Assembly (NCBI RefSeq): GCF_014217565.1 | Contig: NZ_CP043661.1 | Coordinates: forward strand, 6,324,001 to 6,388,000 | Reading direction: 5' to 3' | DNA length: 64,000 bases | From: Kribbella qitaiheensis | Lineage (GTDB): Bacteria; Actinomycetota; Actinomycetes; Propionibacteriales; Kribbellaceae | Shown here: piece by piece, positions 1 through 64,000 of the stretch | Position numbering within the stretch: position 1 is the stretch's first letter | How the letters are laid out: each line of letters starts with the position of its first letter | The notes under the pieces: model-generated | Database searches by the model: none | What the model was told of the DNA's origin: nothing | What the model saw: only the letters and a program-made list of their open reading frames with translations | Program-made: the position numbers and the translations under genes

Positions 1-85
1 CATGCACCACGGAGGCCGGGCCGGCAGATCTGGGCATGCCCAGCACCGCTGCCAAACCGCGCTCCGGGCGATCCGAGGCGCGTTC

Positions 86-610
86 GTGAAGACCAGGTGG
101 ATGGCGCGGGTGAGCCTTCCCGCGGTGCTGGCTGTTCTGCTGATGGCGTCCGCGGCGCTGCTGGTCGTCGGCGCGGCCATTGAACACGGAACCGGAGGCG
201 AGTCGCGCACCGAGTCGGTGCAGACCGGCGAGGCCGGAGAAGGCGCCTACCACGATGAGGCGCCGGAGTCGGCGGCCGCCGAAGGTGAGGCCGCACACGG
301 CGAGACGGTTCTCGGGATGGAACTGGAATCGCCGGTGTCGATCGCTGCGCTGGTCGTGGTTTCGCTGGCTCTGGCTGGGTGGGTGTGGCGGCGACCTACC
401 CGGCTCACCGCAGCCATCCTGGTCGTATTCGCCGCAGTGGTAGCTGTCGCGGATGGTCGAGAGGTCGGCCACCAGTTGTCCGGTGACCATGCTGGCCTGG
501 CCGCAGTGGCAGCAGTCCTGGTCGTCTTCCGCCTCGCCACGATCATCGGCGCGGCCCAGTTGTGGCGCTCGATGTCTCCGGGCGTTCAGGCAACAGCACC
601 TGGCGCCTGA
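86..610 (+). CDS. Small membrane protein of unknown function
   Basis: I do not recognise a named family. The 174-residue product has a hydrophobic segment near its start (about residues 10-30), then an acidic, Glu/Ala/Gly-rich stretch of roughly 50 residues, then three more hydrophobic segments, so it looks like a multi-pass membrane protein with an acidic extracytoplasmic loop. I chose GTG at 86 because a GAGG lies seven bases upstream; ATG at 101 is the alternative. The frame is open back to the window edge, but the residues before 86 do not look protein-like. The downstream segment is decayed, so its original operon partner is unclear. Confidence 0.55.
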   Translation: MKTRWMARVSLPAVLAVLLMASAALLVVGAAIEHGTGGESRTESVQTGEAGEGAYHDEAPESAAAEGEAAHGETVLGMELESPVSIAALVVVSLALAGWVWRRPTRLTAAILVVFAAVVAVADGREVGHQLSGDHAGLAAVAAVLVVFRLATIIGAAQLWRSMSPGVQATAPGA

Positions 611-966
611 ACGCGGCTCACGTTCTCTCCGGCCGGCGACGGCCAGGTGCTGCTGGAGGCGACCGTCCCGCCAGCGCACGTCGCGGTCCTGGACGCGCTC
701 GCGGTCCGGGCCGCGGCGGGCCTGGCGGCGTGACCAGTCCGGGGCTGCGCAGCCCTGCCACGGACTTGCAGGCTTTCGCCGCGCGCTACAGCTACGTCCG
801 CGACACCAGCAGGGCGCTCAGTGGTGCGTTCGGGGTGAAGGCGATGGACTCGACTGTCGTGATTGACCCTGCTGGCCGGATCGTGTGCCGCGACGCCATA
901 CCGACCGACGAAGCCACCCTGCGCAGCGCGCTGGCCAAGGTCACGTCGACCAGCGGTGCGTCGTGA
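611..966 (+). pseudogene. Decayed thioredoxin/redoxin-like fragment
   Basis: The last part of this region (about 731-966) encodes a stretch with FAARYSYVRDTS, FGVKAMDSTVVIDPAGRI and a final helix, which resembles the C-terminal half of peroxiredoxin/SCO1-like redoxins where a Val-Val-Asp-Pro strand precedes the last helix. The preceding 110 bases read sensibly in a different frame (FSPAGDGQVLLEATVPPAHV) and end in TGA at about 731. No CxxC active site is visible. I read it as the fused ends of two broken genes. The family assignment is an inference from a short segment. Confidence 0.35.
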
Positions 967-1138
967 ACAAACACAGCCGCCACGGAGAAACCATCGCTCC
1001 AATACAGCAACCCTCCAATGTCGTGGCAGGAGCTCGAGTCCAAGCTGTCGAATCGCCGTTCGGCACGGGAGCAACTCGTCAACGACGCTAAGTTCAGTAA
1101 AGACGGGGGGTGATTCGCCGGCCTGCGATCGGGCGACA

Positions 1139-2036
1139 TCACTCCATCGACTCCAGAATGCGGTCGAGTGTCCGGCGCCCCATTCTGCTCATCGCCGGAT
1201 TGCTCTCGACGTAGTACCAGACAACACCCATCGCCTGTTCGAACGCCCATGCCTTGCCGCGCTCCCATTCCAGATCGGCACAGACCAGCGTCCGCCGGAG
1301 CACTTCCCGCGGGCCTGGCTGCAACAGGTGCCAGGCGCTGACCAGATCCAGCGCGGGGTCGGCCGGGCCGAAGCCGCCGGTGTCGAGTACGCCGCTGAGC
1401 CGGTCGCCCGCGACCAGTACATTGCCGGGAATCAAGTCACCGTGGCTCATCACGTCGGCACCCGTGCGTGGCAACTCCCGAAAGTGGCTCCACACCTGGC
1501 GCAGCCGGAGGACGTCGAGCAGCCCCTTACTCTCCTCGAAGCATTTCGCCATCCAATCGTCGTGCTGAGCGAGAACACCGCCACGACCTTCGCCGCCGAA
1601 AAGCCGCCCCCCGCGTCTCGGCGTCCCGCAGGGCTGCGATGAAGACAGCAAGGTCCTCGGCAAAAGCGTCCGACCCACTCGGGTCGGCATCAAAGCCGAT
1701 CGTTCCCGGCAGCCATGTCTGGACCGACCACGGCATGGGGTAACCCGTTCCAGGCTTCCCCAGGGCGACGGGTTCCGGGGCGGGGAACCGAGACACCTGT
1801 GCCAGTTCCGCGCTCGCCTGGGCTTCCTGTTCCAGAACCGCCAGCGCCTCGGCAGCATCGGTCAGACGCAGTGGGAAACGCGCAGAGAGGTCGTTCCCGA
1901 TGCGGAAGATGGCGTTGACCGTCCCGGTCGACGACACGAGTTGGATCGACTTGCCGCTCCACCGAGGGAACTGCTCTTGGATCAAGGTCGCAACGACTTC
2001 GGTGGTCACGTCCACTTGATCATCGTGCATGGTCAT
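1139..2036 (-). pseudogene. Aminoglycoside phosphotransferase-family gene, frameshifted
   Basis: The translated halves match the APH/choline-kinase fold: the N-terminal part starts at ATG 2036 (MTMHDDQVDV) and contains the first-lobe strands, and the C-terminal part contains the catalytic loop SHGDLIPGNVLV and the following VLDTGGFGPADPALDL. The two halves are in different frames, offset by one base. The switch falls at a run of six C on the + strand (1607-1612); removing one C gives a continuous 298-residue protein of normal family length. All catalytic residues (HGDxxxxN) are intact. It is either a recent pseudogene or a sequencing/assembly indel. The substrate cannot be inferred. Confidence 0.75.
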
Positions 2037-2339
2037 TCTCGCGGGCCCTTCACTAGTCCAATTCGAAACGCCGGAAGCAGACCAGCACAACTGAGACGAC
2101 AGCCAGTATTCACACGCCAGGGTCCAGATCAAAGGAGATTTTCGGCCGCCCAGGTGTCTCGTCCGTTGTCGTTGACGCTGAGGTACAGCGTTCCAGTTGA
2201 CGGCGGGGGTGGATCGACGAGGTTGACCGTGATCGCTCGCCATATTGATGGCTATGGGTTGATCAGGTTTGCGGCTTGGACGTGTGGCGCGAGAGGTCGC
2301 GAGGATGATTCAAGTGACGACCTATCGGAGCGACGCCAC

Positions 2340-2500
2340 GTAGCTCGTCTTGGCCCGGAGGGTGCTCTTAGCAGGCAGTGGGGGGCGGCGAAGACGACTC
2401 TGGCTCGTCGGCTGACTCGGAGGCACCTGGTGCGGTCCGTGATTTGCTGTGGGATCGCGCGGACACCTTGATCTGGCTGACAGTCAAGACGGCCTGACCA
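2340..2500 (+). pseudogene. Relic of a P-loop kinase-like gene; rest of 2037-2518 empty
   Basis: In the 480-base gap between the APH-like gene and the terminator at 2519 only this stretch looks once-coding. It can be read, with a frame change near 2385, as VLLAGSG followed by AKTTLARRLTR, which resembles a Walker A loop (GxGKTT), and then DLLWDRADTLIWL before a stop, resembling the core of small adenylate-kinase-like/topology-modulation proteins. It is too short and shifted to be functional. No other gene is visible in the gap. Confidence 0.3.
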
Positions 2501-2518
2501 CCTCGACGGCGTGATCGG

Positions 2519-2546
2519 GGGGCCGGCCGCCCGTGCGGCCGGCCCC
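2519..2546 (-). terminator. Strong GC hairpin after ferritin-like gene
   Basis: A perfect 12-bp inverted repeat (arms 2519-2530 and 2535-2546, 4-base loop) lies about 10 bases past the stop of the minus-strand ferritin-like gene. There is no clear U tract, which is common for high-GC actinobacterial terminators. Confidence 0.7.
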
Positions 2547-2556
2547 GGTCTGCTAG

Positions 2557-3552
2557 CTACGCGTTGGCGCGGCTGGTGTTGATCTCGCCGTTCACGCCGG
2601 CGGGGAAGAAGCCGCCCTTGGTGGCCTTCTTCGGTGTCAGGTAGACGACGTTGAGGACCTGGTCGGCGCCCCGGCTGAAGGCGATGCCGTTGGCGTCGGT
2701 CGGGATGATGTTGGTCTTGCCCTTGTACGTCGTGCCCTGGTCGAGGTCGGCCTTGCCGTCGAGGCTGTCGCGGGCGTTGGAGATCGCGACAGACGGGACG
2801 TCGAGGCCGCGCGCGACGAGCGTCGTACGGATGTTGGCTGCGTGGTAGGCCTCGACCGCGAGGATGCCGGCGGCGGCCTCGAGGTAGGTCTTGTTACTGA
2901 TCAGCGGCGCTGCGCCCTTGTAGGCGGTGACGCCGACGTCTTCGAAGACGTAGGCGGCGAGGAGGAAGTTGTTCTCGTTGGCGTAGGCATCGAACTTCTG
3001 TCCGGGCTTGATCAGCCCGGCCGCGAGTGCCGCTGAGGTGAACGCGGCGTCGATGTCGATCGAGGGACGAGCCACTGCGGCAGCACCGAGAGCCTTGCGC
3101 AGGAAGCGCACGTGGGCGAGTTCGTCAGCGGCGATCTCGTCGGCGTAGGCCTTCACGATCTTGGACTGGAACTTGACCTTGCGGCCGCCCTTGACGCCGC
3201 CGGGCTTGCCCTTGCCGTAGACATCGGCTCCGGACAGGCCATAGCCCCGTACTGCGCGAAGGTAGAACTCCGCCTCGAGGTACTCCAGGTTGAGGGCGAA
3301 GTTCAGTACCGCGCCGTCGCTCGGCTTGGCGTTGTCGTGGTCTTCGTCGTGACCGAGACCGAGATCCAGACCCAGCCCCGAACCGATGGTGTCGGCATTG
3401 GCAGCGTTGAACGCGCCACCGGCGAGCAAACCGCCGCCGACCAGTCCGGCTCCGACGCCCGTGGCACCGGCGGCGCGGAGGAACTTGCGCCGATCGACGC
3501 CGTTCTCGGAACTCCGATCAATTGCGTGGCGGATGAACAGTTTGTCGAACAA
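2557..3552 (-). CDS. Ferritin-like domain protein with Tat signal
   Basis: This 331-residue protein belongs to the ferritin-like/desiccation-related group (Ferritin_2-type four-helix bundle). A twin-arginine signal ([10 protein letters not shown] followed by a Gly/Ala/Leu-rich hydrophobic stretch) predicts folded export by Tat. The di-metal site is visible as LEYLEAEFY in helix 1, DELAH in helix 2 and VEAYH in helix 4. An extended C-terminal tail after residue about 250 is not part of the bundle. I chose TTG at 3552 because GGAG sits six bases upstream, there is no ATG nearby, and the start leaves a normal Tat n-region; the frame is open further upstream. It diverges from mntH. Its metal (Fe or Mn) and substrate are unknown. 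Confidence 0.85.
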
Positions 3553-3763
3553 TTCAGACTCCAGAATCGAGCTTCCGCCAGGCCGGATGACCGGACGGGC
3601 ACAGCGAGTCGTCCCAAGAGCGGTTGCCGGCGACCAGCCATCCGGACCCATTCGGCGCCGAGGCATCACCGGATCGGTCCGAACAGCGTGTCGACCGAAC
3701 GATCTGATGACCTCACGGCTCCGAAGGGATGATGTCCGTGTTGTCGAGGGGAGAGGCTGGCGC

Positions 3764-4999
3764 ATGTATGCACCGGCTCCACTGAAGCGTCAGCTGAACC
3801 GTTCGGGGTTGCTTCTCCTCGGGCCTGCCTTTGTTGCCGCGGTTGCCTATGTCGACCCGGGCAACTTCGCTACGAACATCGCCGCCGGTACGACGTACGG
3901 CTACCTGCTGTGCTGGGTGGTGGTCGGTGCGAATCTGATGGCGGTACTGATCCAGTACTTGGCGGCCAAGGCGAGCATCGCGACTGGGCGGACGCTCCCA
4001 CAGTTGTGCCGCGAGCAGTTCAAGCGATCAACCTCTACCGGGCTGTGGGCTCAGGCCGAAGTGGTCGCGATCGCGACCGACCTGGCTGAGGTCGTCGGGG
4101 GTGCGATCGCGCTGAACCTGCTGTTCAGGATCCCGCTCCTGCTCGGTGGGGCTGTCACCGGAGCGGTGTCGTTCGCCCTGTTGATGTACCAGTCCAAGCG
4201 GGGTCAGCGCCCGTTCGAGGCGGCGATCGTGGGACTTCTGGCGGTCGTGCTGATCGGGTTCGTTGTGTCGACGGTGCAGTCTCACCCGTCGGGCTCGGCC
4301 GTGATCGGCGGTCTCGTACCCAGGTTGGACGGAACCGATTCCCTGGTGCTGGCGGCAGGCATGCTCGGCGCGACTGTGATGCCTCACGCGATCTGGCTGC
4401 ACGGTGCGCTCGTCACGGAGCGGCATGGCAAGACGCTGCGATCGGTGGTCGGCAAGCTGCAGGTTCTGAAGGCCACTCGGCTGGATGTCGGGATCGCGAT
4501 GGCGCTGGCCGGTGCGGTGAACCTTGCCATGGTGGTGGTCGCGGCTGCTGCGCTCAGGGGGACTGGAGCAGACACTCTTGACGCGGCGTACCACGCCTTT
4601 GGCGACAACCTCGGCCGGATGCCGGCGTTGTTGTTCGCCCTCGCGTTGCTAGCGTCCGGTTTCGCATCGTCGTCGGTCGGGACGTACGCCGGGTCGGTGA
4701 TCCTGGACGGCTTCTGGCGCAAGCACATCCCGCTGGCCGTTCGGCGCTCGATCACCTTGCTCCCTGCTTTGGTGATCCTTGCCCTAGGCATTGATCCGAC
4801 ACGTGCTCTGGTGGTCTCGCAGGTGGTGCTGAGCTTCGGGATTCCGTGCGCGTTGTGGCCGCTGGTCCGGCTCACCGCGTCGCGCCGGGTGATGGGAGAG
4901 TTCGTCAACCGTTGGCAGACCACCGCTGCGGCCTGCCTGGTAGCGGCCGCGATCACCACGCTGAACGTAGTATTGATCGTCCTTACTCTCCGCGGCTGA
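3764..4999 (+). CDS. mntH: Nramp-family divalent metal (Mn/Fe) transporter
   Basis: The product is a 411-residue proton-coupled divalent metal transporter of the inner membrane, close to the usual bacterial MntH length. The Nramp signature DPGN is at residues 31-34 in TM1 and the TM6 metal-binding Met-Pro-His motif is in [12 protein letters not shown]. About eleven hydrophobic segments are visible. ATG 3764 is chosen because the GGGGAGAGG purine tract lies just upstream and the protein starts directly before TM1. It is divergent from one ferritin-like gene and convergent with two others, which suggests that metal uptake supplies the neighbouring ferritin-like proteins; that link is an inference. 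Confidence 0.92.
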
Positions 5000-5044
5000 G
5001 GTACCTGCGGCGACAAGGTCAGAGCCAGGCAACGAACCGTGACA

Positions 5045-5090
5045 CGCAGAGTGGGCCGGTCCTCCCCCTGGGAGACCGGCCCACTCTGCG
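5045..5090. terminator. Bidirectional terminator, 17-bp perfect stem
   Basis: Arms 5045-5061 and 5074-5090 are perfectly complementary with a 12-base loop. The hairpin sits between the convergent ends of mntH (stop at 4999) and the ferritin-like gene ending at 5097, so it can serve both transcripts. Confidence 0.85.
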
Positions 5091-5096
5091 AATGAA

Positions 5097-5726
5097 TCAG
5101 TAGGTGATCGCGGCAACCACCTTGCCCGGGTCGACGAGGAAGGGTGCGACCGCCTTCAGTACGTCGCCCTTCGCGATGCCCTTCTCGAACGGCCCCTGGT
5201 AGACGCCGCCCTCGGCCTTCAGCCCGAGCAGGTTGCCGACGACCGCGGCGTGCCTGGCCTCGACCCCGAAGATGCCGGCCGCTGCCTGAAGGATCATCTT
5301 GTCCTTCACGAAGCCGGCCGCACCGAGATAGGCGCCGACCCCCTTGTTCTCGAAGATGTGCGCGGTGGTGAGGTAGCTCTTGCGGCTCTCGAAGGCGCCA
5401 CCGAAGTCCACCGCCGGTGCGCCGACCGGCGTACCGCCGAGCTTCTGGATCGTTGCCGTCAAGGTCGCCACGTGCGACGCCTCGTCGGCACCGATCTGCA
5501 TCAGGTACTTCTTCTCCTTGCCGGAGACGAGGTTCGCCTTGTTGCCCTGGCGATAGAACTCGGCCTCCAGATATTCCAGCGTCAACGCATAGTTCAGTAC
5601 GTCGATGTCGCTGCCGAAGTCCTTGGCGCTGGCCAGGTGAAAGCCGTTGTTCAAGGCACCCAAGGCTACGCCGGCCGGGACCGCGGAAGCATTGGCGTGG
5701 ATCAGATCACGGGTCGTGTCAGTCAT
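5097..5726 (-). CDS. Ferritin-like protein without an export signal
   Basis: A 209-residue ferritin-like protein of the same family as its neighbours. The bundle carries [14 protein letters not shown] and VEARH, the expected Glu and ExxH ligands of a dinuclear metal site. Unlike the other two ferritin-like proteins here, its N-terminus (MTDTTRDLIHANAS) has no twin arginines and no signal peptide, although residues 17-30 are mildly hydrophobic. It is the last gene of a sortase-ferritin-ferritin operon, 12 bases after the upstream ferritin gene, with a GAGGAGG ribosome site. It may stay in the cytoplasm or leave the cell bound to a Tat-signal partner; the sequence does not decide this. Confidence 0.85.
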   Translation of the reverse strand: MTDTTRDLIHANASAVPAGVALGALNNGFHLASAKDFGSDIDVLNYALTLEYLEAEFYRQGNKANLVSGKEKKYLMQIGADEASHVATLTATIQKLGGTPVGAPAVDFGGAFESRKSYLTTAHIFENKGVGAYLGAAGFVKDKMILQAAAGIFGVEARHAAVVGNLLGLKAEGGVYQGPFEKGIAKGDVLKAVAPFLVDPGKVVAAITY

Positions 5727-5738
5727 CGAACTCCTCCT

Positions 5739-6401
5739 CTACTTCGCGATGAACGGCATGGCGGCCTGGAGTACCGGCCCCATCGCCAGATGGGCTTCGA
5801 TCGGTGCCGGGAACGGGTTCCCGCCGGTGATCTGGGCGATGATCGCGGCGTGCCGCGACTCCACCCCGGCGATAGACGCGGCGGCACCGAGCAGGTCAGG
5901 GCTCTTCACCAGCGGCACCTGACCGTGGTACGCCTTCACACCGAGCTCCTCGAAGACGCCCGCGGTCTTCAGGAACGAGGCCCGGCTGGCGAACGTACCG
6001 GCCGGGAACTTGACCTTCGGCTGCGCGACGGGCTTGCCGCCGAGCTGGACGATGGTGGACCGGACCACGTTCACGTGATCGGCTTCGTGCTGCTGGATCG
6101 GATCGACCAGGTCCAGGTCGCGACCCTTCAGCAGCTTCGCCTTCAATCCAGCGGTGTAGAACGCGGACTCCAGATATTCCAGGGTCAGCGCGTAGTTGAG
6201 GATGTCCAGATCGCTGGCATTGGCGTCGTTCTTGGCGAAGCCGCGGTCCGCGGTGCCGAACGCGACCGGGTCACCGGCGCGGGTCGCGACGTACGTCACA
6301 CCCACGCCGATCAGAGCCGCGTTGCGCAGGAAACTCCGCCGGCTGTGCTCGTCGGCGAATTCGAGGACCGGACGGCCTCCGAAGATTGTCTTGATACCCA
6401 T
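5739..6401 (-). CDS. Ferritin-like domain protein with Tat signal
   Basis: A 220-residue ferritin-like protein. A twin-arginine motif (SRRSFLRN, about residues 20-27) precedes a hydrophobic stretch, predicting Tat export. Di-metal ligands appear in LEYLESAFY, HEADH and VESRH. It lies 21 bases downstream of the sortase gene with a good AAGGAG ribosome site, and 12 bases upstream of the signal-less ferritin-like gene, so the three are very likely co-transcribed. Sequence similarity to the next gene (shared DILNYALTLEYLE and GVExRHAA motifs) suggests tandem duplication. Confidence 0.87.
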   Translation of the reverse strand: MGIKTIFGGRPVLEFADEHSRRSFLRNAALIGVGVTYVATRAGDPVAFGTADRGFAKNDANASDLDILNYALTLEYLESAFYTAGLKAKLLKGRDLDLVDPIQQHEADHVNVVRSTIVQLGGKPVAQPKVKFPAGTFASRASFLKTAGVFEELGVKAYHGQVPLVKSPDLLGAAASIAGVESRHAAIIAQITGGNPFPAPIEAHLAMGPVLQAAMPFIAK

Positions 6402-6422
6402 GAACTCTCCTTGAGTGAACGC

Positions 6423-7148
6423 TCAGACAGCGCGCGCCTCGACGACGATGCGCTGGAAATGAGCGGTGATGGGGTTGCAGGCGAACAGGGTGATCACCTT
6501 GTCGCCCGATTTGGTGGGCTGGCGGAGGACGAACTTCACGTACTCCGCCTGCGGCACGATGGTGGTCTTGAAGACCTTGTACGTCGTGCTCTTCGCGCCA
6601 ACGGTCACCTTGATCGGGTCACCGGCGCGAAGCCTGTCGAGGTAGAGGAAAGGTTTCTCGTTCGTACTGCGATGACCGCTGATCACGCTGTTGCCAGGAC
6701 CACCCGGCAGCGGCGTACCGGGCCAGTGACCGACTCCGTGAACCAGCGCGGCCTCGTCGACCCCGTTGTTCAGCTGCTGATCCACACCCAGCTTGGGAAT
6801 CGCCAGCCGGCCGAGTTTGAGTTGCTCGCCGGGCTTGGCCTTGATCGCCTCGATCGGCACCCCGGCCGCCGGATTACCCTCACCCGGCGCGAACTGCGAC
6901 TCGACCGGCTTGCCGTTGCGGATCTGGTCGAGCATCCGGTTCACCAGGGCGTCGGGCTCGGCCGCCTCAGACTCGCCCGCGGCAGGCTCGGATACCTTGC
7001 CTGGCGGAGTTCCCACGGTTGGTGCCGCGCCTACTTGGTCGCCGTCCGGGCCGAACACGACGACACCCACCGCGACCAGGGCTACGAAGCCGATACTCGC
7101 AGCCAGCCACCGATACAGCGGTTTCCAGGACTTCATACTGCCGACCAT
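6423..7148 (-). CDS. Class E sortase
   Basis: Sortases are cell-surface Cys transpeptidases that attach proteins to the wall or process surface proteins. The 241-residue product has an N-terminal membrane anchor (about residues 12-32), a Pro/Glu-rich linker and a sortase domain with LAIPKLGVDQ, the catalytic His in ISGHRST, the catalytic Cys in TLFACNP and the Arg in FQRIVVEA. The usual TLTTC strand is here TLFAC. Either ATG 7148 or ATG 7136 could be the start; both follow GGTGAGGAG. It heads the operon with two ferritin-like genes and diverges from the tat cluster. None of the neighbours has an LPxTG-type tail, so its substrate is elsewhere or unconventional. Confidence 0.85.
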   Translation of the reverse strand: MVGSMKSWKPLYRWLAASIGFVALVAVGVVVFGPDGDQVGAAPTVGTPPGKVSEPAAGESEAAEPDALVNRMLDQIRNGKPVESQFAPGEGNPAAGVPIEAIKAKPGEQLKLGRLAIPKLGVDQQLNNGVDEAALVHGVGHWPGTPLPGGPGNSVISGHRSTNEKPFLYLDRLRAGDPIKVTVGAKSTTYKVFKTTIVPQAEYVKFVLRQPTKSGDKVITLFACNPITAHFQRIVVEARAV

Positions 7149-7298
7149 CTCCTCACCGCGCTGTTGATCAGCAGGCCTTCGGAGGCCTCGCGCCGGCGGA
7201 TGGCTGACGCGGCAGAGAAATTGGCAGAGAGGGGCTGACCCATCTCTGGGGTGGGTGGCTCCGAAGACCGTGTTGTCAATCAAGGAACAGGAGATGTC

Positions 7299-7550
7299 AT
7301 GGTTCCCGAACTCGGTATGCCTCAGGGCGCGGAGTGGCTCGTCATCCTCGCGATCGTGGTTTTGCTTTTCGGCTCGGCCAAGCTGCCGGCGTTGGTCAAG
7401 CAGCTCGGCAAGTCGAAGAAGATCTGGGAAGACGAGATCGGCTCCCACAGCAAGAAGACAGGCGGTGAGCTCGGCGAAGAAGCGGACCCGGCGGAGCGCA
7501 GTACGAAACTCTTCAGCTCGGCCGACTCTCAGTCAGACCATCGCAGCTAA
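7299..7550 (+). CDS. tatA: Twin-arginine translocase subunit TatA
   Basis: An 83-residue TatA/Hcf106-type protein: one N-terminal transmembrane helix (WLVILAIVVLLFG), the FG-x-x-KLP hinge (FGSAKLP), then an amphipathic helix and a charged, acidic tail. It forms the pore-forming oligomer of the Tat system for folded proteins. ATG 7299 is preferred over upstream codons because AGGAG lies eight bases before it and the protein then begins directly before the membrane helix. tatC starts 6 bases after its stop, so they form an operon. Confidence 0.88.
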   Translation: MVPELGMPQGAEWLVILAIVVLLFGSAKLPALVKQLGKSKKIWEDEIGSHSKKTGGELGEEADPAERSTKLFSSADSQSDHRS

Positions 7551-7556
7551 GACCTG

Positions 7557-8354
7557 ATGAGCGTCGAACAACTCAACTCCGTGGAGGAATCCGGAGCCGG
7601 GAGGATGACCCTGCGTGAGCACATCATCGAGCTCCGGAACCGGTTGCTCATCAGTGTGCTCGCCATCGTCGTGTGCACCGTCGGCGCCTGGTTCATCTAT
7701 CACCGGGCCTTCATCTTCCTGACCGATCCGTTCTACGAGAGCGTCCGGCAGCTGAATCCTGGGGCCGGTGAGACCAAGCCGATCCTGACTTTGGCGGGGG
7801 TCGGCGATGCGTTGACGTTCCAGATCAAGGTGTCGGCGTTGATCGGTCTGGTGTTGTCGGGGCCGATCTGGCTTTATCAGTTGTGGGCGTTCATCGCGCC
7901 TGGGTTGCATCGGAGTGAGAAGAAGTGGGCGATCCTGTTCGCGGCGATCGCCGCGCCGTTGTTCGCCGGCGGGATGGCGGTCGCGTACTGGACGCTGCCG
8001 AAGGGCATCGCGATTCTGATCAGCTTCACTCCGGATGCGGTGCAGAACCTGGTTGAGGTGCCGCATTATCTGGATTTCGTGATCCGGACGATGCTGGTGT
8101 TCGGGATCGCGTTTTTGATCCCGTTGGTGGTGGTTTTGCTGAATATGGTCGGGTTGGTGCCGGCGTCGGCGTTGAGTAAGTTCCGGCCGTACATCATCTT
8201 GGTGATTTTCGTTTTCGCCGCGGTCGCGACTCCGTCTGGTGATCCGTTCACGATGTGTCTGCTGGCTATTCCGATGTGCCTGCTGTTCTTTGTCGCCGAG
8301 GTGATCTGCCGGATCAACGACAGGCGCCGCTCGCGCAAGACCGAGGAGGTCTGA
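7557..8354 (+). CDS. tatC: Twin-arginine translocase subunit TatC
   Basis: A 265-residue six-TM protein that recognises twin-arginine signals. The N-terminal MTLREHIIELRNRL matches the conserved cytoplasmic amphipathic helix, and APGLHRSEKKW matches the first cytoplasmic loop with its conserved Glu, both part of the signal-binding site. It lies between tatA and tatB with spacings of 6 and 3 bases. Known Tat substrates in the window are the adjacent ferritin-like proteins with RR signals. Confidence 0.92.
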   Translation: MSVEQLNSVEESGAGRMTLREHIIELRNRLLISVLAIVVCTVGAWFIYHRAFIFLTDPFYESVRQLNPGAGETKPILTLAGVGDALTFQIKVSALIGLVLSGPIWLYQLWAFIAPGLHRSEKKWAILFAAIAAPLFAGGMAVAYWTLPKGIAILISFTPDAVQNLVEVPHYLDFVIRTMLVFGIAFLIPLVVVLLNMVGLVPASALSKFRPYIILVIFVFAAVATPSGDPFTMCLLAIPMCLLFFVAEVICRINDRRRSRKTEEV

Positions 8355-8357
8355 ACC

Positions 8358-8675
8358 GTGCTCGACATCGGTCTTCCCGAAATGCTGGTGATCGCAGTGA
8401 TCGCGATAGTTGTCCTTGGCCCCGACCGGTTGCCCGAGTTCGTCCGTACTGCGGCCCGCTTGCTGAACCAGGTGCGCGGTATGGCCGCCAACGCGCAGAA
8501 GGATCTGCGCGACGAACTAGGGCCGGAGTTCGCCGACCTCGACGTCCGCGAACTCAACCCCCGAACCTTCATCCGCAAGCATCTGCTGGAAGGGACGGAG
8601 CGTGAGGCCACGGCCGACGCAGTAAGGAAAACGACTCCGACGTTCCCGTCGCCCTACGACCACGAAGCAACCTGA
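8358..8675 (+). CDS. tatB: Twin-arginine translocase subunit TatB
   Basis: A 105-residue TatB-like protein: a short N-terminus with Glu in GLPEML, a single TM helix, the Gly-Pro hinge in VVLGPDRLPEF, then a long amphipathic helix containing RLLNQVRGMAANAQKDLR, and a charged tail. The longer amphipathic region and LGPDRLP distinguish it from the TatA upstream. The start is GTG 8358, three bases after tatC, with GAGGAGGT inside the tatC end. It completes a tatA-tatC-tatB operon. Confidence 0.85.
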   Translation: MLDIGLPEMLVIAVIAIVVLGPDRLPEFVRTAARLLNQVRGMAANAQKDLRDELGPEFADLDVRELNPRTFIRKHLLEGTEREATADAVRKTTPTFPSPYDHEAT

Positions 8676-8823
8676 ACGCGCCTAGCGTGATGGGAACCAG
8701 CCATCCCTACCGTCGATGACTGCCTGTCCGCCGGGTACTGCGAAACCCGGCGCTCTCGGAGGAGGCCGCTCTTGAGGTGGTGGTCGAGGCTTTGGCGGAC
8801 TGCGCAGGAGACCTCTGGAGGTT

Positions 8824-8880
8824 GTCTCGCCGCCATCCGCGGTAAGGCACTCAGGAGCATCCCAAGAACGGCGGCGAGAC
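8824..8880. repeat. Inverted repeat in the 8676-9042 gap
   Basis: Arms GTCTCGCCGCC (8824-8834) and GGCGGCGAGAC (8870-8880) are perfectly complementary with a 35-base loop. It is the only clear structure in the 367-base gap between tatB and the convergent sigma-factor gene, and could contribute to termination of the tat transcript. No gene was recognised in the gap. Confidence 0.35.
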
Positions 8881-9042
8881 ACCCGACCGACCAGTGTGAG
8901 GCCTCCGGTCGATCAGGATCATGAGCCGCGCAGCCGGAGCCGCCGCGGCGAGTCGGCGTCAGCGAGCGTACGCACCCGATGGCCGACGCATCGTTGCGGC
9001 ACCAGGCCAGTGGTCGGCTTCCCGAGCCTTCGATCTAGCGGC

Positions 9043-9882
9043 TCAGGCCGCTGGGGACAACGCTGCCAGCTGTTCGCGCAGGTCGGCGAGAAGTTTGGTC
9101 AGCAGCCGCGAGACCTGCATCTGGCTGACGCCGATGTCTTTGCCGATGTCGGCTTGGGTCCAGCCCTCGATGAACCGCAGTTCGAGCAGCCGCCGGTCGC
9201 GGGGAGCCAGATCCTCGAGGAGCGGGTTGAGCATGTCTACCGCCTCCAACTGCTCGACATAGGAGTCGTCGGTGGCGCGGAGGGTGTCGCTCAACGGCAA
9301 CTCTTCTCCGCCTTCGTGGTAGCCGTTGGGGCGATCCAGGGACAGCACGTTGAAACACCCCCGGGCGGCCAGTGCCTGCTCGACCTCGGCGACCGGGACA
9401 TTGGTCCGTCCCGCGATCTCTTCATGGCTGGGTTCTCGGCCTAATTCCTGTTCCAGCGCCGGCAGCGCGGCGGCGATTGTTCCCTGCAGTTCCTGAAGCC
9501 GGCGCGGGATCCGCACAGTCCAGCTGCAATCGCGGAAGTAGCGTTTGATCTCGCCGCGGATTGTGGGGACGGCGAACCCTATGAACGGGGTGCCATCGTC
9601 AAGACGAAAGCCGCGCACGGCTTTCAGTAACCCGAGGTAGGCGACCTGTTCCAGATCGTCGTCTTCGGGGCCCCGGTTGCGGAACCGCCGCGCGATCCCG
9701 CGGGCGATTTCGATGTTCAGTTCCACAGCTTGCTCGAGCAGGCGCTGACGCTGCGTCTCGTCCGTACAGTCGACTCTGGCTTGCAGTAGCTGTCTGGTCG
9801 CGGCTTCGCGGCGGGCCCGGTCTTGCGGGGACGAGCAGTTGAGCGGGATCTGCTGGAGGCTGGTGATCTCGGTAATAACCAT
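9043..9882 (-). CDS. SigB/SigF-family stress sigma factor
   Basis: A 279-residue alternative sigma factor. Region 2 is seen in LVQALnLEIARGIARRF-like helices with EDDDLEQVAYLGLLKAV and GTPFIGFAVPTIRGEIKRYF; region 3 includes VRIPRRLQEL; region 4 is the HTH around EGWTQADIGKDIGVSQMQVS followed by RLLTKLL. This pattern is that of the group 3 SigB/SigF/SigG type used in actinobacteria for stress and development, normally controlled by an anti-sigma factor. No anti-sigma gene is adjacent; a STAS-like protein lies 17 kb away. The start at ATG 9882 gives the usual length. Confidence 0.88.
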   Translation of the reverse strand: MVITEITSLQQIPLNCSSPQDRARREAATRQLLQARVDCTDETQRQRLLEQAVELNIEIARGIARRFRNRGPEDDDLEQVAYLGLLKAVRGFRLDDGTPFIGFAVPTIRGEIKRYFRDCSWTVRIPRRLQELQGTIAAALPALEQELGREPSHEEIAGRTNVPVAEVEQALAARGCFNVLSLDRPNGYHEGGEELPLSDTLRATDDSYVEQLEAVDMLNPLLEDLAPRDRRLLELRFIEGWTQADIGKDIGVSQMQVSRLLTKLLADLREQLAALSPAA

Positions 9883-10016
9883 TGCATGACCTCGCGACGG
9901 GAGTCACGGCGTGGCACACCCTTGAACCACGGTCATCGACTTGCTGCATCGAACCGTACCCCCGACTCCAGGAACTCATGCCAAACTTATGCAACGAGGT
10001 GCCCGGCGACCGGGCA

Positions 10017-10223
10017 ATGACCGGCGGGCCATCGGCATTCCGCTGGCGCTGCTGGCCGTCGGCGTTGTGGTCTGCCTGGCCGCCGCGTTCCTCGTCGGAG
10101 TTCGCCGGCCAGTACAACCACGCCACCGGTGTCCGCAAGGTCACCCGCGACACCTACCGCGTCGACGCCAAGGGCTCGGCCGGCTCCAGCGCGGTCTGGG
10201 GACGGTTCACCCCGACCCGGTGA
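10017..10223 (+). pseudogene. Possible decayed small membrane protein
   Basis: Within the 482-base gap 9883-10364 one frame encodes a hydrophobic helix (GIPLALLAVGVVVCLAAAFLV) and, after a frame change near 10105, a sequence ending VTRDTYRVDAKG and WGRFTPTR before a stop. Together they would resemble a single-TM protein with a short extracytoplasmic beta-rich segment. No start codon fits the first frame. I could not assign a family; the call is tentative. The rest of the gap shows nothing. Confidence 0.25.
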
Positions 10224-10364
10224 GCATGATCCCGCACCCGCGGTACCGCGGCGTTCGTGAACGTGATGGTGGCCAGCTACCGCGTCGGACGCTCGAGGGT
10301 GATTGTGCTGAGGGCGTTCATGGTGCGCCTTTTAGATCGGGTTGGCTGGGGACGATGGAGCGGT

Positions 10365-10907
10365 TCACGGACGGCGGAACAGGCGGCTGATCATCCGGTA
10401 GATCGCGAATTGGCTGCTGGCGAAGTAGTGGTGCTTGGGTAGGTCGTCGGTGACGTTCTGGACGCGTAGCCGGTAGTAGATGTGTCGCTGTACCGGTGGC
10501 AGGGCGTCTTGGTGTTCGAAGTTGCCGCTGGGGATGAACACCATTCCGGCCGATCCGCCGATGGTCTCGATGAACGGCTGGCCGCATTCGTCGCAGCGGC
10601 CGCGGTTGAGCCTCGCGCACTTGGCGAAGCGCCCCTTGTCGGGATTCCCGAAGCGCGAGCCACGCCCGTGGGCGAAGCCGGGAGGTAGCACCTTCGGGTT
10701 GTTGAAGGTGGCGTGCTCTGCGTGGATCACGATGTTCTTGGCCCGGACGAAGGTCACATCGGTAGCGGGCTTGCCCATGAATTGCTGGCAGTACAGGCAG
10801 TGGCAGTAGAAGCGCTGCATGGGGACGCCGGCCTTCACCTCGAAGGTGTTCGCGCCGCAGGTGCACGAGCCTCGCGTCACGGTTGCAGCTGTGGAGTTGG
10901 TGGTCAT
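10365..10907 (-). CDS. GFA/CENP-V domain zinc protein
   Basis: A 180-residue protein of the Gfa-like (glutathione-dependent formaldehyde-activating/CENP-V) family. Zinc-binding Cys motifs are visible: CTCG at residues 15-18, CHCLYC near residue 35-40, and a later CDEC. The family folds around one or two structural/catalytic zincs; true glutathione-formaldehyde activity is doubtful in many members. It is the third gene of an SDR-aldehyde dehydrogenase-GFA run (60 bases after the dehydrogenase), so an aldehyde-related role is plausible. An extension of about 40 residues after the zinc core contains a basic tail (RMISRLFRRP). Confidence 0.8.
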   Translation of the reverse strand: MTTNSTAATVTRGSCTCGANTFEVKAGVPMQRFYCHCLYCQQFMGKPATDVTFVRAKNIVIHAEHATFNNPKVLPPGFAHGRGSRFGNPDKGRFAKCARLNRGRCDECGQPFIETIGGSAGMVFIPSGNFEHQDALPPVQRHIYYRLRVQNVTDDLPKHHYFASSQFAIYRMISRLFRRP

Positions 10908-10967
10908 GAGTCTGGGTCCGTTCTGTGCGGTCGTGGTGATCGGGGACGGCGGAGGTCGGCTACGTGT

Positions 10968-12407
10968 TCAGCGGAGGAAGAAGTTGAGGAGGGCGTCGGC
11001 ACGCCGTCCGAACGGCGCCTGCAGGAGGGTGATGCTGTTCCAGCGGCCCTGCACGTAGATGCCCTTGGGGTGGCTGAGGGTGCGGAAGCCCTCGATCCCG
11101 TGGTATTTGCCCATGCCGCTCTCGCCGACACCGCCGAACGGAAGGTCGTCCTGGCCGACGTGCATGATCGTGCCGTTCACGGTGACGTTGCCGGACGTCG
11201 TACGGTCGAGCACCTTGCGCCGGTCCGCGTCCTTGCCGCCGAAGTAGTAGAGCGCGAGTGGGCGCGGTCGAGCGTTCACGTAGTCGATGGCGTCATCGAT
11301 GTCGCGGTAGGGGAAGATCGGCAGGATCGGCCCGAAGATCTCTTCGTGGGCGATCCGCATGTCGTCGGTGACACCGAGCACGACAGTGGGCGCGAACGTG
11401 TGTGGGCGCTGGGTGGCATCCTCCGGCCGGTGTCCGACCTCGATGATCAGTGCGCCATGTGCGCGGGCGTCCTCGACCAGGTCGAGGAGGATCGAGTACT
11501 GCTTGTCGTTGACGATCGAGGTGTAGTCCTTGCTCGTCGGGCCGTCCGGGTAGGCGGTTTTCACCAGCCTGTCGTAGGTGTTGACGAAGGTGTCGATCTC
11601 GGACTCGTGCACCAATGCGTAGTCCGGGGCGATGCAGGTCTGTCCACCGCTGAGCAGTTTCCCGAAGACGATGGAGGACACGGCCCGGTCGTGCACGTGG
11701 CCCTTGGCAACGATCGTCGGAGACTTTCCGCCGAGCTCGAGGGTGACCGGGACGAGGCTCTCGCTCGCGGCCTTCATCACCGACCGGCCGACTGCAGAGC
11801 TGCCGGTGAAGACCAGGTGATCGAACGGGAGCGAGGAGAATGCCGCTCCGTCGCCGTTGACGACGGTGACCTGATCTTCACCGAAGATCTCGGCGACCAT
11901 GGACGCGAGCTCGGCATTGGTCGCGGGCGAGAACTTCGATGGCTTGAGCATGACGCGGTTGCCTGCGGCGATGGCGGTGACGACCGGCATCAGCGACAGG
12001 TTCACGGGGTAGTTCCACGGTGAGATGACGCCCACCACACCGAGTGGCTGGTACTCGATGTGGTTGCTGCCTGCACGCTGGTGCAGGGCGATGTGGCGGC
12101 GGGCCGGCCGCAGGAAACGGCGCAGGTTGCGGACGAGGTAGTCGATGCCCTGGACGACACCCAGAATTTCCATCATCGCGGTCTCGTGGCGTGAGCGGTT
12201 GCCGAAGTCGGTGTTGATGGCGGCCTCGATGGCCTCGCGGCGGGAGAGCAGCGCGGCCTTGAACTTCTTCAGGTCGCTGCGCCGTTGGGTCAATGATGGC
12301 GCGCCGTCGCGCAGATAGGCAGCGCGCTGAACGGTGAGGATGTCGCTGAAGCGTTCCCGGTCGGATTGTCCGGCCGAGGTGGGGTTGGCTTTGGTGGTGG
12401 TAGGCAC
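10968..12407 (-). CDS. Aldehyde dehydrogenase, coniferyl-aldehyde dehydrogenase type
   Basis: A 479-residue NAD(P)-dependent aldehyde dehydrogenase. The nucleotide-binding motif FTGSSAVGR, the general base Glu in LELGGKSP and the catalytic Cys in GGQTCIAPD are present. The N-terminal and mid regions (SRHETAMMEILGVVQGIDY and QPLGVVGVISPWNYPV) resemble coniferyl-aldehyde dehydrogenases, which oxidise aromatic or other hydrophobic aldehydes to acids. GTG 12407 is the start, seven bases after GAGGAG. It follows the SDR gene by 65 bases and precedes GFA. The exact substrate is not known. Confidence 0.9.
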   Translation of the reverse strand: MPTTTKANPTSAGQSDRERFSDILTVQRAAYLRDGAPSLTQRRSDLKKFKAALLSRREAIEAAINTDFGNRSRHETAMMEILGVVQGIDYLVRNLRRFLRPARRHIALHQRAGSNHIEYQPLGVVGVISPWNYPVNLSLMPVVTAIAAGNRVMLKPSKFSPATNAELASMVAEIFGEDQVTVVNGDGAAFSSLPFDHLVFTGSSAVGRSVMKAASESLVPVTLELGGKSPTIVAKGHVHDRAVSSIVFGKLLSGGQTCIAPDYALVHESEIDTFVNTYDRLVKTAYPDGPTSKDYTSIVNDKQYSILLDLVEDARAHGALIIEVGHRPEDATQRPHTFAPTVVLGVTDDMRIAHEEIFGPILPIFPYRDIDDAIDYVNARPRPLALYYFGGKDADRRKVLDRTTSGNVTVNGTIMHVGQDDLPFGGVGESGMGKYHGIEGFRTLSHPKGIYVQGRWNSITLLQAPFGRRADALLNFFLR

Positions 12408-12472
12408 GGGAGTGCTCCTCGATCAGTGGTTGGGACTGTTGCTGGGGGAGGCAGAACCCCGGTGGGAGTGCG

Positions 12473-13276
12473 TCAGGCGCCGCGCATGGCACGTCGCTGG
12501 GTGGCACCCATGAACCGGACGACCTGGCGGCGAGGCAGGAACTTGCTGGCCATGGCTATCGGCCGGCCGTTGGTGATCACGGAGGGTGGGCTTGAGCGAC
12601 GGTCGAGGGTCTTCAGGGCGATCCGGACGACCTCGTGAGGGGTTACGCGCTTGGCGCCGTAGTCGGCGGATTGGCTGCCGGCGGCGTCGTAGAACTCGGT
12701 CTCGATCGCGCCGGGGCTGACGGCCAGGACGTGTAGGCCGGTGCCGCGGGTCTCTTCCCACAGTGCTTCGGTGAAGTTGAGGACGAAGGCCTTCGTGGCG
12801 CCGTAGACACCGAGGTACGGCGTGGGCTGGAAGCCGAGCAGGCTGGCGACGTTGATCAGCACGCCGTTGCCGGCCGCCGTCAGCGGGCCGATGAACGCTC
12901 TGCTGAGGTCGACCAGGGCGCCGACGTTCAGCGCGATCATGTCCTGCAGCCGGTCCGGGTCCTCGTCCGGGAAGGCGTTGTGGGTGCCGAAGCCCGCGTT
13001 GTTGACCAGCCCGGTCGCGTGGATGCCCCGGGACTCCAGCTCGGCGCGGAGGCTACGACCGGCGTCGGGCAGCCCGAGATCGCGAGCGATCACGGTCACG
13101 GCGACACCATGGGTGCGGGTCAGCTCCTCGGCCAGGGTCTCGAGCCGGTCGGCGCGACGGGCGACGAGCACGAGGTTCGAGCCACGGGCGGCGAGCTGGC
13201 GGGCGAACTCGGCGCCGAGACCTGAGCTCGCTCCTGTGACGACGATGGTCTGGTTGCGGTAATCAATGGTGGTCAT
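12473..13276 (-). CDS. Short-chain dehydrogenase/reductase
   Basis: A 267-residue classical SDR. The Rossmann motif TGASSGLG is at residues 14-21, NNAG near residue 98, and the catalytic Ser and Tyr-x-x-x-Lys appear as INVASLLG and YGATKAFV. It reduces or oxidises an alcohol/carbonyl with NAD(P)(H). ATG 13276 sits 72 bases from the divergent TetR gene with a palindrome between them, so it heads a TetR-controlled operon with the aldehyde dehydrogenase and GFA genes. The substrate cannot be told from sequence. Confidence 0.9.
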   Translation of the reverse strand: MTTIDYRNQTIVVTGASSGLGAEFARQLAARGSNLVLVARRADRLETLAEELTRTHGVAVTVIARDLGLPDAGRSLRAELESRGIHATGLVNNAGFGTHNAFPDEDPDRLQDMIALNVGALVDLSRAFIGPLTAAGNGVLINVASLLGFQPTPYLGVYGATKAFVLNFTEALWEETRGTGLHVLAVSPGAIETEFYDAAGSQSADYGAKRVTPHEVVRIALKTLDRRSSPPSVITNGRPIAMASKFLPRRQVVRFMGATQRRAMRGA

Positions 13277-13298
13277 GGCGACACTATATGCACGATGA

Positions 13299-13311
13299 TG
13301 CACTGAGTGCA
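13299..13311. promoter_or_regulatory. Likely TetR operator TGCAC-TGA-GTGCA
   Basis: A 5-bp inverted repeat with a 3-base spacer lies midway between the divergent SDR and TetR starts. Additional TGCA-containing half-sites (GATGCA, GGGTGCATGA) flank it at 13290-13350. Position and symmetry make it the probable binding site of the divergent regulator. Confidence 0.5.
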
Positions 13312-13348
13312 AGAGATTACATCGAATGAACTCCTGTACCATGGGTGC

Positions 13349-13936
13349 ATGACTCAGAAGGTGACGCCCATCCGGGAGCAGACGCGCGCCGTGGTCCGCT
13401 CGCTGCTCGCGCGCACGGCCCTGGAGTTGTTCGCCGCCAAGGGCTACGACAACACGACGGTCGAGGAGGTAGCGGCCGCGGCGGGCGTCTCCAGGCGCAC
13501 GCTGTTCAACTACTTCCGTAACAAGGAGGACCTGGCGCTCAGCAGCCTGTCCGAGCAAGGCGAGCTGATCGCCGCGCGATTCGCCGAGCGGCCGGCCGAC
13601 GAGGGTGCTTGGGAGTCGCTGCGTGCCGCGTTCCAGGTCCTCCTGGAGATCGAGATGTCCGCGGATGACCGGCTCGAGATCACGACGCTCCTTTTCGGCA
13701 ACGAATCGCTGCGCGCCGGGCACGCGGAGAAGCAGGCGCGCTGGCAGGACCTGCTCGCGCCATTGATCGAGCCGCGACTGCCGGCCTCCCAGCATCGCGT
13801 CCTCGAGGCGCGCGCGATCGCGGCAGCCGGGATCACCTGCCTGCAGGCCGCGAACGAGGAGTGGGTGCGGCTGCGCGGGAGCGTCGACATCGCCGAGCTC
13901 TACGACATCGCCGTGCAGGCGGTCCGCCGTCGCTGA
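13349..13936 (+). CDS. TetR/AcrR-family regulator
   Basis: A 195-residue regulator with a typical TetR N-terminal HTH (residues about 15-60: ALELFAAKGYDNTTVEEVA, then GVSRRTLFNYFRNKEDL). The C-terminal ligand domain is helical and not diagnostic. ATG 13349 is preferred to an upstream start because it gives the usual short N-terminal arm. It is divergent from the SDR-ALDH-GFA operon across a palindrome, so it most likely represses that operon and itself, with an aldehyde or related compound as inducer (inference). Confidence 0.88.
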   Translation: MTQKVTPIREQTRAVVRSLLARTALELFAAKGYDNTTVEEVAAAAGVSRRTLFNYFRNKEDLALSSLSEQGELIAARFAERPADEGAWESLRAAFQVLLEIEMSADDRLEITTLLFGNESLRAGHAEKQARWQDLLAPLIEPRLPASQHRVLEARAIAAAGITCLQAANEEWVRLRGSVDIAELYDIAVQAVRRR

Positions 13937-14090
13937 GGCTCTGCTCAAGAGCAATCGCGGGGATGTCGCTCTTCGGCCCGACCCGCCGCGCTCCTTGGGA
14001 GCCGCCGGTCAGTGAGGTCCGGCCGCGGCCGGACCTCAGCAGCGGCTCGAAGCTCTCCTGCGCCACTCGCAATATCTGTGGTGGCCGGAT

Positions 14091-14119
14091 TAGACATTGC
14101 TGGATGGCGTGTGTAGTGT
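14091..14119 (+). promoter_or_regulatory. Promoter-like site before a 13-codon leaderless ORF
   Basis: TAGACA (14091-14096) and TAGTGT (14114-14119) are separated by 17 bases, good SigA-type spacing. A GTG at 14125, six bases after the -10, opens a 13-codon frame ending at TAA 14166 (LTEKHSEADVDS), as expected for a leaderless transcript. No gene follows for 770 bases, so this may be the stub of a deleted gene or a leader peptide. Apart from this, the repeat tract and the hairpin at 14673, I see nothing in 13937-14937. Confidence 0.3.
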
Positions 14120-14314
14120 TCCTCGTGTTGACAGAGAAGCACAGCGAAGCTGACGTGGACAGCTAACGTCCTGTCCCAGAATGTGATTGTGATGTACGCA
14201 CGACGGCGGACTCCGCCGGGCCGATCAGTGAAGGGGCTCGGGTTTCACGCCAGGATCCGGTCAGAGTCGCTGGAGCCAGTGGTCGGAAAGGGCTCCAGGT
14301 TTGACGGATGCAAG

Positions 14315-14472
14315 CAGCAGTTGCAGTTCGCAGTTGAAGTCTGTAGTCGCAGTAGGTAGTTCGTAGTTGTAGTCGCGGTTCCGTATCCGTAGTAGCAGTT
14401 CGCAGTTGATGGTGCAGTTTCGTAGTTGCAGTAGCTGTTTGTAGTTGCAGTAGTGGTAGGTAGTTGTGGTTC
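14315..14472. repeat. Imperfect GYAGTT low-complexity repeat tract
   Basis: About 158 bases consist of irregular copies of a 6-7 base unit (GCAGTT, GTAGTT, GCAGTTC, GTAGTC, GCAGTA) with occasional insertions. Its base use is far more T-rich than the surroundings. No coding potential is credible here: the antisense frame gives a Thr/Asn/Cys/Tyr-rich string with no fold. It lies in a gene-poor interval. Confidence 0.75.
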
Positions 14473-14672
14473 GAGAGAAGGGAAGGGATTACACCGTCGG
14501 ATCGCCCGCCAGTGCCAGTACTTCGCCGGGCGGGTGCCGTGGTTCCATCGGATTGGAAGGTGGTCTTCGGTTACGCATTCAGCGATCCCCGCAGTGACAG
14601 CCTTCACGTGGCGTCCTGCGGATCTGTAAGACCGGCCTCACGGCTGGTAGATGGTGACAATCCCAACCCCTT

Positions 14673-14700
14673 GGGCCCCGGTGCTTCGGCACCGGGGCCC
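14673..14700. terminator. 12-bp hairpin with TTCG tetraloop
   Basis: GGGCCCCGGTGC (14673-14684), loop TTCG, and GCACCGGGGCCC (14689-14700) form a perfect, very stable stem. It resembles a terminator, but no gene ends next to it on either strand: the nearest stop is that of the reductase at 14938 (minus strand), 240 bases away. It may mark the end of a lost or non-coding transcript. Confidence 0.6.
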
Positions 14701-14937
14701 TTCGGCATGGAGGTGCGATGACCCCAACCGGCACTTGGAGACTCTGATGGGGTCAGCCTCGGCCCGCTGGCCGGCCAGTTTCGACGATGACTGTCCGGCG
14801 TTCACGATGGGCCGGGGCCGCCGAAGCCCTGCGTATCAACGACCAGCGACAAGGACAGGCCTAGCAACCCGCGACGGGGACCTGCTGAGGCTTCAACCCC
14901 GCGTTGCGGACTTCGGCAACGTGCTGCGGGGCGGCGG

Positions 14938-15540
14938 TTAGTGCACTACTGGGAACACGAGATGGGTGACGCGGTCTCCCTGGACGCAGACTGATGGGTT
15001 GCCGAGTAGTACGTCGTCAGCCGAGAGCTTGCCGAAGAAGGGGCGGTTGCCTTCGCCCATCAGGACCGGGACGAGGTCGACGGCCACTTCGTCGAGCAGC
15101 CCGAGGTCCAGGCATTGCCGGGCGATGGTGCCACCGCTGACCGCGACGTCGCGGTCGCCGGCGAGGGTCTGTGCATGAGCGATTGCGGCCGCTACGCCGT
15201 CGGTCACGAAGGTGAACGGTGCCTCGGGGTGTGCCTCGATCCAGTCGGTGGGGACCCTGTGCGTCACGACGACGACGGGGACGTCGAGTGTGTGGCGACC
15301 CTGCCAGCCCTCGGCCACCTCGAACAGTGTCCGGCCGCAAACCAGTGCGCCGAGTGAGGCCACCCACCGCCGCCAGTGTTCCGAGCTCGGCGGGGTCAGG
15401 TGGACAGCGAAGTCCTCAGCGGGAGTTGGGATCTCGACCTCGCCGTTTTGCAGCCAGTCGAACAACCGGCCGATGGTGTTGTCCTGCTTTGCGACGTACC
15501 CGTCGAGCGACATGATCGCCTGCGCGACTACCTTGCCCAT
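14938..15540 (-). CDS. RibD C-terminal (dihydrofolate reductase-like) reductase
   Basis: A 200-residue protein of the RibD_C/dihydrofolate-reductase-like family, NAD(P)H-binding reductases of mostly unknown substrate. The N-terminal strand AQAIMSLDGYVA, the mid motif LVCGRTLFE, and the nucleotide-binding VSGGTIARQCLD-LGLLDEVAVDLVPV are typical. GGAGG lies upstream of ATG 15540. It is the last of three same-strand genes; the gap to the related gene before it is 15 bases. Confidence 0.87.
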   Translation of the reverse strand: MGKVVAQAIMSLDGYVAKQDNTIGRLFDWLQNGEVEIPTPAEDFAVHLTPPSSEHWRRWVASLGALVCGRTLFEVAEGWQGRHTLDVPVVVVTHRVPTDWIEAHPEAPFTFVTDGVAAAIAHAQTLAGDRDVAVSGGTIARQCLDLGLLDEVAVDLVPVLMGEGNRPFFGKLSADDVLLGNPSVCVQGDRVTHLVFPVVH

Positions 15541-15555
15541 GGTGCCTCCACTTTC

Positions 15556-16107
15556 TCAGGTGTGTTGTGGCCGGTAGATGTGAACCACGGTGCCGCTGGG
15601 AAACGGCAGGGCCTCGATGAGGTTCAGGTGCCTGGAGTCTGGCAGTTGGTCGAACAGGGCCTGTCCTGTTCCGAGCACCAAGGGCTGGACGAGGAGGCGG
15701 TATTCGTCGATCAGGTCGGCCGCGGCCAGAGCGCCGGCGAACCGTGCACCGCCCCACACGATCACGTCCGCGCCGGGTTCGGCCTTGATCGCGGCGATCT
15801 CGGTCGCGAGGTCGCCCCGCGCGACCCGGGTGACCGGCCAGGTCGCCTCTGCGTCGCTGAGCGTCTTGGAGAACACGACCTTGGGGATGTCGTTCATCGG
15901 GGTCGCGTACTCGTCGTCCGACTGCGGCCAGTACGACGACATCTCCTGGTACGACGTGCGGCCCATGAGGTGGGCGCCGGCCTTGCTGATCCGGTCGAGT
16001 TTCCACTGCTTGAGTTCGGCGTCGGGGATCGCGGTCCCGGGGTGCTCACGGTCGCTGCCGACGAACCCGTCCAGCGACATCGACATGTACAGAATGACGT
16101 TTCGCAT
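15556..16107 (-). CDS. RibD C-terminal (dihydrofolate reductase-like) reductase
   Basis: A 183-residue paralogue of the gene downstream, with MSMSLDGFVG, HLMGRTSYQEM and the nucleotide-binding VWGGARFAGALAAADLIDEYRLLVQPLVLG (in two pieces). It starts three bases after the stop of the racemase-family gene, with GGAGAG upstream, so translation is probably coupled. A remnant of this gene's last 55 bases recurs at 32848-32905, evidence that this locus was duplicated. Confidence 0.87.
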   Translation of the reverse strand: MRNVILYMSMSLDGFVGSDREHPGTAIPDAELKQWKLDRISKAGAHLMGRTSYQEMSSYWPQSDDEYATPMNDIPKVVFSKTLSDAEATWPVTRVARGDLATEIAAIKAEPGADVIVWGGARFAGALAAADLIDEYRLLVQPLVLGTGQALFDQLPDSRHLNLIEALPFPSGTVVHIYRPQHT

Positions 16108-16110
16108 GAC

Positions 16111-16887
16111 CTATCTCTCCTCTGTCTTGTTCCCGTCGGGCCGACGGTCGTCGAACAGCTTCCCGAACCCTCGTACGGTCACCGGTGCTCCGGCGTGCTG
16201 GAGGACGGACCACAGGAGGACCTGGTTCGCCTGCAGAACGAGGCGTCCGGTCCGGGACTCCAAATGGTGGATGGCGCGAGCGGCTCGCAAGCCGTTCCCG
16301 CCGATGAATACTGCTTCGGCGCGGTGGCGGAGGTGCTGCGCGACCCACTCGACGACCATGGCCGGCTGGACTTGATCCGGGTCGTCGGGAAGGGCTGCCA
16401 GCCGAGCATCGACGACCTCGAAGCCCTGGCTGCGGAAGTACTCCGCGCCGAGCTCGTTGAGCGAGGACCCGAACCACGGCGGGTGGACGAGGCTGATGCG
16501 CTTGACCTGTCGGGATCGCAGCGCCGACACCGCTGACAGGGAGGTGGCGCACACCGGCACGTCCCACCGCTCCCGGAGTCGCCTGACGAGCGCGGACTCC
16601 TCGTCGTAGCCCAAGGCGTACCCCGAGCCCGTCGACGCGAAGGCGAGCACGTCCACGGCAGGCAGCAGCGCTGAAGCCTCCTCGTCGAGGGCCGTCGCGC
16701 CCGCCTGTGCCCGAAGGCCGTCCGGTGAGGTCGACGCGGCGTCACGAGAAGAACAGGACATCGCGTTCCGGGTCCTCGAGACCTCAACGCGGACCTGCCC
16801 CGGCGCCATGTCCGGCATCTCGGTCTCCGGACCAGGCGCCGCGTGGGGTGTGAGTACGCCCACCGTGAACACCTTGTCGAAGTCCAT
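16111..16887 (-). CDS. Asp/Glu racemase-superfamily (maleate isomerase/AMDase-like) enzyme
   Basis: A 258-residue protein related to maleate cis-trans isomerases and arylmalonate decarboxylases. The two-Cys architecture of the superfamily is suggested by VPVCATSLSAV (one Cys), while the second expected Cys position reads GGNGLRA instead of a GCTG-type motif, so catalysis may differ. LAFASTGSGYALG matches the substrate-loop motif. ATG 16887 is chosen over an upstream frame start because homologous sequence begins here. It is the first gene of a racemase-reductase-reductase operon and faces a broken LysR gene. Confidence 0.75.
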   Translation of the reverse strand: MDFDKVFTVGVLTPHAAPGPETEMPDMAPGQVRVEVSRTRNAMSCSSRDAASTSPDGLRAQAGATALDEEASALLPAVDVLAFASTGSGYALGYDEESALVRRLRERWDVPVCATSLSAVSALRSRQVKRISLVHPPWFGSSLNELGAEYFRSQGFEVVDARLAALPDDPDQVQPAMVVEWVAQHLRHRAEAVFIGGNGLRAARAIHHLESRTGRLVLQANQVLLWSVLQHAGAPVTVRGFGKLFDDRRPDGNKTEER

Positions 16888-16961
16888 GCCCCGACCCTCG
16901 CAGGGTGAGCGGGCGCCATCAAGATCGAGTTGCTGCACGCGATGCGTAGCATCGCTTCACG

Positions 16962-17070
16962 ATGCCGGGACGTTGAGTTGCGTGAGCTGCGCTTGTTCCT
17001 GGTGCTCGCCGAGGAGCTGCACGCCGAGCTCGTCCCCGCGGTGGCGGGCCTCGCCGTATCCCGCAACTGA
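16962..17070 (+). pseudogene. Collapsed LysR-family regulator
   Basis: This 109-base stub aligns with the start of the intact LysR gene at 32993. The first bases (ATG CCG G...) have one inserted base that brings a stop at codon 5; reading past it gives VELRELRLFLVLAEELH and then jumps directly to HAELVPAVA. The jump equals a 147-base deletion relative to the intact copy, between short TGCAC repeats (ends at 33052 and 33199 in the intact copy). It is therefore a non-functional regulator facing its former target operon. Confidence 0.8.
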
Positions 17071-17213
17071 TGGTTGTGTTGCATGGCCTGCAGCCTGAAC
17101 CTGCTCGACGCCTCCGGCTATTCACCTCCAGTCGATGACGGTGCGGTAGACCGCCTCGAAGCAGTGGTCCCGAGCCGGACCACCTGGAGCCAACTGAGCC
17201 TAAGGTCTTGGTC

Positions 17214-17657
17214 ATGAGTGAACGTGTTTTCGTCCCGGACGACTTCGTTGCGCCGATCGAGTTTGCCGGACCGGGGTTCCGGCTCGAGCCGCTCGGCCCG
17301 CAGCACAACGTCTCCGATCACGCGGCCTGGAGTGGCAGCATCGAATACATCCGGGCGACCGCCGAGATGGGCAACTGGCCGCCGGTGGAGGGGTTGTCGC
17401 TGGAGAAGAACCTGGCCGACCTCGACCGCCATGCCGCCGATTTCGCGGCTCGCCGCGGCTTCACCTACACGGTGCTGGAGCCGGGGACGAGCACGGTCAT
17501 CGGGTGTGTGTACATCTACCCGGCCAAGGAAGCGGAGTACGACGCTCGTCTCAACACCTGGGTGCGAGCCGATCGGGCCGAGTTGGACGAGGTTCTGCAC
17601 CGAACCGTCGTGGACTGGATCAGCACCTGGCCGCTAGGCACGCTGCGGCATCGGTGA
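17214..17657 (+). CDS. GNAT-family N-acetyltransferase-like protein
   Basis: A 147-residue protein resembling a compact GNAT subfamily. The N-terminal FRLEPLGPQHN strand-helix and VLEPGTSTVIGCVYIYPAK (the central beta strands) are typical; the C-terminal part has a strand and a helix (VLHRTVVDWISTWP) but no clear RxxGxG/A pyrophosphate loop, so acetyl-CoA binding is uncertain. ATG 17214 is the start. The coding end lies 10 bases before a remnant of a sigma-factor gene. Confidence 0.7.
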   Translation: MSERVFVPDDFVAPIEFAGPGFRLEPLGPQHNVSDHAAWSGSIEYIRATAEMGNWPPVEGLSLEKNLADLDRHAADFAARRGFTYTVLEPGTSTVIGCVYIYPAKEAEYDARLNTWVRADRAELDEVLHRTVVDWISTWPLGTLRHR

Positions 17658-17667
17658 GGCGAGTTGA

Positions 17668-17877
17668 CCCACTCCCGCCATGTACTACGCGCTCGTCAAC
17701 GGCGCCCCCGCCATCCTCTTCGTGGTCGGCGACCAGGTCGTCGGCGCCGTGACGTTCGACGTCGCCGACGGCAGGATCGCGACCGTGCGCGGCATCGCCG
17801 CCCCCACCCGCCTCGCCCGCCTCATCGAAGCCTGGCGGCAGCACGAACCGGACAGGCCACTCATCACTCACTGGTAA
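17668..17877 (+). pseudogene. C-terminal remnant of an ECF41/SigJ-type sigma factor
   Basis: The frame after TGA at 17665 reads PTPAMYYALVNGAPAIL and continues through VVGAVTFDVADGRIATVRG to PLITHW and a stop. It matches, nearly residue for residue, the last 68 residues of the intact sigma factor at 48523-49461 (AIHYAEVNGGPAIL, IVGAVTFDI, IATVRGIAAPARL). The sigma region 2 and 4 parts are missing, so only the SnoaL-like tail remains. An ATG at 17680 could allow expression of the tail alone, but no ribosome site is evident. Confidence 0.8.
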
Positions 17878-17962
17878 TGCGGATGCTGCGCGAACACGAC
17901 GACAGGCCGCCGGGGATGGTAATTCCGGTGCAGCGATGAACTGCGAGCCCTAGATTGTGTGG

Positions 17963-18886
17963 ATGAACCTTTCGCAGCTCGGCGCGCCGATCGGGCCGGT
18001 GATCCGCGTCCACGGTGGGTTCGCCAACCGGATGTACCGGCTCGACACCGACCAGGGGTCGTTCGCGGTGAAGGAGTTGAACCTCGTCGACCGCCGCTGG
18101 ACCTACCGCGTCGAGGACGTGTTCAGGTTCGAGCGGGCGGCCTTCGCTGCCGGCATACCGATGCCAGAGCCGATCTCGGCCGACCACCAAACGCTTGTCC
18201 ACCGATGGGTCGAGGGGGAGAAGGTGCCGGAAGCGCCGGTGTCGGCGGCGTACGCGTTCGAGGTCGGTGAGATCCTCGCGCGCATCCACGCGCTCGACGT
18301 CGAGTGGACCCACGGGTCGATCGAGGACCCGGCCTCACGGGACTGGCCCGAGCTTGCCGAGCGGGCGGCGGCGACCGGACAGCCGTGGGCCGACGAACTC
18401 GCCTCCCGCGTCGAGATGTTCCTCGCGATTGCCCACTTCGTCGACAGCTGCCAACGGCCGGGCCCCGTCGTGCTGACCCACAAGGACATCCAACCGTGGA
18501 ACCTGCTCGCTCGAGACGGCCGGCCGGTGGTGCTCGACTGGGAGCTCTCGGGGAGGCTCGACCTGTCCGGTGAGCTCGGCTCGACCGCGCTGAGTCTCGC
18601 GAAGGGACCTGGCTTCGACAACATCGAGCCCACCATCTTCCGCTCGGTCCTCGACGGCTACGTCGCAGCAGGCGGAGTGCTGCCACCGTCGGGTCCAAGC
18701 TGGTTCGTGTTCATGATCGGCGGCTGGCTGGGGCACACGAGGTGGAACATTCTCCGCTGCCTCGCCGGTGTCGAGGCGAGCACCGGCCCTGACCTCGCGC
18801 TGTCGCACGAGTCCGTGCGCAACGGCGTACGCGGCCTCCCCGACCTGTTCGGCCGACTTCCGGAACTCGAGACGCTGCTCGTGTGA
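17963..18886 (+). CDS. APH/choline-kinase-family phosphotransferase
   Basis: A 308-residue kinase-like protein. The N-lobe Lys is in SFAVKELNL, the catalytic loop is THKDIQPWNLLA (H-x-D-x4-N with Lys at the second position) and the metal-binding Asp is in VVLDWELSG. Such proteins phosphorylate aminoglycosides, homoserine, choline or other alcohols; the substrate is not evident. ATG 17963 or GTG 17957 could start it. TAGATT at 17951 just before GTG 17957 would suit a leaderless transcript. Confidence 0.85.
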   Translation: MNLSQLGAPIGPVIRVHGGFANRMYRLDTDQGSFAVKELNLVDRRWTYRVEDVFRFERAAFAAGIPMPEPISADHQTLVHRWVEGEKVPEAPVSAAYAFEVGEILARIHALDVEWTHGSIEDPASRDWPELAERAAATGQPWADELASRVEMFLAIAHFVDSCQRPGPVVLTHKDIQPWNLLARDGRPVVLDWELSGRLDLSGELGSTALSLAKGPGFDNIEPTIFRSVLDGYVAAGGVLPPSGPSWFVFMIGGWLGHTRWNILRCLAGVEASTGPDLALSHESVRNGVRGLPDLFGRLPELETLLV

Positions 18887-18904
18887 CAGGTACTGGCGGT
18901 CTGG

Positions 18905-19861
18905 TCAGAATGTGGCGATCGGGTTGACTGGGCTGCCGGAGGTGCCGGCGAAGCGGACTGGGGCGACGGCTAGGTGGAAGTCCCACTGGTTGAGCTCGGC
19001 AGCTGTTGTTGCGCAGGCCTCGAGGTCGCAGTTGTCGAGTAGCCATAGGCCCATCGCGACGAGGCTTACGGCGTGGACCGGCATCAATATGTCTTCGTAG
19101 CCTGACGGCTGGACGTCTTGGGGGGTGTCGGCGGCGATCAGCGCGACCTGCCGTTCATGTAGCCACGGCAGGCAGGACGCGTGCCAGCCGGCCTGCGTGA
19201 AACCGCCGGCATCGCCGGCCTCGTGCCGGGCGCGGCCGTAGCCGGTCCGCAGGAGTACCGCGTCGCCGGGCCGCACCTGCACACCTTGGCACCGCTCGGC
19301 CTCTTCGAGATCTTCGGGGAACACACCCTGGCCCGGTTCGAGCCACGGCACGTGGCGGGCCCTCGCGATGTCGAGCAGGACGCCACGCGTGACGATGCCG
19401 TTCGCCGCTGCCGTGACAGCCGCCCAGGCCGATCCCGTTGCGGCGTCGACCAGCGAGTGCGACCGCCCGTTGTACATCGTGCCGTCCCAGAAGATGTGGC
19501 ACGGCGAGTCGATGTGGGTGATCGTGTTGCCGTGGAACATGATGCCGAGTCGCTCGTTCGAGAAGCCCCAGCGGCGGTCGTTGCGGAAGGCGGCCACCGG
19601 CATGTTCTCGGCACCCGGCATGTCGGCGGCGCACGGGCACGTCGTTGTCGAGCGCTCCATTTCTTCCGGTACGGCGACCTCCCAGGCGCACGACACGCTC
19701 CTGCCGTGGCGCACGGCCCGTGCCGCCGCCAGCCGGACGTCGTCGGTGATGTGGTTCAGAGTGCCGCGCTCGTCGTCGTCGCCCCACCGTCCCCAGTTCG
19801 ACAGCGTGTCGAAGTACCTGAGCACTTCGTCCTGTGTGGGTAGCGATCGCCCTGCCGTCAT
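18905..19861 (-). CDS. Cyclase-family (kynurenine formamidase-like) metal hydrolase
   Basis: A 318-residue protein of the cyclase/KynB-like superfamily. The metal-binding motif HGNTITHIDSPCH contains the conserved His, Asp and His spacing (HxxTHxDxxxH). Members hydrolyse N-formylkynurenine, isatin or cyclic amides using Mn or Zn. No tryptophan-pathway gene is adjacent, so the substrate is open. The gene converges with the phosphotransferase upstream (gap 18 bases). Confidence 0.85.
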   Translation of the reverse strand: MTAGRSLPTQDEVLRYFDTLSNWGRWGDDDERGTLNHITDDVRLAAARAVRHGRSVSCAWEVAVPEEMERSTTTCPCAADMPGAENMPVAAFRNDRRWGFSNERLGIMFHGNTITHIDSPCHIFWDGTMYNGRSHSLVDAATGSAWAAVTAAANGIVTRGVLLDIARARHVPWLEPGQGVFPEDLEEAERCQGVQVRPGDAVLLRTGYGRARHEAGDAGGFTQAGWHASCLPWLHERQVALIAADTPQDVQPSGYEDILMPVHAVSLVAMGLWLLDNCDLEACATTAAELNQWDFHLAVAPVRFAGTSGSPVNPIATF

Positions 19862-20165
19862 CCCAGCATCAACTCCTCGTCTCGCGGCTCAACAGCACTT
19901 ACGCAGCGACCGGTTCCGTCCTCATTCCTCTCCTTGTTGGCGATCAGCGGGAACGCGAACAGCAGGGTACGTGCGCATGTCAGGCAGTCTCGGCAACGCC
20001 GCCTCATCGGCCCGGCACGCGCGACCCTGTAGCCGAGCCGTCAGGACTTGTTCCCAGCTCTACGGAGCGCAGATGGTTTGTGGACCGCGGTACCCCAACG
20101 GACGGAGGAGAACAGCGAAACTTATGCAGAGGTTCTGCGCGCCGGCGATCGGGTACCGAACGCCA
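19862..20165. other. Intergenic region without a recognised gene
   Basis: About 300 bases separating the divergent cyclase and small membrane-protein genes. A GGAGGAG at 20104 precedes an in-frame ATG at 20124, which could extend the downstream membrane protein by 14 residues. I see no other feature. Confidence 0.4.
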
Positions 20166-20537
20166 ATGACGAACCTCTCACGCCGCACGGTCACGGGACT
20201 GCTTGCCGGCGGCATCATTGTTTTCGCCGCGATCTGGGGCGTAGTGGTGCTGTGGTCGCCGTCGGTTGCCGGGGTGCTCGAGGTCGCTCCCGCCATCTCC
20301 GCGACCGACAGCCCACCCGTGAGTCCTGGCGTCGGATCTGCGGCGACGCCGAACCCGGAGCCGAGCGGATCGGCAGACGGAGACCGCGACGACTGGTCGG
20401 GCATCGGCTGGCTCGGATTCGGACTACTGATCCCGGTGGTGGTCGTGGGCGGCGTCATTCTTGCCAAGCGCCGCGCGAGAGCGACCCCGGACGACCCGCG
20501 GCCCGCCGACCCGCGCCGGACACCCGGCCTTCCCTGA
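20166..20537 (+). CDS. Two-TM membrane protein with Pro/Ser-rich loop
   Basis: I do not recognise the family. The 123-residue product has a hydrophobic segment at about residues 9-30 preceded by SRR, a Pro/Ser/Asp-rich loop of about 50 residues, a second TM helix (GFGLLIPVVVVGGVILAK), and a basic, Pro-rich cytoplasmic tail. The start could also be ATG 20124, which has the better upstream purine tract. It converges with the catalase gene. It looks like a small bitopic or two-pass envelope protein. Confidence 0.55.
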   Translation: MTNLSRRTVTGLLAGGIIVFAAIWGVVVLWSPSVAGVLEVAPAISATDSPPVSPGVGSAATPNPEPSGSADGDRDDWSGIGWLGFGLLIPVVVVGGVILAKRRARATPDDPRPADPRRTPGLP

Positions 20538-20594
20538 GTGGTCCCTAGTCTCTCGGTACTCGCAGCGATCGTCAGTGGTTCCTACCACCTGCGT

Positions 20595-22703
20595 CTACTC
20601 GGCCATCCCCAGTTCTGCGCGCTCCCAGACGCGGTGACAGCCGATGGCTGCGAACAGTTCGGTGGTGTAGGGCTTGGCCATCGACTCGGCGAGAAGAATG
20701 CCGGGCGCGGTCGTGTCGATGCCGGCCGCTGTGAGGACCTGGTCCCCGTTGCCCCAGGCACCGATGACCTTGCAGTGCCGGAAGAGTTCGCCGAGTAGGA
20801 CGGTCAGTTTGATGTTCTTGAGGTCGGGGTTGCCTGCCGCGACCACCAAAGCGTCGTACTCGATGGAGCGGCTGGTCAGGAGAGTCCGCTCGACGGTTTG
20901 CGTGGAGCGCGCCGTCTTGATGGTGCCGCCGGCAGGAGCGAGCAACCGGAGTACAGCGCCTTGCGCTTCGACCGCGCGGCGAAGCTTGTTGATGCCGGCC
21001 AGATCGGCGCCGTCAGCGGCGACGACGCCGATGACCCGTCCCGCGATCGGTCCAGGCACCGTGATGATCTGGGACAGGGCAGGAGAGGTGACGGCAGCCG
21101 CCGTCGGTGCTCCGCCCGGGGCCGCGAGTCCGAGACCTTTCGCGACTGCGCTGCAGAGGTCGGTGTCGACGTTGGCCAGTACGCCGAGCATTCGCTCGCG
21201 GATCGGCTGTTCGAAGCACTTACCGAGCTCGAAGGTGAAGGCCTCGATGATGTGGCTGCGCTCGACCTCGGTCATGCTGGCCCAGAACAGGGTGGCTTGG
21301 GAGAAGTGGTCGGAGAAGGATGCCGGGCTCTCGCGCACCTTCGGGCCACTGACCTCGCGAGGTACGTGAACGAAGGCGCCTTCGCTCGCCTCGGCGGGTA
21401 CGGGTTCCCCTTCCTGGCCGAGACTGTTCGGCAAGTACGGAGCCACGCCGTGGGGCACCGCGGTCTGGTGCATGCCATCACGCAGGTTGTCGTTGACTGC
21501 CGCGTGCGGGCAGTTGATCGGCAACTGGGTGAAGTTCGGGCCGCCGAGCCGGGTGAGTTGGGTGTCCAGGTAGGAGAACAGGCGGGCCTGCATCAGCGGA
21601 TCGTCGGTCACCTCGATACCCGGTACCAGGTTCCCGGTGTGGAAGGCGACCTGCTCGGTTTCGGCGAAGTAGTTCGTCGGATTCCGGTCAAGGGTCAGTT
21701 TGCCGACGAGCTGGACCTCGCACAGCTCCTCCGGAACGATCTTCGTCGGGTCGAGCAGGTCGAGGCCTTCGAAGGTCTGGTCGACCGAGTCGGGCATGAT
21801 CTGCAGACCGAGTTCGTACTCGAACGGTGCACCGGCATCGATGCCGTCGGCCAGATCGCGGCGGTGGAAATCCGGGTCGACGCCGGCGGCGATCTGAGCT
21901 TCCTCCCAGACGAGCGAGTGGACGCCGGCGATGGGCTTCCAATGGAACTTGACCAGACACGTCTCGCCGTCGGCGCTGACGAGGCGGAACGTATGGACCC
22001 CGAAACCCTCCATGGTCCGGAAGGAGCGCGGGATCCCACGGTCGGACATCGCCCACATCACGTGGTGGGTCGCCTCGGTGTGCAGCGAGACGAAATCCCA
22101 GAACGTGTCGTGAGCGCTCTGTGCCTGCGGAATCTCCCGGTCCGGGTGTGGTTTCGCGGCGTGGATGACGTCGGGGAACTTGATGCCGTCCTGGATGAAG
22201 AAGACGGGCATGTTGTTGCCGACAAGGTCGAAATTGCCTTCGTCGGTGTAGAACTTGACCGCGAACCCCCGCACGTCTCGAACGGTGTCCGCCGAGCCAC
22301 GAGAACCGAGTACGGTCGAGAACCGGACGAAGACCGGGGTTTCCCGACCGCGTTGCAGGAACCCGGCCTTCGTCGCGGACGCGGCGTTGCCGTAGGCGGT
22401 GAAGGTGCCGTGGGCAGCCGCTCCGCGGGCATGGACCACCCGCTCGGGGATCCGTTCGTGGTCGAAATGGGTGATCTTCTCGCGCAGATGGAAGTCGTCC
22501 ATCAGGCTGGGGCCGCGAGGACCGGCCTTCAGCGAGTGATCCGTGTCCGGAAGACGCACCCCCTGGGCAGTGGTGAGCAGAGCGCTGGTCTGCAGCCGGC
22601 CCTTCGCCGCCTCGACCGGACGGTCGTCGGGCCGCTGCGCAGGAGCGATCGGCTCCGTCGTGAACCCGCGAGAAGTGCCGGAAGTCTTGCGTTTCGGGGG
22701 CAT
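20595..22703 (-). CDS. katE: Large-subunit (HPII/KatE-type) haem catalase
   Basis: A 702-residue monofunctional catalase that breaks down hydrogen peroxide. The distal haem His is H91 ([13 protein letters not shown]), the distal Asn is N164 ([10 protein letters not shown]), and the proximal Tyr is in RLFSYLDTQ near residue 378. The length and the C-terminal flavodoxin-like domain (from about residue 550, [14 protein letters not shown]) mark the large-subunit clade. GGAGGAGGG lies just before ATG 22703, which fixes the start. It diverges from the zinc alcohol dehydrogenase gene. Confidence 0.95.
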
Positions 22704-22854
22704 GACCCTCCTCCAGAGTGGTGTTGTCGATCGCCGGTACCCCGGCATCACACATCGGGGAAAGCGCCATACCTGTTCTCGCTCGTGCACAACTTGGTAC
22801 GCGGCGGGCGACCGTTGCCGATTCACGCTCGCCGGCGCGGGTACCGGCGGCCAC

Positions 22855-24027
22855 ATGAAGGCACTGACTTGGCAGGGTAAAAGGAAGATCGAGTATTCAG
22901 AGGTGCCGGATCCGGTGATCCAGGAGCCGACCGACGCCATCATCGAGGTGACGTCGACCGGTATCTGTGGGTCCGACCTGCACCTCTACGAGGTGATGGC
23001 GCCCTATCTGGAGCCGGGCGATGTGCTTGGGCACGAGCCGATGGGGGTCGTGATCGAGACAGGCTCCGCGGTGACGAATCTGAAGGCGGGGGACCGGGTC
23101 GTCATTCCGTTCGGAATCGCGTGCGGCCATTGCTTCATGTGCGACCGGGGTCTGCAGTCTCAGTGTGAGACCACTCAGGTCCGCGAGGAGGGCATGGGCG
23201 CAGCCCTGTTCGGATACACCAGGTTGTACGGACAGGTGCCGGGCGGCCAGGCGGAGTACCTGCGGGTGCCGCAGGCGCAGTACGGGCCGATCATCGTTCC
23301 TGCGGGTCCAGCTGACGATCGCTTCGTCTTCCTCTCCGATGTCCTGCCGACCGCCTGGCAGGCAGTCGAGTACGCCGGTGTGCCGGACGGTGGGACCCTG
23401 GCTGTCATCGGTCTCGGGCCCATCGGGGACATGGCGGCCAGGATCGGGCTGCACCGCGGGCATCGAGTGATCGGGATCGATCTGGTGCCTGAGCGCTTGA
23501 AGCGTGCCCAGGAACGCGGCGTGGAGGTGCTCGAGTACTCCGGCGACGTGGCTGAGCAGGTGCGTCAGCTCACCGACGGCCGTGGCGCGGACTCCGTCAT
23601 CGATGCCGTCGGAATGGAGGCGCACGGGTCGCCGAAGGCGCAGGCCGCGCACAAACTGGTCGGTCTGATGCCGGACGCTCTGGCGGAGAAGATGATGCAG
23701 ACGATCGGGGTCGATCGTCTCGCGGCGCTCTACCTGGCGATCGAACTCGCCAGGCGTGGCGGGACCGTCTCCTTGAGCGGCGTGTACGGCGGTGCGGCCG
23801 ACCCGTTGCCGATGATGACGATGTTCGACAAGCAGCTCCAGCTCAGGATGGGACAGGGCAACGTCCGGCGCTGGGTGGATGACATCCTGCCGCTGTTGAC
23901 CGATGACGACCCGCTGGGTGTCGATGGATTCGCAACGCATCGACTGCCGCTGAGCGAAGGGCCGGCGGCGTACGAGATGTTCCAGAAGAAGCAGGACGGT
24001 GCGGTGAAGGTGCTGTTGACGCCGTGA
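22855..24027 (+). CDS. Zinc-dependent alcohol dehydrogenase, formaldehyde-dehydrogenase-like
   Basis: A 390-residue medium-chain dehydrogenase. Catalytic zinc ligands are C38 (TGICGSDLH) and H60 (LGHEP), and the structural zinc loop has Cys 90, 93, 96 and 104. The NAD site is VIGLGPIGDMAA. The large insert around residues 200-280 and overall pattern match glutathione-independent formaldehyde dehydrogenase-like enzymes. ATG 22855 is the start though the ribosome site is weak. It overlaps the next gene by four bases (GTGA), so the two are translationally coupled. Confidence 0.9.
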   Translation: MKALTWQGKRKIEYSEVPDPVIQEPTDAIIEVTSTGICGSDLHLYEVMAPYLEPGDVLGHEPMGVVIETGSAVTNLKAGDRVVIPFGIACGHCFMCDRGLQSQCETTQVREEGMGAALFGYTRLYGQVPGGQAEYLRVPQAQYGPIIVPAGPADDRFVFLSDVLPTAWQAVEYAGVPDGGTLAVIGLGPIGDMAARIGLHRGHRVIGIDLVPERLKRAQERGVEVLEYSGDVAEQVRQLTDGRGADSVIDAVGMEAHGSPKAQAAHKLVGLMPDALAEKMMQTIGVDRLAALYLAIELARRGGTVSLSGVYGGAADPLPMMTMFDKQLQLRMGQGNVRRWVDDILPLLTDDDPLGVDGFATHRLPLSEGPAAYEMFQKKQDGAVKVLLTP

Positions 24028-24968
24028 CGGGGGCTGTCGTCGTCACCGGCGCCTCGAGCGGCATCGGGCTCGCGACCGCCAGAGCCTTTGCCAGGCAGGG
24101 CGCTCGGCTGGTGCTTGCGGCCCGCTCGATCGACAGCCTCGCTGTCGCTGAGAAGCTCTGCGTCGGTGACGGCGGCGAGGTTCTGGTCGTCCCGACGGAT
24201 GTGGCGGATGCCGATCAGGTCGACGAGTTGATGGCGGCTGCGGAGCGACGATTCGGCAGCATCGATGTCGTCGTCCATGCCGCGGCAGTCCTCGCGTACG
24301 GCCGGTTCGAGGACGTTCCGGCCGGCATCTTCAATCAGGTGGTGACGGTCAACGTCCAAGGCACGGCCAACGTCGGCCGATCGGCGTTGCGCGCCTTCCG
24401 TCGCCGAAACGGCGGCACGCTGATCGTGGTCGGATCCCTGCTCGGCACGATCGCGACGCCGTACCTGAGCTCCTATGTCACCAGCAAGTGGGCGATCCAC
24501 GGACTGACCCGCTGCTGGCAGATCGAAGTCAGATCCGACCCGGGAATCGAGGTCTCGCTCGTCTGGCCGGGGTCGGTGAACACACCTGCCTACTCGCAGG
24601 CGGCGAACTATGCCGGCCGGATCGGCCGTCCGCCGCCTCCGGTAGACCCACCAGAGAAAGTCGCACGGCGAATCCTGCGCCTGGCCGACCGACCGAAGCG
24701 GTCAGCATCTGTCGGCGTGGCAAACAAACTCACCCGGTTCGGGTTTCGCCGTCTGCCGGCCGTCTTCGACATGCTGGTGACTCCGCTGATGAAGGCAGGA
24801 GCACTGTCGCGCGATGAGATCGGCGCGCATCCGGGCAACGTGATGGTGCCCCTGCCGGTGGGGGATGGGGAGTACGGGCGCTGGGGCCGACATTGGCTGC
24901 GACCATTGACCGGAGCGGCGCTGGCCGCCGCGGCGGTGACCGTTGGCAGGAAGGCGATTCGCCGCTAG
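24024..24968 (+). CDS. Short-chain dehydrogenase/reductase
   Basis: A 314-residue SDR with TGASSGIG at residues 8-15, the catalytic Ser in VVGSLLGT and the YVTSK active-site motif. A C-terminal extension of about 60 residues ends in a hydrophobic segment (LTGAALAAAAVTVG) and basic residues, suggesting membrane association. It is coupled to the zinc dehydrogenase by a GTGA overlap, so both probably act on the same carbonyl/alcohol pathway. It overlaps the convergent flavoprotein gene by four bases. Confidence 0.88.
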   Translation: MTGAVVVTGASSGIGLATARAFARQGARLVLAARSIDSLAVAEKLCVGDGGEVLVVPTDVADADQVDELMAAAERRFGSIDVVVHAAAVLAYGRFEDVPAGIFNQVVTVNVQGTANVGRSALRAFRRRNGGTLIVVGSLLGTIATPYLSSYVTSKWAIHGLTRCWQIEVRSDPGIEVSLVWPGSVNTPAYSQAANYAGRIGRPPPPVDPPEKVARRILRLADRPKRSASVGVANKLTRFGFRRLPAVFDMLVTPLMKAGALSRDEIGAHPGNVMVPLPVGDGEYGRWGRHWLRPLTGAALAAAAVTVGRKAIRR

Positions 24969-26518
24969 CGGGCGTGGAAGAGGGCGGCGCGAGCCGCGTT
25001 GGAACCACACGCGCCATGTACTCCGCCCCCCGGGTGGGCCGATGCTGACGCGAGGTACAGCGACTTGATGGCGGTCTCGGCCCGTCCGAAGCCCGGCATC
25101 GGCCGGAGGAAGAGTTCTTGCCTCAGGCCCGCGGTTCCGCCGTTGACGGCTCCGCCGACCAGATTCGCGTTGCGCCGCTCGAGTTCTCCGGGGCTGAGGA
25201 TCCGGCGGCCGATGATCCGGTCCGTGAAGCCAGGGGCGTACTCCTCGACCCGTGCTTCCATTCGCTCGGCAAACGCCTCGGCCTCGGCGGTGTCCCACTC
25301 ACCTGTGAGCCGGCCGCCGGCATCCCCTCGGGTGGCATGCGGTACGTGGGTATAGGCCCAGGCCGACTCGGTGCCCGCTGGAGAGCGGCTCGGATCTGCC
25401 GTCGTCATCTGCCCCATCAACAGAAACGGCCGGTCCGGAATCCAGTCGGCGGCGAGTTGGGCGGACCATCGGCGCAGGTCCTGGACAGAATCGGCGATAT
25501 GGGCGGTGCCCGGGGCAAGAGCGGGGGCGTCCCGCCAGGGTATCGACGAGCTGAGTGCCCAATCGACTTTGACGGTACCGGGATCCCACTTGAAGAGCCG
25601 AAGCCGTTGCCGCACGTGGGAAGGGAGATCCTGCTGACGGATGAGCTCGCTGTAGAGCGCGGGAGCCGAGACATCCGCAAGCACAGCACGGCCGACCGGA
25701 TACTCCGTGCCGTCGACAGTCCGTACTGCGACCGCCCGGCCGCCGCGAACCACGATCTGATCGACTCGTGCCTGGCAGACGATCGAGCCACCCCGCGAAG
25801 TGAAACGGTCGGCCATGGCCTGCGACAGCCGGCCGGCCCCGCCACGGGGAACGGGATAGCCGTACTGCTGCGCGATCATGACCAGCAACCAGCCCATAAA
25901 ACCCGAGCCCCAGGAGGTCGGAGCGATATCCGCGTGCTGAGAGTTGGTGGCCAGGAGCAACTTCGCGGCCTCGCCGGCGAATCTCTTGTCGGTGGCTGAG
26001 CCAACCGGACTGATGAGGAGTTGCAGCCGCTTCAGTCCTCTCGGACCCAGGAGGTGCCGGACCAGGTCGATCCCCGCGCGGACAGGCGGAAACGGGGTGA
26101 GCAGGGCTTGGGTGATCGCCGGACCGACGCGCTCCCAGTCGGAGTACAGGTCGAGCCAGGCTTGGCCGTCTCCCGGAGTTTGGGCGTCAAGGGCGGCCGC
26201 GGTGTCGGCCGGATCGGGATGAACGAGCGCCCACCCGCCGGTACGCAAAGGGTTGCCGACCGGGGAAGGTGCGTTGGACCATTCCAGGCCGTACTCGTCG
26301 AGGTGCAATGCCTTGATGGTGGGAGACACCGCGGCGAGTGGGTAGAACGAACTGAACGTGTCATGCACGAAGTCGGCATCAACGTCGGTCGAACTGCGGA
26401 CAGCGCCACCGATCGCGTCGTTCGCCTCGAGAAGAACCACATCCCAGCCGGCGTCGACCAAGAGGTTCGCCGCGACCAGCCCATTGGGCCCGGCACCGAC
26501 GACCACTGCATCACTCAC
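24965..26518 (-). CDS. Phytoene-desaturase-like FAD oxidoreductase
   Basis: A 517-residue flavoprotein with the N-terminal dinucleotide motif VVGAGPNGLVAANLL and the C-terminal FAD-binding segment ASAHPGGGVHGACGSNAARAAL, here given in part. The arrangement matches the NAD(P)/FAD-dependent oxidoreductases related to phytoene desaturase and all-trans-retinol saturase. No carotenoid genes are nearby, so carotenoid chemistry should not be assumed. Its 3' end overlaps the SDR 3' end. Confidence 0.85.
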   Translation of the reverse strand: MSDAVVVGAGPNGLVAANLLVDAGWDVVLLEANDAIGGAVRSSTDVDADFVHDTFSSFYPLAAVSPTIKALHLDEYGLEWSNAPSPVGNPLRTGGWALVHPDPADTAAALDAQTPGDGQAWLDLYSDWERVGPAITQALLTPFPPVRAGIDLVRHLLGPRGLKRLQLLISPVGSATDKRFAGEAAKLLLATNSQHADIAPTSWGSGFMGWLLVMIAQQYGYPVPRGGAGRLSQAMADRFTSRGGSIVCQARVDQIVVRGGRAVAVRTVDGTEYPVGRAVLADVSAPALYSELIRQQDLPSHVRQRLRLFKWDPGTVKVDWALSSSIPWRDAPALAPGTAHIADSVQDLRRWSAQLAADWIPDRPFLLMGQMTTADPSRSPAGTESAWAYTHVPHATRGDAGGRLTGEWDTAEAEAFAERMEARVEEYAPGFTDRIIGRRILSPGELERRNANLVGGAVNGGTAGLRQELFLRPMPGFGRAETAIKSLYLASASAHPGGGVHGACGSNAARAALFHAR

Positions 26519-26825
26519 TGGCTCTGCCTTCGGTAGCTCAGGAACTGTTGGTCCAGCCGGTACCCGGCCCCGATCTGCTCAACCGTCGCCTCGATCGGGA
26601 GTGCGATCCCGACCCTCGCCGGGTCCGGCCCCGCCTGGCTGACCACCCGAATCAAGCAAGCAGCACCCCAAGCGCTGATCGGCGGCAAAGTGATGACGAC
26701 GATTCGGTGACCGAATGCCGGGCATGATCGCCGATCGGATTGAAGGAGAGCGAAAGTGGGCACCAAGGGGTGACTTGTCTGGCAGTAGGCGGGTCTCGGC
26801 CGTCGCGTGACCGCAGGAGGTCCGG
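26519..26825. other. Intergenic region without a recognised gene
   Basis: About 307 bases between the divergent flavoprotein and STAS-protein genes. The only clear signal is the AGGAGG ribosome site at its right end. Antisense open frames through it have no protein-like composition. Confidence 0.4.
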
Positions 26826-27170
26826 ATGACCAGGGTTGGTGTCGAATCCCGTCGCTTTGTTGTGGTGGCGCCCTCGTTCGCAGAACAGGTTCGGGTTGAG
26901 GTCGCAGACGGTTACGTGCGGGTGGTGGTGACCGGGCCGTTGGACGCCGACGCCGCGGCGACGGCTCGCGAAATGCTGCTGGAAACCGGCGAGCTGAGGG
27001 TCCGGGCGATCGTCCTGGATCTCGATCTGGTCGATCGGTTGGACGATCGCCAAGCGCTGATACACCTGTTGGACCTCGCCGAGAGACGGTGCTGGTCGGC
27101 CCGCTGCGGCCTCCAGGTGACCGCCAAGCACCCCGATGTCGTCGAAGCTCTCGCCGCTGCCGGCCTGTGA
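26826..27170 (+). CDS. STAS-domain-like protein
   Basis: A 114-residue protein whose core (VRVVVTGPLDADAAATAREMLLE, given in parts, then IVLDLDLVDRLDDRQALIHLL) follows the strand-helix pattern of STAS domains found in anti-sigma-factor antagonists. The usual phosphorylated Ser in DLSxxxxID is not obvious here: the segment reads DLVDRLDD. It may modulate a SigB/SigF-type anti-sigma factor, but no partner gene is adjacent. AGGAGG precedes the ATG by five bases. Confidence 0.6.
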   Translation: MTRVGVESRRFVVVAPSFAEQVRVEVADGYVRVVVTGPLDADAAATAREMLLETGELRVRAIVLDLDLVDRLDDRQALIHLLDLAERRCWSARCGLQVTAKHPDVVEALAAAGL

Positions 27171-27268
27171 ACCGTCGACAGGTGGTTGGAGTATCGGCGC
27201 GAGCTTCCGGTGATTGGAAGCCGGACGCGCGGGAACCGGTCGGCCCTGTCGACAACTGAGGAGCTGGG

Positions 27269-27874
27269 ATGCGAGCGCTGGTGCTGAACTGCACGTTGAA
27301 GCCGTCGCCGGGTGATTCGAACACGGACGAACTGGCGGATGTGGTGGTCGACGCGCTGAAGAAGGAGGGCGTCGAGATCGCCCGCGTGCGGCTGGCGGAT
27401 CTGGATATCAAGCCCGGCGTCAGCAGCGACGAGGGCGACGGCGACGAGTGGCCGGAGGTTCATCAGCGGCTGCTGGCCAGCGACATTCTGGTGGTGGCGA
27501 CGCCGACCTGGGTCGGGCGTCCGTCGTCGATCGCGCAGCGGATGCTGGAGCGGATGGACGCGATGCTCAGCGAGACCGATGACGACGAGCGGCCGGTCGC
27601 CTACAACAAGGTGGCCGGGGTGATCGTGACGGGCAACGAGGACGGTGCGCATCACGTCATCTCCGAGATCAGCGGCGGGCTGGGCGACATCGGCTATACG
27701 ATTCCGGGCCAGGCCTGGACCTATTGGAACAAGGGACCCGGTCCCGGCCCGAGCTACGCCGAAACCGACGAGGGCCACGACTGGTCGGCCAAGACCGGCC
27801 GGGCCATGGCCGCCAACCTGGTCGCCGCAGCGAAGGCTTTGGCCGCGAACCCGATCCCGGCCCCGCCCAGCTGA
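27269..27874 (+). CDS. Flavodoxin-like NAD(P)H-dependent FMN oxidoreductase
   Basis: A 201-residue flavodoxin-family protein: LVLNCTLKPSPGDSNTDEL forms the FMN phosphate loop, VVATPTWVGRPSSIAQ the second FMN contact and GVIVTGNEDGAHH the third. Proteins of this type reduce quinones or FMN. GAGGAG lies upstream. A 54-residue acidic protein gene follows 70 bases later and may be in the same transcript. Confidence 0.87.
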   Translation: MRALVLNCTLKPSPGDSNTDELADVVVDALKKEGVEIARVRLADLDIKPGVSSDEGDGDEWPEVHQRLLASDILVVATPTWVGRPSSIAQRMLERMDAMLSETDDDERPVAYNKVAGVIVTGNEDGAHHVISEISGGLGDIGYTIPGQAWTYWNKGPGPGPSYAETDEGHDWSAKTGRAMAANLVAAAKALAANPIPAPPS

Positions 27875-27944
27875 TACCCGCCCAGGTTCCCGACGCCTGG
27901 ATCTGGGTACCGGCAGTATCCGAAGAACTTCTGGAGGTACTGCG

Positions 27945-28109
27945 ATGAGCACGAACCCGATTCCCCCCGTTCCCCCCATCGTGCCGACCGGTCCGGGCAG
28001 TGACCCAGAGAACCCGGACTTGGTCGACCCCGACGAGAACCCCGATCTGGTCGACCCGATCCCGGCTGACCCCGACGAGGATCCGAACGAGCAATTGCCA
28101 CGGGATTGA
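27945..28109 (+). CDS. 54-residue acidic Pro/Asp-rich protein
   Basis: A short gene with a convincing GGAGG ten bases before ATG 27945. The product has no hydrophobic segment and is made mainly of Pro, Asp, Asn, Glu and Val, with an internal duplication (NPDLVDPDENPDLVDPI). It should be intrinsically disordered and strongly acidic. I know no family; a calcium-binding, adhesion or stress role would be a guess. It could be the second gene after the flavodoxin-like reductase. Confidence 0.6.
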   Translation: MSTNPIPPVPPIVPTGPGSDPENPDLVDPDENPDLVDPIPADPDEDPNEQLPRD

Positions 28110-28187
28110 TCGTCGCCGGCGACCCGGTTCGCAGCAGGTCGGCAGCGACGACGCACGTGCTACCCGGGCGGCACCGCCGCCCGGGGT

Positions 28188-29690
28188 TCAGTGATCAGGG
28201 GTCTTGAGCGGGCTCACCGCGGGGCCGTCCAGAACTGAGCCGTCGGGGGCGAAGCGAGACCCGTGGCAGTTGCAGTCCCAGGTGGCGTCGCCTTGGTTCC
28301 AGCGCAATGGGCAACCAAGGTGAGTACAGACCGGTACGACGGTGTGCAGCCGGCCATCGGGATCGCGGTAGGCGCCGACCGTATGCCCGTCCGCATCGTA
28401 AAGGCCACCTTGGCCGACCTCGACGTGATCGAGCCCCGAGTCGAGGAGGCGGCGCAGGTGACCGCCCGCGAACTCCTTGCCCACCTTGAGATTGTCCTTG
28501 ACCAGTTCCGCCACCGCACGCGCGCCGCCGATCCGGCCTGCGTCGTACGCGCTGCTCCACGGGTTCTCCCGGCCCAGGACCAGATCGCGGAGGATGCCGG
28601 CGGCAACCATCCCGTTCGTCAGTCCCCACTTGTGCATGCCGGTGGCAATCAAGATCGACGAGCCAGGAGCCTTCCCGACGTACGGCAGCTGGTCCGGCGT
28701 GCTGTAGTCCTGCGCTGACCACCGATACTCGGCCTGCGCCTGGGTGTTCCACAGGGAGCTGACCCAGTCGATCAAGCCCCGGTAAACGGCGTCCGTGTCG
28801 TCCTGATCGCCGGTTTCGTGATCGCCGCCGACCACGATCAGCCCGTTCGGACCCCCACCTGGCCATGGCCTGGTCGACCGGACCGGATCGTCCACCGAGA
28901 TCGCCATTCCGCTCGGTGCCTGCACCGGAAGCCGGACAGCGATTCCGTGCGACTGGTTCGGTCTGGTGCGAGCGAAGTACCCGCCCAGCAGCCCGATCGG
29001 CAGAAGAGTCGCCACGATGGCGTGGTTGGCCCGAACCGTTGATCCGGGCTCGGTCCTCGCTTCGACCCGGTCGCCTTCAGTGTTCAGCTCCGTCACGCGG
29101 GTTCGCTCGAAGATTCGACCGCCCGCGCGACTGAAGGCGGCCGCCAGCCCGCCCAGGTAGCGGCTGGGATGCAGTTGCACCTGATTGTCGAAGCGGACGA
29201 CCTCGGTGGCGGTCAGAGGTAGGCCTAGTTCCGTCGGATCGACGTTGTGCGCCGGAAGACCGAGCTGCGCCGCGACTTCGGCTTCCCGGCTCAGGTCCGC
29301 GGACTCTGTCGAGTAGACGAAGGCCGGCGATCGGACCAGCTCACAGTCGATGCCGAATCGACCGACCAGTTCGGCGACCTCCTCGACCGCGGCCTGGTTC
29401 GCCGTCGCGTACTGCCTGGCGGTGTCGATTCCATGCCGGTCCAGCAATCCGGCGTAGATCGCGCCATGTTGGGAGGTCACCTTGCCGGTGGTATTCCCAC
29501 TCGTTCTGGCGCCGATCCGGCCGGCCTCGACCAGGACGACATCGGCCCCCTCCAATTGGAGCTGGAGGGCGGTGGTCAGGCCGATCACGCCGCCGCCCAC
29601 CACGAGCACGTCGGCTTGCTGGTCCGTAGCGAGTACGTCGTACCGCGACATGCGCGCGGTCGCGAGCCATACCGAACCGTGGGTCGTCAT
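28188..29690 (-). CDS. FAD-dependent oxidoreductase with C-terminal Rieske domain
   Basis: A 500-residue two-domain protein. The N-terminal DAO-type FAD domain has VLVVGGGVIGLTTALQL and TSGNTTGKVTSQHG. The C-terminal Rieske domain has the [2Fe-2S] ligand motifs CTHLGC and CNCHGSRF with two Cys and two His. This architecture (glycine oxidase-like plus Rieske) is known in bacteria but its substrates are poorly defined. ATG 29690 is chosen because upstream residues are not protein-like. It lies 52 bases after a GAF-ANTAR gene on the same strand. Confidence 0.9.
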   Translation of the reverse strand: MTTHGSVWLATARMSRYDVLATDQQADVLVVGGGVIGLTTALQLQLEGADVVLVEAGRIGARTSGNTTGKVTSQHGAIYAGLLDRHGIDTARQYATANQAAVEEVAELVGRFGIDCELVRSPAFVYSTESADLSREAEVAAQLGLPAHNVDPTELGLPLTATEVVRFDNQVQLHPSRYLGGLAAAFSRAGGRIFERTRVTELNTEGDRVEARTEPGSTVRANHAIVATLLPIGLLGGYFARTRPNQSHGIAVRLPVQAPSGMAISVDDPVRSTRPWPGGGPNGLIVVGGDHETGDQDDTDAVYRGLIDWVSSLWNTQAQAEYRWSAQDYSTPDQLPYVGKAPGSSILIATGMHKWGLTNGMVAAGILRDLVLGRENPWSSAYDAGRIGGARAVAELVKDNLKVGKEFAGGHLRRLLDSGLDHVEVGQGGLYDADGHTVGAYRDPDGRLHTVVPVCTHLGCPLRWNQGDATWDCNCHGSRFAPDGSVLDGPAVSPLKTPDH

Positions 29691-29742
29691 AACGTCGCCG
29701 GTACCCAGCGGAATGCGGTCACGGTAGTGGGAAAGTACGGGG

Positions 29743-30426
29743 CTATGCACCGCTTTGTGGCTCGACCGTGTTGTTGATCTCTTCGGCAATCCGGCGGAGT
29801 TTGACGTTGCGGTGCTGCGAGAGGCGGGCGAGGAAGGCGAAGGCGCGCTGGTCGTTGAGTTTGTACCGCTCCATCAGGATGCCGACCGCCTGGCCGATGG
29901 TGGTGCGGGTGTGCATCGCTTCCTGCAGGCTCTGGATCTCTTTGGCGTACTCGATCACGGTCGCGGCCTGATGGGCGAAGAGCCGGCTCAGTACCTCGAA
30001 ATCCGCGAAGGCTCCGACGTTGCGGGAGTACAGGTTGAGTGCGCCCTGCGATTTGGGAGCGTCGAACAGGCGGATGCCGGCCTGGGCCCGGATGCCGGCC
30101 GCCACCGCGGCGGCGGCGTACGCCGGGAAGCGCTCGTCAGCGGCAAGGTTGGGCGCGGTGACGTGGACCGTGTCGGTCGCCGCGTCGTAGCAGGGGCCTT
30201 CCTTGAGCCGGTACTGCGTCGCGTCCAGGTCAACGATCAGGTCATCGGTCGGCGCCGCGGTCTCGAGGCTGCCGTCGGCGTGCAGAACGGTGATGCTGGC
30301 GTACTCGACGCCAGGGAGCACTTCGACCGCGGCCGCGGTGATCTTGTTCAGCGTCTGGTCCAGATCGCCGGCTGAGAGCGCCAGCGACAAACGTCGTGCG
30401 GTCTCGATCAATCGTTCGTCGCCCAT
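29743..30426 (-). CDS. GAF-ANTAR antitermination regulator
   Basis: A 227-residue protein with an N-terminal GAF sensor domain (about residues 10-150, including EGPCYDAA) and a C-terminal ANTAR RNA-binding domain (TRTTIGQAVGILMERY, then AFAFLARLSQHRNVKLR). ANTAR proteins bind paired hexaloop hairpins to prevent termination. It lies upstream of the FAD-Rieske gene and may control it at the transcript level. Mycobacterial Rv1626 is a related but shorter example of the class. Confidence 0.88.
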   Translation of the reverse strand: MGDERLIETARRLSLALSAGDLDQTLNKITAAAVEVLPGVEYASITVLHADGSLETAAPTDDLIVDLDATQYRLKEGPCYDAATDTVHVTAPNLAADERFPAYAAAAVAAGIRAQAGIRLFDAPKSQGALNLYSRNVGAFADFEVLSRLFAHQAATVIEYAKEIQSLQEAMHTRTTIGQAVGILMERYKLNDQRAFAFLARLSQHRNVKLRRIAEEINNTVEPQSGA

Positions 30427-30582
30427 CGGCGCCCGGTACCCAACCCGGGTGGTGACAACCGACCACAGTGATCCGAATCATCGGTTGCAGCGCGATCGAT
30501 CACCTCAACGGCCCGCGAACCGAGGACGACACAGGCGGAGTGCTCAGGATTAGGCTGGGAGCCTCGGGGTACAGGTGCCAAA

Positions 30583-31974
30583 GTGCTTTTAGCTGAGCGG
30601 TACGCGGTAGGTCACTCCTTGGGGCGCGGCGGGATGGGAGAGGTCTTCCGTGCCACGGACGAACAACTGGGGCGTGCGGTCGCGGTCAAGTTGATGCTGC
30701 CCTCCGACGGCGATTCCATCTCAGCCGAGCGATTCCGTCGCGAGGCCCGCGCCGCTGCCATGCTGAGCGACCCCCACCTCGTCGCCGTTTACGATTTCGG
30801 CAATTATGGCGACCAGTTCTTCCTGGTGATGGAACTGGTCGAGGGCCACACGGTTGCCGCCGAGCTTGCCGAGCACGGGCCGTTGCCGAGGGATCGTGCG
30901 ATAGACATCGTCGAACAGAGTGCCGCCGGCCTCGCCGCGGCGCATCATGAAGACGTCGTCCATCGCGATATCAAACCTGGCAACCTGTTGCTGACGTCGG
31001 ACGGCACCGTGAAGGTCGCGGACTTCGGGATCGCCCACGTTCCGGGTGATGGCTCGACCACCCTGACGGCAGTCGGTCAGATCATCGGCAGCGTCCGCTA
31101 TCTGGCCCCGGAACGGGCGCGGGGTGGGCGGGGCGACAAGGAGTCGGACGTCTACGCGTTGGGCTGCGTGCTCTACGAACTGGTCACCGGTCAGCCGCCG
31201 TTCACGGGTGAGCATCCGACGGCGGTCCTGTACCAGCACGTCGACACCGAGCCGGTGCCACCGAGCGCGATCCGCCCCGAACTCGCCGGCGCGTTCGAGA
31301 CGGTGCTGCTCCGTATGCTCGCCAAAGACCCTGCGGGCAGGCCAACCGCCGCCGAGGTCGCAGCCGGTGCTCTGCGCGCGCTGCCGCTCGACGAGGCCAG
31401 CGATCAGCCGACCGCGGCTGTTGCTCCGGAGGTTCTGAGCGTCGATGATGCCGCCGTCCCGCCCAGTCCAGTGCAGCCTCGGCAGGATCGGCGGAACGTA
31501 TTGGTGGCCGCTGCGATCGCTGTCGTCGCGGCGACGTTGCTGGCTGGAGTCCTGATCTTCAACGATGGGCCGCGACTGCCGGCGACGACTGACGTAGGTC
31601 CCAAACCGGGTGTCATTTCCGGTACGCCGGGTGCCAAGTCGACCACCGTACCCACAACCGGTCCTACCCGGACCGACGGCACGAACCAGACCCCATCGCC
31701 ACAAAGCTCGCAAGATGCCGCTCAACAAGCTTCAGGTACACCGCAGACCCCGTCACCTGGCGATCCGTCGACAGGCCCTCGGTCCCCGAGTACGACGTCG
31801 CCGAGCGGGCCCACCGCGAGCACCACCAGATCCAGTGCTCCGACTCGAGCCACCCCTACGCCGACCGCTTCTCAATCGACTACGCCGCCAGCCGATCCTC
31901 CGACGAGCACGCCGCCGGCAGCCACACCCACCCCAGACACCCAGAACCTCAGTACGAAGATATCCAAGGACTAG
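30583..31974 (+). CDS. Membrane Ser/Thr protein kinase (PknB-like, no PASTA)
   Basis: A 463-residue Hanks-type kinase. The Gly loop is at residues 14-21 (GRGGMGEV), the ATP Lys is K36, the catalytic loop HRDIKPGN is at 127-134, and the DFG motif begins at D147. A single TM helix lies near residues 306-326, followed by an extracytoplasmic Pro/Ser/Thr-rich tail of about 130 residues with no PASTA or sensor domain. GTG 30583 starts it. The tail suggests a wall-spanning stalk; the ligand is unknown. It is divergent from the GAF-ANTAR gene. Confidence 0.92.
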   Translation: MLLAERYAVGHSLGRGGMGEVFRATDEQLGRAVAVKLMLPSDGDSISAERFRREARAAAMLSDPHLVAVYDFGNYGDQFFLVMELVEGHTVAAELAEHGPLPRDRAIDIVEQSAAGLAAAHHEDVVHRDIKPGNLLLTSDGTVKVADFGIAHVPGDGSTTLTAVGQIIGSVRYLAPERARGGRGDKESDVYALGCVLYELVTGQPPFTGEHPTAVLYQHVDTEPVPPSAIRPELAGAFETVLLRMLAKDPAGRPTAAEVAAGALRALPLDEASDQPTAAVAPEVLSVDDAAVPPSPVQPRQDRRNVLVAAAIAVVAATLLAGVLIFNDGPRLPATTDVGPKPGVISGTPGAKSTTVPTTGPTRTDGTNQTPSPQSSQDAAQQASGTPQTPSPGDPSTGPRSPSTTSPSGPTASTTRSSAPTRATPTPTASQSTTPPADPPTSTPPAATPTPDTQNLSTKISKD

Positions 31975-32055
31975 GCGCGCCCCTCGACGAGGAGGGTGAC
32001 CCGACCTGGGCTATCCGCACCATCCCGGACGAGTGGGTCGAGCCATGCTCCTACG

Positions 32056-32079
32056 CTTACCTTGAGAAGCCAAGGTAAG
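32056..32079. promoter_or_regulatory. Palindromic operator overlapping the hydrolase leader
   Basis: CTTACCTTG (32056-32064) and CAAGGTAAG (32071-32079) form a perfect 9-bp inverted repeat with a 6-base spacer, 12 bases before the hydrolase start. The right arm overlaps the AAGG of the ribosome site, so a bound repressor or an RNA hairpin could block translation or transcription. No regulator is adjacent; the nearest is LysR at 32993. Confidence 0.55.
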
Positions 32080-32090
32080 GAGCCCGAGCG

Positions 32091-32795
32091 ATGACCGACG
32101 TCGAATTCGCCATTGACCGGGACGACGTCGTACTCCGGGGTACCGGGACAGGTCGCGGGCCCACAGTCCTGTTGCTTCACGCCGGTGGTGAGCGGCGCCA
32201 GGTCTGGGATCCTGTGGCGTCGGTGCTGCGCCACCACGGCCTCCGCCCGGTGGCCTTCGACCAGCGGGGCCACGGCGAGACCGGCGGCCCGCCCGGCACC
32301 CTTCTCGAGTTGGCCGGCGACGTCAGAGCCATGATCGCCAGCCTGGAAGGGCCTGTGGCGGTTGTCGGCGCGTCGCTCGGAGGCCTGGCGGCCGTGGCCG
32401 CCCTCGCCGACCCATCGACGGCGGACAAGATGAGCGGCCTTGTACTCGTCGACGTCGTCCCTGACCCTGACCCCGCGGGCACCCGGAGTTGGCTCGACCG
32501 ACAAGGGCTCGGCGCGGGTCGCCACGCCCTCATCGACGATCTCCTCGGCCGCGGGCCGGAACTGCGAGCCGTCGTCGCCGCGACAGACGTGCCCGTCGTA
32601 CTCGTCCGGGGTGGGACAGATTCACCCGTCACCGATCGCGATGCGTCGCGGCTGCTCGCCGCGAACCCGCGGGTACGCGTGACCTCCATTCCCGACGCCG
32701 GCCACCTGGTGGCGCGCGATGCACCTCTTGCGCTGGCGGCGATCATCGTCGAGACCACCAGCCAATGGGCCGATGCCGCGGCCCAGTCCGGCTAA
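32091..32795 (+). CDS. Alpha/beta hydrolase
   Basis: A 234-residue alpha/beta-fold hydrolase. The oxyanion segment is LLLHAGGERR, the nucleophile elbow is GASLGG, the acid is probably the Asp in RGGTDSPVT, and the His is in DAGHLV. It likely cleaves an ester, epoxide or similar bond; the substrate cannot be assigned. AAGGAG precedes ATG 32091, and a palindrome lies at the same place, suggesting repression. Confidence 0.87.
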   Translation: MTDVEFAIDRDDVVLRGTGTGRGPTVLLLHAGGERRQVWDPVASVLRHHGLRPVAFDQRGHGETGGPPGTLLELAGDVRAMIASLEGPVAVVGASLGGLAAVAALADPSTADKMSGLVLVDVVPDPDPAGTRSWLDRQGLGAGRHALIDDLLGRGPELRAVVAATDVPVVLVRGGTDSPVTDRDASRLLAANPRVRVTSIPDAGHLVARDAPLALAAIIVETTSQWADAAAQSG

Positions 32796-32847
32796 CGAAG
32801 ATCAGGCCAGCGCCTCGCTGCCGTCTAGTGCCCAGGGTGCCGCCGCT

Positions 32848-32940
32848 CCTCAGGTGTGTTGTGGCCGGTAGATGTGCGCCACGCTGCCGCTGGGAACGGC
32901 AAGGACCTGGCCCATGCCCCGACCCTCGCAGGGTGAGCGG
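32848..32940. pseudogene. Deletion scar joining reductase 3' end to racemase 5' end
   Basis: Bases 32848-32905 match the last 55 bases of the reductase gene at 15556 (including TGTGTTGTGGCCGGTAGATG), and 32914-32940 match the first codon of the racemase gene and the region upstream (ATGCCCCGACCCTCGCAGGG corresponds to 16886-16905). About 1.28 kb present in the other locus is missing here. The scar lies directly before an intact LysR gene that is homologous to the broken one at 16962. Confidence 0.8.
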
Positions 32941-32992
32941 GGGGTGCTATCAAGGCCGGTTTGCTGGATGCGACGCGTAGCATCGCTTCACG

Positions 32993-33895
32993 ATGCCGGA
33001 TGTTGAGTTGCGTGAGTTGCGCGTGTTCCTGGTGCTCGCCGAGGAGTTGCACTTCGGGCGCACAGCTGGACGCCTTGGTCTCACGACCTCGCGCGTCAGC
33101 CAGACCGTGCGCGCTCTTGAGCGGAAGCTGGGCGGTCAACAGCTGTTCCGCCGCACCAGCCGTGTTGTCGAGTTGACTGTGGCCGGGCGCGCGCTGCACG
33201 CCGAGCTCGTCCCCGCGGTGGCGGCCCTCGAGCGAGTGCTGCGGACTGCCACGTTTCGGGGCGCCGGGCCGGGCGTCGTGCGCGTGGGGCTGCTGAACGC
33301 CGCCTCGGGCGTGGACGTCCTGAGCCGCGCCATTGAGCGGTTCGAGGCCGCGTACGCCGGGGCCAGTGTGCAGCTGAGCACGACGCCCTTCGACGATCGC
33401 CTCGGTCCCTTGCGCCGTCGCGAGGTCGATCTGGTCGTGACGCGGCTTCCGCTCGACCAGCCCGACATCGTCGTCGGTCCGGTGCTGAGCGCTGCGGACC
33501 AGCGCGTCGTGATGGTCGGCCGGACCCATCCGCTCGCCGGCCGCGCCGATCTGTCCGTCGAGGACCTCGCGGATCACGACGTCAGGCGGCCCTATGGACT
33601 CACTGCGGAGGCGGCCGAGGCGACCTGCCCGGCCAGGACGCCGTCCGGCCGGCAGATCCGGTTCGTCGACGCGGCGGTCGATGACAACGCCGAGCTGCTC
33701 TACCTCCTGGCGCGAGGCCGTCTCGTGCACCCGACGGTCGCACCGTTCGCGGAGCACTTCCAGCACCCCGACGTCGTCGCCATCCCGCTGCGTGACCTGC
33801 CACCCTCTTCCTGCGCGCTGGCCGGACTGAGAGACGTCGAAGACCCAGCCCGCGACGCCTTCGTCGACATCGTGGACGCGCTCTCCAGCGCCTAG
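32993..33895 (+). CDS. LysR-family transcriptional regulator
   Basis: A 300-residue LysR-type regulator: the winged HTH is at residues 1-65 (VELRELRVFLVLAEELHFG, then TSRVSQTVRALERKLGG) and the type 2 periplasmic-binding-like effector domain follows. Its neighbouring sequence is a deletion scar of an operon whose intact copy is at 14938-16887. It may therefore act in trans on that distant operon, whose own LysR gene is destroyed (inference). Confidence 0.9.
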   Translation: MPDVELRELRVFLVLAEELHFGRTAGRLGLTTSRVSQTVRALERKLGGQQLFRRTSRVVELTVAGRALHAELVPAVAALERVLRTATFRGAGPGVVRVGLLNAASGVDVLSRAIERFEAAYAGASVQLSTTPFDDRLGPLRRREVDLVVTRLPLDQPDIVVGPVLSAADQRVVMVGRTHPLAGRADLSVEDLADHDVRRPYGLTAEAAEATCPARTPSGRQIRFVDAAVDDNAELLYLLARGRLVHPTVAPFAEHFQHPDVVAIPLRDLPPSSCALAGLRDVEDPARDAFVDIVDALSSA

Positions 33896-33942
33896 AGAGC
33901 AATTCCTGGACCTTCGCCTTGTAGAAGTGGTGCTGGAAGTCG

Positions 33943-35169
33943 CTACCGGTGGTTGTGGCTGGAGAGTGCTTCGGAGGCAATCGCGGCCAGTGCTGCGTAG
34001 CCGGCGTCGTTCGGATGCAGGTGGTCGCCCGAGTCGTAAGCCGGGTTGAGTCGCTGCTGGTCAGTTGGATCTCCGACGGCGTGAGCGAAATCGGCCACTG
34101 CGTCGTACTGATCCGAGGTACGGATCCAGTGATTGACCTGAGCGCGGATCGCCTCCGCCCGCGCGAAGTCGGCCGGGTCCAGGTAGTCGGCCTTGAACGG
34201 CGTGATGGTGGCTCCGACGATCCGCACGCCACGGGTGTGCGCGGCCGCGATCAGGCCGCGGTAGCCGGCGATGAGTTGCGCGGCGGTGATCCTCGGGGTG
34301 ACGCCGCAACCGAAGTTGCCCTCGCTGTCCCAGATGTCGTTCTCGCCTTCCTCGACAATGACCGCGCGGACACCTGGCTGTCCCAGCGCGTCCCGCTCGA
34401 ACCTGGTCACGCCGACTTCGCCGAAGCAGGGCAACTCGCTGAGTAGGAGGTTCCCGGTGATGCCGACGTTGGCAACCGCGAGGCGGGACTTCCTGAGCCG
34501 TCGGGCCAGGTCATCGGAGTACCGGCGGTCGGCGCCGATCGTTGAGTTGTGCCCATTGGTGATCGAGTCGCCGTACGTCACGACGGTGCCCGCCGGGCCG
34601 GTCACGTCCACGCCGGTGAGGTAGTACACGGAGTGGTTGCCCTCGGCCCCGACCGCATCGTCGTACAGATGGTCTCCGGAGATCGCGTGGGTGTTGGTGA
34701 GGCCGTCTTCGTGGAACGTCGCGGGCCCGGTGGCGCCATCGACGTACAAGGAGACGGTGAGTTGCTCGCCGGACTCGGTCGGGATCGTCGCGGCGTCGGA
34801 CGTCGCCGTCCGGCCGGGGGCGATGGTGGTACGGCGGGAGCCGCCGAAGGTCACTGTGCTTCGACTTTGGCTGCCGACTCTGGCCAGCGTCATGCCCGCG
34901 ATGTGCAGTGGCTTGGTGCCGTACCGGTTCGACAGCCGGACCCGCAGGCTTCGACCGCCGGCACTGACCCGGATCGTCTGACGGATCGTCTGGTGATCGA
35001 AGCCGGCCAGGCTCCAGTTCCCGGTGCCGGGAGTGGGACGTTGCATCGCGGACGCCCAGGCAGCGGACCAGGGAGTGTCTCGTGGATGGGCTTCGGCCGG
35101 ACTCGCGAAGATCGGCGTGGTGGTCATCGCAAGGGCGGCAAGGGCTGCCGTCAGGGCGGGGATGCGCAT
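33943..35169 (-). CDS. Secreted SGNH/GDSL-family hydrolase
   Basis: A 408-residue secreted esterase-like protein. A Sec signal peptide with Ala-rich core ends near residue 28 (ASPAEA). The nucleophile is in VTYGDSITNG, the block III Asn in EEGENDIW, and the catalytic Asp-His pair is in SGDHLHPND. An N-terminal beta-rich domain of about 150 residues (carbohydrate-binding-like) precedes the SGNH domain, as in actinobacterial polysaccharide or xylan deacetylase-type esterases. An operator-like palindrome lies upstream at 35199-35232. Confidence 0.87.
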   Translation of the reverse strand: MRIPALTAALAALAMTTTPIFASPAEAHPRDTPWSAAWASAMQRPTPGTGNWSLAGFDHQTIRQTIRVSAGGRSLRVRLSNRYGTKPLHIAGMTLARVGSQSRSTVTFGGSRRTTIAPGRTATSDAATIPTESGEQLTVSLYVDGATGPATFHEDGLTNTHAISGDHLYDDAVGAEGNHSVYYLTGVDVTGPAGTVVTYGDSITNGHNSTIGADRRYSDDLARRLRKSRLAVANVGITGNLLLSELPCFGEVGVTRFERDALGQPGVRAVIVEEGENDIWDSEGNFGCGVTPRITAAQLIAGYRGLIAAAHTRGVRIVGATITPFKADYLDPADFARAEAIRAQVNHWIRTSDQYDAVADFAHAVGDPTDQQRLNPAYDSGDHLHPNDAGYAALAAIASEALSSHNHR

Positions 35170-35198
35170 TTTGGTCCTCTCGTGTGAATATGGACCTA

Positions 35199-35232
35199 TA
35201 GTTGCATAGCTACTAGTTGCAGTGCAACTAGT
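35199..35232. promoter_or_regulatory. Operator-like repeat cluster TAGTTGCA
   Basis: The octamer TAGTTGCA occurs at 35199-35206 and 35214-35221, and inverted as TGCAACTA at 35223-35230. The second and third form a 21-bp palindrome, ACTAGTTGCA-G-TGCAACTAGT (35212-35232). It lies about 30 bases upstream of the SGNH hydrolase start. No regulator gene is adjacent; carbohydrate-responsive GntR or LacI-type regulators use similar sites, but that is speculative. Confidence 0.5.
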
Positions 35233-35259
35233 TTTGATAAACGGCCGCGCTCGGCGCCG

Positions 35260-36421
35260 TCAGGAGAAGGCGGCGTCGAACCGGCTGTTCAGGTCGCCGA
35301 GGCGGTCGAGGGGTTCGTTGGCGAAGACGAGGCGGAGATAGCGCTCGCCGGTAGGTCCCCAGCCGTTCATCGGGGTGGCTGCGACCTGAGCGCGGTCGAA
35401 CAGGCGCTGGGATGCTTCGGCCGGCGTGAAGCCCATGCTGACGGTGTCGATCAGCAGCGACCAGCCGCCGTCCGGGCGGATACAGGGATAGCCGTCCAGA
35501 GCCGCCAGGATGTGGTCACATCGGTCCTGCCAGATCCTGGTGGCAGCGGCGACATCCTTGGCGGCGCCCGGGTCGCTCAAGGCGGCTGCGACGGCCTCCT
35601 GCGCGATGCCGACCTGGCAGACGACGTTGGTCATTCCAACGAGGCCGACATCGCTCATCACCGCTTCCGGCCCGACCACCCAGCCGACCCGCCAGCCGAT
35701 CATCCGCAGTTCCTTCGATGCCGACCCGACGGTGATCGTCCGGGCCTCCAGGGCCGGGATGGGCGGCCGGATGCGCGACCGGCTTCCCGTCGAACCGGAT
35801 CCGCTCCATCGCCGCGTCGTAGATCACCCAGACGCCGTACCGTTCCACGGCGTCCGCGATCGCGTCGAAGTGCTCCCCACCCAGTACTGCGCCCGTCGGC
35901 ATCGCGGGGCCCATCAGCAGCACAGCGGCCGTGTTCGGCCCGATCGCCGCGGCCAGTTCGCCAGGATCGGTGACCCATCCCCGGTCGGTGGGCGTGCAGC
36001 GCACATGCCGCGGGACGCCGCCGACCAGCCGGATGCGATTGACCAGCCCGGCGTAGATCGGATCGCAGATGACAACTTCCTGTCCCGGCTCCACGGTCGC
36101 CAGCAGCACGTTGAGGATTCCGTTCAGTCCGCCGGCGACGCTGACGCATTGGCTGTGCGGGTCGTACTGCCGGCCGGACAGTGCGCCGACGTGCTCCGCG
36201 GCCGCTTGCCGGAGAGACAGGTGTCCCTGGAACGGCAGATAACTGTTGGCGTCGTCGCGCTCCACCGCCGCCAGCGTCACTCGCCGCGCTATGTCCGGCG
36301 GCGCGAGATCGGTATCCAGGTTCTCCAGCCGCAGGAACCGGGGATCGTGGGCGGCGTCCGCGGCATCGCCGATCTTGTCCACTCCGATACCGGGGATGTG
36401 GTGGAGTCGTGAGACAGACAT
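35260..36421 (-). pseudogene. PLP-dependent aminotransferase, frameshifted
   Basis: The gene is a class I/II aminotransferase of about 386 codons. The upstream part (ATG 36421, MSVSRLHHIPG) includes SVAGGLNGILNVLL and CDPIYAGLVNRIRLVGG; the downstream part includes the PLP-Lys region SASKELRMIGWRVGW and the C-terminal domain. The frames differ by one base near 35751-35762, where CATCCCGGCCCTGGAG reads with one extra C or G. Removing one base restores the gene. It diverges from the XRE-cupin regulator, a common arrangement, and is either a pseudogene or a sequencing indel. Confidence 0.78.
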
Positions 36422-36466
36422 GGGTGGCTCTCCAGTCGAGTTCGGTAAACGGAACGAATGTACCGC

Positions 36467-36472
36467 TATAGT
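36467..36472 (+). promoter_or_regulatory. -10 element for a leaderless transcript
   Basis: TATAGT ends seven bases before GTG 36480, so transcription would start at or next to the initiation codon. No Shine-Dalgarno sequence is present. The -35 is not evident. Leaderless mRNAs with this geometry are common in actinobacteria. Confidence 0.45.
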
Positions 36473-36479
36473 GACACCC

Positions 36480-37019
36480 GTGACGATCTCCAGAACAGTC
36501 GGGAGCAACCTGCGCCAGCACCGCCGATCGCGGCAGTTGTCGTTAACGGATCTCGCCGCCGCCGCGGGGATCGGAAAGACGACCCTGCATGCGCTGGAGT
36601 TGGGGGAGGGCAACCCGACCTTGAGCACGTTGTGGGCACTGGCCGCCGCGTTGGAGGTCCCGCTAGGTGCTCTGCTGGAGGACGAGCCTCAACCGGTGAC
36701 AGTGGTCCGTGCCGCAGAAGGTCCCAGGGTCGACGGAGACTCGGTCCATGCCCGCCTCCTGCACAGGCTGAACGTCCGCGGCAGCGTGGAGGTCTACGAA
36801 CTCGCCCTCGACCAGACGCAGCAACTGTCGGAGGCGCACCTGCCAGGCGTTCAGGAATGCCTGGTGGTCACTCGCGGTCGAGTGAAGGCAGGCCCGGCGG
36901 ACGCCCCGGTCGACCTCGCCGCCGGCGACTCGGTCCACCACCAAGCCGCGCAACCGCACGTCTACGAAGGCCTGGCTGACGACAACCAAGCTCTATTGCT
37001 GATGATTTACGACTCCTAA
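36480..37019 (+). CDS. XRE-family regulator with C-terminal cupin
   Basis: A 179-residue regulator: an HTH_3-type domain at residues 5-65 (LRQHRRSRQLSLTDLAAAAG, GKTTLHALELGEGNPTLSTL) and a cupin domain from about residue 95 (VQECLVVTRGRVKAGPADAPVDLAAGD). Similar XRE-cupin regulators control amino-acid, sugar-amine or small-molecule metabolism. GTG 36480 fits a leaderless start. It is divergent from the aminotransferase, its probable target, and its last 27 bases overlap the convergent monooxygenase gene. Confidence 0.88.
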   Translation: MTISRTVGSNLRQHRRSRQLSLTDLAAAAGIGKTTLHALELGEGNPTLSTLWALAAALEVPLGALLEDEPQPVTVVRAAEGPRVDGDSVHARLLHRLNVRGSVEVYELALDQTQQLSEAHLPGVQECLVVTRGRVKAGPADAPVDLAAGDSVHHQAAQPHVYEGLADDNQALLLMIYDS

Positions 37020-38486
37020 CCGCGACGGGCCGAACCAGGTGGTCAGGGCGGTGTGCAGCTCGGTAGTGGCTTCGGGGAGCCAGGCCACGTGGCCGTCGGG
37101 GCGAATGAGCAGTGCCATGGAGGCCTGAATATCGCCGACGGCGGGGATGGCCCAGCGATCGGTGGGCCGGATGGCTTCGATGTGGTCGACACGATCGGTC
37201 CAGCCTTCGAGGCCTGAACCGAGACCGGCGCCGAAGTCGAGCAGGATGGGCCGGCCCGGGTGCAGAAGCTCGTAGAGGCGGACGGTGCCGTCGATGGTCT
37301 TCAGATCGAGGTCGGGGACGCGACGACCGAGGAGCGGGTGTTCGTCGCCGATCGGGTACTTGAGATCGAGGGCGGAGATCATCGTGCCGAGCGTCTCGTT
37401 GGCACCATCGGCCTGGAGGAGCGCGGCGAAGGTCTCGCGCAGAGCGTCGACGTTCGGACCTGGACGGCTGAGGAGGACTTGCGCACGGGTGTTTCGCAGG
37501 ACCCGATCGGCCACCGGGCGGCGCTCTGTTTCGTAGCTGTCCAAGAGGGCTTGCGGGGCGCTGCCGGTGACGACGAGAGCCAGTTTCCAGCCGAGGTTGA
37601 CCGCATCCTGGATTCCGGTGTTCATCCCCTGCCCGCCGGACGGGAAGTGGATGTGCGCGGCGTCCCCGGCGAGCAGAGCGCGGCCGCTCCGGTACCGGTC
37701 GGCGAGTCGGGCGGCGTCGCCGAAGTGAGAGACCCAGCGTGGGCTGTGCATGCCGAAGTCCGTCCCGGCAACGCGGACCATGGCCGACCGTACGTCGTCG
37801 AAGCTGACCTTCGCCTGTCGATCCAGAACCCGGTCGTACTGCTGAACCATGACCCGGTACCAGCCTGGTTCGAAGTCGAGCACCGCGAAGTCGCCCAGTT
37901 CGGTGCGCTCCAGAAGATAGGGCCGGTCCGGCGGATCGGCCAGTTCGACGTCGGCGAGCAGCGCTGTCATCGTTGCCGGCGTACCGGAGAAGCCGATGTC
38001 GGCGAGTCTGCGCACCGTGCTCCGGCCGCCGTCGCAGCCGACCAGGTAGTCGGCCCGGAGCTGCCCCGAGCCGTTGAGCCGCACAGTGATGCCTTCGTCG
38101 TCCTGGTCGATGCCGGTGATCTCGGACGACCATCGGACCTGGCCGCCCAACTCGACGAGGTGCGCCTCGAGCAGTCGCTCGACCCTCGATTGGAGCAGCG
38201 CCAGCGTGTACGGGTACCGCGTGTCGAACTTGCTGAAGTTCAGCCGGATCCCGGCGAAGTGCCCGGCCTGGATCGGGCGACCCTGGGTCAGGAACGGCGC
38301 GAGCAGGCCGCGCTGATCGAGAACCTCGAGCGTGCGCGGGTGCATGCCGCCGGCCCGCGATTCGTCGCCGCGATCGTCGAGACGGTCGATTACCTGGACG
38401 TCGATGCCCGCCAGGCGAAGCTCGCAGGCCAGCATCAGGCCGGTCGGGCCGGCGCCGGCGATCAGGACGGTCGTGGACTCCATCAT
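36993..38486 (-). CDS. FAD-dependent aromatic-ring monooxygenase, Rox-like
   Basis: A 497-residue class A flavoprotein monooxygenase. The N-terminal FAD motif is VLIAGAGPTGLMLACEL, the DG motif is LVGCDGGRSTVRR, and the GD motif is RALLAGDAAHIHFPSGGQ. The C-terminal thioredoxin-like domain is present. The pattern resembles rifampicin monooxygenase (Rox) and other PHBH-type enzymes hydroxylating aromatic antibiotics. The rifamycin-associated promoter element is not visible. It is divergent from TetR, with a nested palindrome between the two. Confidence 0.85.
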   Translation of the reverse strand: MMESTTVLIAGAGPTGLMLACELRLAGIDVQVIDRLDDRGDESRAGGMHPRTLEVLDQRGLLAPFLTQGRPIQAGHFAGIRLNFSKFDTRYPYTLALLQSRVERLLEAHLVELGGQVRWSSEITGIDQDDEGITVRLNGSGQLRADYLVGCDGGRSTVRRLADIGFSGTPATMTALLADVELADPPDRPYLLERTELGDFAVLDFEPGWYRVMVQQYDRVLDRQAKVSFDDVRSAMVRVAGTDFGMHSPRWVSHFGDAARLADRYRSGRALLAGDAAHIHFPSGGQGMNTGIQDAVNLGWKLALVVTGSAPQALLDSYETERRPVADRVLRNTRAQVLLSRPGPNVDALRETFAALLQADGANETLGTMISALDLKYPIGDEHPLLGRRVPDLDLKTIDGTVRLYELLHPGRPILLDFGAGLGSGLEGWTDRVDHIEAIRPTDRWAIPAVGDIQASMALLIRPDGHVAWLPEATTELHTALTTWFGPSRLGVVNHQQ

Positions 38487-38490
38487 TGCT

Positions 38491-38521
38491 CCTTAACGTT
38501 GTTCAGTGAACGTTGTTAAGG
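38491..38521. promoter_or_regulatory. Nested palindromic TetR operator
   Basis: CCTTAAC (38491-38497) and GTTAAGG (38515-38521) form an outer repeat, and GTTCA-G-TGAAC (38501-38511) an inner one; both are centred on 38506. The site spans most of the 85-base gap between the divergent monooxygenase and TetR genes. It is the likely operator of the adjacent regulator. Confidence 0.7.
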
Positions 38522-38571
38522 ATGAACAGAACAGTGTTAAGCTGTCAAGTGTGGGTGACGAAGGAAGCAAG

Positions 38572-39216
38572 ATGAAGCTCAACAGCCGGCTGATCGCCAG
38601 GACCGCCCTCGGCCTGCTCAACGAGGTCGGCCTCGACGGACTGACCATGCGCTTGCTCGCCAAAGAGCTCGGCGTCCAGGCGGCGGCGCTGTACTGGCAT
38701 CTGAAGAACAAGCAGGAACTCCTCGACGCGATGGCGGCGATCATGTTCCACGAGCTCAACGACGGGCTGGAAGCGCCGAGGAAGAACACCGACTGGGCTG
38801 ACTGGATCGGCGACCGGGTCCGCGCCATGCGCCGGATGATGCTGACCTACCGCGACGGCGCCCGGGTGTTCGCCGGCAGCTACATCGCCGAATCGGAACT
38901 TCCCAGATCCATCGAACTGACCCTGGCCACCATGGTCGACGCCGGATTCTCGGTACGCGACGCGGCCCGCGGCTTCCCGGTCCTCCTCCACTACGTGATC
39001 GGCTTCACCATCGAGGAACAGGCCCGCGACGGCGCTGCCTACCTCGACCAGAACCCGTACCAGACCGACGACCCGGCCCAAGGCGTCGATGAGCAACGTT
39101 TCCCCCTCGCCGCCCAGGCCGCCGCCGACCTCCTCGACGCCCAAACCGAAACCGGCTTCGAAGATGGCCTCCAGGTGATACTGGCCGGCCTCCGAGCCCG
39201 CTACCTCGACAACTGA
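38572..39216 (+). CDS. TetR-family regulator with TetR C-terminal domain
   Basis: A 214-residue regulator with an HTH at residues 8-55 (LLNEVGLDGLTMRLLAKELG, AAALYWHLKNKQELLD) and a C-terminal domain of the tetracycline-repressor type (TetR_C). ATG 38572 with AAGGAAG upstream is preferred over GTG 38551. Its proximity to the flavin monooxygenase suggests that it senses an aromatic antibiotic or similar substrate and releases both genes. Confidence 0.88.
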   Translation: MKLNSRLIARTALGLLNEVGLDGLTMRLLAKELGVQAAALYWHLKNKQELLDAMAAIMFHELNDGLEAPRKNTDWADWIGDRVRAMRRMMLTYRDGARVFAGSYIAESELPRSIELTLATMVDAGFSVRDAARGFPVLLHYVIGFTIEEQARDGAAYLDQNPYQTDDPAQGVDEQRFPLAAQAAADLLDAQTETGFEDGLQVILAGLRARYLDN

Positions 39217-39240
39217 CCGGACCGCAGGCAGCTGTTCGGG

Positions 39241-39509
39241 GTCCAGCGTTCTGCGGGTTTGGGGTGTCTGGGCGATCACCGCGGGCGTCGTCCAGTTGAT
39301 CGTTGCGATCCTGCGTTACCGGTTCGGTGGACAGTGGGCGATGATTCTCAGCGGTGGGATCTCGACCCTCGCAGGCAACTACCTTCATCCTGCAGGCCGG
39401 CGGGTCGAACGCTTCGCTCACCAACGTCGCCGGATACGCGACGCTGGGCGGCGTCTTCTTCCTGAGCTCGGCGATCCACCTCCACCGTCGTACTGTCAAG
39501 GCGAAGTGA
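39241..39509 (+). pseudogene. Remnant of a HdeD/DUF308-type membrane gene
   Basis: Reading from about 39241 gives VLRVWGVWAITAGVVQLIVA and LRYRFGGQWAMILSGGISTL, and after a one-base change of frame near 39380 TFILQAGG and GYATLGGVFFLSSAIHL before TGA at 39507. The repeated paired-helix pattern is typical of the HdeD-like DUF308 membrane family. Only the C-terminal half remains. It ends 21 bases before the ECF sigma gene. Confidence 0.55.
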
Positions 39510-39530
39510 CATTCAGAGAAGGGGCACGGC

Positions 39531-40523
39531 GTGTCGGTAGGGGAAGAAGGCTTCGATCGTCTGGTCGAGCCGTTCCGGACTGAGTTGCTGGCGTACTGCT
39601 ATCGGATGCTCGGCTCCGCTCACGACGCCGAGGACTTGGTCCAGGACACGTACCTGAGGGCGTGGCGGGCGCGGGCGCAGTACGACGAAACTCGCAGCTC
39701 ACTGCGTACCTGGCTCTACCGGATCGCGACCAACGCCTGCCTGACCGCCTTGAAGGGGAGCGGCCGCCGACCGCTGCCATCGGGTCTGGTGTCCGCGGCG
39801 GACCCGCTCGGGCCACTCGTCCAGGGAGAGAGCGCAGCCTGGCTCCAGCCCTTGCCGGACTCGTTGCTGGACGCGGGCGATCCGGCGAGGGCCGTGGTCG
39901 ACCGCAGCAGCCTGCGCTTGGCGTTCGTCGCCGCTCTGCAGCACCTGTCGGCACGTCAGCGCGGTGCGCTGGTACTGCGTGACGTGCTCAGCTTCTCCGC
40001 ATCCGAGGCAGCGGAAATCCTCGGCACCACCGCCGTGTCGGTGAACAGCTCCCTGCAACGGGCGCGGACCCGGGTGAAGGAAGTCGAGGTCCGTCAGGAA
40101 GGCCTCAGTGAGCCCTCCACCGCCGAGCAGCGCGCCTGGGTCGATCGCTACATGAAGGCGTTCGAGCTGGCCGACGTCGAGGGGCTCAAGCGGCTGCTCA
40201 CCGAGGACGTGCTGATGGAGATGCCGCCGGTGCTCAACTGGTTCGTTGGCCGCGGCAACTACGGCCTGTTCATGGAATGGGTCTTCGAGAAGGCTGGAAC
40301 GGACTGGTGCCTGAAGGCGGTCGCTGCCAACGGCCAGCCCGGGTTCGCCGCCTATCGGCGCGTCGGTGACGGGTACGAGTTGCACACGCTCCAGGTCTTC
40401 ACCGTCACCGCCGAGGGCATCAGCCGGAACTCGGTCTTCCAGGATCCCGAGGTCTTCGCATCCTTCGGTCTGGCGGCCGGACTCGACGCCCAGGGACAGG
40501 TCCGCGGCGGAGACGGTCCGTAG
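39531..40523 (+). CDS. ECF sigma factor with SnoaL-like C-terminal domain (SigG type)
   Basis: A 330-residue sigma factor. Region 2 is at residues 9-75 (LLAYCYRMLGSAHDAEDLVQ), region 4 at about 130-185 (LSARQRGALVLRDVLSFSAS, AAEILGTTAVSVNSSLQRAR), followed by an NTF2/SnoaL-like domain to the end. The overall shape matches the SigG group of actinobacteria. The tail probably replaces an anti-sigma factor, as no such gene is nearby. GTG 39531 is preceded by GAAGGGG. Confidence 0.9.
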   Translation: MSVGEEGFDRLVEPFRTELLAYCYRMLGSAHDAEDLVQDTYLRAWRARAQYDETRSSLRTWLYRIATNACLTALKGSGRRPLPSGLVSAADPLGPLVQGESAAWLQPLPDSLLDAGDPARAVVDRSSLRLAFVAALQHLSARQRGALVLRDVLSFSASEAAEILGTTAVSVNSSLQRARTRVKEVEVRQEGLSEPSTAEQRAWVDRYMKAFELADVEGLKRLLTEDVLMEMPPVLNWFVGRGNYGLFMEWVFEKAGTDWCLKAVAANGQPGFAAYRRVGDGYELHTLQVFTVTAEGISRNSVFQDPEVFASFGLAAGLDAQGQVRGGDGP

Positions 40524-40631
40524 CCCTCAGCATCTTTTTCCGTCGGCGCGATGAGTTTCGGCTTCGTCGCCGGTATGTATTGGCGAGTCCTCCCGGGTAC
40601 CCCGGGTGGGCCGCTTACAAGGGAGAATCCG

Positions 40632-41042
40632 ATGTCAGACAGTCGTGCCGATGACCAGGCCGCAATCAAGGCCGTACTGGTTGACTCCTACCAGGCGTGG
40701 GAGGCCGGCGACGCCGACGGCATGGTCGCCGACTACACCGCGGACGCGACCGCGATCATGACCGGCTCGCTCCGCAACAGCCGTGACGAGATCCGCAAGA
40801 GCATGGCGCTGGGCTTCGAGGGGCCGCTCAAAGGCACTTCGACGTACAACAAGCAGCTCAGTATCCGTTTCGTCGGCCGGGACGGTGCGATCGTCATCAG
40901 CGAATCCGGCATCCTGTTCGGCGACCAGACCGAGGTTGCCGACGCGGGCAAGGTGAACTGCACCTGGGTGTTCGAGAAGCGGGACGGCCAGTGGCTGATC
41001 GCCGCGTATCACAACAGCCCGATGCTGGCGCCCGGGCAGTGA
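40632..41042 (+). CDS. SgcJ/EcaC-type NTF2-like protein
   Basis: A 136-residue single-domain NTF2-like protein resembling the SgcJ/EcaC family. The N-terminal helix AIKAVLVDSYQAWEAGDADG and the strand WVFEKRDGQWLIAAYHNSPM are typical. These proteins are ligand-binding or small isomerase/oxidoreductase-like domains without a known reaction. GGGAGAA precedes ATG 40632. It follows the SigG-like gene by 108 bases on the same strand and ends at a strong hairpin. Confidence 0.85.
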   Translation: MSDSRADDQAAIKAVLVDSYQAWEAGDADGMVADYTADATAIMTGSLRNSRDEIRKSMALGFEGPLKGTSTYNKQLSIRFVGRDGAIVISESGILFGDQTEVADAGKVNCTWVFEKRDGQWLIAAYHNSPMLAPGQ

Positions 41043-41067
41043 GCCGAGCAGCCACGCGCTGAGCAGA

Positions 41068-41102
41068 CTGCGCCCCGTCCCGTCAGCCAGGACGGGGCGC
41101 AG
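41068..41102. terminator. 13-bp terminator hairpin
   Basis: CTGCGCCCCGTCC (41068-41080) and GGACGGGGCGCAG (41090-41102) form a perfect stem with a 9-base loop. It lies between the convergent SgcJ-like and DUF1737 genes. Confidence 0.85.
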
Positions 41103-41125
41103 CCGTCAGCGTGACGGCGGGCGGG

Positions 41126-41350
41126 TCAGCCCGGAACACCAGCGGTTGTTGGCGAGTCACTGGCTGTTTCGCCCTGCGGCCATAGGAGCGCCTGCGCAAC
41201 GATCACACGCTCGCCGTTGAAGGTCACGGCGGGGCCCTCGTACAGGCAGTAGCCGAGCGCGATCGCCTCGCTGACCCGATGGCAGAAGGCGGCGTCATCG
41301 GGACCGGTCAGGACTCGGTAGGCAGGTAGGCCGTTCGGAGGCACACTCAT
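41126..41350 (-). CDS. DUF1737 domain protein
   Basis: A 74-residue protein matching the small DUF1737 family: YRVLTGPDDAAFCHRVSEAI followed by LGYCLYEGPAVTFNGE and VIVAQALLWP. The family has no known function and is common in proteobacteria and actinobacteria. ATG 41350 was chosen because the conserved core begins 11 residues later. It stands alone. Confidence 0.8.
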   Translation of the reverse strand: MSVPPNGLPAYRVLTGPDDAAFCHRVSEAIALGYCLYEGPAVTFNGERVIVAQALLWPQGETASDSPTTAGVPG

Positions 41351-41779
41351 GCCCCCATCATCCCTGCTCTGGATCAGCCGCTCGACGTCCACTGTCGTCA
41401 GCGCCGACCCGTCCCGGGGCAAGGGGCTATGTGCCCCGCGGCCGCCGGTCAGTACGGGCCGAAGACCCACTGTGACGGGGACTTGGGGTCGTCGCCGCGC
41501 CAGAGGCGTCCATCGCGTGGAACACCCAGCGATCTTGTCCCGCTGAAATTCACTAGCAATTCGTCCTCCCTATCACCGCTTCCCCTGTCCTTTTCGGACG
41601 ATACGCGGCTCATTGCCGGAGCGTGCGGTCACTCTGTGTGTCGACTCAACCCCACCGAGCAGCAGACCGCAACCCGCCTAGGAACGATGCGCTGGTCGCC
41701 GAGCGCGGCATCGGGGCGTACAGCTCCGAGACCTACCGTCAGGTCGAGTCGTTCCTCGACACTCTCGAACAGCGCCTCG
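41351..41779. other. Intergenic stretch with a short coding-like remnant
   Basis: Most of this 430-base stretch shows nothing. From about 41690 one frame reads LVAERGIGAYSSETYRQVE and ends in TGA just after 41780, with protein-like composition, so it may be the last 30 codons of a lost gene. No family was recognised. Confidence 0.25.
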
Positions 41780-42286
41780 TCAGTATGTGAGTTCCGCCAG
41801 TTCGTACTCGAGCTGGGCCAGCGGCTCCCCGTTGCCGAAGTCGCGCGGCCGGGTGGCGCCGGTCTCGGTGAAGCCCGTCTTGGTGTAGAACCGGCGAGAT
41901 TGCGGGGTGTCCCGCAAGGTCCACAGATGCACCTGCTCGAACCCGTCGGCCCGCAGTTGCCGCAGCGTCTCGTCCATCAGCGTCGCGACCACACCGGTGC
42001 CCCAGCCGTCCGGATGCCCGTAGAAACTGAGGATCTCGGCCAGTCCGGGACGCTCCACCGAACTCAGACTCCAGGAGAACGCCAGCACCCGGTCGTCCAC
42101 CGCGCCGACCATGATCAGTCCGTCGCCGTCAGCCACCCGCTGATGCCAGCGGTCCAGCCGGGACGCGATCTGCTCGGCGGCGAAGTCCTCGTCGAAGAAC
42201 GGCGCATACGCCGCCTGCCAGGACGACGCATGGACCAGGCCAATTGCCTCAGCATCAGCTTCCCGCGCGCGGTAGACCTCAATCAC
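41780..42286 (-). CDS. GNAT-family acetyltransferase
   Basis: A 168-residue GNAT. The start IEVYRAREADAEAIGLVHA, the acetyl-CoA loop region GHPDGWGTGVVATLMDETL and the C-terminal LWTLRDTPQSRRFYTKTGF are characteristic. The pyrophosphate loop is GWGTGV. Target (antibiotic, amino acid, protein N-terminus) is unknown. The 3-hydroxyisobutyrate dehydrogenase-like gene lies 57 bases upstream on the same strand. Confidence 0.88.
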   Translation of the reverse strand: MIEVYRAREADAEAIGLVHASSWQAAYAPFFDEDFAAEQIASRLDRWHQRVADGDGLIMVGAVDDRVLAFSWSLSSVERPGLAEILSFYGHPDGWGTGVVATLMDETLRQLRADGFEQVHLWTLRDTPQSRRFYTKTGFTETGATRPRDFGNGEPLAQLEYELAELTY

Positions 42287-42342
42287 TGGTCCATCGTGCC
42301 TCTAGATGCGACGTTGTCGCAAGAAGGATCACTGCGGAGCCG

Positions 42343-43233
42343 TTATTTCGGTGGTCGATCGGATGGTTCGGCCAGCTCGCGGTCGGCCGCTTGTTCCAGA
42401 TAGGCGATCCCGAGTAGCTCGCCGTCCACCGGACCGAAGGCGTCAAGCGCCTGGTGATAGAGGCGGCCGACCGCGGACGACACGTCGTACGGCGTGCGCC
42501 GCGTTTGCGCGAGCTCCTCCAGCGAATCGAGCTCTTCCACGCAACGGTCCAGTCCGAAGTTCGGCAGGTAGTCGCCGGCGAACACGGACGGCAGGTAAGA
42601 GGCGATGAACTCCGAGGAGGCCGCGCTGTCGAGCATCACCTCGGTCAGCCGACGAGGATCGAGTCCTGCGCTCTGGCCGAGCAGAAGTGCCTCACCGGTT
42701 GCGACGGCCTGACCGAACCAGAGCAGGTTGATCAGCAACTTGGTGAGATAGCCGGACCCGGCTTCGCCCATGTGGTGGATCTGGCCGGCGAAGCAACCGA
42801 GGATCGGGCGGACCCGATCGAGCACCTCCGCATCGCCCCCGACGTACAGCTTCATGGACCCGTTCTCCGCGGCACTCACACCACCGCCAAGGGCCGCGTC
42901 CAGATAGGCCACTCCGCGTCGAGCGGCTGCCGCAGCCAACTCGGTGCCCAGTGCGGGTGAGGCGCTGGTGAGGTCGATCCAGGTGCAGGCCGGATCGAGT
43001 CGATCGAGCAGTCCGCCGAGCATCACCTGTCGAAGCTCAGGGCTGCCCGGCAGCACCGTGATGACCACCTCGGCGGCAGTGGGTTCGCCCCACCCGGCGC
43101 CGACGCTGGCAGCCGCTGCCTCCACCTCAGGACGGACATCGAACACCCGCACAGGATGCCCACCCGCCACGAGCCGTTCCGCTACAGGCAGCCCGATCCG
43201 GCCGCCTCCCACTACCGCGATCTCAACAGTCAT
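42343..43233 (-). CDS. 3-hydroxyisobutyrate dehydrogenase-family oxidoreductase
   Basis: A 296-residue beta-hydroxyacid dehydrogenase. The N-terminal Rossmann motif is VGGGRIGLPVAERL, the substrate-binding segment is DAALGGGVSAAENGSMKL and the catalytic Lys lies in GSGYLTKLLINLL. Proteins of this family act on 3-hydroxyisobutyrate, tartronate semialdehyde or imines; the fold does not tell which. It may form a pair with the GNAT gene downstream. Confidence 0.88.
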   Translation of the reverse strand: MTVEIAVVGGGRIGLPVAERLVAGGHPVRVFDVRPEVEAAAASVGAGWGEPTAAEVVITVLPGSPELRQVMLGGLLDRLDPACTWIDLTSASPALGTELAAAAARRGVAYLDAALGGGVSAAENGSMKLYVGGDAEVLDRVRPILGCFAGQIHHMGEAGSGYLTKLLINLLWFGQAVATGEALLLGQSAGLDPRRLTEVMLDSAASSEFIASYLPSVFAGDYLPNFGLDRCVEELDSLEELAQTRRTPYDVSSAVGRLYHQALDAFGPVDGELLGIAYLEQAADRELAEPSDRPPK

Positions 43234-43266
43234 AGACCTGATGGTCGCCGATGTTCAGGCAAGGGG

Positions 43267-43761
43267 TCAGGACGTGGAGGCGCGGAGAGCTTGCTGGTAG
43301 CGGCCGGAGTCGGTTCGGGTCCAGGGTGTGCCGTTGACGAGCAGGGTGCGATCGGCAATGGGTGCCTTGGCGGTCGCAAGTACTGGCTTTCGTTGCCAGC
43401 GGCATCCGGTGCTGGTCTGCTGAGTCACTCGTACTGCGACCGCTCCCGCGCCTTCCGCGAAGGCGACGGCGCGAAGGTTCTGGGCGCAGCCGACCGGCGT
43501 CGCCACGATCAGTACCAGTTGACGCGGGTCGGCAACTACCGACCGGACCTCCAGCACCTGCGCGGCACTCGTCCGCGCGACCGGCGTCGGCGCGGCGGAC
43601 GGCTGAGCTTGTACAACCTCGGGTGCCGGCGGGCTCGGCTCAGGTGACGACGATCCGAAGACCTTCGACAGCACGAACACACTGAACGCCAGCAGGCCGA
43701 TCACGAAGGTGACCAGCACAGCCACTCCGTACACGAACCAAACGCTCCCCGACACCTTCAC
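43267..43761 (-). CDS. Single-TM protein of unknown function
   Basis: I do not recognise this family. The 164-residue product has a TM helix near residues 9-30 (FVYGVAVLVTFVIGLLAFSV), a Pro/Ala/Ser-rich linker, and a folded extracytoplasmic domain with two Cys (VGCAQNL and STGCRW) that could form a disulfide. GTG 43761 is the start; GGAGG lies about nine bases upstream. Confidence 0.6.
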   Translation of the reverse strand: MKVSGSVWFVYGVAVLVTFVIGLLAFSVFVLSKVFGSSSPEPSPPAPEVVQAQPSAAPTPVARTSAAQVLEVRSVVADPRQLVLIVATPVGCAQNLRAVAFAEGAGAVAVRVTQQTSTGCRWQRKPVLATAKAPIADRTLLVNGTPWTRTDSGRYQQALRASTS

Positions 43762-43838
43762 CCTGCCGATCCTCCCAGCCCATCCGGTCCAACTCCTGCA
43801 GGAAACGCGCAGCCGCCGGATGATTGGTGCCGCCCGCG

Positions 43839-44954
43839 TCAGGTGGCGAGAGCGGCGTCCAGCGTGTCGGTGAGGGTCGCGATCGTGGCGGGTGACGGCG
43901 GCAGGTGCTGAGTCATCAGTACTGCGCCGATGCCGTGATCGGGGTAGTTGTACCAAAGGGTGCCGAGACCGCCGCCCCACCCGTAACGGGCGGGAATGCC
44001 CGGACCCGATCGACGAACCTGTACGCCGTACCCCCACCCTTCGCCGTCGAGGAAGATCTGCGCAGACGCGCCCAACCGCTGCTCGGGCGTGAGCCGATCA
44101 ACCGTCATCGCGCTGCTGTCGCCGGACAGCAAACTGCCCGCGAAGGTGAGGTAGTCCGCCGCCGTCGAGACCAGGCCGCCGCCCGCATGGGGAAAGGCCG
44201 GAGCTCCCAGCCAGTCGCTGTCGGCCACACCATCGAAGACAGCCGAACCGTTGGTGAAGCACGGGATCAGCCGCTCACGCGCATGCTCCGGTACGACGAA
44301 CCCGGTGTCGCTCATACCCAGCGGATTGAGAACACGGTCAGCCAGCAACGCAGGCAGGTCGACGCCACTCGCACGCGAGAGCACAACCCCGAGTACGGCG
44401 TACGCGAACTCGTACCGCCAATGCCTGCCCGGCTGCTCCATCAACGGCAACTCGGCGAACCGGCGTACCCACTCGTCCGGCTCATGTGAAACCGCGGACG
44501 GCAACGGCGGCCCCATCCCAAGCCCCGCCTGAACTGCCGCATCAGCCACCGGACACTGATCAACCTCAAAGGCGAACCCGAAACCAAGCCGCATCACCAA
44601 CAAATCCTCAACCGTCGGCACGCTTTCAGCAGCCACGGTGTCCTCAACCGGCCCATCAAGCCGCCGCACAACCCTCTGCCCAGCCAGCTCAGGCAGCCAA
44701 CGCCCCACCGGATCATCCAGCGCAAGCACCCCGTCATCAACCAACCGCAGCGTCAGAGCACCCATGAGCGGCTTGGTCATAGAACTAACGCGAAACACCG
44801 CATCCCCGGGCAGCACTTCACCCCCGGGCCGATCCACCCCCACCGAGCGCACCCACTGCCGCTCCCCGTCAGTCACCCCAACCACAACCCCCGGCACTTC
44901 ACCCGCAGCAACCAGCCCCTCAGCCGCCCCCACCAACTCCCCAATCACATCCAT
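43839..44954 (-). CDS. Serine hydrolase, class C beta-lactamase family
   Basis: A 371-residue serine hydrolase of the beta-lactamase/EstB/DD-peptidase type. The nucleophile motif S58-x-x-K61 is in RVSSMTKPLM. The second motif Tyr is in YEFAYAVLG, where the usual Tyr-x-Asn reads Tyr-x-Phe. The third motif region is YGWGGGLGT. No signal peptide is visible, so it should be cytoplasmic and act as an esterase rather than a periplasmic beta-lactamase. Confidence 0.85.
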   Translation of the reverse strand: MDVIGELVGAAEGLVAAGEVPGVVVGVTDGERQWVRSVGVDRPGGEVLPGDAVFRVSSMTKPLMGALTLRLVDDGVLALDDPVGRWLPELAGQRVVRRLDGPVEDTVAAESVPTVEDLLVMRLGFGFAFEVDQCPVADAAVQAGLGMGPPLPSAVSHEPDEWVRRFAELPLMEQPGRHWRYEFAYAVLGVVLSRASGVDLPALLADRVLNPLGMSDTGFVVPEHARERLIPCFTNGSAVFDGVADSDWLGAPAFPHAGGGLVSTAADYLTFAGSLLSGDSSAMTVDRLTPEQRLGASAQIFLDGEGWGYGVQVRRSGPGIPARYGWGGGLGTLWYNYPDHGIGAVLMTQHLPPSPATIATLTDTLDAALAT

Positions 44955-45080
44955 CCCAGCACCCTACAAACACCCGGGGAAAGCAGCCAAAGGTAGGCGA
45001 TGCGACGGAGGTGAGGGGAAGGCGCGTGGGCGGTGGCGAGGGAAGGTGGGGAGAGGGAAGGCGGAGGGGCTGGTTGGTCC

Positions 45081-45240
45081 TCAGCCGGTCGCAAAGCTCA
45101 ACCCCAGCACGGGGACGCGGGTGTGGCCGTCTACTACGCCGGGGATCTCAGCGATCGCGGCTGCCTGGACGGTGCGGCTGGGGTAGTCGCGGCCATCGGA
45201 GCTGAAGTACCGCCGCCTCCCCAACGCGCCAACCTTGAAC
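45081..45240 (-). pseudogene. 3' end of an ORF cut by IS3 copy A
   Basis: The frame entering from the IS left end reads KVGALGRRRYFSSDGRDYP and continues VVDGHTRVPVLGLSFATG to a stop at 45081, with convincing composition. If the IS and one AAC duplication are removed, the frame continues into 46550-46635. I could not recognise a family on either side, so the identity of the interrupted gene is unknown. Confidence 0.3.
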
Positions 45241-45282
45241 TGAGGTGCCACGCGCTTTCCGGACAGCTTTTTGATGGCTGAT

Positions 45283-46194
45283 TCAGGCGGCGGATTGTGT
45301 TTCCAGGTAGTCGTCGTGGGCTTGCTGTGGGGTCCGGTAGCCGAGCCCTGAGTGACGGCGTTTAGTATTGTAGCGCAATTCGATGTAGCGGGCGATATCG
45401 CGGCGTGCATGGTCGCGGGTCGGGTACTCGGTTCGGTGGGTACGCTCGTTCTTGAGAGCGCCGAAGAACGATTCGGCCATCGCATTGTCGTAACAGATAC
45501 CGGTCCGCCCGACTGATTGGCGAAGATTATTGTTCTTCAAAGTCGCGGCGAACTGGGCGGAAGTGTAGTTGCTGCCCCGGTCGGAGTGAAAGATTGCGCC
45601 GTCGACAAGATCGTGATTCCGCACCGCCATGTCGATCGCGGCTTCGATCAGCGGGGTTTTGTAATTGTCGTCCATGGCCCACCCGATCACAGCTTTGGTG
45701 TGGCAATCGAGCACGGTCGCCAGATAAAGCCACCCTTCCCAGGTCGAGACATAGGTAATGTCTCCGACCATCTTGTGCCCCGGAGCATCAGCGGTGAAGT
45801 CCCGATCTACCAGATCCGGGATCGGGCCGGCCTGGCCATCCTGCTCGGTCAGACAGTGCCGCCACGGCCGCGGCTGGCACGGCTCCAAACCCAACTCACG
45901 CATGAGCTTGCGCACCAACTCCAGCCCACAGGTCACACCCCAGGCCACCAGGTCGGCATGCACCCGCCGGTACCCGTAGGTCTCGTCGGACTCTTCGAAC
46001 GATTTGACGATGATCAGCTTGAGTTCGCCTTGGCGGCGCGCAGTCGCCGACATCGGACGGCTCCGCCAATCATTGAAACTGGACCGTTTCACCTCGAGCC
46101 ACCGGCACATCTTCACAATCGACGGCGCATTTCCGTTCTCTCGGGTCAACCTGTTGGCATACTCCGCATCGATGAACTCGAACTTTTCGCTCAA
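45283..46194 (-). CDS. IS3-family transposase OrfB
   Basis: A 303-residue IS3 OrfB with rve integrase core. The catalytic triad is visible as D in VGDITYVSTWEGW, D in FHSDRGSNYTS and E in NAMAESFFGALKNE, 35 residues apart for the last two. It starts at TTG 46194, overlapping orfA by four bases in the -1 frame, so it is normally made as an OrfAB fusion by frameshifting at the A7 run (46224-46230 on the + strand as T7). Confidence 0.95.
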   Translation of the reverse strand: MSEKFEFIDAEYANRLTRENGNAPSIVKMCRWLEVKRSSFNDWRSRPMSATARRQGELKLIIVKSFEESDETYGYRRVHADLVAWGVTCGLELVRKLMRELGLEPCQPRPWRHCLTEQDGQAGPIPDLVDRDFTADAPGHKMVGDITYVSTWEGWLYLATVLDCHTKAVIGWAMDDNYKTPLIEAAIDMAVRNHDLVDGAIFHSDRGSNYTSAQFAATLKNNNLRQSVGRTGICYDNAMAESFFGALKNERTHRTEYPTRDHARRDIARYIELRYNTKRRHSGLGYRTPQQAHDDYLETQSAA

Positions 46195-46484
46195 CGATGA
46201 TCCTTGGCAAAGTATGCTGCGGCTTTTTTTAGGAACTCGTTTTCCATCCGGAGTTCTCGCGTCTCCCGCTCCAGCTCGCGGAGCCGCGCACGCTCGTCCA
46301 TGCTCAATGCCGGTTCCTCGCCGGCATGGTCTCGCTTAAAGGCGCTCACCCAGTTACTGAGGGTTCCCGGGTTGATGCCGAGCTCTCTCGCGACCTGAGT
46401 GACAGAACGTGAAGTCTCAATCACCGACTTCACAGCTTCCTCCCGATACTCAGGAGTGAAATTCTTCTTCGGACGCGGCAACAT
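46191..46484 (-). CDS. IS3-family transposase OrfA
   Basis: A 97-residue OrfA with an N-terminal HTH (EAVKSVIETSRSVTQVAREL, GINPGTLSNWVSAFKRD) followed by a leucine-zipper-like helix (RARLRELERETRELRMENE) for dimerisation. The slippery A AAA AAA G sits near its 3' end, and the -1 frame stays open into OrfB. Confidence 0.93.
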   Translation of the reverse strand: MLPRPKKNFTPEYREEAVKSVIETSRSVTQVARELGINPGTLSNWVSAFKRDHAGEEPALSMDERARLRELERETRELRMENEFLKKAAAYFAKDHR

Positions 46485-46742
46485 CTTCCCTTTCCGGACA
46501 GCTCAATCTTAGTTGAGCCGCTGTCCGGAAGGTTCGTGGCACCTCAAACCGAGGACATGTCCATGACGTGCGAGGCGCCGATACACGGGGGCGCGGACGA
46601 CAAGACTTGGAGAACGGTGTTGTCCGAGGTCGCACGTTACGTGTTCAACACGTCGCGGACTCGCCGATGGGCGTCCCGGGTCGCCGGGCTCAGGGGGCTT
46701 GAGCTTGCGGACGATCTTCGCGGCCTCGTCGGAGGGTTTCGG

Positions 46743-47573
46743 TCAGCTGTCGTTGGAGGCTGCCAGTTCTTGGAGGCGGGCGGCGCTGGTGGGGTCGGCG
46801 GGGAGGAAGGTTTCGATGGCGAGGCTTGCTGCGGTTACTTCGAGGGGGGCTCCGATGGTGGCGATCAGGGTGAACAGGCGGATGTCGCCGAGGCGGGTGC
46901 GGAGGTCGAGGGTGACCATAGGCTGGGTGGCGGCCGTGGGTGCTTTGTCGGGTAGATAGGACTCGACTTCATCGACCAAGGCGGCCAGGGCCTTGTCGGC
47001 GTTGTCGCGGCTTTTGCGTTTCAGTTGGTGGATCAGTGGGGCGCTGCAGGCGGCCGTCATCGACGAGATGCTGGGGATGCCGCCGGGATGCACCGACAGC
47101 CGTAACAGGTTGACCGGCGGTTTCAGGAGTTCGGGGTCCACTCCGGCCCACAGCAAGGACGCCGCGTCGTTGGCGTCGATCAGGTTCCACAGTCCGTCGA
47201 CGATCAGCGCCGGGTTGGGCATGTGCGCGTCGAGCAACTGGTGCAAGGATTCGCGCAGCGGCCGCATCGTCTCGGATTCGTACGGCTTCTCCAGGTATAT
47301 CGGCGCGAACCCACCGGCCAACAGGAGACGGTTGCGTTCGGCCATCGGCAGGTTCAGCTGGTTGGACAGATGGACCAGCAACTGCCGGCTGGGCTGGGCA
47401 CGCCCTGTCTCGACAAAGCTGAGGTGCTTGGTCGACATCTCGGCATCGAGGGCCAGGTCGAGCTGACTCAGCCGCCTGTGCACCCGCCAGAAGCGGACCA
47501 GTTCGCCGACGGTCTGTGGCTCTACGAGAGGTTCTGCAGTCATAGCGGTCGCATTCTTGGCCGTAGTGGTCAC
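46743..47573 (-). CDS. MmyB-like XRE-family regulator
   Basis: A 276-residue regulator with an N-terminal HTH (ELVRFWRVHRRLSQLDLALD, AEMSTKHLSFVETGRAQPS) and the MmyB-like C-terminal ligand-binding domain (NPALIVDGLWNLIDANDAA, and VTLDLRTRLGDIRLFTLIA). Such actinobacterial regulators often control a neighbouring SDR or peroxide-resistance gene. The divergent neighbour is the ohr gene, which is the probable target (inference). Confidence 0.9.
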   Translation of the reverse strand: MTTTAKNATAMTAEPLVEPQTVGELVRFWRVHRRLSQLDLALDAEMSTKHLSFVETGRAQPSRQLLVHLSNQLNLPMAERNRLLLAGGFAPIYLEKPYESETMRPLRESLHQLLDAHMPNPALIVDGLWNLIDANDAASLLWAGVDPELLKPPVNLLRLSVHPGGIPSISSMTAACSAPLIHQLKRKSRDNADKALAALVDEVESYLPDKAPTAATQPMVTLDLRTRLGDIRLFTLIATIGAPLEVTAASLAIETFLPADPTSAARLQELAASNDS

Positions 47574-47715
47574 GCCAGCTTAGGGCGCTGGCAGGCGAGC
47601 GACCATTACCAGTCAGGTAACGCGGTTTGCTGCACCAAGGAGGTAATTGAGGCTGTTCCGGATGGAGGTGATCGTTGACAGCGTTCGCAAGTACACCAGG
47701 ACGGAAGGTAAGACC

Positions 47716-48126
47716 ATGAACCCGACGTACACCGGCGTCGCCACCTCATCTGGACGCGACGCCCGCGCTGTCAGCTCCGACGGACGGCTGGACGTCCAGC
47801 TCGCAATGCCCAAGGAGATGGGTGGAACAGGCGACGGCGTCAACCCCGAGCAGCTTTTCGCCGCGGGCTGGGCCGCCTGCTTCTCCACCACGATGGGTCT
47901 CATCGCCCAGAGCCAAGGCCTGGACGCCAAGGATGTCGCGGTCACCGCCGAGGTCAGCCTCGTGCCGACCGGGCCGGGCTTCACACTAGCCGCCGTACTC
48001 CGGGCCGAGCTCCCCGATCACCTGGCCGGCGATACCGGCAAGAAGTTGCTGGAGGCAACACACCGTTCCTGCCCGTACTCCTTGGCCACCCAGGGGAACA
48101 TCCCGGTCGAGATCGTCATCGAGTGA
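47716..48126 (+). CDS. ohr: Organic hydroperoxide resistance protein Ohr
   Basis: A 136-residue Ohr/OsmC-family thiol peroxidase that reduces organic hydroperoxides. Both redox Cys are conserved: AAGWAACFSTTMG and THRSCPYSLAT. The N-terminal YTGVATSSGRDARAVSSDG matches Ohr rather than OsmC. GGAAGG precedes ATG 47716. It diverges from the MmyB-like gene; no OhrR (MarR) is next to it. Confidence 0.92.
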   Translation: MNPTYTGVATSSGRDARAVSSDGRLDVQLAMPKEMGGTGDGVNPEQLFAAGWAACFSTTMGLIAQSQGLDAKDVAVTAEVSLVPTGPGFTLAAVLRAELPDHLAGDTGKKLLEATHRSCPYSLATQGNIPVEIVIE

Positions 48127-48522
48127 GGCAATCCAGGACCTTACGCGGACAGGCTGGGGAGCAGGTGAAGGAGAACAGACGGTCGATCTCGGTCAGGCCA
48201 TCGTTGGGACGACGAGACGCCGATCGAGGAGACGTGCCGAACACGTAACCTGCGACCTCAGATAACGCCGTCCAGTACTACGCCGGCGGGCAGCTGGGCA
48301 CTGGCCGCGGCCGCGACGTCGGGGAACCGGTCGGTCAGGTCGTTGTGCTGCCGCGACCGCAACCTCGCACCGTTACTCGAGCGGACGACGGCGAGCCGGC
48401 TAATTGACTGAACTCTTTCAGCGCGGCAGTTGGCGGCGTAGGGGTAAGGGTGGAGGGCTTGCTGACGTGGGTCGAGTGGTGGAGTTCGGGACCGATGGTC
48501 CGATCGAAGGTGGCTTTCGCTG
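48127..48522. other. Intergenic region without a recognised gene
   Basis: About 396 bases between the convergent ohr and SigJ-type genes. I see no credible coding frame or clear hairpin. Confidence 0.4.
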
Positions 48523-49461
48523 TCACCACTCGGCGACGAGTGGGGCCTTCGGTTCGTGCCGCCGCCAGGTGGTGGTGAGACGGGTGAGTCTCGCGGGTGC
48601 GGCGATGCCACGTACTGTCGCGATCTTTCCGTTGGTGATGTCGAACGTCACGGCTCCGACGATTTGTTCGTCGACCACGAAGAGGATCGCGGGCCCGCCG
48701 TTGACCTCTGCGTAGTGGATCGCGGGTGTGCCGCCGGCGAAGCGGCGTTTTGCGGGGGTGGGTTTGAAGCCGCCGCGGACGATCGTTGCAATCCGCTGTG
48801 GTGTGTTGTACTGCAGGAGGGTCTCGGTCAGGCCTGCGCCGTCGGATATCGCGGTGGCGTTGTCGGTGAGAAGTGCCACCAGGCGCTCAGTGCGTCCGGA
48901 GGAGGCGGCGGCGAGGAATTCCTCGACGATGCTGCGGGCGGATGCGCGATTGACTTGTCGGCCGCGGTGAGGTGCGCTGGTGATGCGGTGCCGGGCCCGG
49001 TGGAGGTGCTGCTGGCTGGCGGACTCGGTGATTTCGAGGATCCCGGCGACCTCGGCGTGGCTGTAAGAGAAGGCTTCGCGGAGGACGTAGACGGCTCGTT
49101 CGACGGGCGTCAGGCGTTCCAGCAGGGTCAGCACGGCCAGCGAGACCGATTCGCGCTGCTCGAACGTGTCTGCCGGGCCGAGCATCGGGTCGCCGTCGAG
49201 GAGCGGTTCGGGCAGCCAGTTGCCAGCGGTGCGTTCGCGGCGGTGCTGCGCCGAGCGAAGCCGGTCCAGGCACAGGTTGGTGACGACCTTGGTCAGCCAC
49301 GCTTCCGGCACCTTGACCTGTTCCCGATCGGCTGCCTGCCAGTGCAGGAACGCGTCCTGTACCGCGTCTTCGGCATCGACCGCCGAACCGAGCAGACGAT
49401 AGGCCAGCGAGGCCAGCCGGTTCCGGCTGGCCTCGAAGCGATCGATGGCGATGCTGTCCAC
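48523..49461 (-). CDS. ECF41/SigJ-type sigma factor with SnoaL tail
   Basis: A 312-residue ECF sigma factor. Region 2 is at residues 6-70 (LASLAYRLLGSAVDAEDAVQ), the linker carries the ECF41 signature WLPEPLL, region 4 is at about 110-160, and a SnoaL-like domain occupies the last 130 residues. The tail's DGGGK-type motif reads DGAGL here. In ECF41 the tail both stimulates and inhibits the factor, replacing an anti-sigma partner. It lies 21 bases after an NDH-2-like flavoprotein gene, the sort of oxidoreductase ECF41 factors typically control. A tail remnant of a paralogue is at 17668. Confidence 0.92.
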   Translation of the reverse strand: MDSIAIDRFEASRNRLASLAYRLLGSAVDAEDAVQDAFLHWQAADREQVKVPEAWLTKVVTNLCLDRLRSAQHRRERTAGNWLPEPLLDGDPMLGPADTFEQRESVSLAVLTLLERLTPVERAVYVLREAFSYSHAEVAGILEITESASQQHLHRARHRITSAPHRGRQVNRASARSIVEEFLAAASSGRTERLVALLTDNATAISDGAGLTETLLQYNTPQRIATIVRGGFKPTPAKRRFAGGTPAIHYAEVNGGPAILFVVDEQIVGAVTFDITNGKIATVRGIAAPARLTRLTTTWRRHEPKAPLVAEW

Positions 49462-49482
49462 GAAAGGTGACCCTAGTGGCGG

Positions 49483-50703
49483 TCAGGCGATCTCGGCCGG
49501 TGTGTCCGGCCTGCGTACGGCGGTCAGCGTGCGCGGCTCGGTGGTGACCCGGTGCTTGCGCTTGGGCATGCCGAAGGTCGGATGCGAGGTGGCCCACAGC
49601 GACGCCTTGATGATGCCGGTTTTGATCATCGCGGCGTTACGGCGGCCGGTGTACTTCGGTTTCGCGGCTCCTTCGTCGTCGACCATCTGCACGATTCCGT
49701 CGCGTCGGCCGAGGCTGATGTGGTTGCCGTAGTACAGCAGTTTGGTCTTGTGTACATCGCGGCCGGTGAGTCGGGCGATGATCGCTTCGATCGCCTGCGT
49801 TCCGGTGTAGCCGGCCGAGGCGCAGGACATCGGCAGCGGTCGTCCGTTGTCGCCGATGGCGTAGGCGGCGTCACCGATCGCGTAGATACCTGGGTGTGAC
49901 ACCGATTGCATGGTGCGATCGACGACGATCCGGCCGTCGTCGGTGACGTCCACCCCGGCCTCGGCGGCGATCGGATCGACCGCGAACCCGGCCGTCCAGA
50001 CGGTCGCGTCGGAGGCCACGACGGTTCCGTCGGCGCAGAGCACTCGTTCGGCCTCAACGGTTTCCACGCTGGTGTGTTCGAGTACGGCGACCTCCAGCCG
50101 GTCACAGACCCGGCGCAGGTGCTTGCGCGCACCGGTCGAGAGCCTGGCGCCGAGTTCACCGCGGGCGATCAGCGTCACAGACAGTCCGGGTCGGGACTCG
50201 GCGATCTCGGTGGCGCTCTCGATGCCGGTCAGCCCGTCGCCGATGACCAGGACGCTGCCGCCTCCGGCTCGCTTGTCCAGCATGTCCAGGCGCTCGCGCA
50301 GGCGCAGTGCCGATGGGCGGCTGGCGATGTCGAAGGCGTGCTCAGCGGCACCGGGAAGGCCGCTGTTGCTGCCGTGGCTGCCGAGCGCGTAGACCAGCGT
50401 GTCGTATCCGAGCTCGCCGCCACCGTCAGCGTCGGCGACCGTGACGACCCGGCGCTCGGCGTCGACGGCGGTGACGCGGGCCAGCCGCAACTGGATCCCG
50501 GTGCCGGCGAAGACCTCGGTGAGCGACGGATTCTCGATCTTCTGCCCGGCCGCGAACTGGTGGAGCCGCAGCCGCTGGACGAAGTCCGGCACAGCGTTGA
50601 CGACGGTGATCTCGGTGTCGGCCCGGGACAGCCGGCGGGCCAGCGTCCCGGCCACGAAGGTCCCTGCGTAGCCGGCGCCGAGGATCACGATCCGGTGCTT
50701 CAT
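49483..50703 (-). CDS. NDH-2-like NAD(P)/FAD-dependent oxidoreductase
   Basis: A 406-residue pyridine-nucleotide-disulfide-type flavoprotein resembling type II NADH dehydrogenases. The FAD motif is VILGAGYAGTFVAGTL, the NAD motif is VLVIGDGLTGIESA and the FAD-ribityl site is IYAIGDAAYAIGD. GAGCACCAC precedes ATG 50703. It is 21 bases upstream of the ECF41 sigma gene on the same strand and is a strong candidate member of its regulon. Confidence 0.88.
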   Translation of the reverse strand: MKHRIVILGAGYAGTFVAGTLARRLSRADTEITVVNAVPDFVQRLRLHQFAAGQKIENPSLTEVFAGTGIQLRLARVTAVDAERRVVTVADADGGGELGYDTLVYALGSHGSNSGLPGAAEHAFDIASRPSALRLRERLDMLDKRAGGGSVLVIGDGLTGIESATEIAESRPGLSVTLIARGELGARLSTGARKHLRRVCDRLEVAVLEHTSVETVEAERVLCADGTVVASDATVWTAGFAVDPIAAEAGVDVTDDGRIVVDRTMQSVSHPGIYAIGDAAYAIGDNGRPLPMSCASAGYTGTQAIEAIIARLTGRDVHKTKLLYYGNHISLGRRDGIVQMVDDEGAAKPKYTGRRNAAMIKTGIIKASLWATSHPTFGMPKRKHRVTTEPRTLTAVRRPDTPAEIA

Positions 50704-51362
50704 GTGGTGCTCCTGTCGATTCGGTTGCTCTTGTGGGGTTGAGCGGGACAGCGCCCCGATTGCTGACAGGAATGAGTTGTGGCCTGAGTCACAGCACCGA
50801 CCGGGTGACCTGCGCCACATCCTGTCAGGACTGGCGAGGCTGTGGCGTCTTGTGCTCGAGGACGCTCAGAGGGCCAGATGAAGGCCGCGGCGACTGTGCG
50901 CCAAGTCATCCGCGGCCGCGGTCCGAAGACGAGCCAGGCCAGCAACGTGGGCCATGGCGAGACGTAGTGGAAGCCGATGGTCGCGACCATCGTGGCACCA
51001 GTCAGGTGTACCTGCGGGGCCAGCACGATGGCGAAGACCAGGCCGGTGATCACGATGCCGAGCAGCGAGTCGAGCCGGGCCACTTTCCACACGTGCCCAT
51101 CGCGGTCCGGCCGCAGCACGAGGGCCACGCACGCCGCCAGTACGATCAGGTTGCTCTCGATGGTGAAGTAGCTGAACAACCGCCACGGCCGCACGCCTAT
51201 GCTCACCGCTTCGCCGGTCTGGCCGGAGTTGGCGTCCGCGCCGCCGGTGAACAGCAGCGTCAGTTGAATGACCAGTGCGCCGAGGATCACCAGCGCGATC
51301 GCGGCGTGCGCCCACCGCAGGGCGGCCACAGAGGTTGGCCTGGCAGAGGTCGCTGTAGTCAT
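50700..51362 (-). CDS. Pr6Pr-family membrane protein with replaced C-terminus
   Basis: The first 165 residues match the Pr6Pr/FAR-17A-like actinobacterial membrane family: four or more TM segments, FSYFTIESNLIVLAACVAL, and GFHYVSPWPTLLAWLVFGPR. After AAAFIWP the sequence becomes Ser/Arg-rich and non-membranous, whereas family members continue with two further TM helices. A frameshift or deletion near 50870 therefore truncates the domain. Its 3' end overlaps the next start by four bases. Confidence 0.65.
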   Translation of the reverse strand: MTTATSARPTSVAALRWAHAAIALVILGALVIQLTLLFTGGADANSGQTGEAVSIGVRPWRLFSYFTIESNLIVLAACVALVLRPDRDGHVWKVARLDSLLGIVITGLVFAIVLAPQVHLTGATMVATIGFHYVSPWPTLLAWLVFGPRPRMTWRTVAAAFIWPSERPRAQDATASPVLTGCGAGHPVGAVTQATTHSCQQSGRCPAQPHKSNRIDRSTT

Positions 51363-51529
51363 GCCCCCCCATCATGGGCACCGCCTCGCGAACTCGCGAA
51401 CTCGCCGCGCCACGGGCCGCGACCAAGCCGCCGCCGTCGACCGCTCTTCGAATAACCGACAAGCCCCCCGCATCGGAACCATGGGTGGCGGCACGCCTGT
51501 CGATGTCCGAAGTCGTCTGCACACCGCAC

Positions 51530-52207
51530 TTAGTGTCGTTGTGGAAGGTGGCGGGTCGCGATCAGCTCGTCGGCGATGACACGCAATTTGCGGTTGATGT
51601 CTTGGGAGTAGCGTTTCAACACCTCGAAGGCCTGGTCGGTGTCCAGGTTGTAGCGTTCCTGCAGGATCCCGATCGCTTGCCCGATCGCTCGGCGGGCATC
51701 GACGGCCTGGTCCATCGAGGCCCGGTGCCGGGCAGATGAGATCGCGACCGAGGCGTGCCGGGCCAGGATGTGCGCCACCGCGACATCGTCGTTGTCGAAC
51801 CCGTGCGGCTGCTCGCTGTAGAGGCTGAGCACCGCCTGAGCTCGGCCGGCTACCAGCAAAGGCAGGTGGATCGCGCTGCCGATCCCGGCCGCGAGCAGGC
51901 CGCCGCGCCATTGCGCAGGCCACCGGGTCTCGGTCTTCACGTCGGTGATCAGCAGGGCTGCTTCGTCGTGGATGACGGTGAGCAGCGGCTCGGCGGCGGC
52001 GTCGATCTGGCTTTGGTACAGCTCGGTGAGCGTGAGGATCTGTGGTCGCCGGCTCTTGGCGATCAAGACGACCGAGGCGCAGTTGCACCAGGCCGCCTGC
52101 AGCGCGAACTGGATCACGTGCTCGACGGTCGCCTCGACGTTGTCGAGTTCGTGCAGTTCAGCGGCCAGCCGACCGAATGACTGCGCTGAGGAGTGGTCCC
52201 CGGGCAT
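51530..52207 (-). CDS. GAF-ANTAR antitermination regulator
   Basis: A 225-residue protein with an N-terminal GAF domain (residues about 20-150, including LLTVIHDEAALLITDVKTE) and a C-terminal ANTAR domain (RRAIGQAIGILQERYNLD and LKRYSQDINRKLRVIADEL). It is similar in layout to the protein at 29743. It probably binds nascent RNA to stop termination; the target operon is not evident. Confidence 0.87.
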   Translation of the reverse strand: MPGDHSSAQSFGRLAAELHELDNVEATVEHVIQFALQAAWCNCASVVLIAKSRRPQILTLTELYQSQIDAAAEPLLTVIHDEAALLITDVKTETRWPAQWRGGLLAAGIGSAIHLPLLVAGRAQAVLSLYSEQPHGFDNDDVAVAHILARHASVAISSARHRASMDQAVDARRAIGQAIGILQERYNLDTDQAFEVLKRYSQDINRKLRVIADELIATRHLPQRH

Positions 52208-52330
52208 ACCAAAGCTCCAACCGATCCAACGGTGGTGTGCCCGCGCTTCCGGAGCGACCCGGCATCATCATCTCCCGCCGCCTGGTACGCCCCTTGGAAG
52301 GACGCGCTGCGGGTGCCGCTCGGGCAGGTG

Positions 52331-52522
52331 TCACTTGTTGGTGGGGGTGGGGCGGCGTCCCGCCAGGCGGCGCCGTAGCTGGGTGATGCGCGCGGTTCCG
52401 ACCAGCAGGGTCAGCAGGGTCGCTGCGACGGCGGCGATCAGCAGGGTGACCGCGAGCGGCGCCGATCCGTCTGGTCCTGACCGTGTTTGAAGGTGTCGGA
52501 TCTCTGTGGATTGCGATGTCAC
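52331..52522 (-). CDS. Possible small single-TM protein
   Basis: A 63-residue frame starting at GTG with one convincing TM helix (LAVTLLIAAVAATLLTLLVG) and a basic C-terminus. No Shine-Dalgarno is clear and no family was recognised, so this may be a chance ORF. Confidence 0.35.
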   Translation of the reverse strand: MTSQSTEIRHLQTRSGPDGSAPLAVTLLIAAVAATLLTLLVGTARITQLRRRLAGRRPTPTNK

Positions 52523-52669
52523 CCTGGGATTGGGCCGGAGGTTGTCGGTGAATCTTGATGTCGCTGCAGGGGTTGTGGTGGCAAGGTAGACGTGCTTGTT
52601 GACGGAGCACTATGGATGTGGCCGAACTAGGTGAAGTAGCCGAGTGAACCATCGCGGGGGATCGTTGAG

Positions 52670-53293
52670 GTGAGGGACACCAGGAGGACACCAACGCTAG
52701 TCAGGGCGTGCCGCCTGCTCGTGCTCGTGCTGGCGGCGGTGCTGACGTTGTCGGCCTGCGGCAGCGGTGAGGGGCTGCGGGTCGAGGGAGCCGGGACGCC
52801 GGTCCTTTCCGCCCCGTCGTCCGAACGCGGGTTCTTGCCGACGCAGGCTCCGACGAAGAGGACGCCGCCCGCCGTCACGGTCAACCTAGCGCAGGTCCGG
52901 CTCGCGTTGCTGGGAAACAAGGAGCTGGATCCGTTCTTCCGCACCGTGCTGGCGACGTGCTTCGTGTTCGAGCGCTGCATGATCCGCGGACCCACAGTGA
53001 ATGTGCTCCAGTCCAACTATCCGCAGCTCGTCGTGATGATTCACACCGGGGACAAGTTCGTCTACGGTGCCGTCCTGATGGCCATCGAACCACGCGGTCC
53101 GCGCGAGGTCTGGAGTCTGCGCGGCGAGCGGTTGAAGATCACTGAAAGCCAGCAGAAGGACTTGGTCGTGGAGTCGGGAATCTTCGCTGTCGACGACAAA
53201 CCTTGCTGCCCATCTGTAACCCGGGTCGAGATCTACCATTGGAATGGCCGGCAAATGATCAAGCTGAGCTCGCAGGACCAAAAGGGAGACTGA
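52670..53293 (+). CDS. Putative lipoprotein
   Basis: A 207-residue protein with a lipoprotein signal: basic N-terminus, hydrophobic core and lipobox LSAC followed by GSGEG. The mature part is beta-rich with two short Cys motifs (TCFVFERC and PCCPS) and a C-terminal RVEIYHWNGRQMIKLS, which resembles the LppP/LprE-type lipoproteins of actinobacteria. I do not recognise its function. GTG 52670 is the start. It is isolated, before the 400-base gap that precedes IS3 copy B. Confidence 0.72.
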   Translation: MRDTRRTPTLVRACRLLVLVLAAVLTLSACGSGEGLRVEGAGTPVLSAPSSERGFLPTQAPTKRTPPAVTVNLAQVRLALLGNKELDPFFRTVLATCFVFERCMIRGPTVNVLQSNYPQLVVMIHTGDKFVYGAVLMAIEPRGPREVWSLRGERLKITESQQKDLVVESGIFAVDDKPCCPSVTRVEIYHWNGRQMIKLSSQDQKGD

Positions 53294-53713
53294 CCAGCCA
53301 TCGGCTAGCGCATAGGAGACACCTTCCGCAAGGAAGTGACTGTGCGACGAATTTCCTACCTGAACTAGACCGCCGCGCCGCTGCTCTATGTCCTCACCGA
53401 ACGCGAGAAACAAACTCTGTCGCGAACGCGTCCAACGAGTCGTTCACCGGCTGGAGCAAGACCTTCACCGATCCATGTCTCCGCGCTGCAATCGTCGGCC
53501 GATTCACCTTTGGCGGCAAAGTCATCAACCGGTACTGACTCCTGCAGGCTCACCCACAGCCCCAACGATCTACACAGCACGCAACCTACCGACATCAAAA
53601 TTCACGGAGATCACGCCACCCGACCAAGCCCCAACAGCATCCGAACCCACAGACAAACGACATCCGATTTCACGGTCAAGGCCAATCCGTCCATCCACAG
53701 GAACGACACCTGT
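53294..53713. other. Intergenic stretch before IS3 copy B
   Basis: About 420 bases with lower GC than the average and no credible frame. The last three bases (TGT) are the target duplication of the IS. Confidence 0.4.
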
Positions 53714-53775
53714 TGAGGTGCCACGAACCTTCCGGACAGCGGCTCAACTAAGATTGAGCTGTCCGGAAAGGGAAG

Positions 53776-54069
53776 ATGTTGCCGCGTCCGAAGAAGAATT
53801 TCACTCCTGAGTATCGGGAGGAAGCTGTGAAGTCGGTGATTGAGACTTCACGTTCTGTCACTCAGGTCGCGAGAGAGCTCGGCATCAACCCGGGAACCCT
53901 CAGTAACTGGGTGAGCGCCTTTAAGCGAGACCATGCCGGCGAGGAACCGGCATTGAGCATGGACGAGCGTGCGCGGCTCCGCGAGCTGGAGCGGGAGACG
54001 CGAGAACTCCGGATGGAAAACGAGTTCCTAAAAAAAGCCGCAGCATACTTTGCCAAGGATCATCGTTGA
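53776..54069 (+). CDS. IS3-family transposase OrfA
   Basis: Identical in protein sequence to OrfA of copy A: HTH at residues 12-50 and a Leu-heptad helix at 65-90. ATG 53776 follows GGGAAG. The last codons overlap OrfB in the -1 frame. Confidence 0.93.
   Translation: MLPRPKKNFTPEYREEAVKSVIETSRSVTQVARELGINPGTLSNWVSAFKRDHAGEEPALSMDERARLRELERETRELRMENEFLKKAAAYFAKDHR
54030..54036 (+). promoter_or_regulatory. Programmed -1 frameshift site (A7)
   Basis: The run A AAA AAA G lies near the 3' end of orfA in the correct register (CTA AAA AAA GCC). A -1 slip leads to an open frame that continues into orfB without a stop, giving an OrfAB fusion of about 390 residues. The same run is at 46224-46230 in copy A. 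Confidence 0.8.
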
Positions 54070-54977
54070 GCGAAAAGTTCGAGTTCATCGATGCGGAGTA
54101 TGCCAACAGGTTGACCCGAGAGAACGGAAATGCGCCGTCGATTGTGAAGATGTGCCGGTGGCTCGAGGTGAAACGGTCCAGTTTCAATGATTGGCGGAGC
54201 CGTCCGATGTCGGCGACTGCGCGCCGCCAAGGCGAACTCAAGCTGATCATCGTCAAGTCGTTCGAAGAGTCCGACGAGACCTACGGGTACCGGCGGGTGC
54301 ATGCCGACCTGGTGGCCTGGGGTGTGACCTGTGGGCTGGAGTTGGTGCGCAAGCTCATGCGTGAGTTGGGTTTGGAGCCGTGCCAGCCGCGGCCGTGGCG
54401 GCACTGTCTGACCGAGCAGGATGGCCAGGCCGGCCCGATCCCGGATCTGGTAGATCGGGACTTCACCGCTGATGCTCCGGGGCACAAGATGGTCGGAGAC
54501 ATTACCTATGTCTCGACCTGGGAAGGGTGGCTTTATCTGGCGACCGTGCTCGATTGCCACACCAAAGCTGTGATCGGGTGGGCCATGGACGACAATTACA
54601 AAACCCCGCTGATCGAAGCCGCGATCGACATGGCGGTGCGGAATCACGATCTTGTCGACGGCGCAATCTTTCACTCCGACCGGGGCAGCAACTACACTTC
54701 CGCCCAGTTCGCCGCGACTTTGAAGAACAATAATCTTCGCCAATCAGTCGGGCGGACCGGTATCTGTTACGACAATGCGATGGCCGAATCGTTCTTCGGC
54801 GCTCTCAAGAACGAGCGTACCCACCGAACCGAGTACCCGACCCGCGACCATGCACGCCGCGATATCGCCCGCTACATCGAATTGCGCTACAATACTAAAC
54901 GCCGTCACTCAGGGCTCGGCTACCGGACCCCACAGCAAGCCCACGACGACTACCTGGAAACACAATCCGCCGCCTGA
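54066..54977 (+). CDS. IS3-family transposase OrfB
   Basis: Identical in protein sequence to OrfB of copy A, with the full DDE triad (DITYVS, HSDRGSN, ESFFG). It starts at TTG 54066 inside the end of orfA and is best read as the C-terminal part of OrfAB. Confidence 0.95.
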   Translation: MSEKFEFIDAEYANRLTRENGNAPSIVKMCRWLEVKRSSFNDWRSRPMSATARRQGELKLIIVKSFEESDETYGYRRVHADLVAWGVTCGLELVRKLMRELGLEPCQPRPWRHCLTEQDGQAGPIPDLVDRDFTADAPGHKMVGDITYVSTWEGWLYLATVLDCHTKAVIGWAMDDNYKTPLIEAAIDMAVRNHDLVDGAIFHSDRGSNYTSAQFAATLKNNNLRQSVGRTGICYDNAMAESFFGALKNERTHRTEYPTRDHARRDIARYIELRYNTKRRHSGLGYRTPQQAHDDYLETQSAA

Positions 54978-55256
54978 ATCAGCCATCAAAAAGCTGTCCG
55001 GAAAGCGCGTGGCACCTCATGTATCGCTGTGGCGGTGTGGCCGACGGGTTTGGGGGAACGCGGGACGCCCGCCCGGCATCTGATGAGGCCAGCACGCCGG
55101 GCGGGCTCGTGCCGGTTCCGCCCCTCGATGCGGATCCCCGGCTTCTTCGGCGCTCTCCACGTGTACCCATCGCCTCCCGCCGGTACGCGCCGCTGTGCCG
55201 CGCGCTCATTCGGGCGCCAGGTCGAGGTCGCCCGGGCGGTGCCGGCATGACGATGG

Positions 55257-55292
55257 GCCGGATCCCGCTTCCCCGTCAGAGCGGGATCCGGC
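55257..55292. terminator. 13-bp hairpin in gene-poor region 55020-55933
   Basis: GCCGGATCCCGCT (55257-55269) and AGCGGGATCCGGC (55280-55292) form a perfect stem. Further downstream are CCCTGAC/GTCAGGG and CCCTCTAG/CTAGAGGG pairs (55310-55370) and a direct repeat of GCGGCGCCCAC. No gene was recognised in the 900 bases between the IS and the phosphotransferase, so these may be leftovers of a lost gene or of a non-coding RNA. Confidence 0.5.
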
Positions 55293-55933
55293 GCCGTGCC
55301 AGGCGCATCCCTGACCCCTCTAGTGCCCCTGTCAGGGCCGCCTCGGCGGCGCCCACTCTAGAGGGCCAACCCCAGCCCCCTCAGCGGCGCCCACACTGTT
55401 TCAGTGTTAAGCCCGGCGACAACCCCGCCAGGATGGATCCCCTCGCCAGCCCGGAGCCACCCTGGCGACTTAACCAAGAAGTGGTGTCCTGTATCGCGTC
55501 CGAAGGGGTACTGGACTCGCGCAGCCCTGAGCCGGCGGGACCCCCCTTTTCGCCGGTTCGCTGCGGGGTTCCCGGGTCGGCAGCCCCACCCGGGAACCTC
55601 AACCACAGACCGACCGCCAGGCGGCCCTTCGCCGTACGAGGTCTGCTGCGAACTCTCGATGCCGGTCATCGTGGCTGACAGATGCGCCGGCGCTGACCGC
55701 CGACTAGATCCACGACCCCCCAGTTTCGGGCGGCTCCGGCGCTCGCTGCTGAACACCGGAGCCTCGGCACCTGGATCCTCGGGTAACACGGTGCCGTGCG
55801 ATCGCCAGTGCCCCCGCCAGGTGTCCGACACACCCGCTTCCTCGATCCCCAGACTCGGGGTGTCGGTATGGGAGCTGTCAGTGCGCCAGATCGGCCTCGG
55901 GACCAACAGAAAGCCGTTAGCGGTGAGGGCCTG

Positions 55934-56875
55934 TTATGGCCTTCGCGCGCCCGTGCCGGTACGACGGAGGCGTTGGCGGGCCTCATTCTCCGACAGTGAG
56001 GTGACGGGCTGCCCGACCGCGTGCTGATACTTGGCGTCGTAGGCCCTGGTCCAGACGCCAGCCGCCCACGACTGTTGAAGCTCGCCGGCGCTGAACTCCC
56101 GGCCACGCGCATGGCAATACGCGACGAGGAACCGCTCAGTGTCCTCGACGGTGGCCAGTTCGTCCGCGCTGACGGTCGAATACAGCGCGGCAGCAAAGCC
56201 GACCAGGACGGCTTCGCCGGCGGCGGTCACGCTGTCCCAGTCATGCACCACCAGCAGCCCGTCTCCGCTCCAGCGCAGATTGCCCGCAAGCCAGTCGCAG
56301 TGGCCGATCACGGCTTCGGAATCACCGACTCGCAGCCGGTCCCGGGCACGGCGCCCGGCATCGTCGATCCACTCCGCGCCGGCCACCTCGTTGAGGTCCA
56401 CATCAAGGTCCTCCGGACGCGGCCACAGTCCGTCCCCGGCGTGGTTCCAGGCTGCCCACGACGGTGCCGGGTCGAGCGTGGACACCTCGCCCGGCCGGGG
56501 AGCTAGCCGGATCAGCCGTTCGAACGCCTCAGCGAAGGCCACGGCCGCGTGGTCCGCGCTCGGGAGCGTGGCACCGCCGGGGACGTAGACCTCCGCGGTT
56601 GCGACGTCGCTGCCGAAAGGTGTGGGGCCGGTGAGCGGCCTCGGGCACGGGTAACCGGCCTGGAACATGCGTCGCTGGACTTCGACGCATGCCGCGATCC
56701 GCGGCGAGTCCGGACGGACTTTGACCACGACCTCACGGTCGTCAGCCAGCCGGAGTCCTGTGACGGTAGACAGGTGCCCGGCTCTGAATATCTCGTCGGC
56801 TGGCGGGCTGCCCAGATGCTTGATGCACCACCGGGCAAGGCGGCCAGGATCGACGACACCGGCGCGAGGCGACAT
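55934..56875 (-). CDS. APH-family phosphotransferase
   Basis: A 313-residue kinase-like protein. The ATP Lys is in VVVKVRPDSP, the catalytic loop is IGHCDWLAGNLRW (H-x-D-x4-N with Cys), and the metal Asp is in VVHDWDSV. It belongs to the APH/phosphotransferase family; the substrate is unknown. GAGGATG lies before ATG 56875. No adjacent genes give context. Confidence 0.85.
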   Translation of the reverse strand: MSPRAGVVDPGRLARWCIKHLGSPPADEIFRAGHLSTVTGLRLADDREVVVKVRPDSPRIAACVEVQRRMFQAGYPCPRPLTGPTPFGSDVATAEVYVPGGATLPSADHAAVAFAEAFERLIRLAPRPGEVSTLDPAPSWAAWNHAGDGLWPRPEDLDVDLNEVAGAEWIDDAGRRARDRLRVGDSEAVIGHCDWLAGNLRWSGDGLLVVHDWDSVTAAGEAVLVGFAAALYSTVSADELATVEDTERFLVAYCHARGREFSAGELQQSWAAGVWTRAYDAKYQHAVGQPVTSLSENEARQRLRRTGTGARRP

Positions 56876-57357
56876 CTGAACATCCTCACATGCGCTGGTA
56901 AGTGATCGCGGAAGCTGGGACGGCAGGACGACGGGACAGCTCCGCCGCCCCGATGTGAAGGCCGATCAGCGTCGCGCTATCGGCACCAGTTCGTTGCCGC
57001 GCTCGGACGGGCCGGGCGGATGCTGCCGCCCGGCCCGTCTTTCGGCTCGAGCTGAGGGTGAGGTTGAGGACCTTGAGGAGGCCACACCGCAACTCGGAGC
57101 GGCGAATCTAACCGTTACCACGCGACCGCACCAGCCCGGCGCTGAGCCGAACGGCGCCGGACCGCTCACTGTTTTGACGTTGGCATGTTCGCGGATTTGC
57201 TGCCTGGCCTGGCGGTTGGGGCCGAGTGCCGGTCGACCAAGCTTCTTCACCAGCCGCGCGGCCGCCGAAGCCTGGACCACCGCACACCTCCAGGTTCCAG
57301 GCCAGATCCTCAACCACGCGCAAGCCGAAGAACTCGGCCTGCTCACCACCGCAGCCC
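56876..57357. other. Intergenic region without a recognised gene
   Basis: About 480 bases. Frames on both strands have Arg/Pro/Ala-rich, unstructured translations. Nothing was supported. Confidence 0.4.
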
Positions 57358-57657
57358 CTACGGCAACCTCACGTCGATCCGCCGCAACAGGGCACCGATC
57401 ACCGGAAGCTCGTGCCAGCGACGACTGATCACCCACTCCCGCACCGAGCGCACCACGCCCCGCAGGCGAGCCCCACGCGTCGGGCGCAGCTGATCTTCCC
57501 GCTCTTCGGCCCTGCGTTGCAGGAACCGGGCGCACCCCAGACAGACACCGACCTCGGGGTGGGCACCCAACCGCACCAGGTCTCGATCATCGAACTCACG
57601 GCCACAACACCAGCACACCGTTGCCGATTGCTGGACACTCTCGGGCGCAACAGTCAT
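57358..57657 (-). CDS. Small zinc-ribbon-like protein
   Basis: A 99-residue protein. Two Cys pairs, CWCCG at residues 13-17 and CLGC at about 36-39, with a His between, look like a zinc ribbon. The C-terminal half is helical and basic (RGVVRSVREWVISRRWHEL). GGAGG stands eight bases before ATG 57657. The family is unnamed; I cannot say whether it binds DNA or protein. Confidence 0.6.
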   Translation of the reverse strand: MTVAPESVQQSATVCWCCGREFDDRDLVRLGAHPEVGVCLGCARFLQRRAEEREDQLRPTRGARLRGVVRSVREWVISRRWHELPVIGALLRRIDVRLP

Positions 57658-57772
57658 ACGCCCATCCTCCGCGCCGCCACCACCAATAGCTATCTGCCCG
57701 AACAGGCCCATCCACACCCGCGCTCCCGAGTCCTACGCTCGGAGTAGGTCACCAACCAGCGAGGTGGAAGCG

Positions 57773-58064
57773 ATGTTGACGCGAACTCCCCAGTTACGGA
57801 TCTCCGGGCACGGTGCAGGCCTGCGCCTCAGTCACCGCGGCAGGTGGCAGCGCGATCCGCTCCAGGCGGTGCAGGAGTGCTGCCTTGTCGATCGCGCTCG
57901 ACAAGGCACTCGGCGAAGCTGTCCGAGAAGCCCTCGCGACAGGCGCCTCCTGGCGCGACATCGGCCTGGCGCTCGGCGTCACTGAGAACGCCGAAACAGA
58001 CCAAGACGTCATCGACGCCCTCGGTCAGGCAAAGCGCGCCGTCTGGAGCCGGTTCTGGAAGTAG
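57773..58064 (+). pseudogene. Small HTH-like gene, probably frameshifted
   Basis: The C-terminal part (57890-58064) reads LDKALGEAVREALATGASW and RDIGLALGVTENAETDQDV, a helix-turn-helix-like pattern seen in small actinobacterial hypothetical proteins. The best start, ATG 57773 with GAGGTGG before it, is in a different frame (LQAVQECCLV) that ends soon after. A one-base change near 57885-57895 would join them. Confidence 0.4.
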
Positions 58065-58290
58065 CCGGGGCATCCCCGGCGGTTGACAGAGTTCAGTGAA
58101 TGAACCCGTCCCACTTCAACTCGAAGCGAGATCCGCCCGACATCGCGCGCTCATCGGGCCGCGAAGATCGGGTGCCAAGGCAACCATGTCGCCAGTCTGC
58201 GCCCGGCCGCGCCCGCTAAGCTGCTCCCCGCCGGCCACGGTTACCCCTCGGTCCAGTCTCAGCATCGCAACCGCCACACGCAGCGCTGGA

Positions 58291-58734
58291 TCAGCCGGCC
58301 GATTCCAGACGGCTCTTCAACCGCGCGACGTTGCGCTGCATCTCCTTGCGGGACTGTGGGCGCACCAGCAGCGGCACGAGTACCTTGCCGATCCCGTGGC
58401 CGGCGAAGTCCAAGTCGATGGTGACCCGGGACGCCTGCCCGTCGCCGATCGGCTCGACGGCCACATTCACCATCGACCGAATCGGCCCATCGGTTCCCCG
58501 CACAGCCCAGGCCCGCGGCGGATCCAGGACCGTGACCTCGGACGAAACAGAACGCTCACTGCCACCGATGCGCCGGGTCGTGCTGCAGATCGAACCGACA
58601 CGAGTCGGCCCGTCGTCCATGTGGCCGCCGGTCACGTTGTCCTGCCACTCGCTGAAATTGGCGGGGTCGGTGACGTAGGCGAACACCTCTTCCGGTTCCC
58701 GATCGATCTCGACCTGCGTCACGATGGATGACAT
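58291..58734 (-). CDS. SRPBCC-family (polyketide cyclase/dehydrase-like) protein
   Basis: A 147-residue SRPBCC (START-like) protein: IDREPEEVFAYVTDPANFSE at the start, the central sheet with VTVLDPPRAWAVRG, and the C-terminal helix MQRNVARLKSRLESAG. It binds a hydrophobic ligand in a helix-grip fold; most members have no assigned role. AGGAAG precedes ATG 58734. Confidence 0.85.
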   Translation of the reverse strand: MSSIVTQVEIDREPEEVFAYVTDPANFSEWQDNVTGGHMDDGPTRVGSICSTTRRIGGSERSVSSEVTVLDPPRAWAVRGTDGPIRSMVNVAVEPIGDGQASRVTIDLDFAGHGIGKVLVPLLVRPQSRKEMQRNVARLKSRLESAG

Positions 58735-59492
58735 CTCAACTCTTCCTCTCGCTGGTGCGCGTGCCGCGATGAAGCCGGGTTTCACTGGCTTCTACTCAGC
58801 ATGACGAACAGGACCGCACGGAATCGACAACCGCGCCAGGCCCCCGTCGGTCTAGTCCAGATTGCCCCGGGGCCTGGCAGAGTCGGCGCGATGGCAGACG
58901 AGCCCACCGGCGAGGGGCGTCCAGGTGATCGGCCTTCCCGTAGCTTCCAGCGCAAAAACAATGATTAGCCCCTCGGTGCTTGGGCAACTGTCCCAGGCCG
59001 CTAGCTCCCGCAAGTTCACGCTAACTGAACGTTTCCCAGCCGAAACCCACGGGGCAAGGGCTGAAACTACTGGGCCTGTACCCGTGGGTTCGATCCAATC
59101 CGAGCGGACGAGCTGCAAGTTGGCGGGGGCCGGGAGACCTCGCTGGGGCTGTGCCATGGCATGGAGGATCCAGCCATCGGCGACCAAGGCCCGGCTGGGT
59201 TCGCGTTCCTCCGGGGGACTTGAGGAACTGCTGAGCTGGTCGCATTTGTGCCAGTTTCGAAGTCACGATGGTGTCACCTCGGGCCGGCGACGAGGTGTGT
59301 CGCCAGCCCGGGCTGGTGGCGCTAGCTTCGAGTCAGAACGGCTTTCGCTCCGGACCGCGGGAAGCGCAATGCTCCATTTCCCAACGGAATCGTTGCCAAC
59401 CGAAACCCGCCCGACCAGGCGGCCCCCAGGAAGCGGTTCGAACCCAGCTGTGACGTCGATGCTGTCGGCCCCATAGCTGGCCAGCGCTGTGA
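58735..59492. other. Gene-poor region
   Basis: About 760 bases with no credible coding frame on either strand. The composition is less GC-biased and short frames are Ser/Arg/Pro-rich. It lies between the SRPBCC gene and a transposase remnant, consistent with mobile-element decay. Confidence 0.4.
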
Positions 59493-59618
59493 AACCTGTT
59501 CAACCGGATGCTCGGTCAGCTCTACTACTGCCTGCAGACAGGACAGCTCTACGACCCGGTCAAGGCCTTCCCGAACCAGCTGACGTCGCCGGCACCGACC
59601 GGTGACCTGGCGGCTTGA
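59493..59618 (+). pseudogene. C-terminal remnant of an IS110-like transposase
   Basis: A 41-codon frame opens right after a TGA at 59490 and reads NLFNRMLGQLYYCLQTG then LYDPVKAFP, which resembles the last helix of IS110-family transposases. Everything upstream is missing. The rest of 59619-60079 shows nothing. Confidence 0.5.
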
Positions 59619-60079
59619 CCGGGGGCGGTCGCCCCGGCGCAGCCGACAAACCGACTGGCAGATGCCGCGCGACCGGTTAGAATCGCGCTGAATGGACGGC
59701 CGGTGTTTGCGGGCCCGTTCCTTGAATTTTCGTTGGAGAGGCTTCTCATGGCGGATGGCGGATGGCGGATGGCGTCTGGGGTCGGGTGCGTCGCGACCTA
59801 CCCGGCCGGCGGCGCACGCGCTGACACGGTAGGTACGGACGTGTCGTCGCGTGCTGCGCAGGTATGCAGCAATGCGATGCTGCCGGGAGCTTCCTGATCG
59901 CGGGGAGCCTTGCCCGGTGGCCAATTCGGCGGGCATGGCAGTCGTGAGAACGCTGTCAGCTCCGCCGGGGCATCCTTGATCCTGCCGTGTCGCAGAAGGT
60001 CATTTGCCAGCTTCGACACGACGGCGCAGACAGCCTTCATGTAGTCGAACCTGGCACCGCTGCGACCCTGCGAGGTGTC

Positions 60080-60646
60080 ATGTACCCCCACGAAACGCAA
60101 CGCCGCATCGTCGTCACGGGGATGGCTGGATCCGGGAAATCCACGTTCTCCCGGGCACTTGCGGTCAAATCCGGCCTACCGCTCATTCACCTGGACCTCC
60201 ACTTCTGGAAGGCGGGCTGGACCGAACCGTCGGAGGCCGAGTGGCGCGAGAAACAACGTGGCCTCCTTGCCAACGACGCGTGGATCGCCGATGGCAACTA
60301 CACCGAGACGCTCGATCTCAGACTCGAACTCGCCGACACCGTGGTGGTCCTAGCCACGCCGTGGTGGCGGTGCGCGGGACGAGCGTTGCTGCGCGGCTGC
60401 CGAATGCCGGACACGCTGCCTGAAGGCTGTGAGTACTCGGCCTGGCAACGGTTGCGCGATGAATGGCGCCTCATCCCGCTGATCTGGCGGAACCGGCGCG
60501 CGGAACTCGAACGCGAGCAAGCGATCATTGCCCGACACGGGCACCACGCGACCCGGCACGTGCTCAGGTCCAAACGGGCGATCAGGGAATTCCTCGACGG
60601 GTCAGTCGACGTCGCGGGGAGGGGACACGGAGATGGAAGCAACTGA
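60080..60646 (+). CDS. P-loop kinase-like (DNA topology modulation/FlaR-type) protein
   Basis: A 188-residue adenylate-kinase-like P-loop protein. Walker A is GMAGSGKST at residues 16-24, LIHLDLHFWKAGW is the characteristic second motif of the FlaR/topology-modulation group, and the lid/C-terminal helix includes RYHVL-type Arg-rich residues. It probably binds ATP or GTP and acts as a nucleoside or small-molecule kinase. It overlaps the following phosphotransferase remnant by 14 bases. ATG 60080 follows GAGGT. Confidence 0.8.
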   Translation: MYPHETQRRIVVTGMAGSGKSTFSRALAVKSGLPLIHLDLHFWKAGWTEPSEAEWREKQRGLLANDAWIADGNYTETLDLRLELADTVVVLATPWWRCAGRALLRGCRMPDTLPEGCEYSAWQRLRDEWRLIPLIWRNRRAELEREQAIIARHGHHATRHVLRSKRAIREFLDGSVDVAGRGHGDGSN

Positions 60647-61480
60647 GGCGCGGCGTGCGGTGGCTGCGGCGATGTCGACCGCCTCAGATCTCGACTTGGC
60701 CGTCGACGACGCGATCGTTCTCAGCGACTCCAACCGACTCGTCATCCGCCTGACGCCATGCGACACCGTCGCCCGGGTCACGCCCATGACGCATTTCGCA
60801 AGCGCAGAGCAAGAAGTTGAACTCGTGAGACGGCTAGCGCAGACGGACAGCCCGGTCGCCCCGCTCGAGCCTCGGGTCGAACCACGCGTCTTCGTGCAGG
60901 ACGGCTTCAAGATCGCCCTGTGGGCCCACTTCGAACCTGTGCGGTCTCGAATGCTTCCGCCGGCCGAGTACGCGCAGGCGCTCGCACGTCTTCATGCCGG
61001 CCCTGCGGCGGATCGAGGTCACGACGCCACACTTCATGGATCGAGTGGCTGCTACTCAACGAGACGTTGCCAGCCGTGACGTCACTCCCGATCTCGCGGA
61101 TACGGACCGGGCGCTGCTCGCCGACACGCTGCGCGATCTGGGCGATCAATCGTCAACCGGCGCGGCGCCGAACAGCTGCTGCACGGCGAGCCGCATCCGT
61201 TGAACATCCTCAACACGAAGAACGGGCCGCTCTTCATCGACTTCGAAAACACCGCCCGTGGGCCTGTCGAGTACGACCTGGCCTGGGTGCCCCGCGAGGT
61301 CAGCCAGCACTATCCCGACGCTGACCAAGATTTGGTCGGCGAGTGCAGGGGCTCGTACTCGCGATCGTCGCAGCGCATCGCTGGAGTCTCGACGACCAAC
61401 ACCCGAGCGGCAGACAATCGGGAGTGGCGTTCCTTCGCGGGTCAAGTCCAGCGGAGTGGTGTAGCGGTCGTGTCGCGTGA
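60633..61480 (+). pseudogene. APH-family phosphotransferase with several frameshifts
   Basis: Starting at ATG 60633 the first segment (about 120 codons) includes the N-lobe; then the frame changes near 61000 (IEVTTPHFMDRVAATQRDVA), near 61150 (QLLHGEPHPLNILN, the catalytic H-x-x-x4-N loop where the Asp position reads Glu-Pro), and near 61345 (LVLAIVAAHRWSLDDQ). Past about 61440 the similarity stops, probably where the IS256-type element entered. At least three frameshifts make it a clear pseudogene. Confidence 0.75.
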
Positions 61481-61492
61481 TCCTGTGGTTGG

Positions 61493-62430
61493 TTAGGCGC
61501 TGAGCGCCGGGATTTCGGTGTTGGTGGTGGCCTCCTTGGTGGTGTCGATGAGGGTGGTGCGGGACTTGGTGAGGACGTCGAGGCCGAGGTATCGGCGGCC
61601 TTCGATCCAGTCGTCGTGTTGTTCGGCGAGCACGGCGCCGACCAGGCGGATCAGGGCGTCTCGGGCTGGGAAGATGCCGACCACGTCGGTGCGGCGGCGG
61701 ATCTCGCGGTTCAGTCGTTCTTGGGGGTTGTTGGACCAGATTTGTCGCCAGATTTCCTTGGGGAACGCGGTGAACGCGAGCACGTCGGCGCGGGCTTGTT
61801 CGAGGTGGTCGACGACCGCGGGGGAGTTTGTCGGCCAGGGCGTCCAGGACCCGGTCGAACTGTTGATGGACGGCGTCTTTGTCGGGCTGGTCGTAGACCG
61901 AGTGCAGCAGCGTCTTCACCCACGGCCAGGACGCTTTCGGGGTCGCCGACATGAGGTTGGCGGCGTAGTGGGTGCGGCAGCGCTGCCACGAACGTGTACG
62001 GGCCCTGGTCGAGCGGGCGGGTGCGGAACTGGTGGACCTGCTCGTCGAGCTCGGCGGCCATCACCGAGACCTGCGACTTGGACAGCCGGGTGATGCCGAG
62101 GGTCTCGACCAGCTTCTCCATCCGGCGCGTTGACACCCCGAGCAGGTAGCAGGTTGCCACCACCGTGGTCAGCGCCCGCTCGGCGCGGCGGCGCCGTTCC
62201 AGCAGCCAGTCCGGGAAGTAGGAGCCCGAGCGGAGCTTGGGGATCGCGATGTCCAGGGTGCCGGCACGGGTGTCGAAGTCACGGTGCCGGTAGCCCTTGC
62301 GGGAGTTGGTCCGGTCCGGACTCGGCACACCGTACGGGGCGCCGCAGACCGCGTCGGCATCCGCCGACATGAGCGCCTGAACGAACCTGGTCAACATGTC
62401 ACGCAACAGATCCGGCGACGCAGCCGCCAA
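61493..62430 (-). mobile_element. IS256-family transposase lacking its catalytic core
   Basis: The N-terminal part (62430 to about 62010) reads SPDLLRDMLTRFVQALMSAD, NSRKGYRHRDFDTRAGTLD and STRRMEKLVETLGITRLSK, typical of IS256 transposases. It runs up to QGPYTFVA and then jumps to a later frame with RTHYAANLMSATPKASWPWV and, after another shift near 61800, [20 protein letters not shown]. About 100 residues between TFVA and RTHYA are missing, which removes two of the catalytic Asp. The element is dead. Terminal repeats could not be identified. Confidence 0.8.
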
Positions 62431-62611
62431 CTGGTCTTGCAGGAACTGATGGTCTGGTGGGGGATGAAATGGTGATGGGTTTTGACGTCATTTGAGGTGG
62501 TGACTTGGGTGCCAGTGGCGGAGTTGAATGGTGGTCCGTAGCCGTTCTGCCTGAGTTGATTCATCCGGGACCGGCGGCCAACCCCGGAAATCCGCACTTG
62601 CGTGCGCCGCT

Positions 62612-63079
62612 CTACTCACCGTCCCGGTGGCCGTGTGGGTGGCGGGGGCGCCTGGTGCCGACGTTGTCGGTCAGGGCTTTGAGCAGGCCGGGGATTTCCG
62701 CCACGGTGTGGGCGGGTAGGCCGGTCACGGTTTCCTCGGCCAGTGCCCGCCATAGCTGCTTGACCTGATCGGTGAGCGCTCTGCCGCTGTCGGTTAGCTC
62801 GACGATGGTGGCACGTTTGTCGGTGGGGGCGGGTTTGCGGCGGATGTGGCCGGAGGCTTCGAGTTTGCGGGTCATGAGTGTGACGCTGGGCGGCTCGCAG
62901 CCGAGCGCCTCGCTGAGCTGGGCCTGGATCATGGGGCCGGTGCGGGCGAGTTCGAGCAGAAGCGCTTCCTGGCCGGGGTGCAGGCCGAGCGGAGCCAGCA
63001 GCGTGGCGGCCCTGGCCCGGTGGCGCAGGCTCAGCAGGCGGATGGCCTGGTTGAGCGCTTCGGCGTGCTCGAAGTCCAT
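62612..63079 (-). CDS. MarR-family regulator
   Basis: A 155-residue MarR protein. The winged HTH is at residues about 45-105 (MIQAQLSEALGCEPPSVTLM, TRKLEASGHIRRKPAPTDKR) with flanking dimer helices. AAGGAGAG precedes ATG 63079. It diverges from wrbA across a large palindrome, and so probably represses wrbA, the DHA2 transporter and itself, responding to a quinone or drug. Confidence 0.9.
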   Translation of the reverse strand: MDFEHAEALNQAIRLLSLRHRARAATLLAPLGLHPGQEALLLELARTGPMIQAQLSEALGCEPPSVTLMTRKLEASGHIRRKPAPTDKRATIVELTDSGRALTDQVKQLWRALAEETVTGLPAHTVAEIPGLLKALTDNVGTRRPRHPHGHRDGE

Positions 63080-63094
63080 GGGCTCTCCTTGACC

Positions 63095-63136
63095 AGAATT
63101 GGTTATCTGCATAACGTTATGCGCATAACCAATTCT
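63095..63136. promoter_or_regulatory. 42-bp nested palindromic operator
   Basis: AGAATTGGTTAT (63095-63106) pairs with ATAACCAATTCT (63125-63136), and GCATAACGTTATGC (63109-63122) is a second palindrome with the same centre (between 63115 and 63116). It covers half of the 81-base gap between MarR and WrbA starts and has the shape expected for MarR-type binding. Confidence 0.78.
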
Positions 63137-63160
63137 ATACGACACTGTTGGGAGCTGGAC

Positions 63161-63802
63161 ATGACCGTGAAGGTCGCCGTCATCTACTACAGCGCGACAG
63201 GCGCTGTGCACGCATTGGGGCAGGCCGTCGCCGAGGGCGCTGCCTCGGCCGGCGCCGAGGTGCGGCTGCGGCGGGTCGCCGAGCTGGCATCCGACAGCGC
63301 GATCAACCAGAACCCGCAGTGGCGGCGCCACGCCGACGCCACCACATCGATTACCGAGGCCTCGGTTGAGGACCTGGCGTGGGCCGACGCCTTCGCGTTC
63401 GGGACGCCGACCCGGTTCGGTGGGCCGGCCGCGCAGCTCAAACAGTTCATCGACCAGGCCGGCGGGTTGTGGCGGGAAGGCAAGCTGGCCGACAAACCGG
63501 TGACGGCATTCACCTCGGCGTTCAACCGGCACGGCGGCAGCGAGGCCACGATCTTGTCGCTGGGCAATGTCTTCTACCACTGGGGCGCGCTGATCGTCCC
63601 GCCCGGATATACCGATCCGGCCGTGTACGCCGCCGGCGGCAACCCCTACGGCACGTCGTTCGTAGCCGGCCCGAACGGCGACAGTCCCGACGCCGCGGCG
63701 CTGGAAGCGGCCAGATACCAGGGACGGCGACTGGCCCAGATCACAATCCGGCTGGTGGGGGCCGACCGCGCCGCCATGGCCAGTGTGAGCGGCCGGTCAT
63801 GA
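63161..63802 (+). CDS. WrbA-like NAD(P)H:quinone oxidoreductase
   Basis: A 213-residue flavodoxin-fold quinone reductase. The FMN phosphate loop is VIYYSATGAVHALG, followed by AFGTPTRFGGPAAQLKQFID and SAFNRHGGSEATILS, the FMN and quinone contacts of WrbA. Two-electron quinone reduction protects from redox cycling. GGGAGCTGG precedes ATG 63161. It overlaps the transporter gene by four bases (ATGA), so they are coupled. Confidence 0.9.
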   Translation: MTVKVAVIYYSATGAVHALGQAVAEGAASAGAEVRLRRVAELASDSAINQNPQWRRHADATTSITEASVEDLAWADAFAFGTPTRFGGPAAQLKQFIDQAGGLWREGKLADKPVTAFTSAFNRHGGSEATILSLGNVFYHWGALIVPPGYTDPAVYAAGGNPYGTSFVAGPNGDSPDAAALEAARYQGRRLAQITIRLVGADRAAMASVSGRS

Positions 63803-64000
63803 CAACGGAGGAAGTCATCGAGCGGGCGACGCCGCGCGCCTTCCCCGCCTGGTTGATCCTGTCATTGGCGTGTGCCTGCCAGTTCATGGTGATCCTGGAT
63901 TCGGCCATCGTGAACGTCGCCCTACCCTCGATCCGCAGCGACCTCGGCTTTAGCGCCACCGGCCTGGCCTGGGTGGTGAACGGCTACCTGCTCACCTTCG
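63799..64000 (+). CDS. DHA2-family MFS drug transporter (partial)
   Basis: The first 67 codons of an EmrB/QacA-type drug:proton antiporter: the N-terminus, then TM1 with CQFMVILDSAIVNVALPSI (motif D1 of DHA2) and the start of TM2 (LAWVVNGYLLTF). The gene runs off the right window edge. ATG 63799 overlaps the wrbA stop. It is expected to pump out the compound to which MarR responds. Confidence 0.9.
   Translation, partial: MTTEEVIERATPRAFPAWLILSLACACQFMVILDSAIVNVALPSIRSDLGFSATGLAWVVNGYLLTF

Follow-up and report, generated by a model that had tools for sequence, protein, structure and literature searches.

A candidate substrate-linked Tat export locus for a pair of ferritin-fold proteins in Kribbella qitaiheensis

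In Kribbella qitaiheensis a complete set of genes for the twin-arginine translocation (Tat) system lies beside genes for ferritin-like proteins, raising the question of whether the former serve the latter. Most known Tat translocases that are dedicated to a substrate come from Bacilli. The locus lies in the window, by which we mean the whole stretch of 64,000 nucleotides that was analysed (contig NZ_CP043661.1, positions 6,324,001 to 6,388,000). The members attributed to it in an earlier note, i.e. an Nramp transporter, three ferritin-like proteins, a sortase and tatA-tatC-tatB, were all found in their described place, with scores above the Pfam cut-offs. Alignment with other Kribbella species shows that the open reading frame coordinates were too long for Fer1, MntH, the sortase and TatA, the corrected starts being 3552 (a TTG codon), 3764, 7136 and 7299, respectively. 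The gene order is not peculiar to this strain, being kept in other species of the genus. We think it fairly likely that these genes make up an accessory Tat module, linked to its substrates, that exports two PF13668 metalloproteins of ferritin fold; the extra machine and what is likely its cargo probably cooperate.

What this cargo might be can be addressed through its family. The Tat-signalled Fer1, a protein of 331 residues, is encoded on the minus strand (2557..3552); its TTG start and RR motif are conserved in five other genomes and its dN/dS is 0.10-0.20. The genes fer3 (5739..6401) and fer2 (5097..5726), also on the minus strand, form a pair of which fer3 is the first gene. Scores against Ferritin_2 (PF13668; cut-off 24.7 bits) of 157 bits for Fer1 (using the longer frame), 148 for Fer2 and 150 for Fer3 uphold the ferritin-like assignment made in the earlier note. 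Kinship to iron-storage ferritins, however, did not stand: membership of the iron-storage ferritins, bacterioferritins or Dps proteins was rejected, only PF13668 giving matches and bacterioferritins scoring far below RvFeMP-1, the nearest solved relative. The latter is a tardigrade ferritin-like metabolite phosphatase of the PF13668 family (PMC11616004). It yields the only PDB sequence matches below 0.01 and is the top Foldseek match for both available models (E 1.5e-8 for Fer3 and 4.7e-4 for Fer2). On these comparisons the name 'ferritin' misleads where Fer1, Fer2 and Fer3 are concerned.

The Kribbella proteins share their Pfam family, and their nearest solved structure by both sequence and fold, with the FeMP proteins (RvFeMP-1, and DRB0118 of Deinococcus radiodurans), among which secreted members exist (PMC11616004). 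In the alignment the metal ligands come out as E, ExxH, E, ExxH, with the ligand positions of helices 1, 2 and 4 retained, and Gly154 of Fer3 occupies the position of Asp135 in the M2 site of RvFeMP-1 (ligands from PMC11616004). Besides this missing Asp, the Kribbella proteins differ in having no IgG-like domain and in forming an obligate-looking paralogue pair accompanied by Tat signals and tat genes; RvFeMP-1 and DRB0118 are homodimers (PMC11616004). Phosphatase activity is putative here. Rather than storing iron, the exported Fer2/Fer3 pair would resemble the FeMP proteins in function, working as a hydrolase with a dinuclear metal site or as a stress enzyme.

Twin-arginine signals, claimed for two of the three ferritin-like proteins, are indeed present on Fer1 and on Fer3 (SRRSFLRNAAL, of which SRRSFLRNAA is conserved) and absent from Fer2. 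The N-terminus of Fer2 is a vestigial signal and, since some of its orthologues have full Tat signals, a series of decay can be traced. In the models the former signal region of Fer2 is predicted to be folded (block pLDDT 78-89), that of Fer3 mostly disordered (32-52). The fer2-fer3 pair is conserved across Actinomycetota and Dormibacterota, and a gene for a protein lacking RR next to one for an RR-bearing partner is the arrangement expected of a hitchhiker. The vestigial nature of the Fer2 signal suggests co-export with Fer3: the two may fold and take up metal before export, forming a cytoplasmic heterodimer that would then leave on the signal of Fer3 with Fer2 as hitchhiker. In five relatives of Fer2 that lack RR, the C-terminus is a membrane tail with basic residues at its end, which implies that the N-terminal side lies outside; such tails occur in Nakamurella and Amycolatopsis, and signal-less, tail-anchored Tat partners have been anticipated (PMC10924467). 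Known hitchhiker Tat substrates (hydrogenase and formate dehydrogenase subunits, E. coli PaoABC) likewise have the RR signal on one partner only and include tail-anchored partners (PMC10924467, PMC4273604). They differ in that the Fer2-Fer3 complex is putative and its partners are mutual paralogues, the signal of one having visibly decayed.

Linkage of ferritin-like and tat genes was assessed in 396 evenly drawn genomes of Actinomycetota, and the PF13668 family is present in 53 of them; the counts, at a distance of 3 kb, leave out the genome of the window (n=52). Of these 52, 8 have a tatC no more than 3 kb from the ferritin gene (expected 0.21, p 3.5e-11). For any tat gene the number is 11 (expected 0.51, p 2.5e-12), spread over seven GTDB families; the other 41 have no tat gene within that distance. 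Genomes with two TatC proteins are enriched among the ferritin-positives (7/53 vs 7/343, Fisher p 0.0009). In all seven ferritin-positive cases the second TatC adjoins the ferritin gene, corresponding to half (7/14) of all sampled genomes that have two TatC proteins. The idea that ferritin-like and tat genes form a unit is thereby borne out, the combination recurring in both Actinomycetota and Dormibacterota much more often than chance would predict, as extra tat genes adjoining a Tat-signalled gene. Contiguous, operon-like orders are seen outside Kribbella at locus L088 (srtE-fer3-fer2-tatA-tatB-tatC) and at five further loci. Literature searches, confined to open-access sources, found no earlier description of a ferritin-like and Tat gene cluster, Kribbella included.

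These figures bear on the view that no functional link exists, the accessory genes having come together fortuitously or been transferred horizontally as a group, with the housekeeping Tat alone exporting the ferritin-like proteins. PF13668 is indeed patchy in the genus (14 of 38), the housekeeping Tat is complete elsewhere in the genome (tatA-tatC at 1.77 Mb, tatB at 2.55 Mb), and one Kribbella genome, G020, has the same Tat set located away from any ferritin pair, with no evident substrate beside it on inspection of the neighbourhood. Against this, the differing gene orders and TatC origins in the seven families mean that joint transfer of one cluster is no explanation, and we regard the absence of any link as highly improbable. 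In the tree the linked TatC is sister to the main TatC of its own genome in seven lineages plus Kribbella, indicating either that recruitment recurred or that gene conversion acted; a single ancestral clade of 'ferritin-type' TatC was tested and rejected. The complete housekeeping system and the 41 genomes without a nearby tat gene also show that export can proceed without the linked set, which may not be the sole exporter of the Fer proteins. A second fer2-fer3-srtE copy in the same genome, at 2.34 Mb, is without local tat genes.

By profile matches, the linked tatA, tatC and tatB of the window are all present and intact. TatA2 (7299..7550, plus strand; PF02416) scores below the NCBIfam and above the Pfam cut-off; 147 bp of the 5' part of its gene are 95% identical to housekeeping tatA and the 3' part is unrelated. 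In tatC2 (7557..8354, plus strand; PF00902) a tract at 7603..8345 matches the housekeeping tatC at 1.77 Mb in 742 of 743 bases. The preceding first 15 codons (7557..7602; MSVEQLNSVEESGAG) are locus-specific, being common to the linked copy of G020 (MSVEQLDPVEEDAG) and missing from housekeeping TatC. A near-identical body behind a locus-specific start is the result of gene conversion, by which the body of the linked TatC has been overwritten from housekeeping tatC. An alternative, in which a copy of housekeeping tatC was inserted here independently, was set aside on account of the N-terminal codons in common with G020. Concerted patterns are found in G024 and G020 as well. TatB2 (8358..8675, plus strand; PF02416, and above the cut-off of NF002377) falls into a clade separate from housekeeping TatB (support 100/100) with dN/dS of 0.15-0.31, and the Kribbella linked TatB is therefore an old, separate and selected lineage. 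With the TatC cores virtually identical, only TatB2 and the termini are left for specificity.

Such near-identity of tatC is what would be expected of pure dosage, i.e. unspecialised tat duplicates raising capacity for an abundant substrate with no recognition of the ferritin-like proteins. The status of linked TatCs as own-genome duplicates in most lineages, and the operon-like co-orientation at L088 and elsewhere, point the same way. Three observations fit poorly with it: the distinct linked TatB clade is under purifying selection; two Kribbella species (G027 and G016) have tatA-tatB without tatC, an odd route to more capacity; and several linked ferritins carry non-canonical single-Arg or RK signals. 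We accordingly rate dosage alone as rather unlikely. What counts against a substrate-linked module is that the tat part in Kribbella is unstable, occurring as A-C-B, A-B, A-C or A alone; K. catacumbae, for one, has tatA-tatB and no tatC. Under the preferred reading of a substrate-linked module, the linked tatA/tatB, together with tatC where present, would raise Tat capacity at times when Fer2 and Fer3 are produced. Features peculiar to the locus, namely TatB2 and the termini of TatA2 and TatC2, may tune it, and the TatC core would stay interchangeable with that of the housekeeping system.

The earlier note went further, proposing that MntH imports Mn or Fe, that the ferritins are metallated, that the local Tat exports them and that the sortase modifies the surface; the scheme as weighed here also allows the sortase to anchor them. 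The Nramp Mn(2+)/Fe(2+) transporter gene mntH (3764..4999, plus strand; PF01566) scores 472 bits against NF001923 (cut-off 430). It is 80-93% identical and adjoins fer genes in five other Kribbella genomes, at two loci in one of them, so that, counting the window, synteny with fer genes covers seven loci in six Kribbella species. Outside the genus it is seen at one locus only, L091, and in the genome of the window it is one of four Nramp genes. The proposed provision of Mn/Fe to the Fer proteins is accordingly a weak suggestion, although in Kribbella MntH may play that part. The divergent region between fer1 and mntH (3553..3763) has conserved blocks in alignment with two other Kribbella genomes and is a probable promoter region; despite these blocks no DtxR/MntR/Fur box was recognisable there by eye, nor was there a match to a sigma-70-type promoter.

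The sortase gene, srtE (6423..7136, minus strand; PF04203), lies upstream of fer3 in the same direction; the divergent region separating it from tatA (7137..7298) is conserved in three other Kribbella genomes. Class E, as originally assigned, is indeed the best-scoring class, but its 94.8 bits do not reach the curated NCBIfam cut-off of 160 and the nearest solved relative is annotated as class C, for which reason we use the label 'class E-like'. The gene is found beside fer3 in every Kribbella pair examined, and elsewhere a sortase is the commonest neighbour of the fer pair (27 of 73 other loci). In many Nakamurella and Amycolatopsis relatives a sortase-like gene follows fer2, and C-tails of Fer2 relatives contain TG motifs, but not LAxTG. 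Inspection of the Kribbella Fer sequences revealed no LAxTG sorting motif by which the sortase might be explained. Sortase and mntH neighbourhood and the C-terminal tails speak for the full scheme; the restriction of mntH, the missing sorting motif and metal-regulator box and the phosphatase-like, non-iron-storing nature of the family (PMC11616004) make it very unlikely.

The locus is best compared to the PhoD-TatAdCd system of Bacillus subtilis, where phoD lies upstream of tatAd-tatCd and PhoD is strictly dependent on TatAdCd, an additional translocase (PMC3068169). As there, and as for TatAyCy with YwbN/EfeB, an extra Tat is linked to a substrate gene. The substrate family is different, the Kribbella set comprises TatA, TatB and TatC in place of a minimal TatAC, its TatC core is homogenised with the housekeeping copy, and origins in Actinomycetota are recurrent and independent. 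A survey found more than one tatC to be rare outside Bacilli (about 2%) and attributed such cases to duplication, actinobacteria included (PMC3827258); ferritin was not named there, in contrast to the PF13668 neighbours of second TatCs seen here. We take the locus as a variant of substrate-linked Tat of the PhoD-TatAdCd type. More tentatively, in Actinomycetota and Dormibacterota an exported ferritin-fold hydrolase pair may repeatedly acquire its own Tat; in Kribbella a TatC core kept identical by gene conversion would serve two diverged TatBs, as two interchangeable receptor halves, and one partner would lose its signal to become an obligate hitchhiker, tail-anchored in Nakamurella.

These loci provide many independent natural cases bearing on how Tat gains substrate preference. 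In the one case where TatC is virtually the same protein in both systems, any preference must reside in TatB, TatA or a short N-terminus. The series from full to lost Tat signal in one partner makes hitchhiker export testable, and PF13668, a poorly understood family of stress proteins, is tied to the cell envelope.

All the genes listed in the earlier note are present, each exceeding its Pfam cut-off, within a complete genome of 8.16 Mb. With starts refined through comparison with other Kribbella species, they are, in window positions, fer1 (2557-3552, minus strand), the Nramp transporter gene mntH (3764-4999, plus), fer2 (5097-5726, minus), fer3 (5739-6401, minus), the class E-like sortase gene srtE (6423-7136, minus), and tatA (7299-7550), tatC (7557-8354) and tatB (8358-8675), these last three all plus. 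The srtE-fer3-fer2 and tatA-tatC-tatB groups diverge from a common 162-bp region, aligned and kept in three further species. The two twin-arginine signals noticed earlier belong to Fer1 and Fer3; Fer2 has none. Next to tatB, on the other strand, lies a gene for a sigma factor comprising regions 2, 3 and 4 (9043-9882); it is an unstable neighbour across species, with one possible exception (genome G003, L061:14659-15465).

PF13668, the sole family matched by the window's ferritin-like proteins, occurs in 14 of 38 Kribbella genomes, and in the Kribbella loci fetched the srtE-fer3-fer2 triplet is invariant wherever the fer3-fer2 pair occurs. mntH adjoins fer genes in the window's genome (G000), G027, G016, G024, G004 and two loci of G003, five of these genomes also having fer1. 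The linked tat content is A-C-B in G000, A-B in G027 and G016, A-C in G024 and A in G004, while several other Kribbella pairs, including the second of the window's genome (2.34 Mb), have no tat beside them and G020 has an A-C-B set apart from any ferritin pair. The order is thus not unique to this strain, and tat is an optional component of the locus. The G020 set (L054:1-422 and L055:1-480), orthologous to the window's, has no evident Tat substrate adjoining and is interrupted within tatC by breaks in the assembly. In G024, parts of the module have decayed: a broken tatA-tatC fragment (L053:5445-5893) lies 40 kb away from the linked locus, and one mntH is split across frames (L052:11955-12979). 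A second fer1 with an adjoining fragment of the fer2 C-terminus (L015:6233-7422), at 6.30 Mb of the genome and some 22 kb ahead of the window, is likely what remains of a further copy of the module.

A scan of public genomes yielded 80 loci, nearly all with a second PF13668 gene adjoining the first and with sortase, ECF sigma factor plus anti-sigma factor, and Tat as recurring neighbours; tat genes lay nearby in 13 of the 76 loci outside Kribbella, L088 having srtE-fer3-fer2-tatA-tatB-tatC on a single strand. Since these loci were chosen by similarity, linkage was retested on 396 evenly drawn Actinomycetota genomes (G235 and G265, present in both sets, are not to be counted twice), 53 of which carry PF13668. 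Leaving out the window's genome, TatC lay within 3 kb of a ferritin gene in 8 of 52 (0.21 expected) and any tat gene in 11 of 52, from seven families (0.51 expected); under random placement p is about 1e-11, related genomes being only partly independent and the seven families independent. Two TatCs were found in 7 of 53 ferritin-positive genomes against 7 of 343 lacking the family (Fisher p 0.0009); in each of the seven positives, the second is the copy beside the ferritin gene. The linkage is wide and recurrent.

Several further neighbourhoods were observed. Genes for ECF sigma factors (22 loci) and for anti-sigma factors (13 loci) recur near the pair, as in L119, L121, L122, L125, L128 and L141, pointing to envelope-stress regulation, and a cupredoxin lipoprotein-like gene recurs next to it (L143:9375-9758 and six other loci). 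In family f76 (L174 and L175; G424 and G451) the genome's sole tatC diverges from the pair. At L168, L170 and L172 (G151, G184 and G242, the last with a truncated linked tatC) a lone PF13668 gene directly precedes tatA-tatC; the signals of these proteins are non-canonical, with a single arginine (TTSRAAFLSRG, TRADFFRTA), which suggests a Tat adapted to degenerate signals.

The nearest solved protein, by both sequence search and predicted fold, is tardigrade RvFeMP-1. This and Deinococcus radiodurans DRB0118 are demonstrated metabolite phosphatases tied to desiccation and UV tolerance (PMC11616004), so that iron storage is no longer the default reading. The putative metal ligands follow the pattern E, ExxH, E, ExxH, and the models predict an FeMP-type fold; an enzymatic role and a Fer2-Fer3 heterodimer are inferred.

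A complete Tat signal (MKRRDLIRGAATVIPASIALQMLGTKFAFAQ) is present on Fer2 in Pseudonocardia, Euzebyales and others. The Amycolatopsis Fer2 often retains the RR without the hydrophobic core, and Fer2 of Kribbella and Nakamurella has lost the RR as well, the rest of the region remaining alignable: a vestigial signal. In structure models this region is folded in Fer2 and mostly disordered in Fer3. Five RR-less Fer2 relatives end in a membrane helix with a basic end, and the positive-inside rule would place their domain outside the membrane; they resemble the signal-less, tail-anchored hitchhikers of PMC10924467, a type which that study describes as undetectable by its own search. Fer2 may simply stay cytoplasmic. 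The decay series, folded signal region and tailed relatives nevertheless make export by hitchhiking on Fer3 the best reading, at about even chances. At L084, L089, L090, L094 and L100, Fer2 relatives carry C-terminal tails reading TGGGS-helix-basic end, some of these loci with a sortase-like gene just 3', and these relatives are possible sortase substrates lacking LAxTG.

Of the proposed export module, the genes and the ferritin/Tat linkage stand, while the MntH metal-supply and sortase steps are weak. The closest known arrangement is B. subtilis PhoD-TatAdCd (PMC3068169). Multiple tatC loci are rare outside Bacilli according to a TatC survey that mentions no ferritin (PMC3827258), and no prior description of the pairing was found in the open-access literature.

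A single clade of linked TatCs was ruled out by the TatC tree. Linked TatC is sister to its own genome's other TatC with strong support in G059, G060, G061, G063, G151, G184 and G461, G065 being an exception and G062 placed without resolution; in the window's genome the two are identical across the compared domain. The pattern reflects either repeated duplication of tat genes into ferritin loci or their recurrent resetting by gene conversion. Conversion is directly visible in Kribbella: from codon 16 to just short of the stop the window's tatC matches the housekeeping copy at 742 of 743 positions, whereas codons 1-15 (MSVEQLNSVEESGAG) match the linked copy of G020 (MSVEQLDPVEEDAG), unlike the housekeeping N-terminus. 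The G024 copies are 87% identical to one another against 83% between species, and the G020 assembly breaks at all four tatC ends, as expected with two near-identical copies. Linked TatB forms its own clade (support 100/100; dN/dS 0.15-0.31), a separate lineage. The ferritin-like proteins would depend functionally on the linked Tat; with TatC converted and TatB distinct, specificity, if it exists, must reside in TatB2 and the termini of TatA2 and TatC2.
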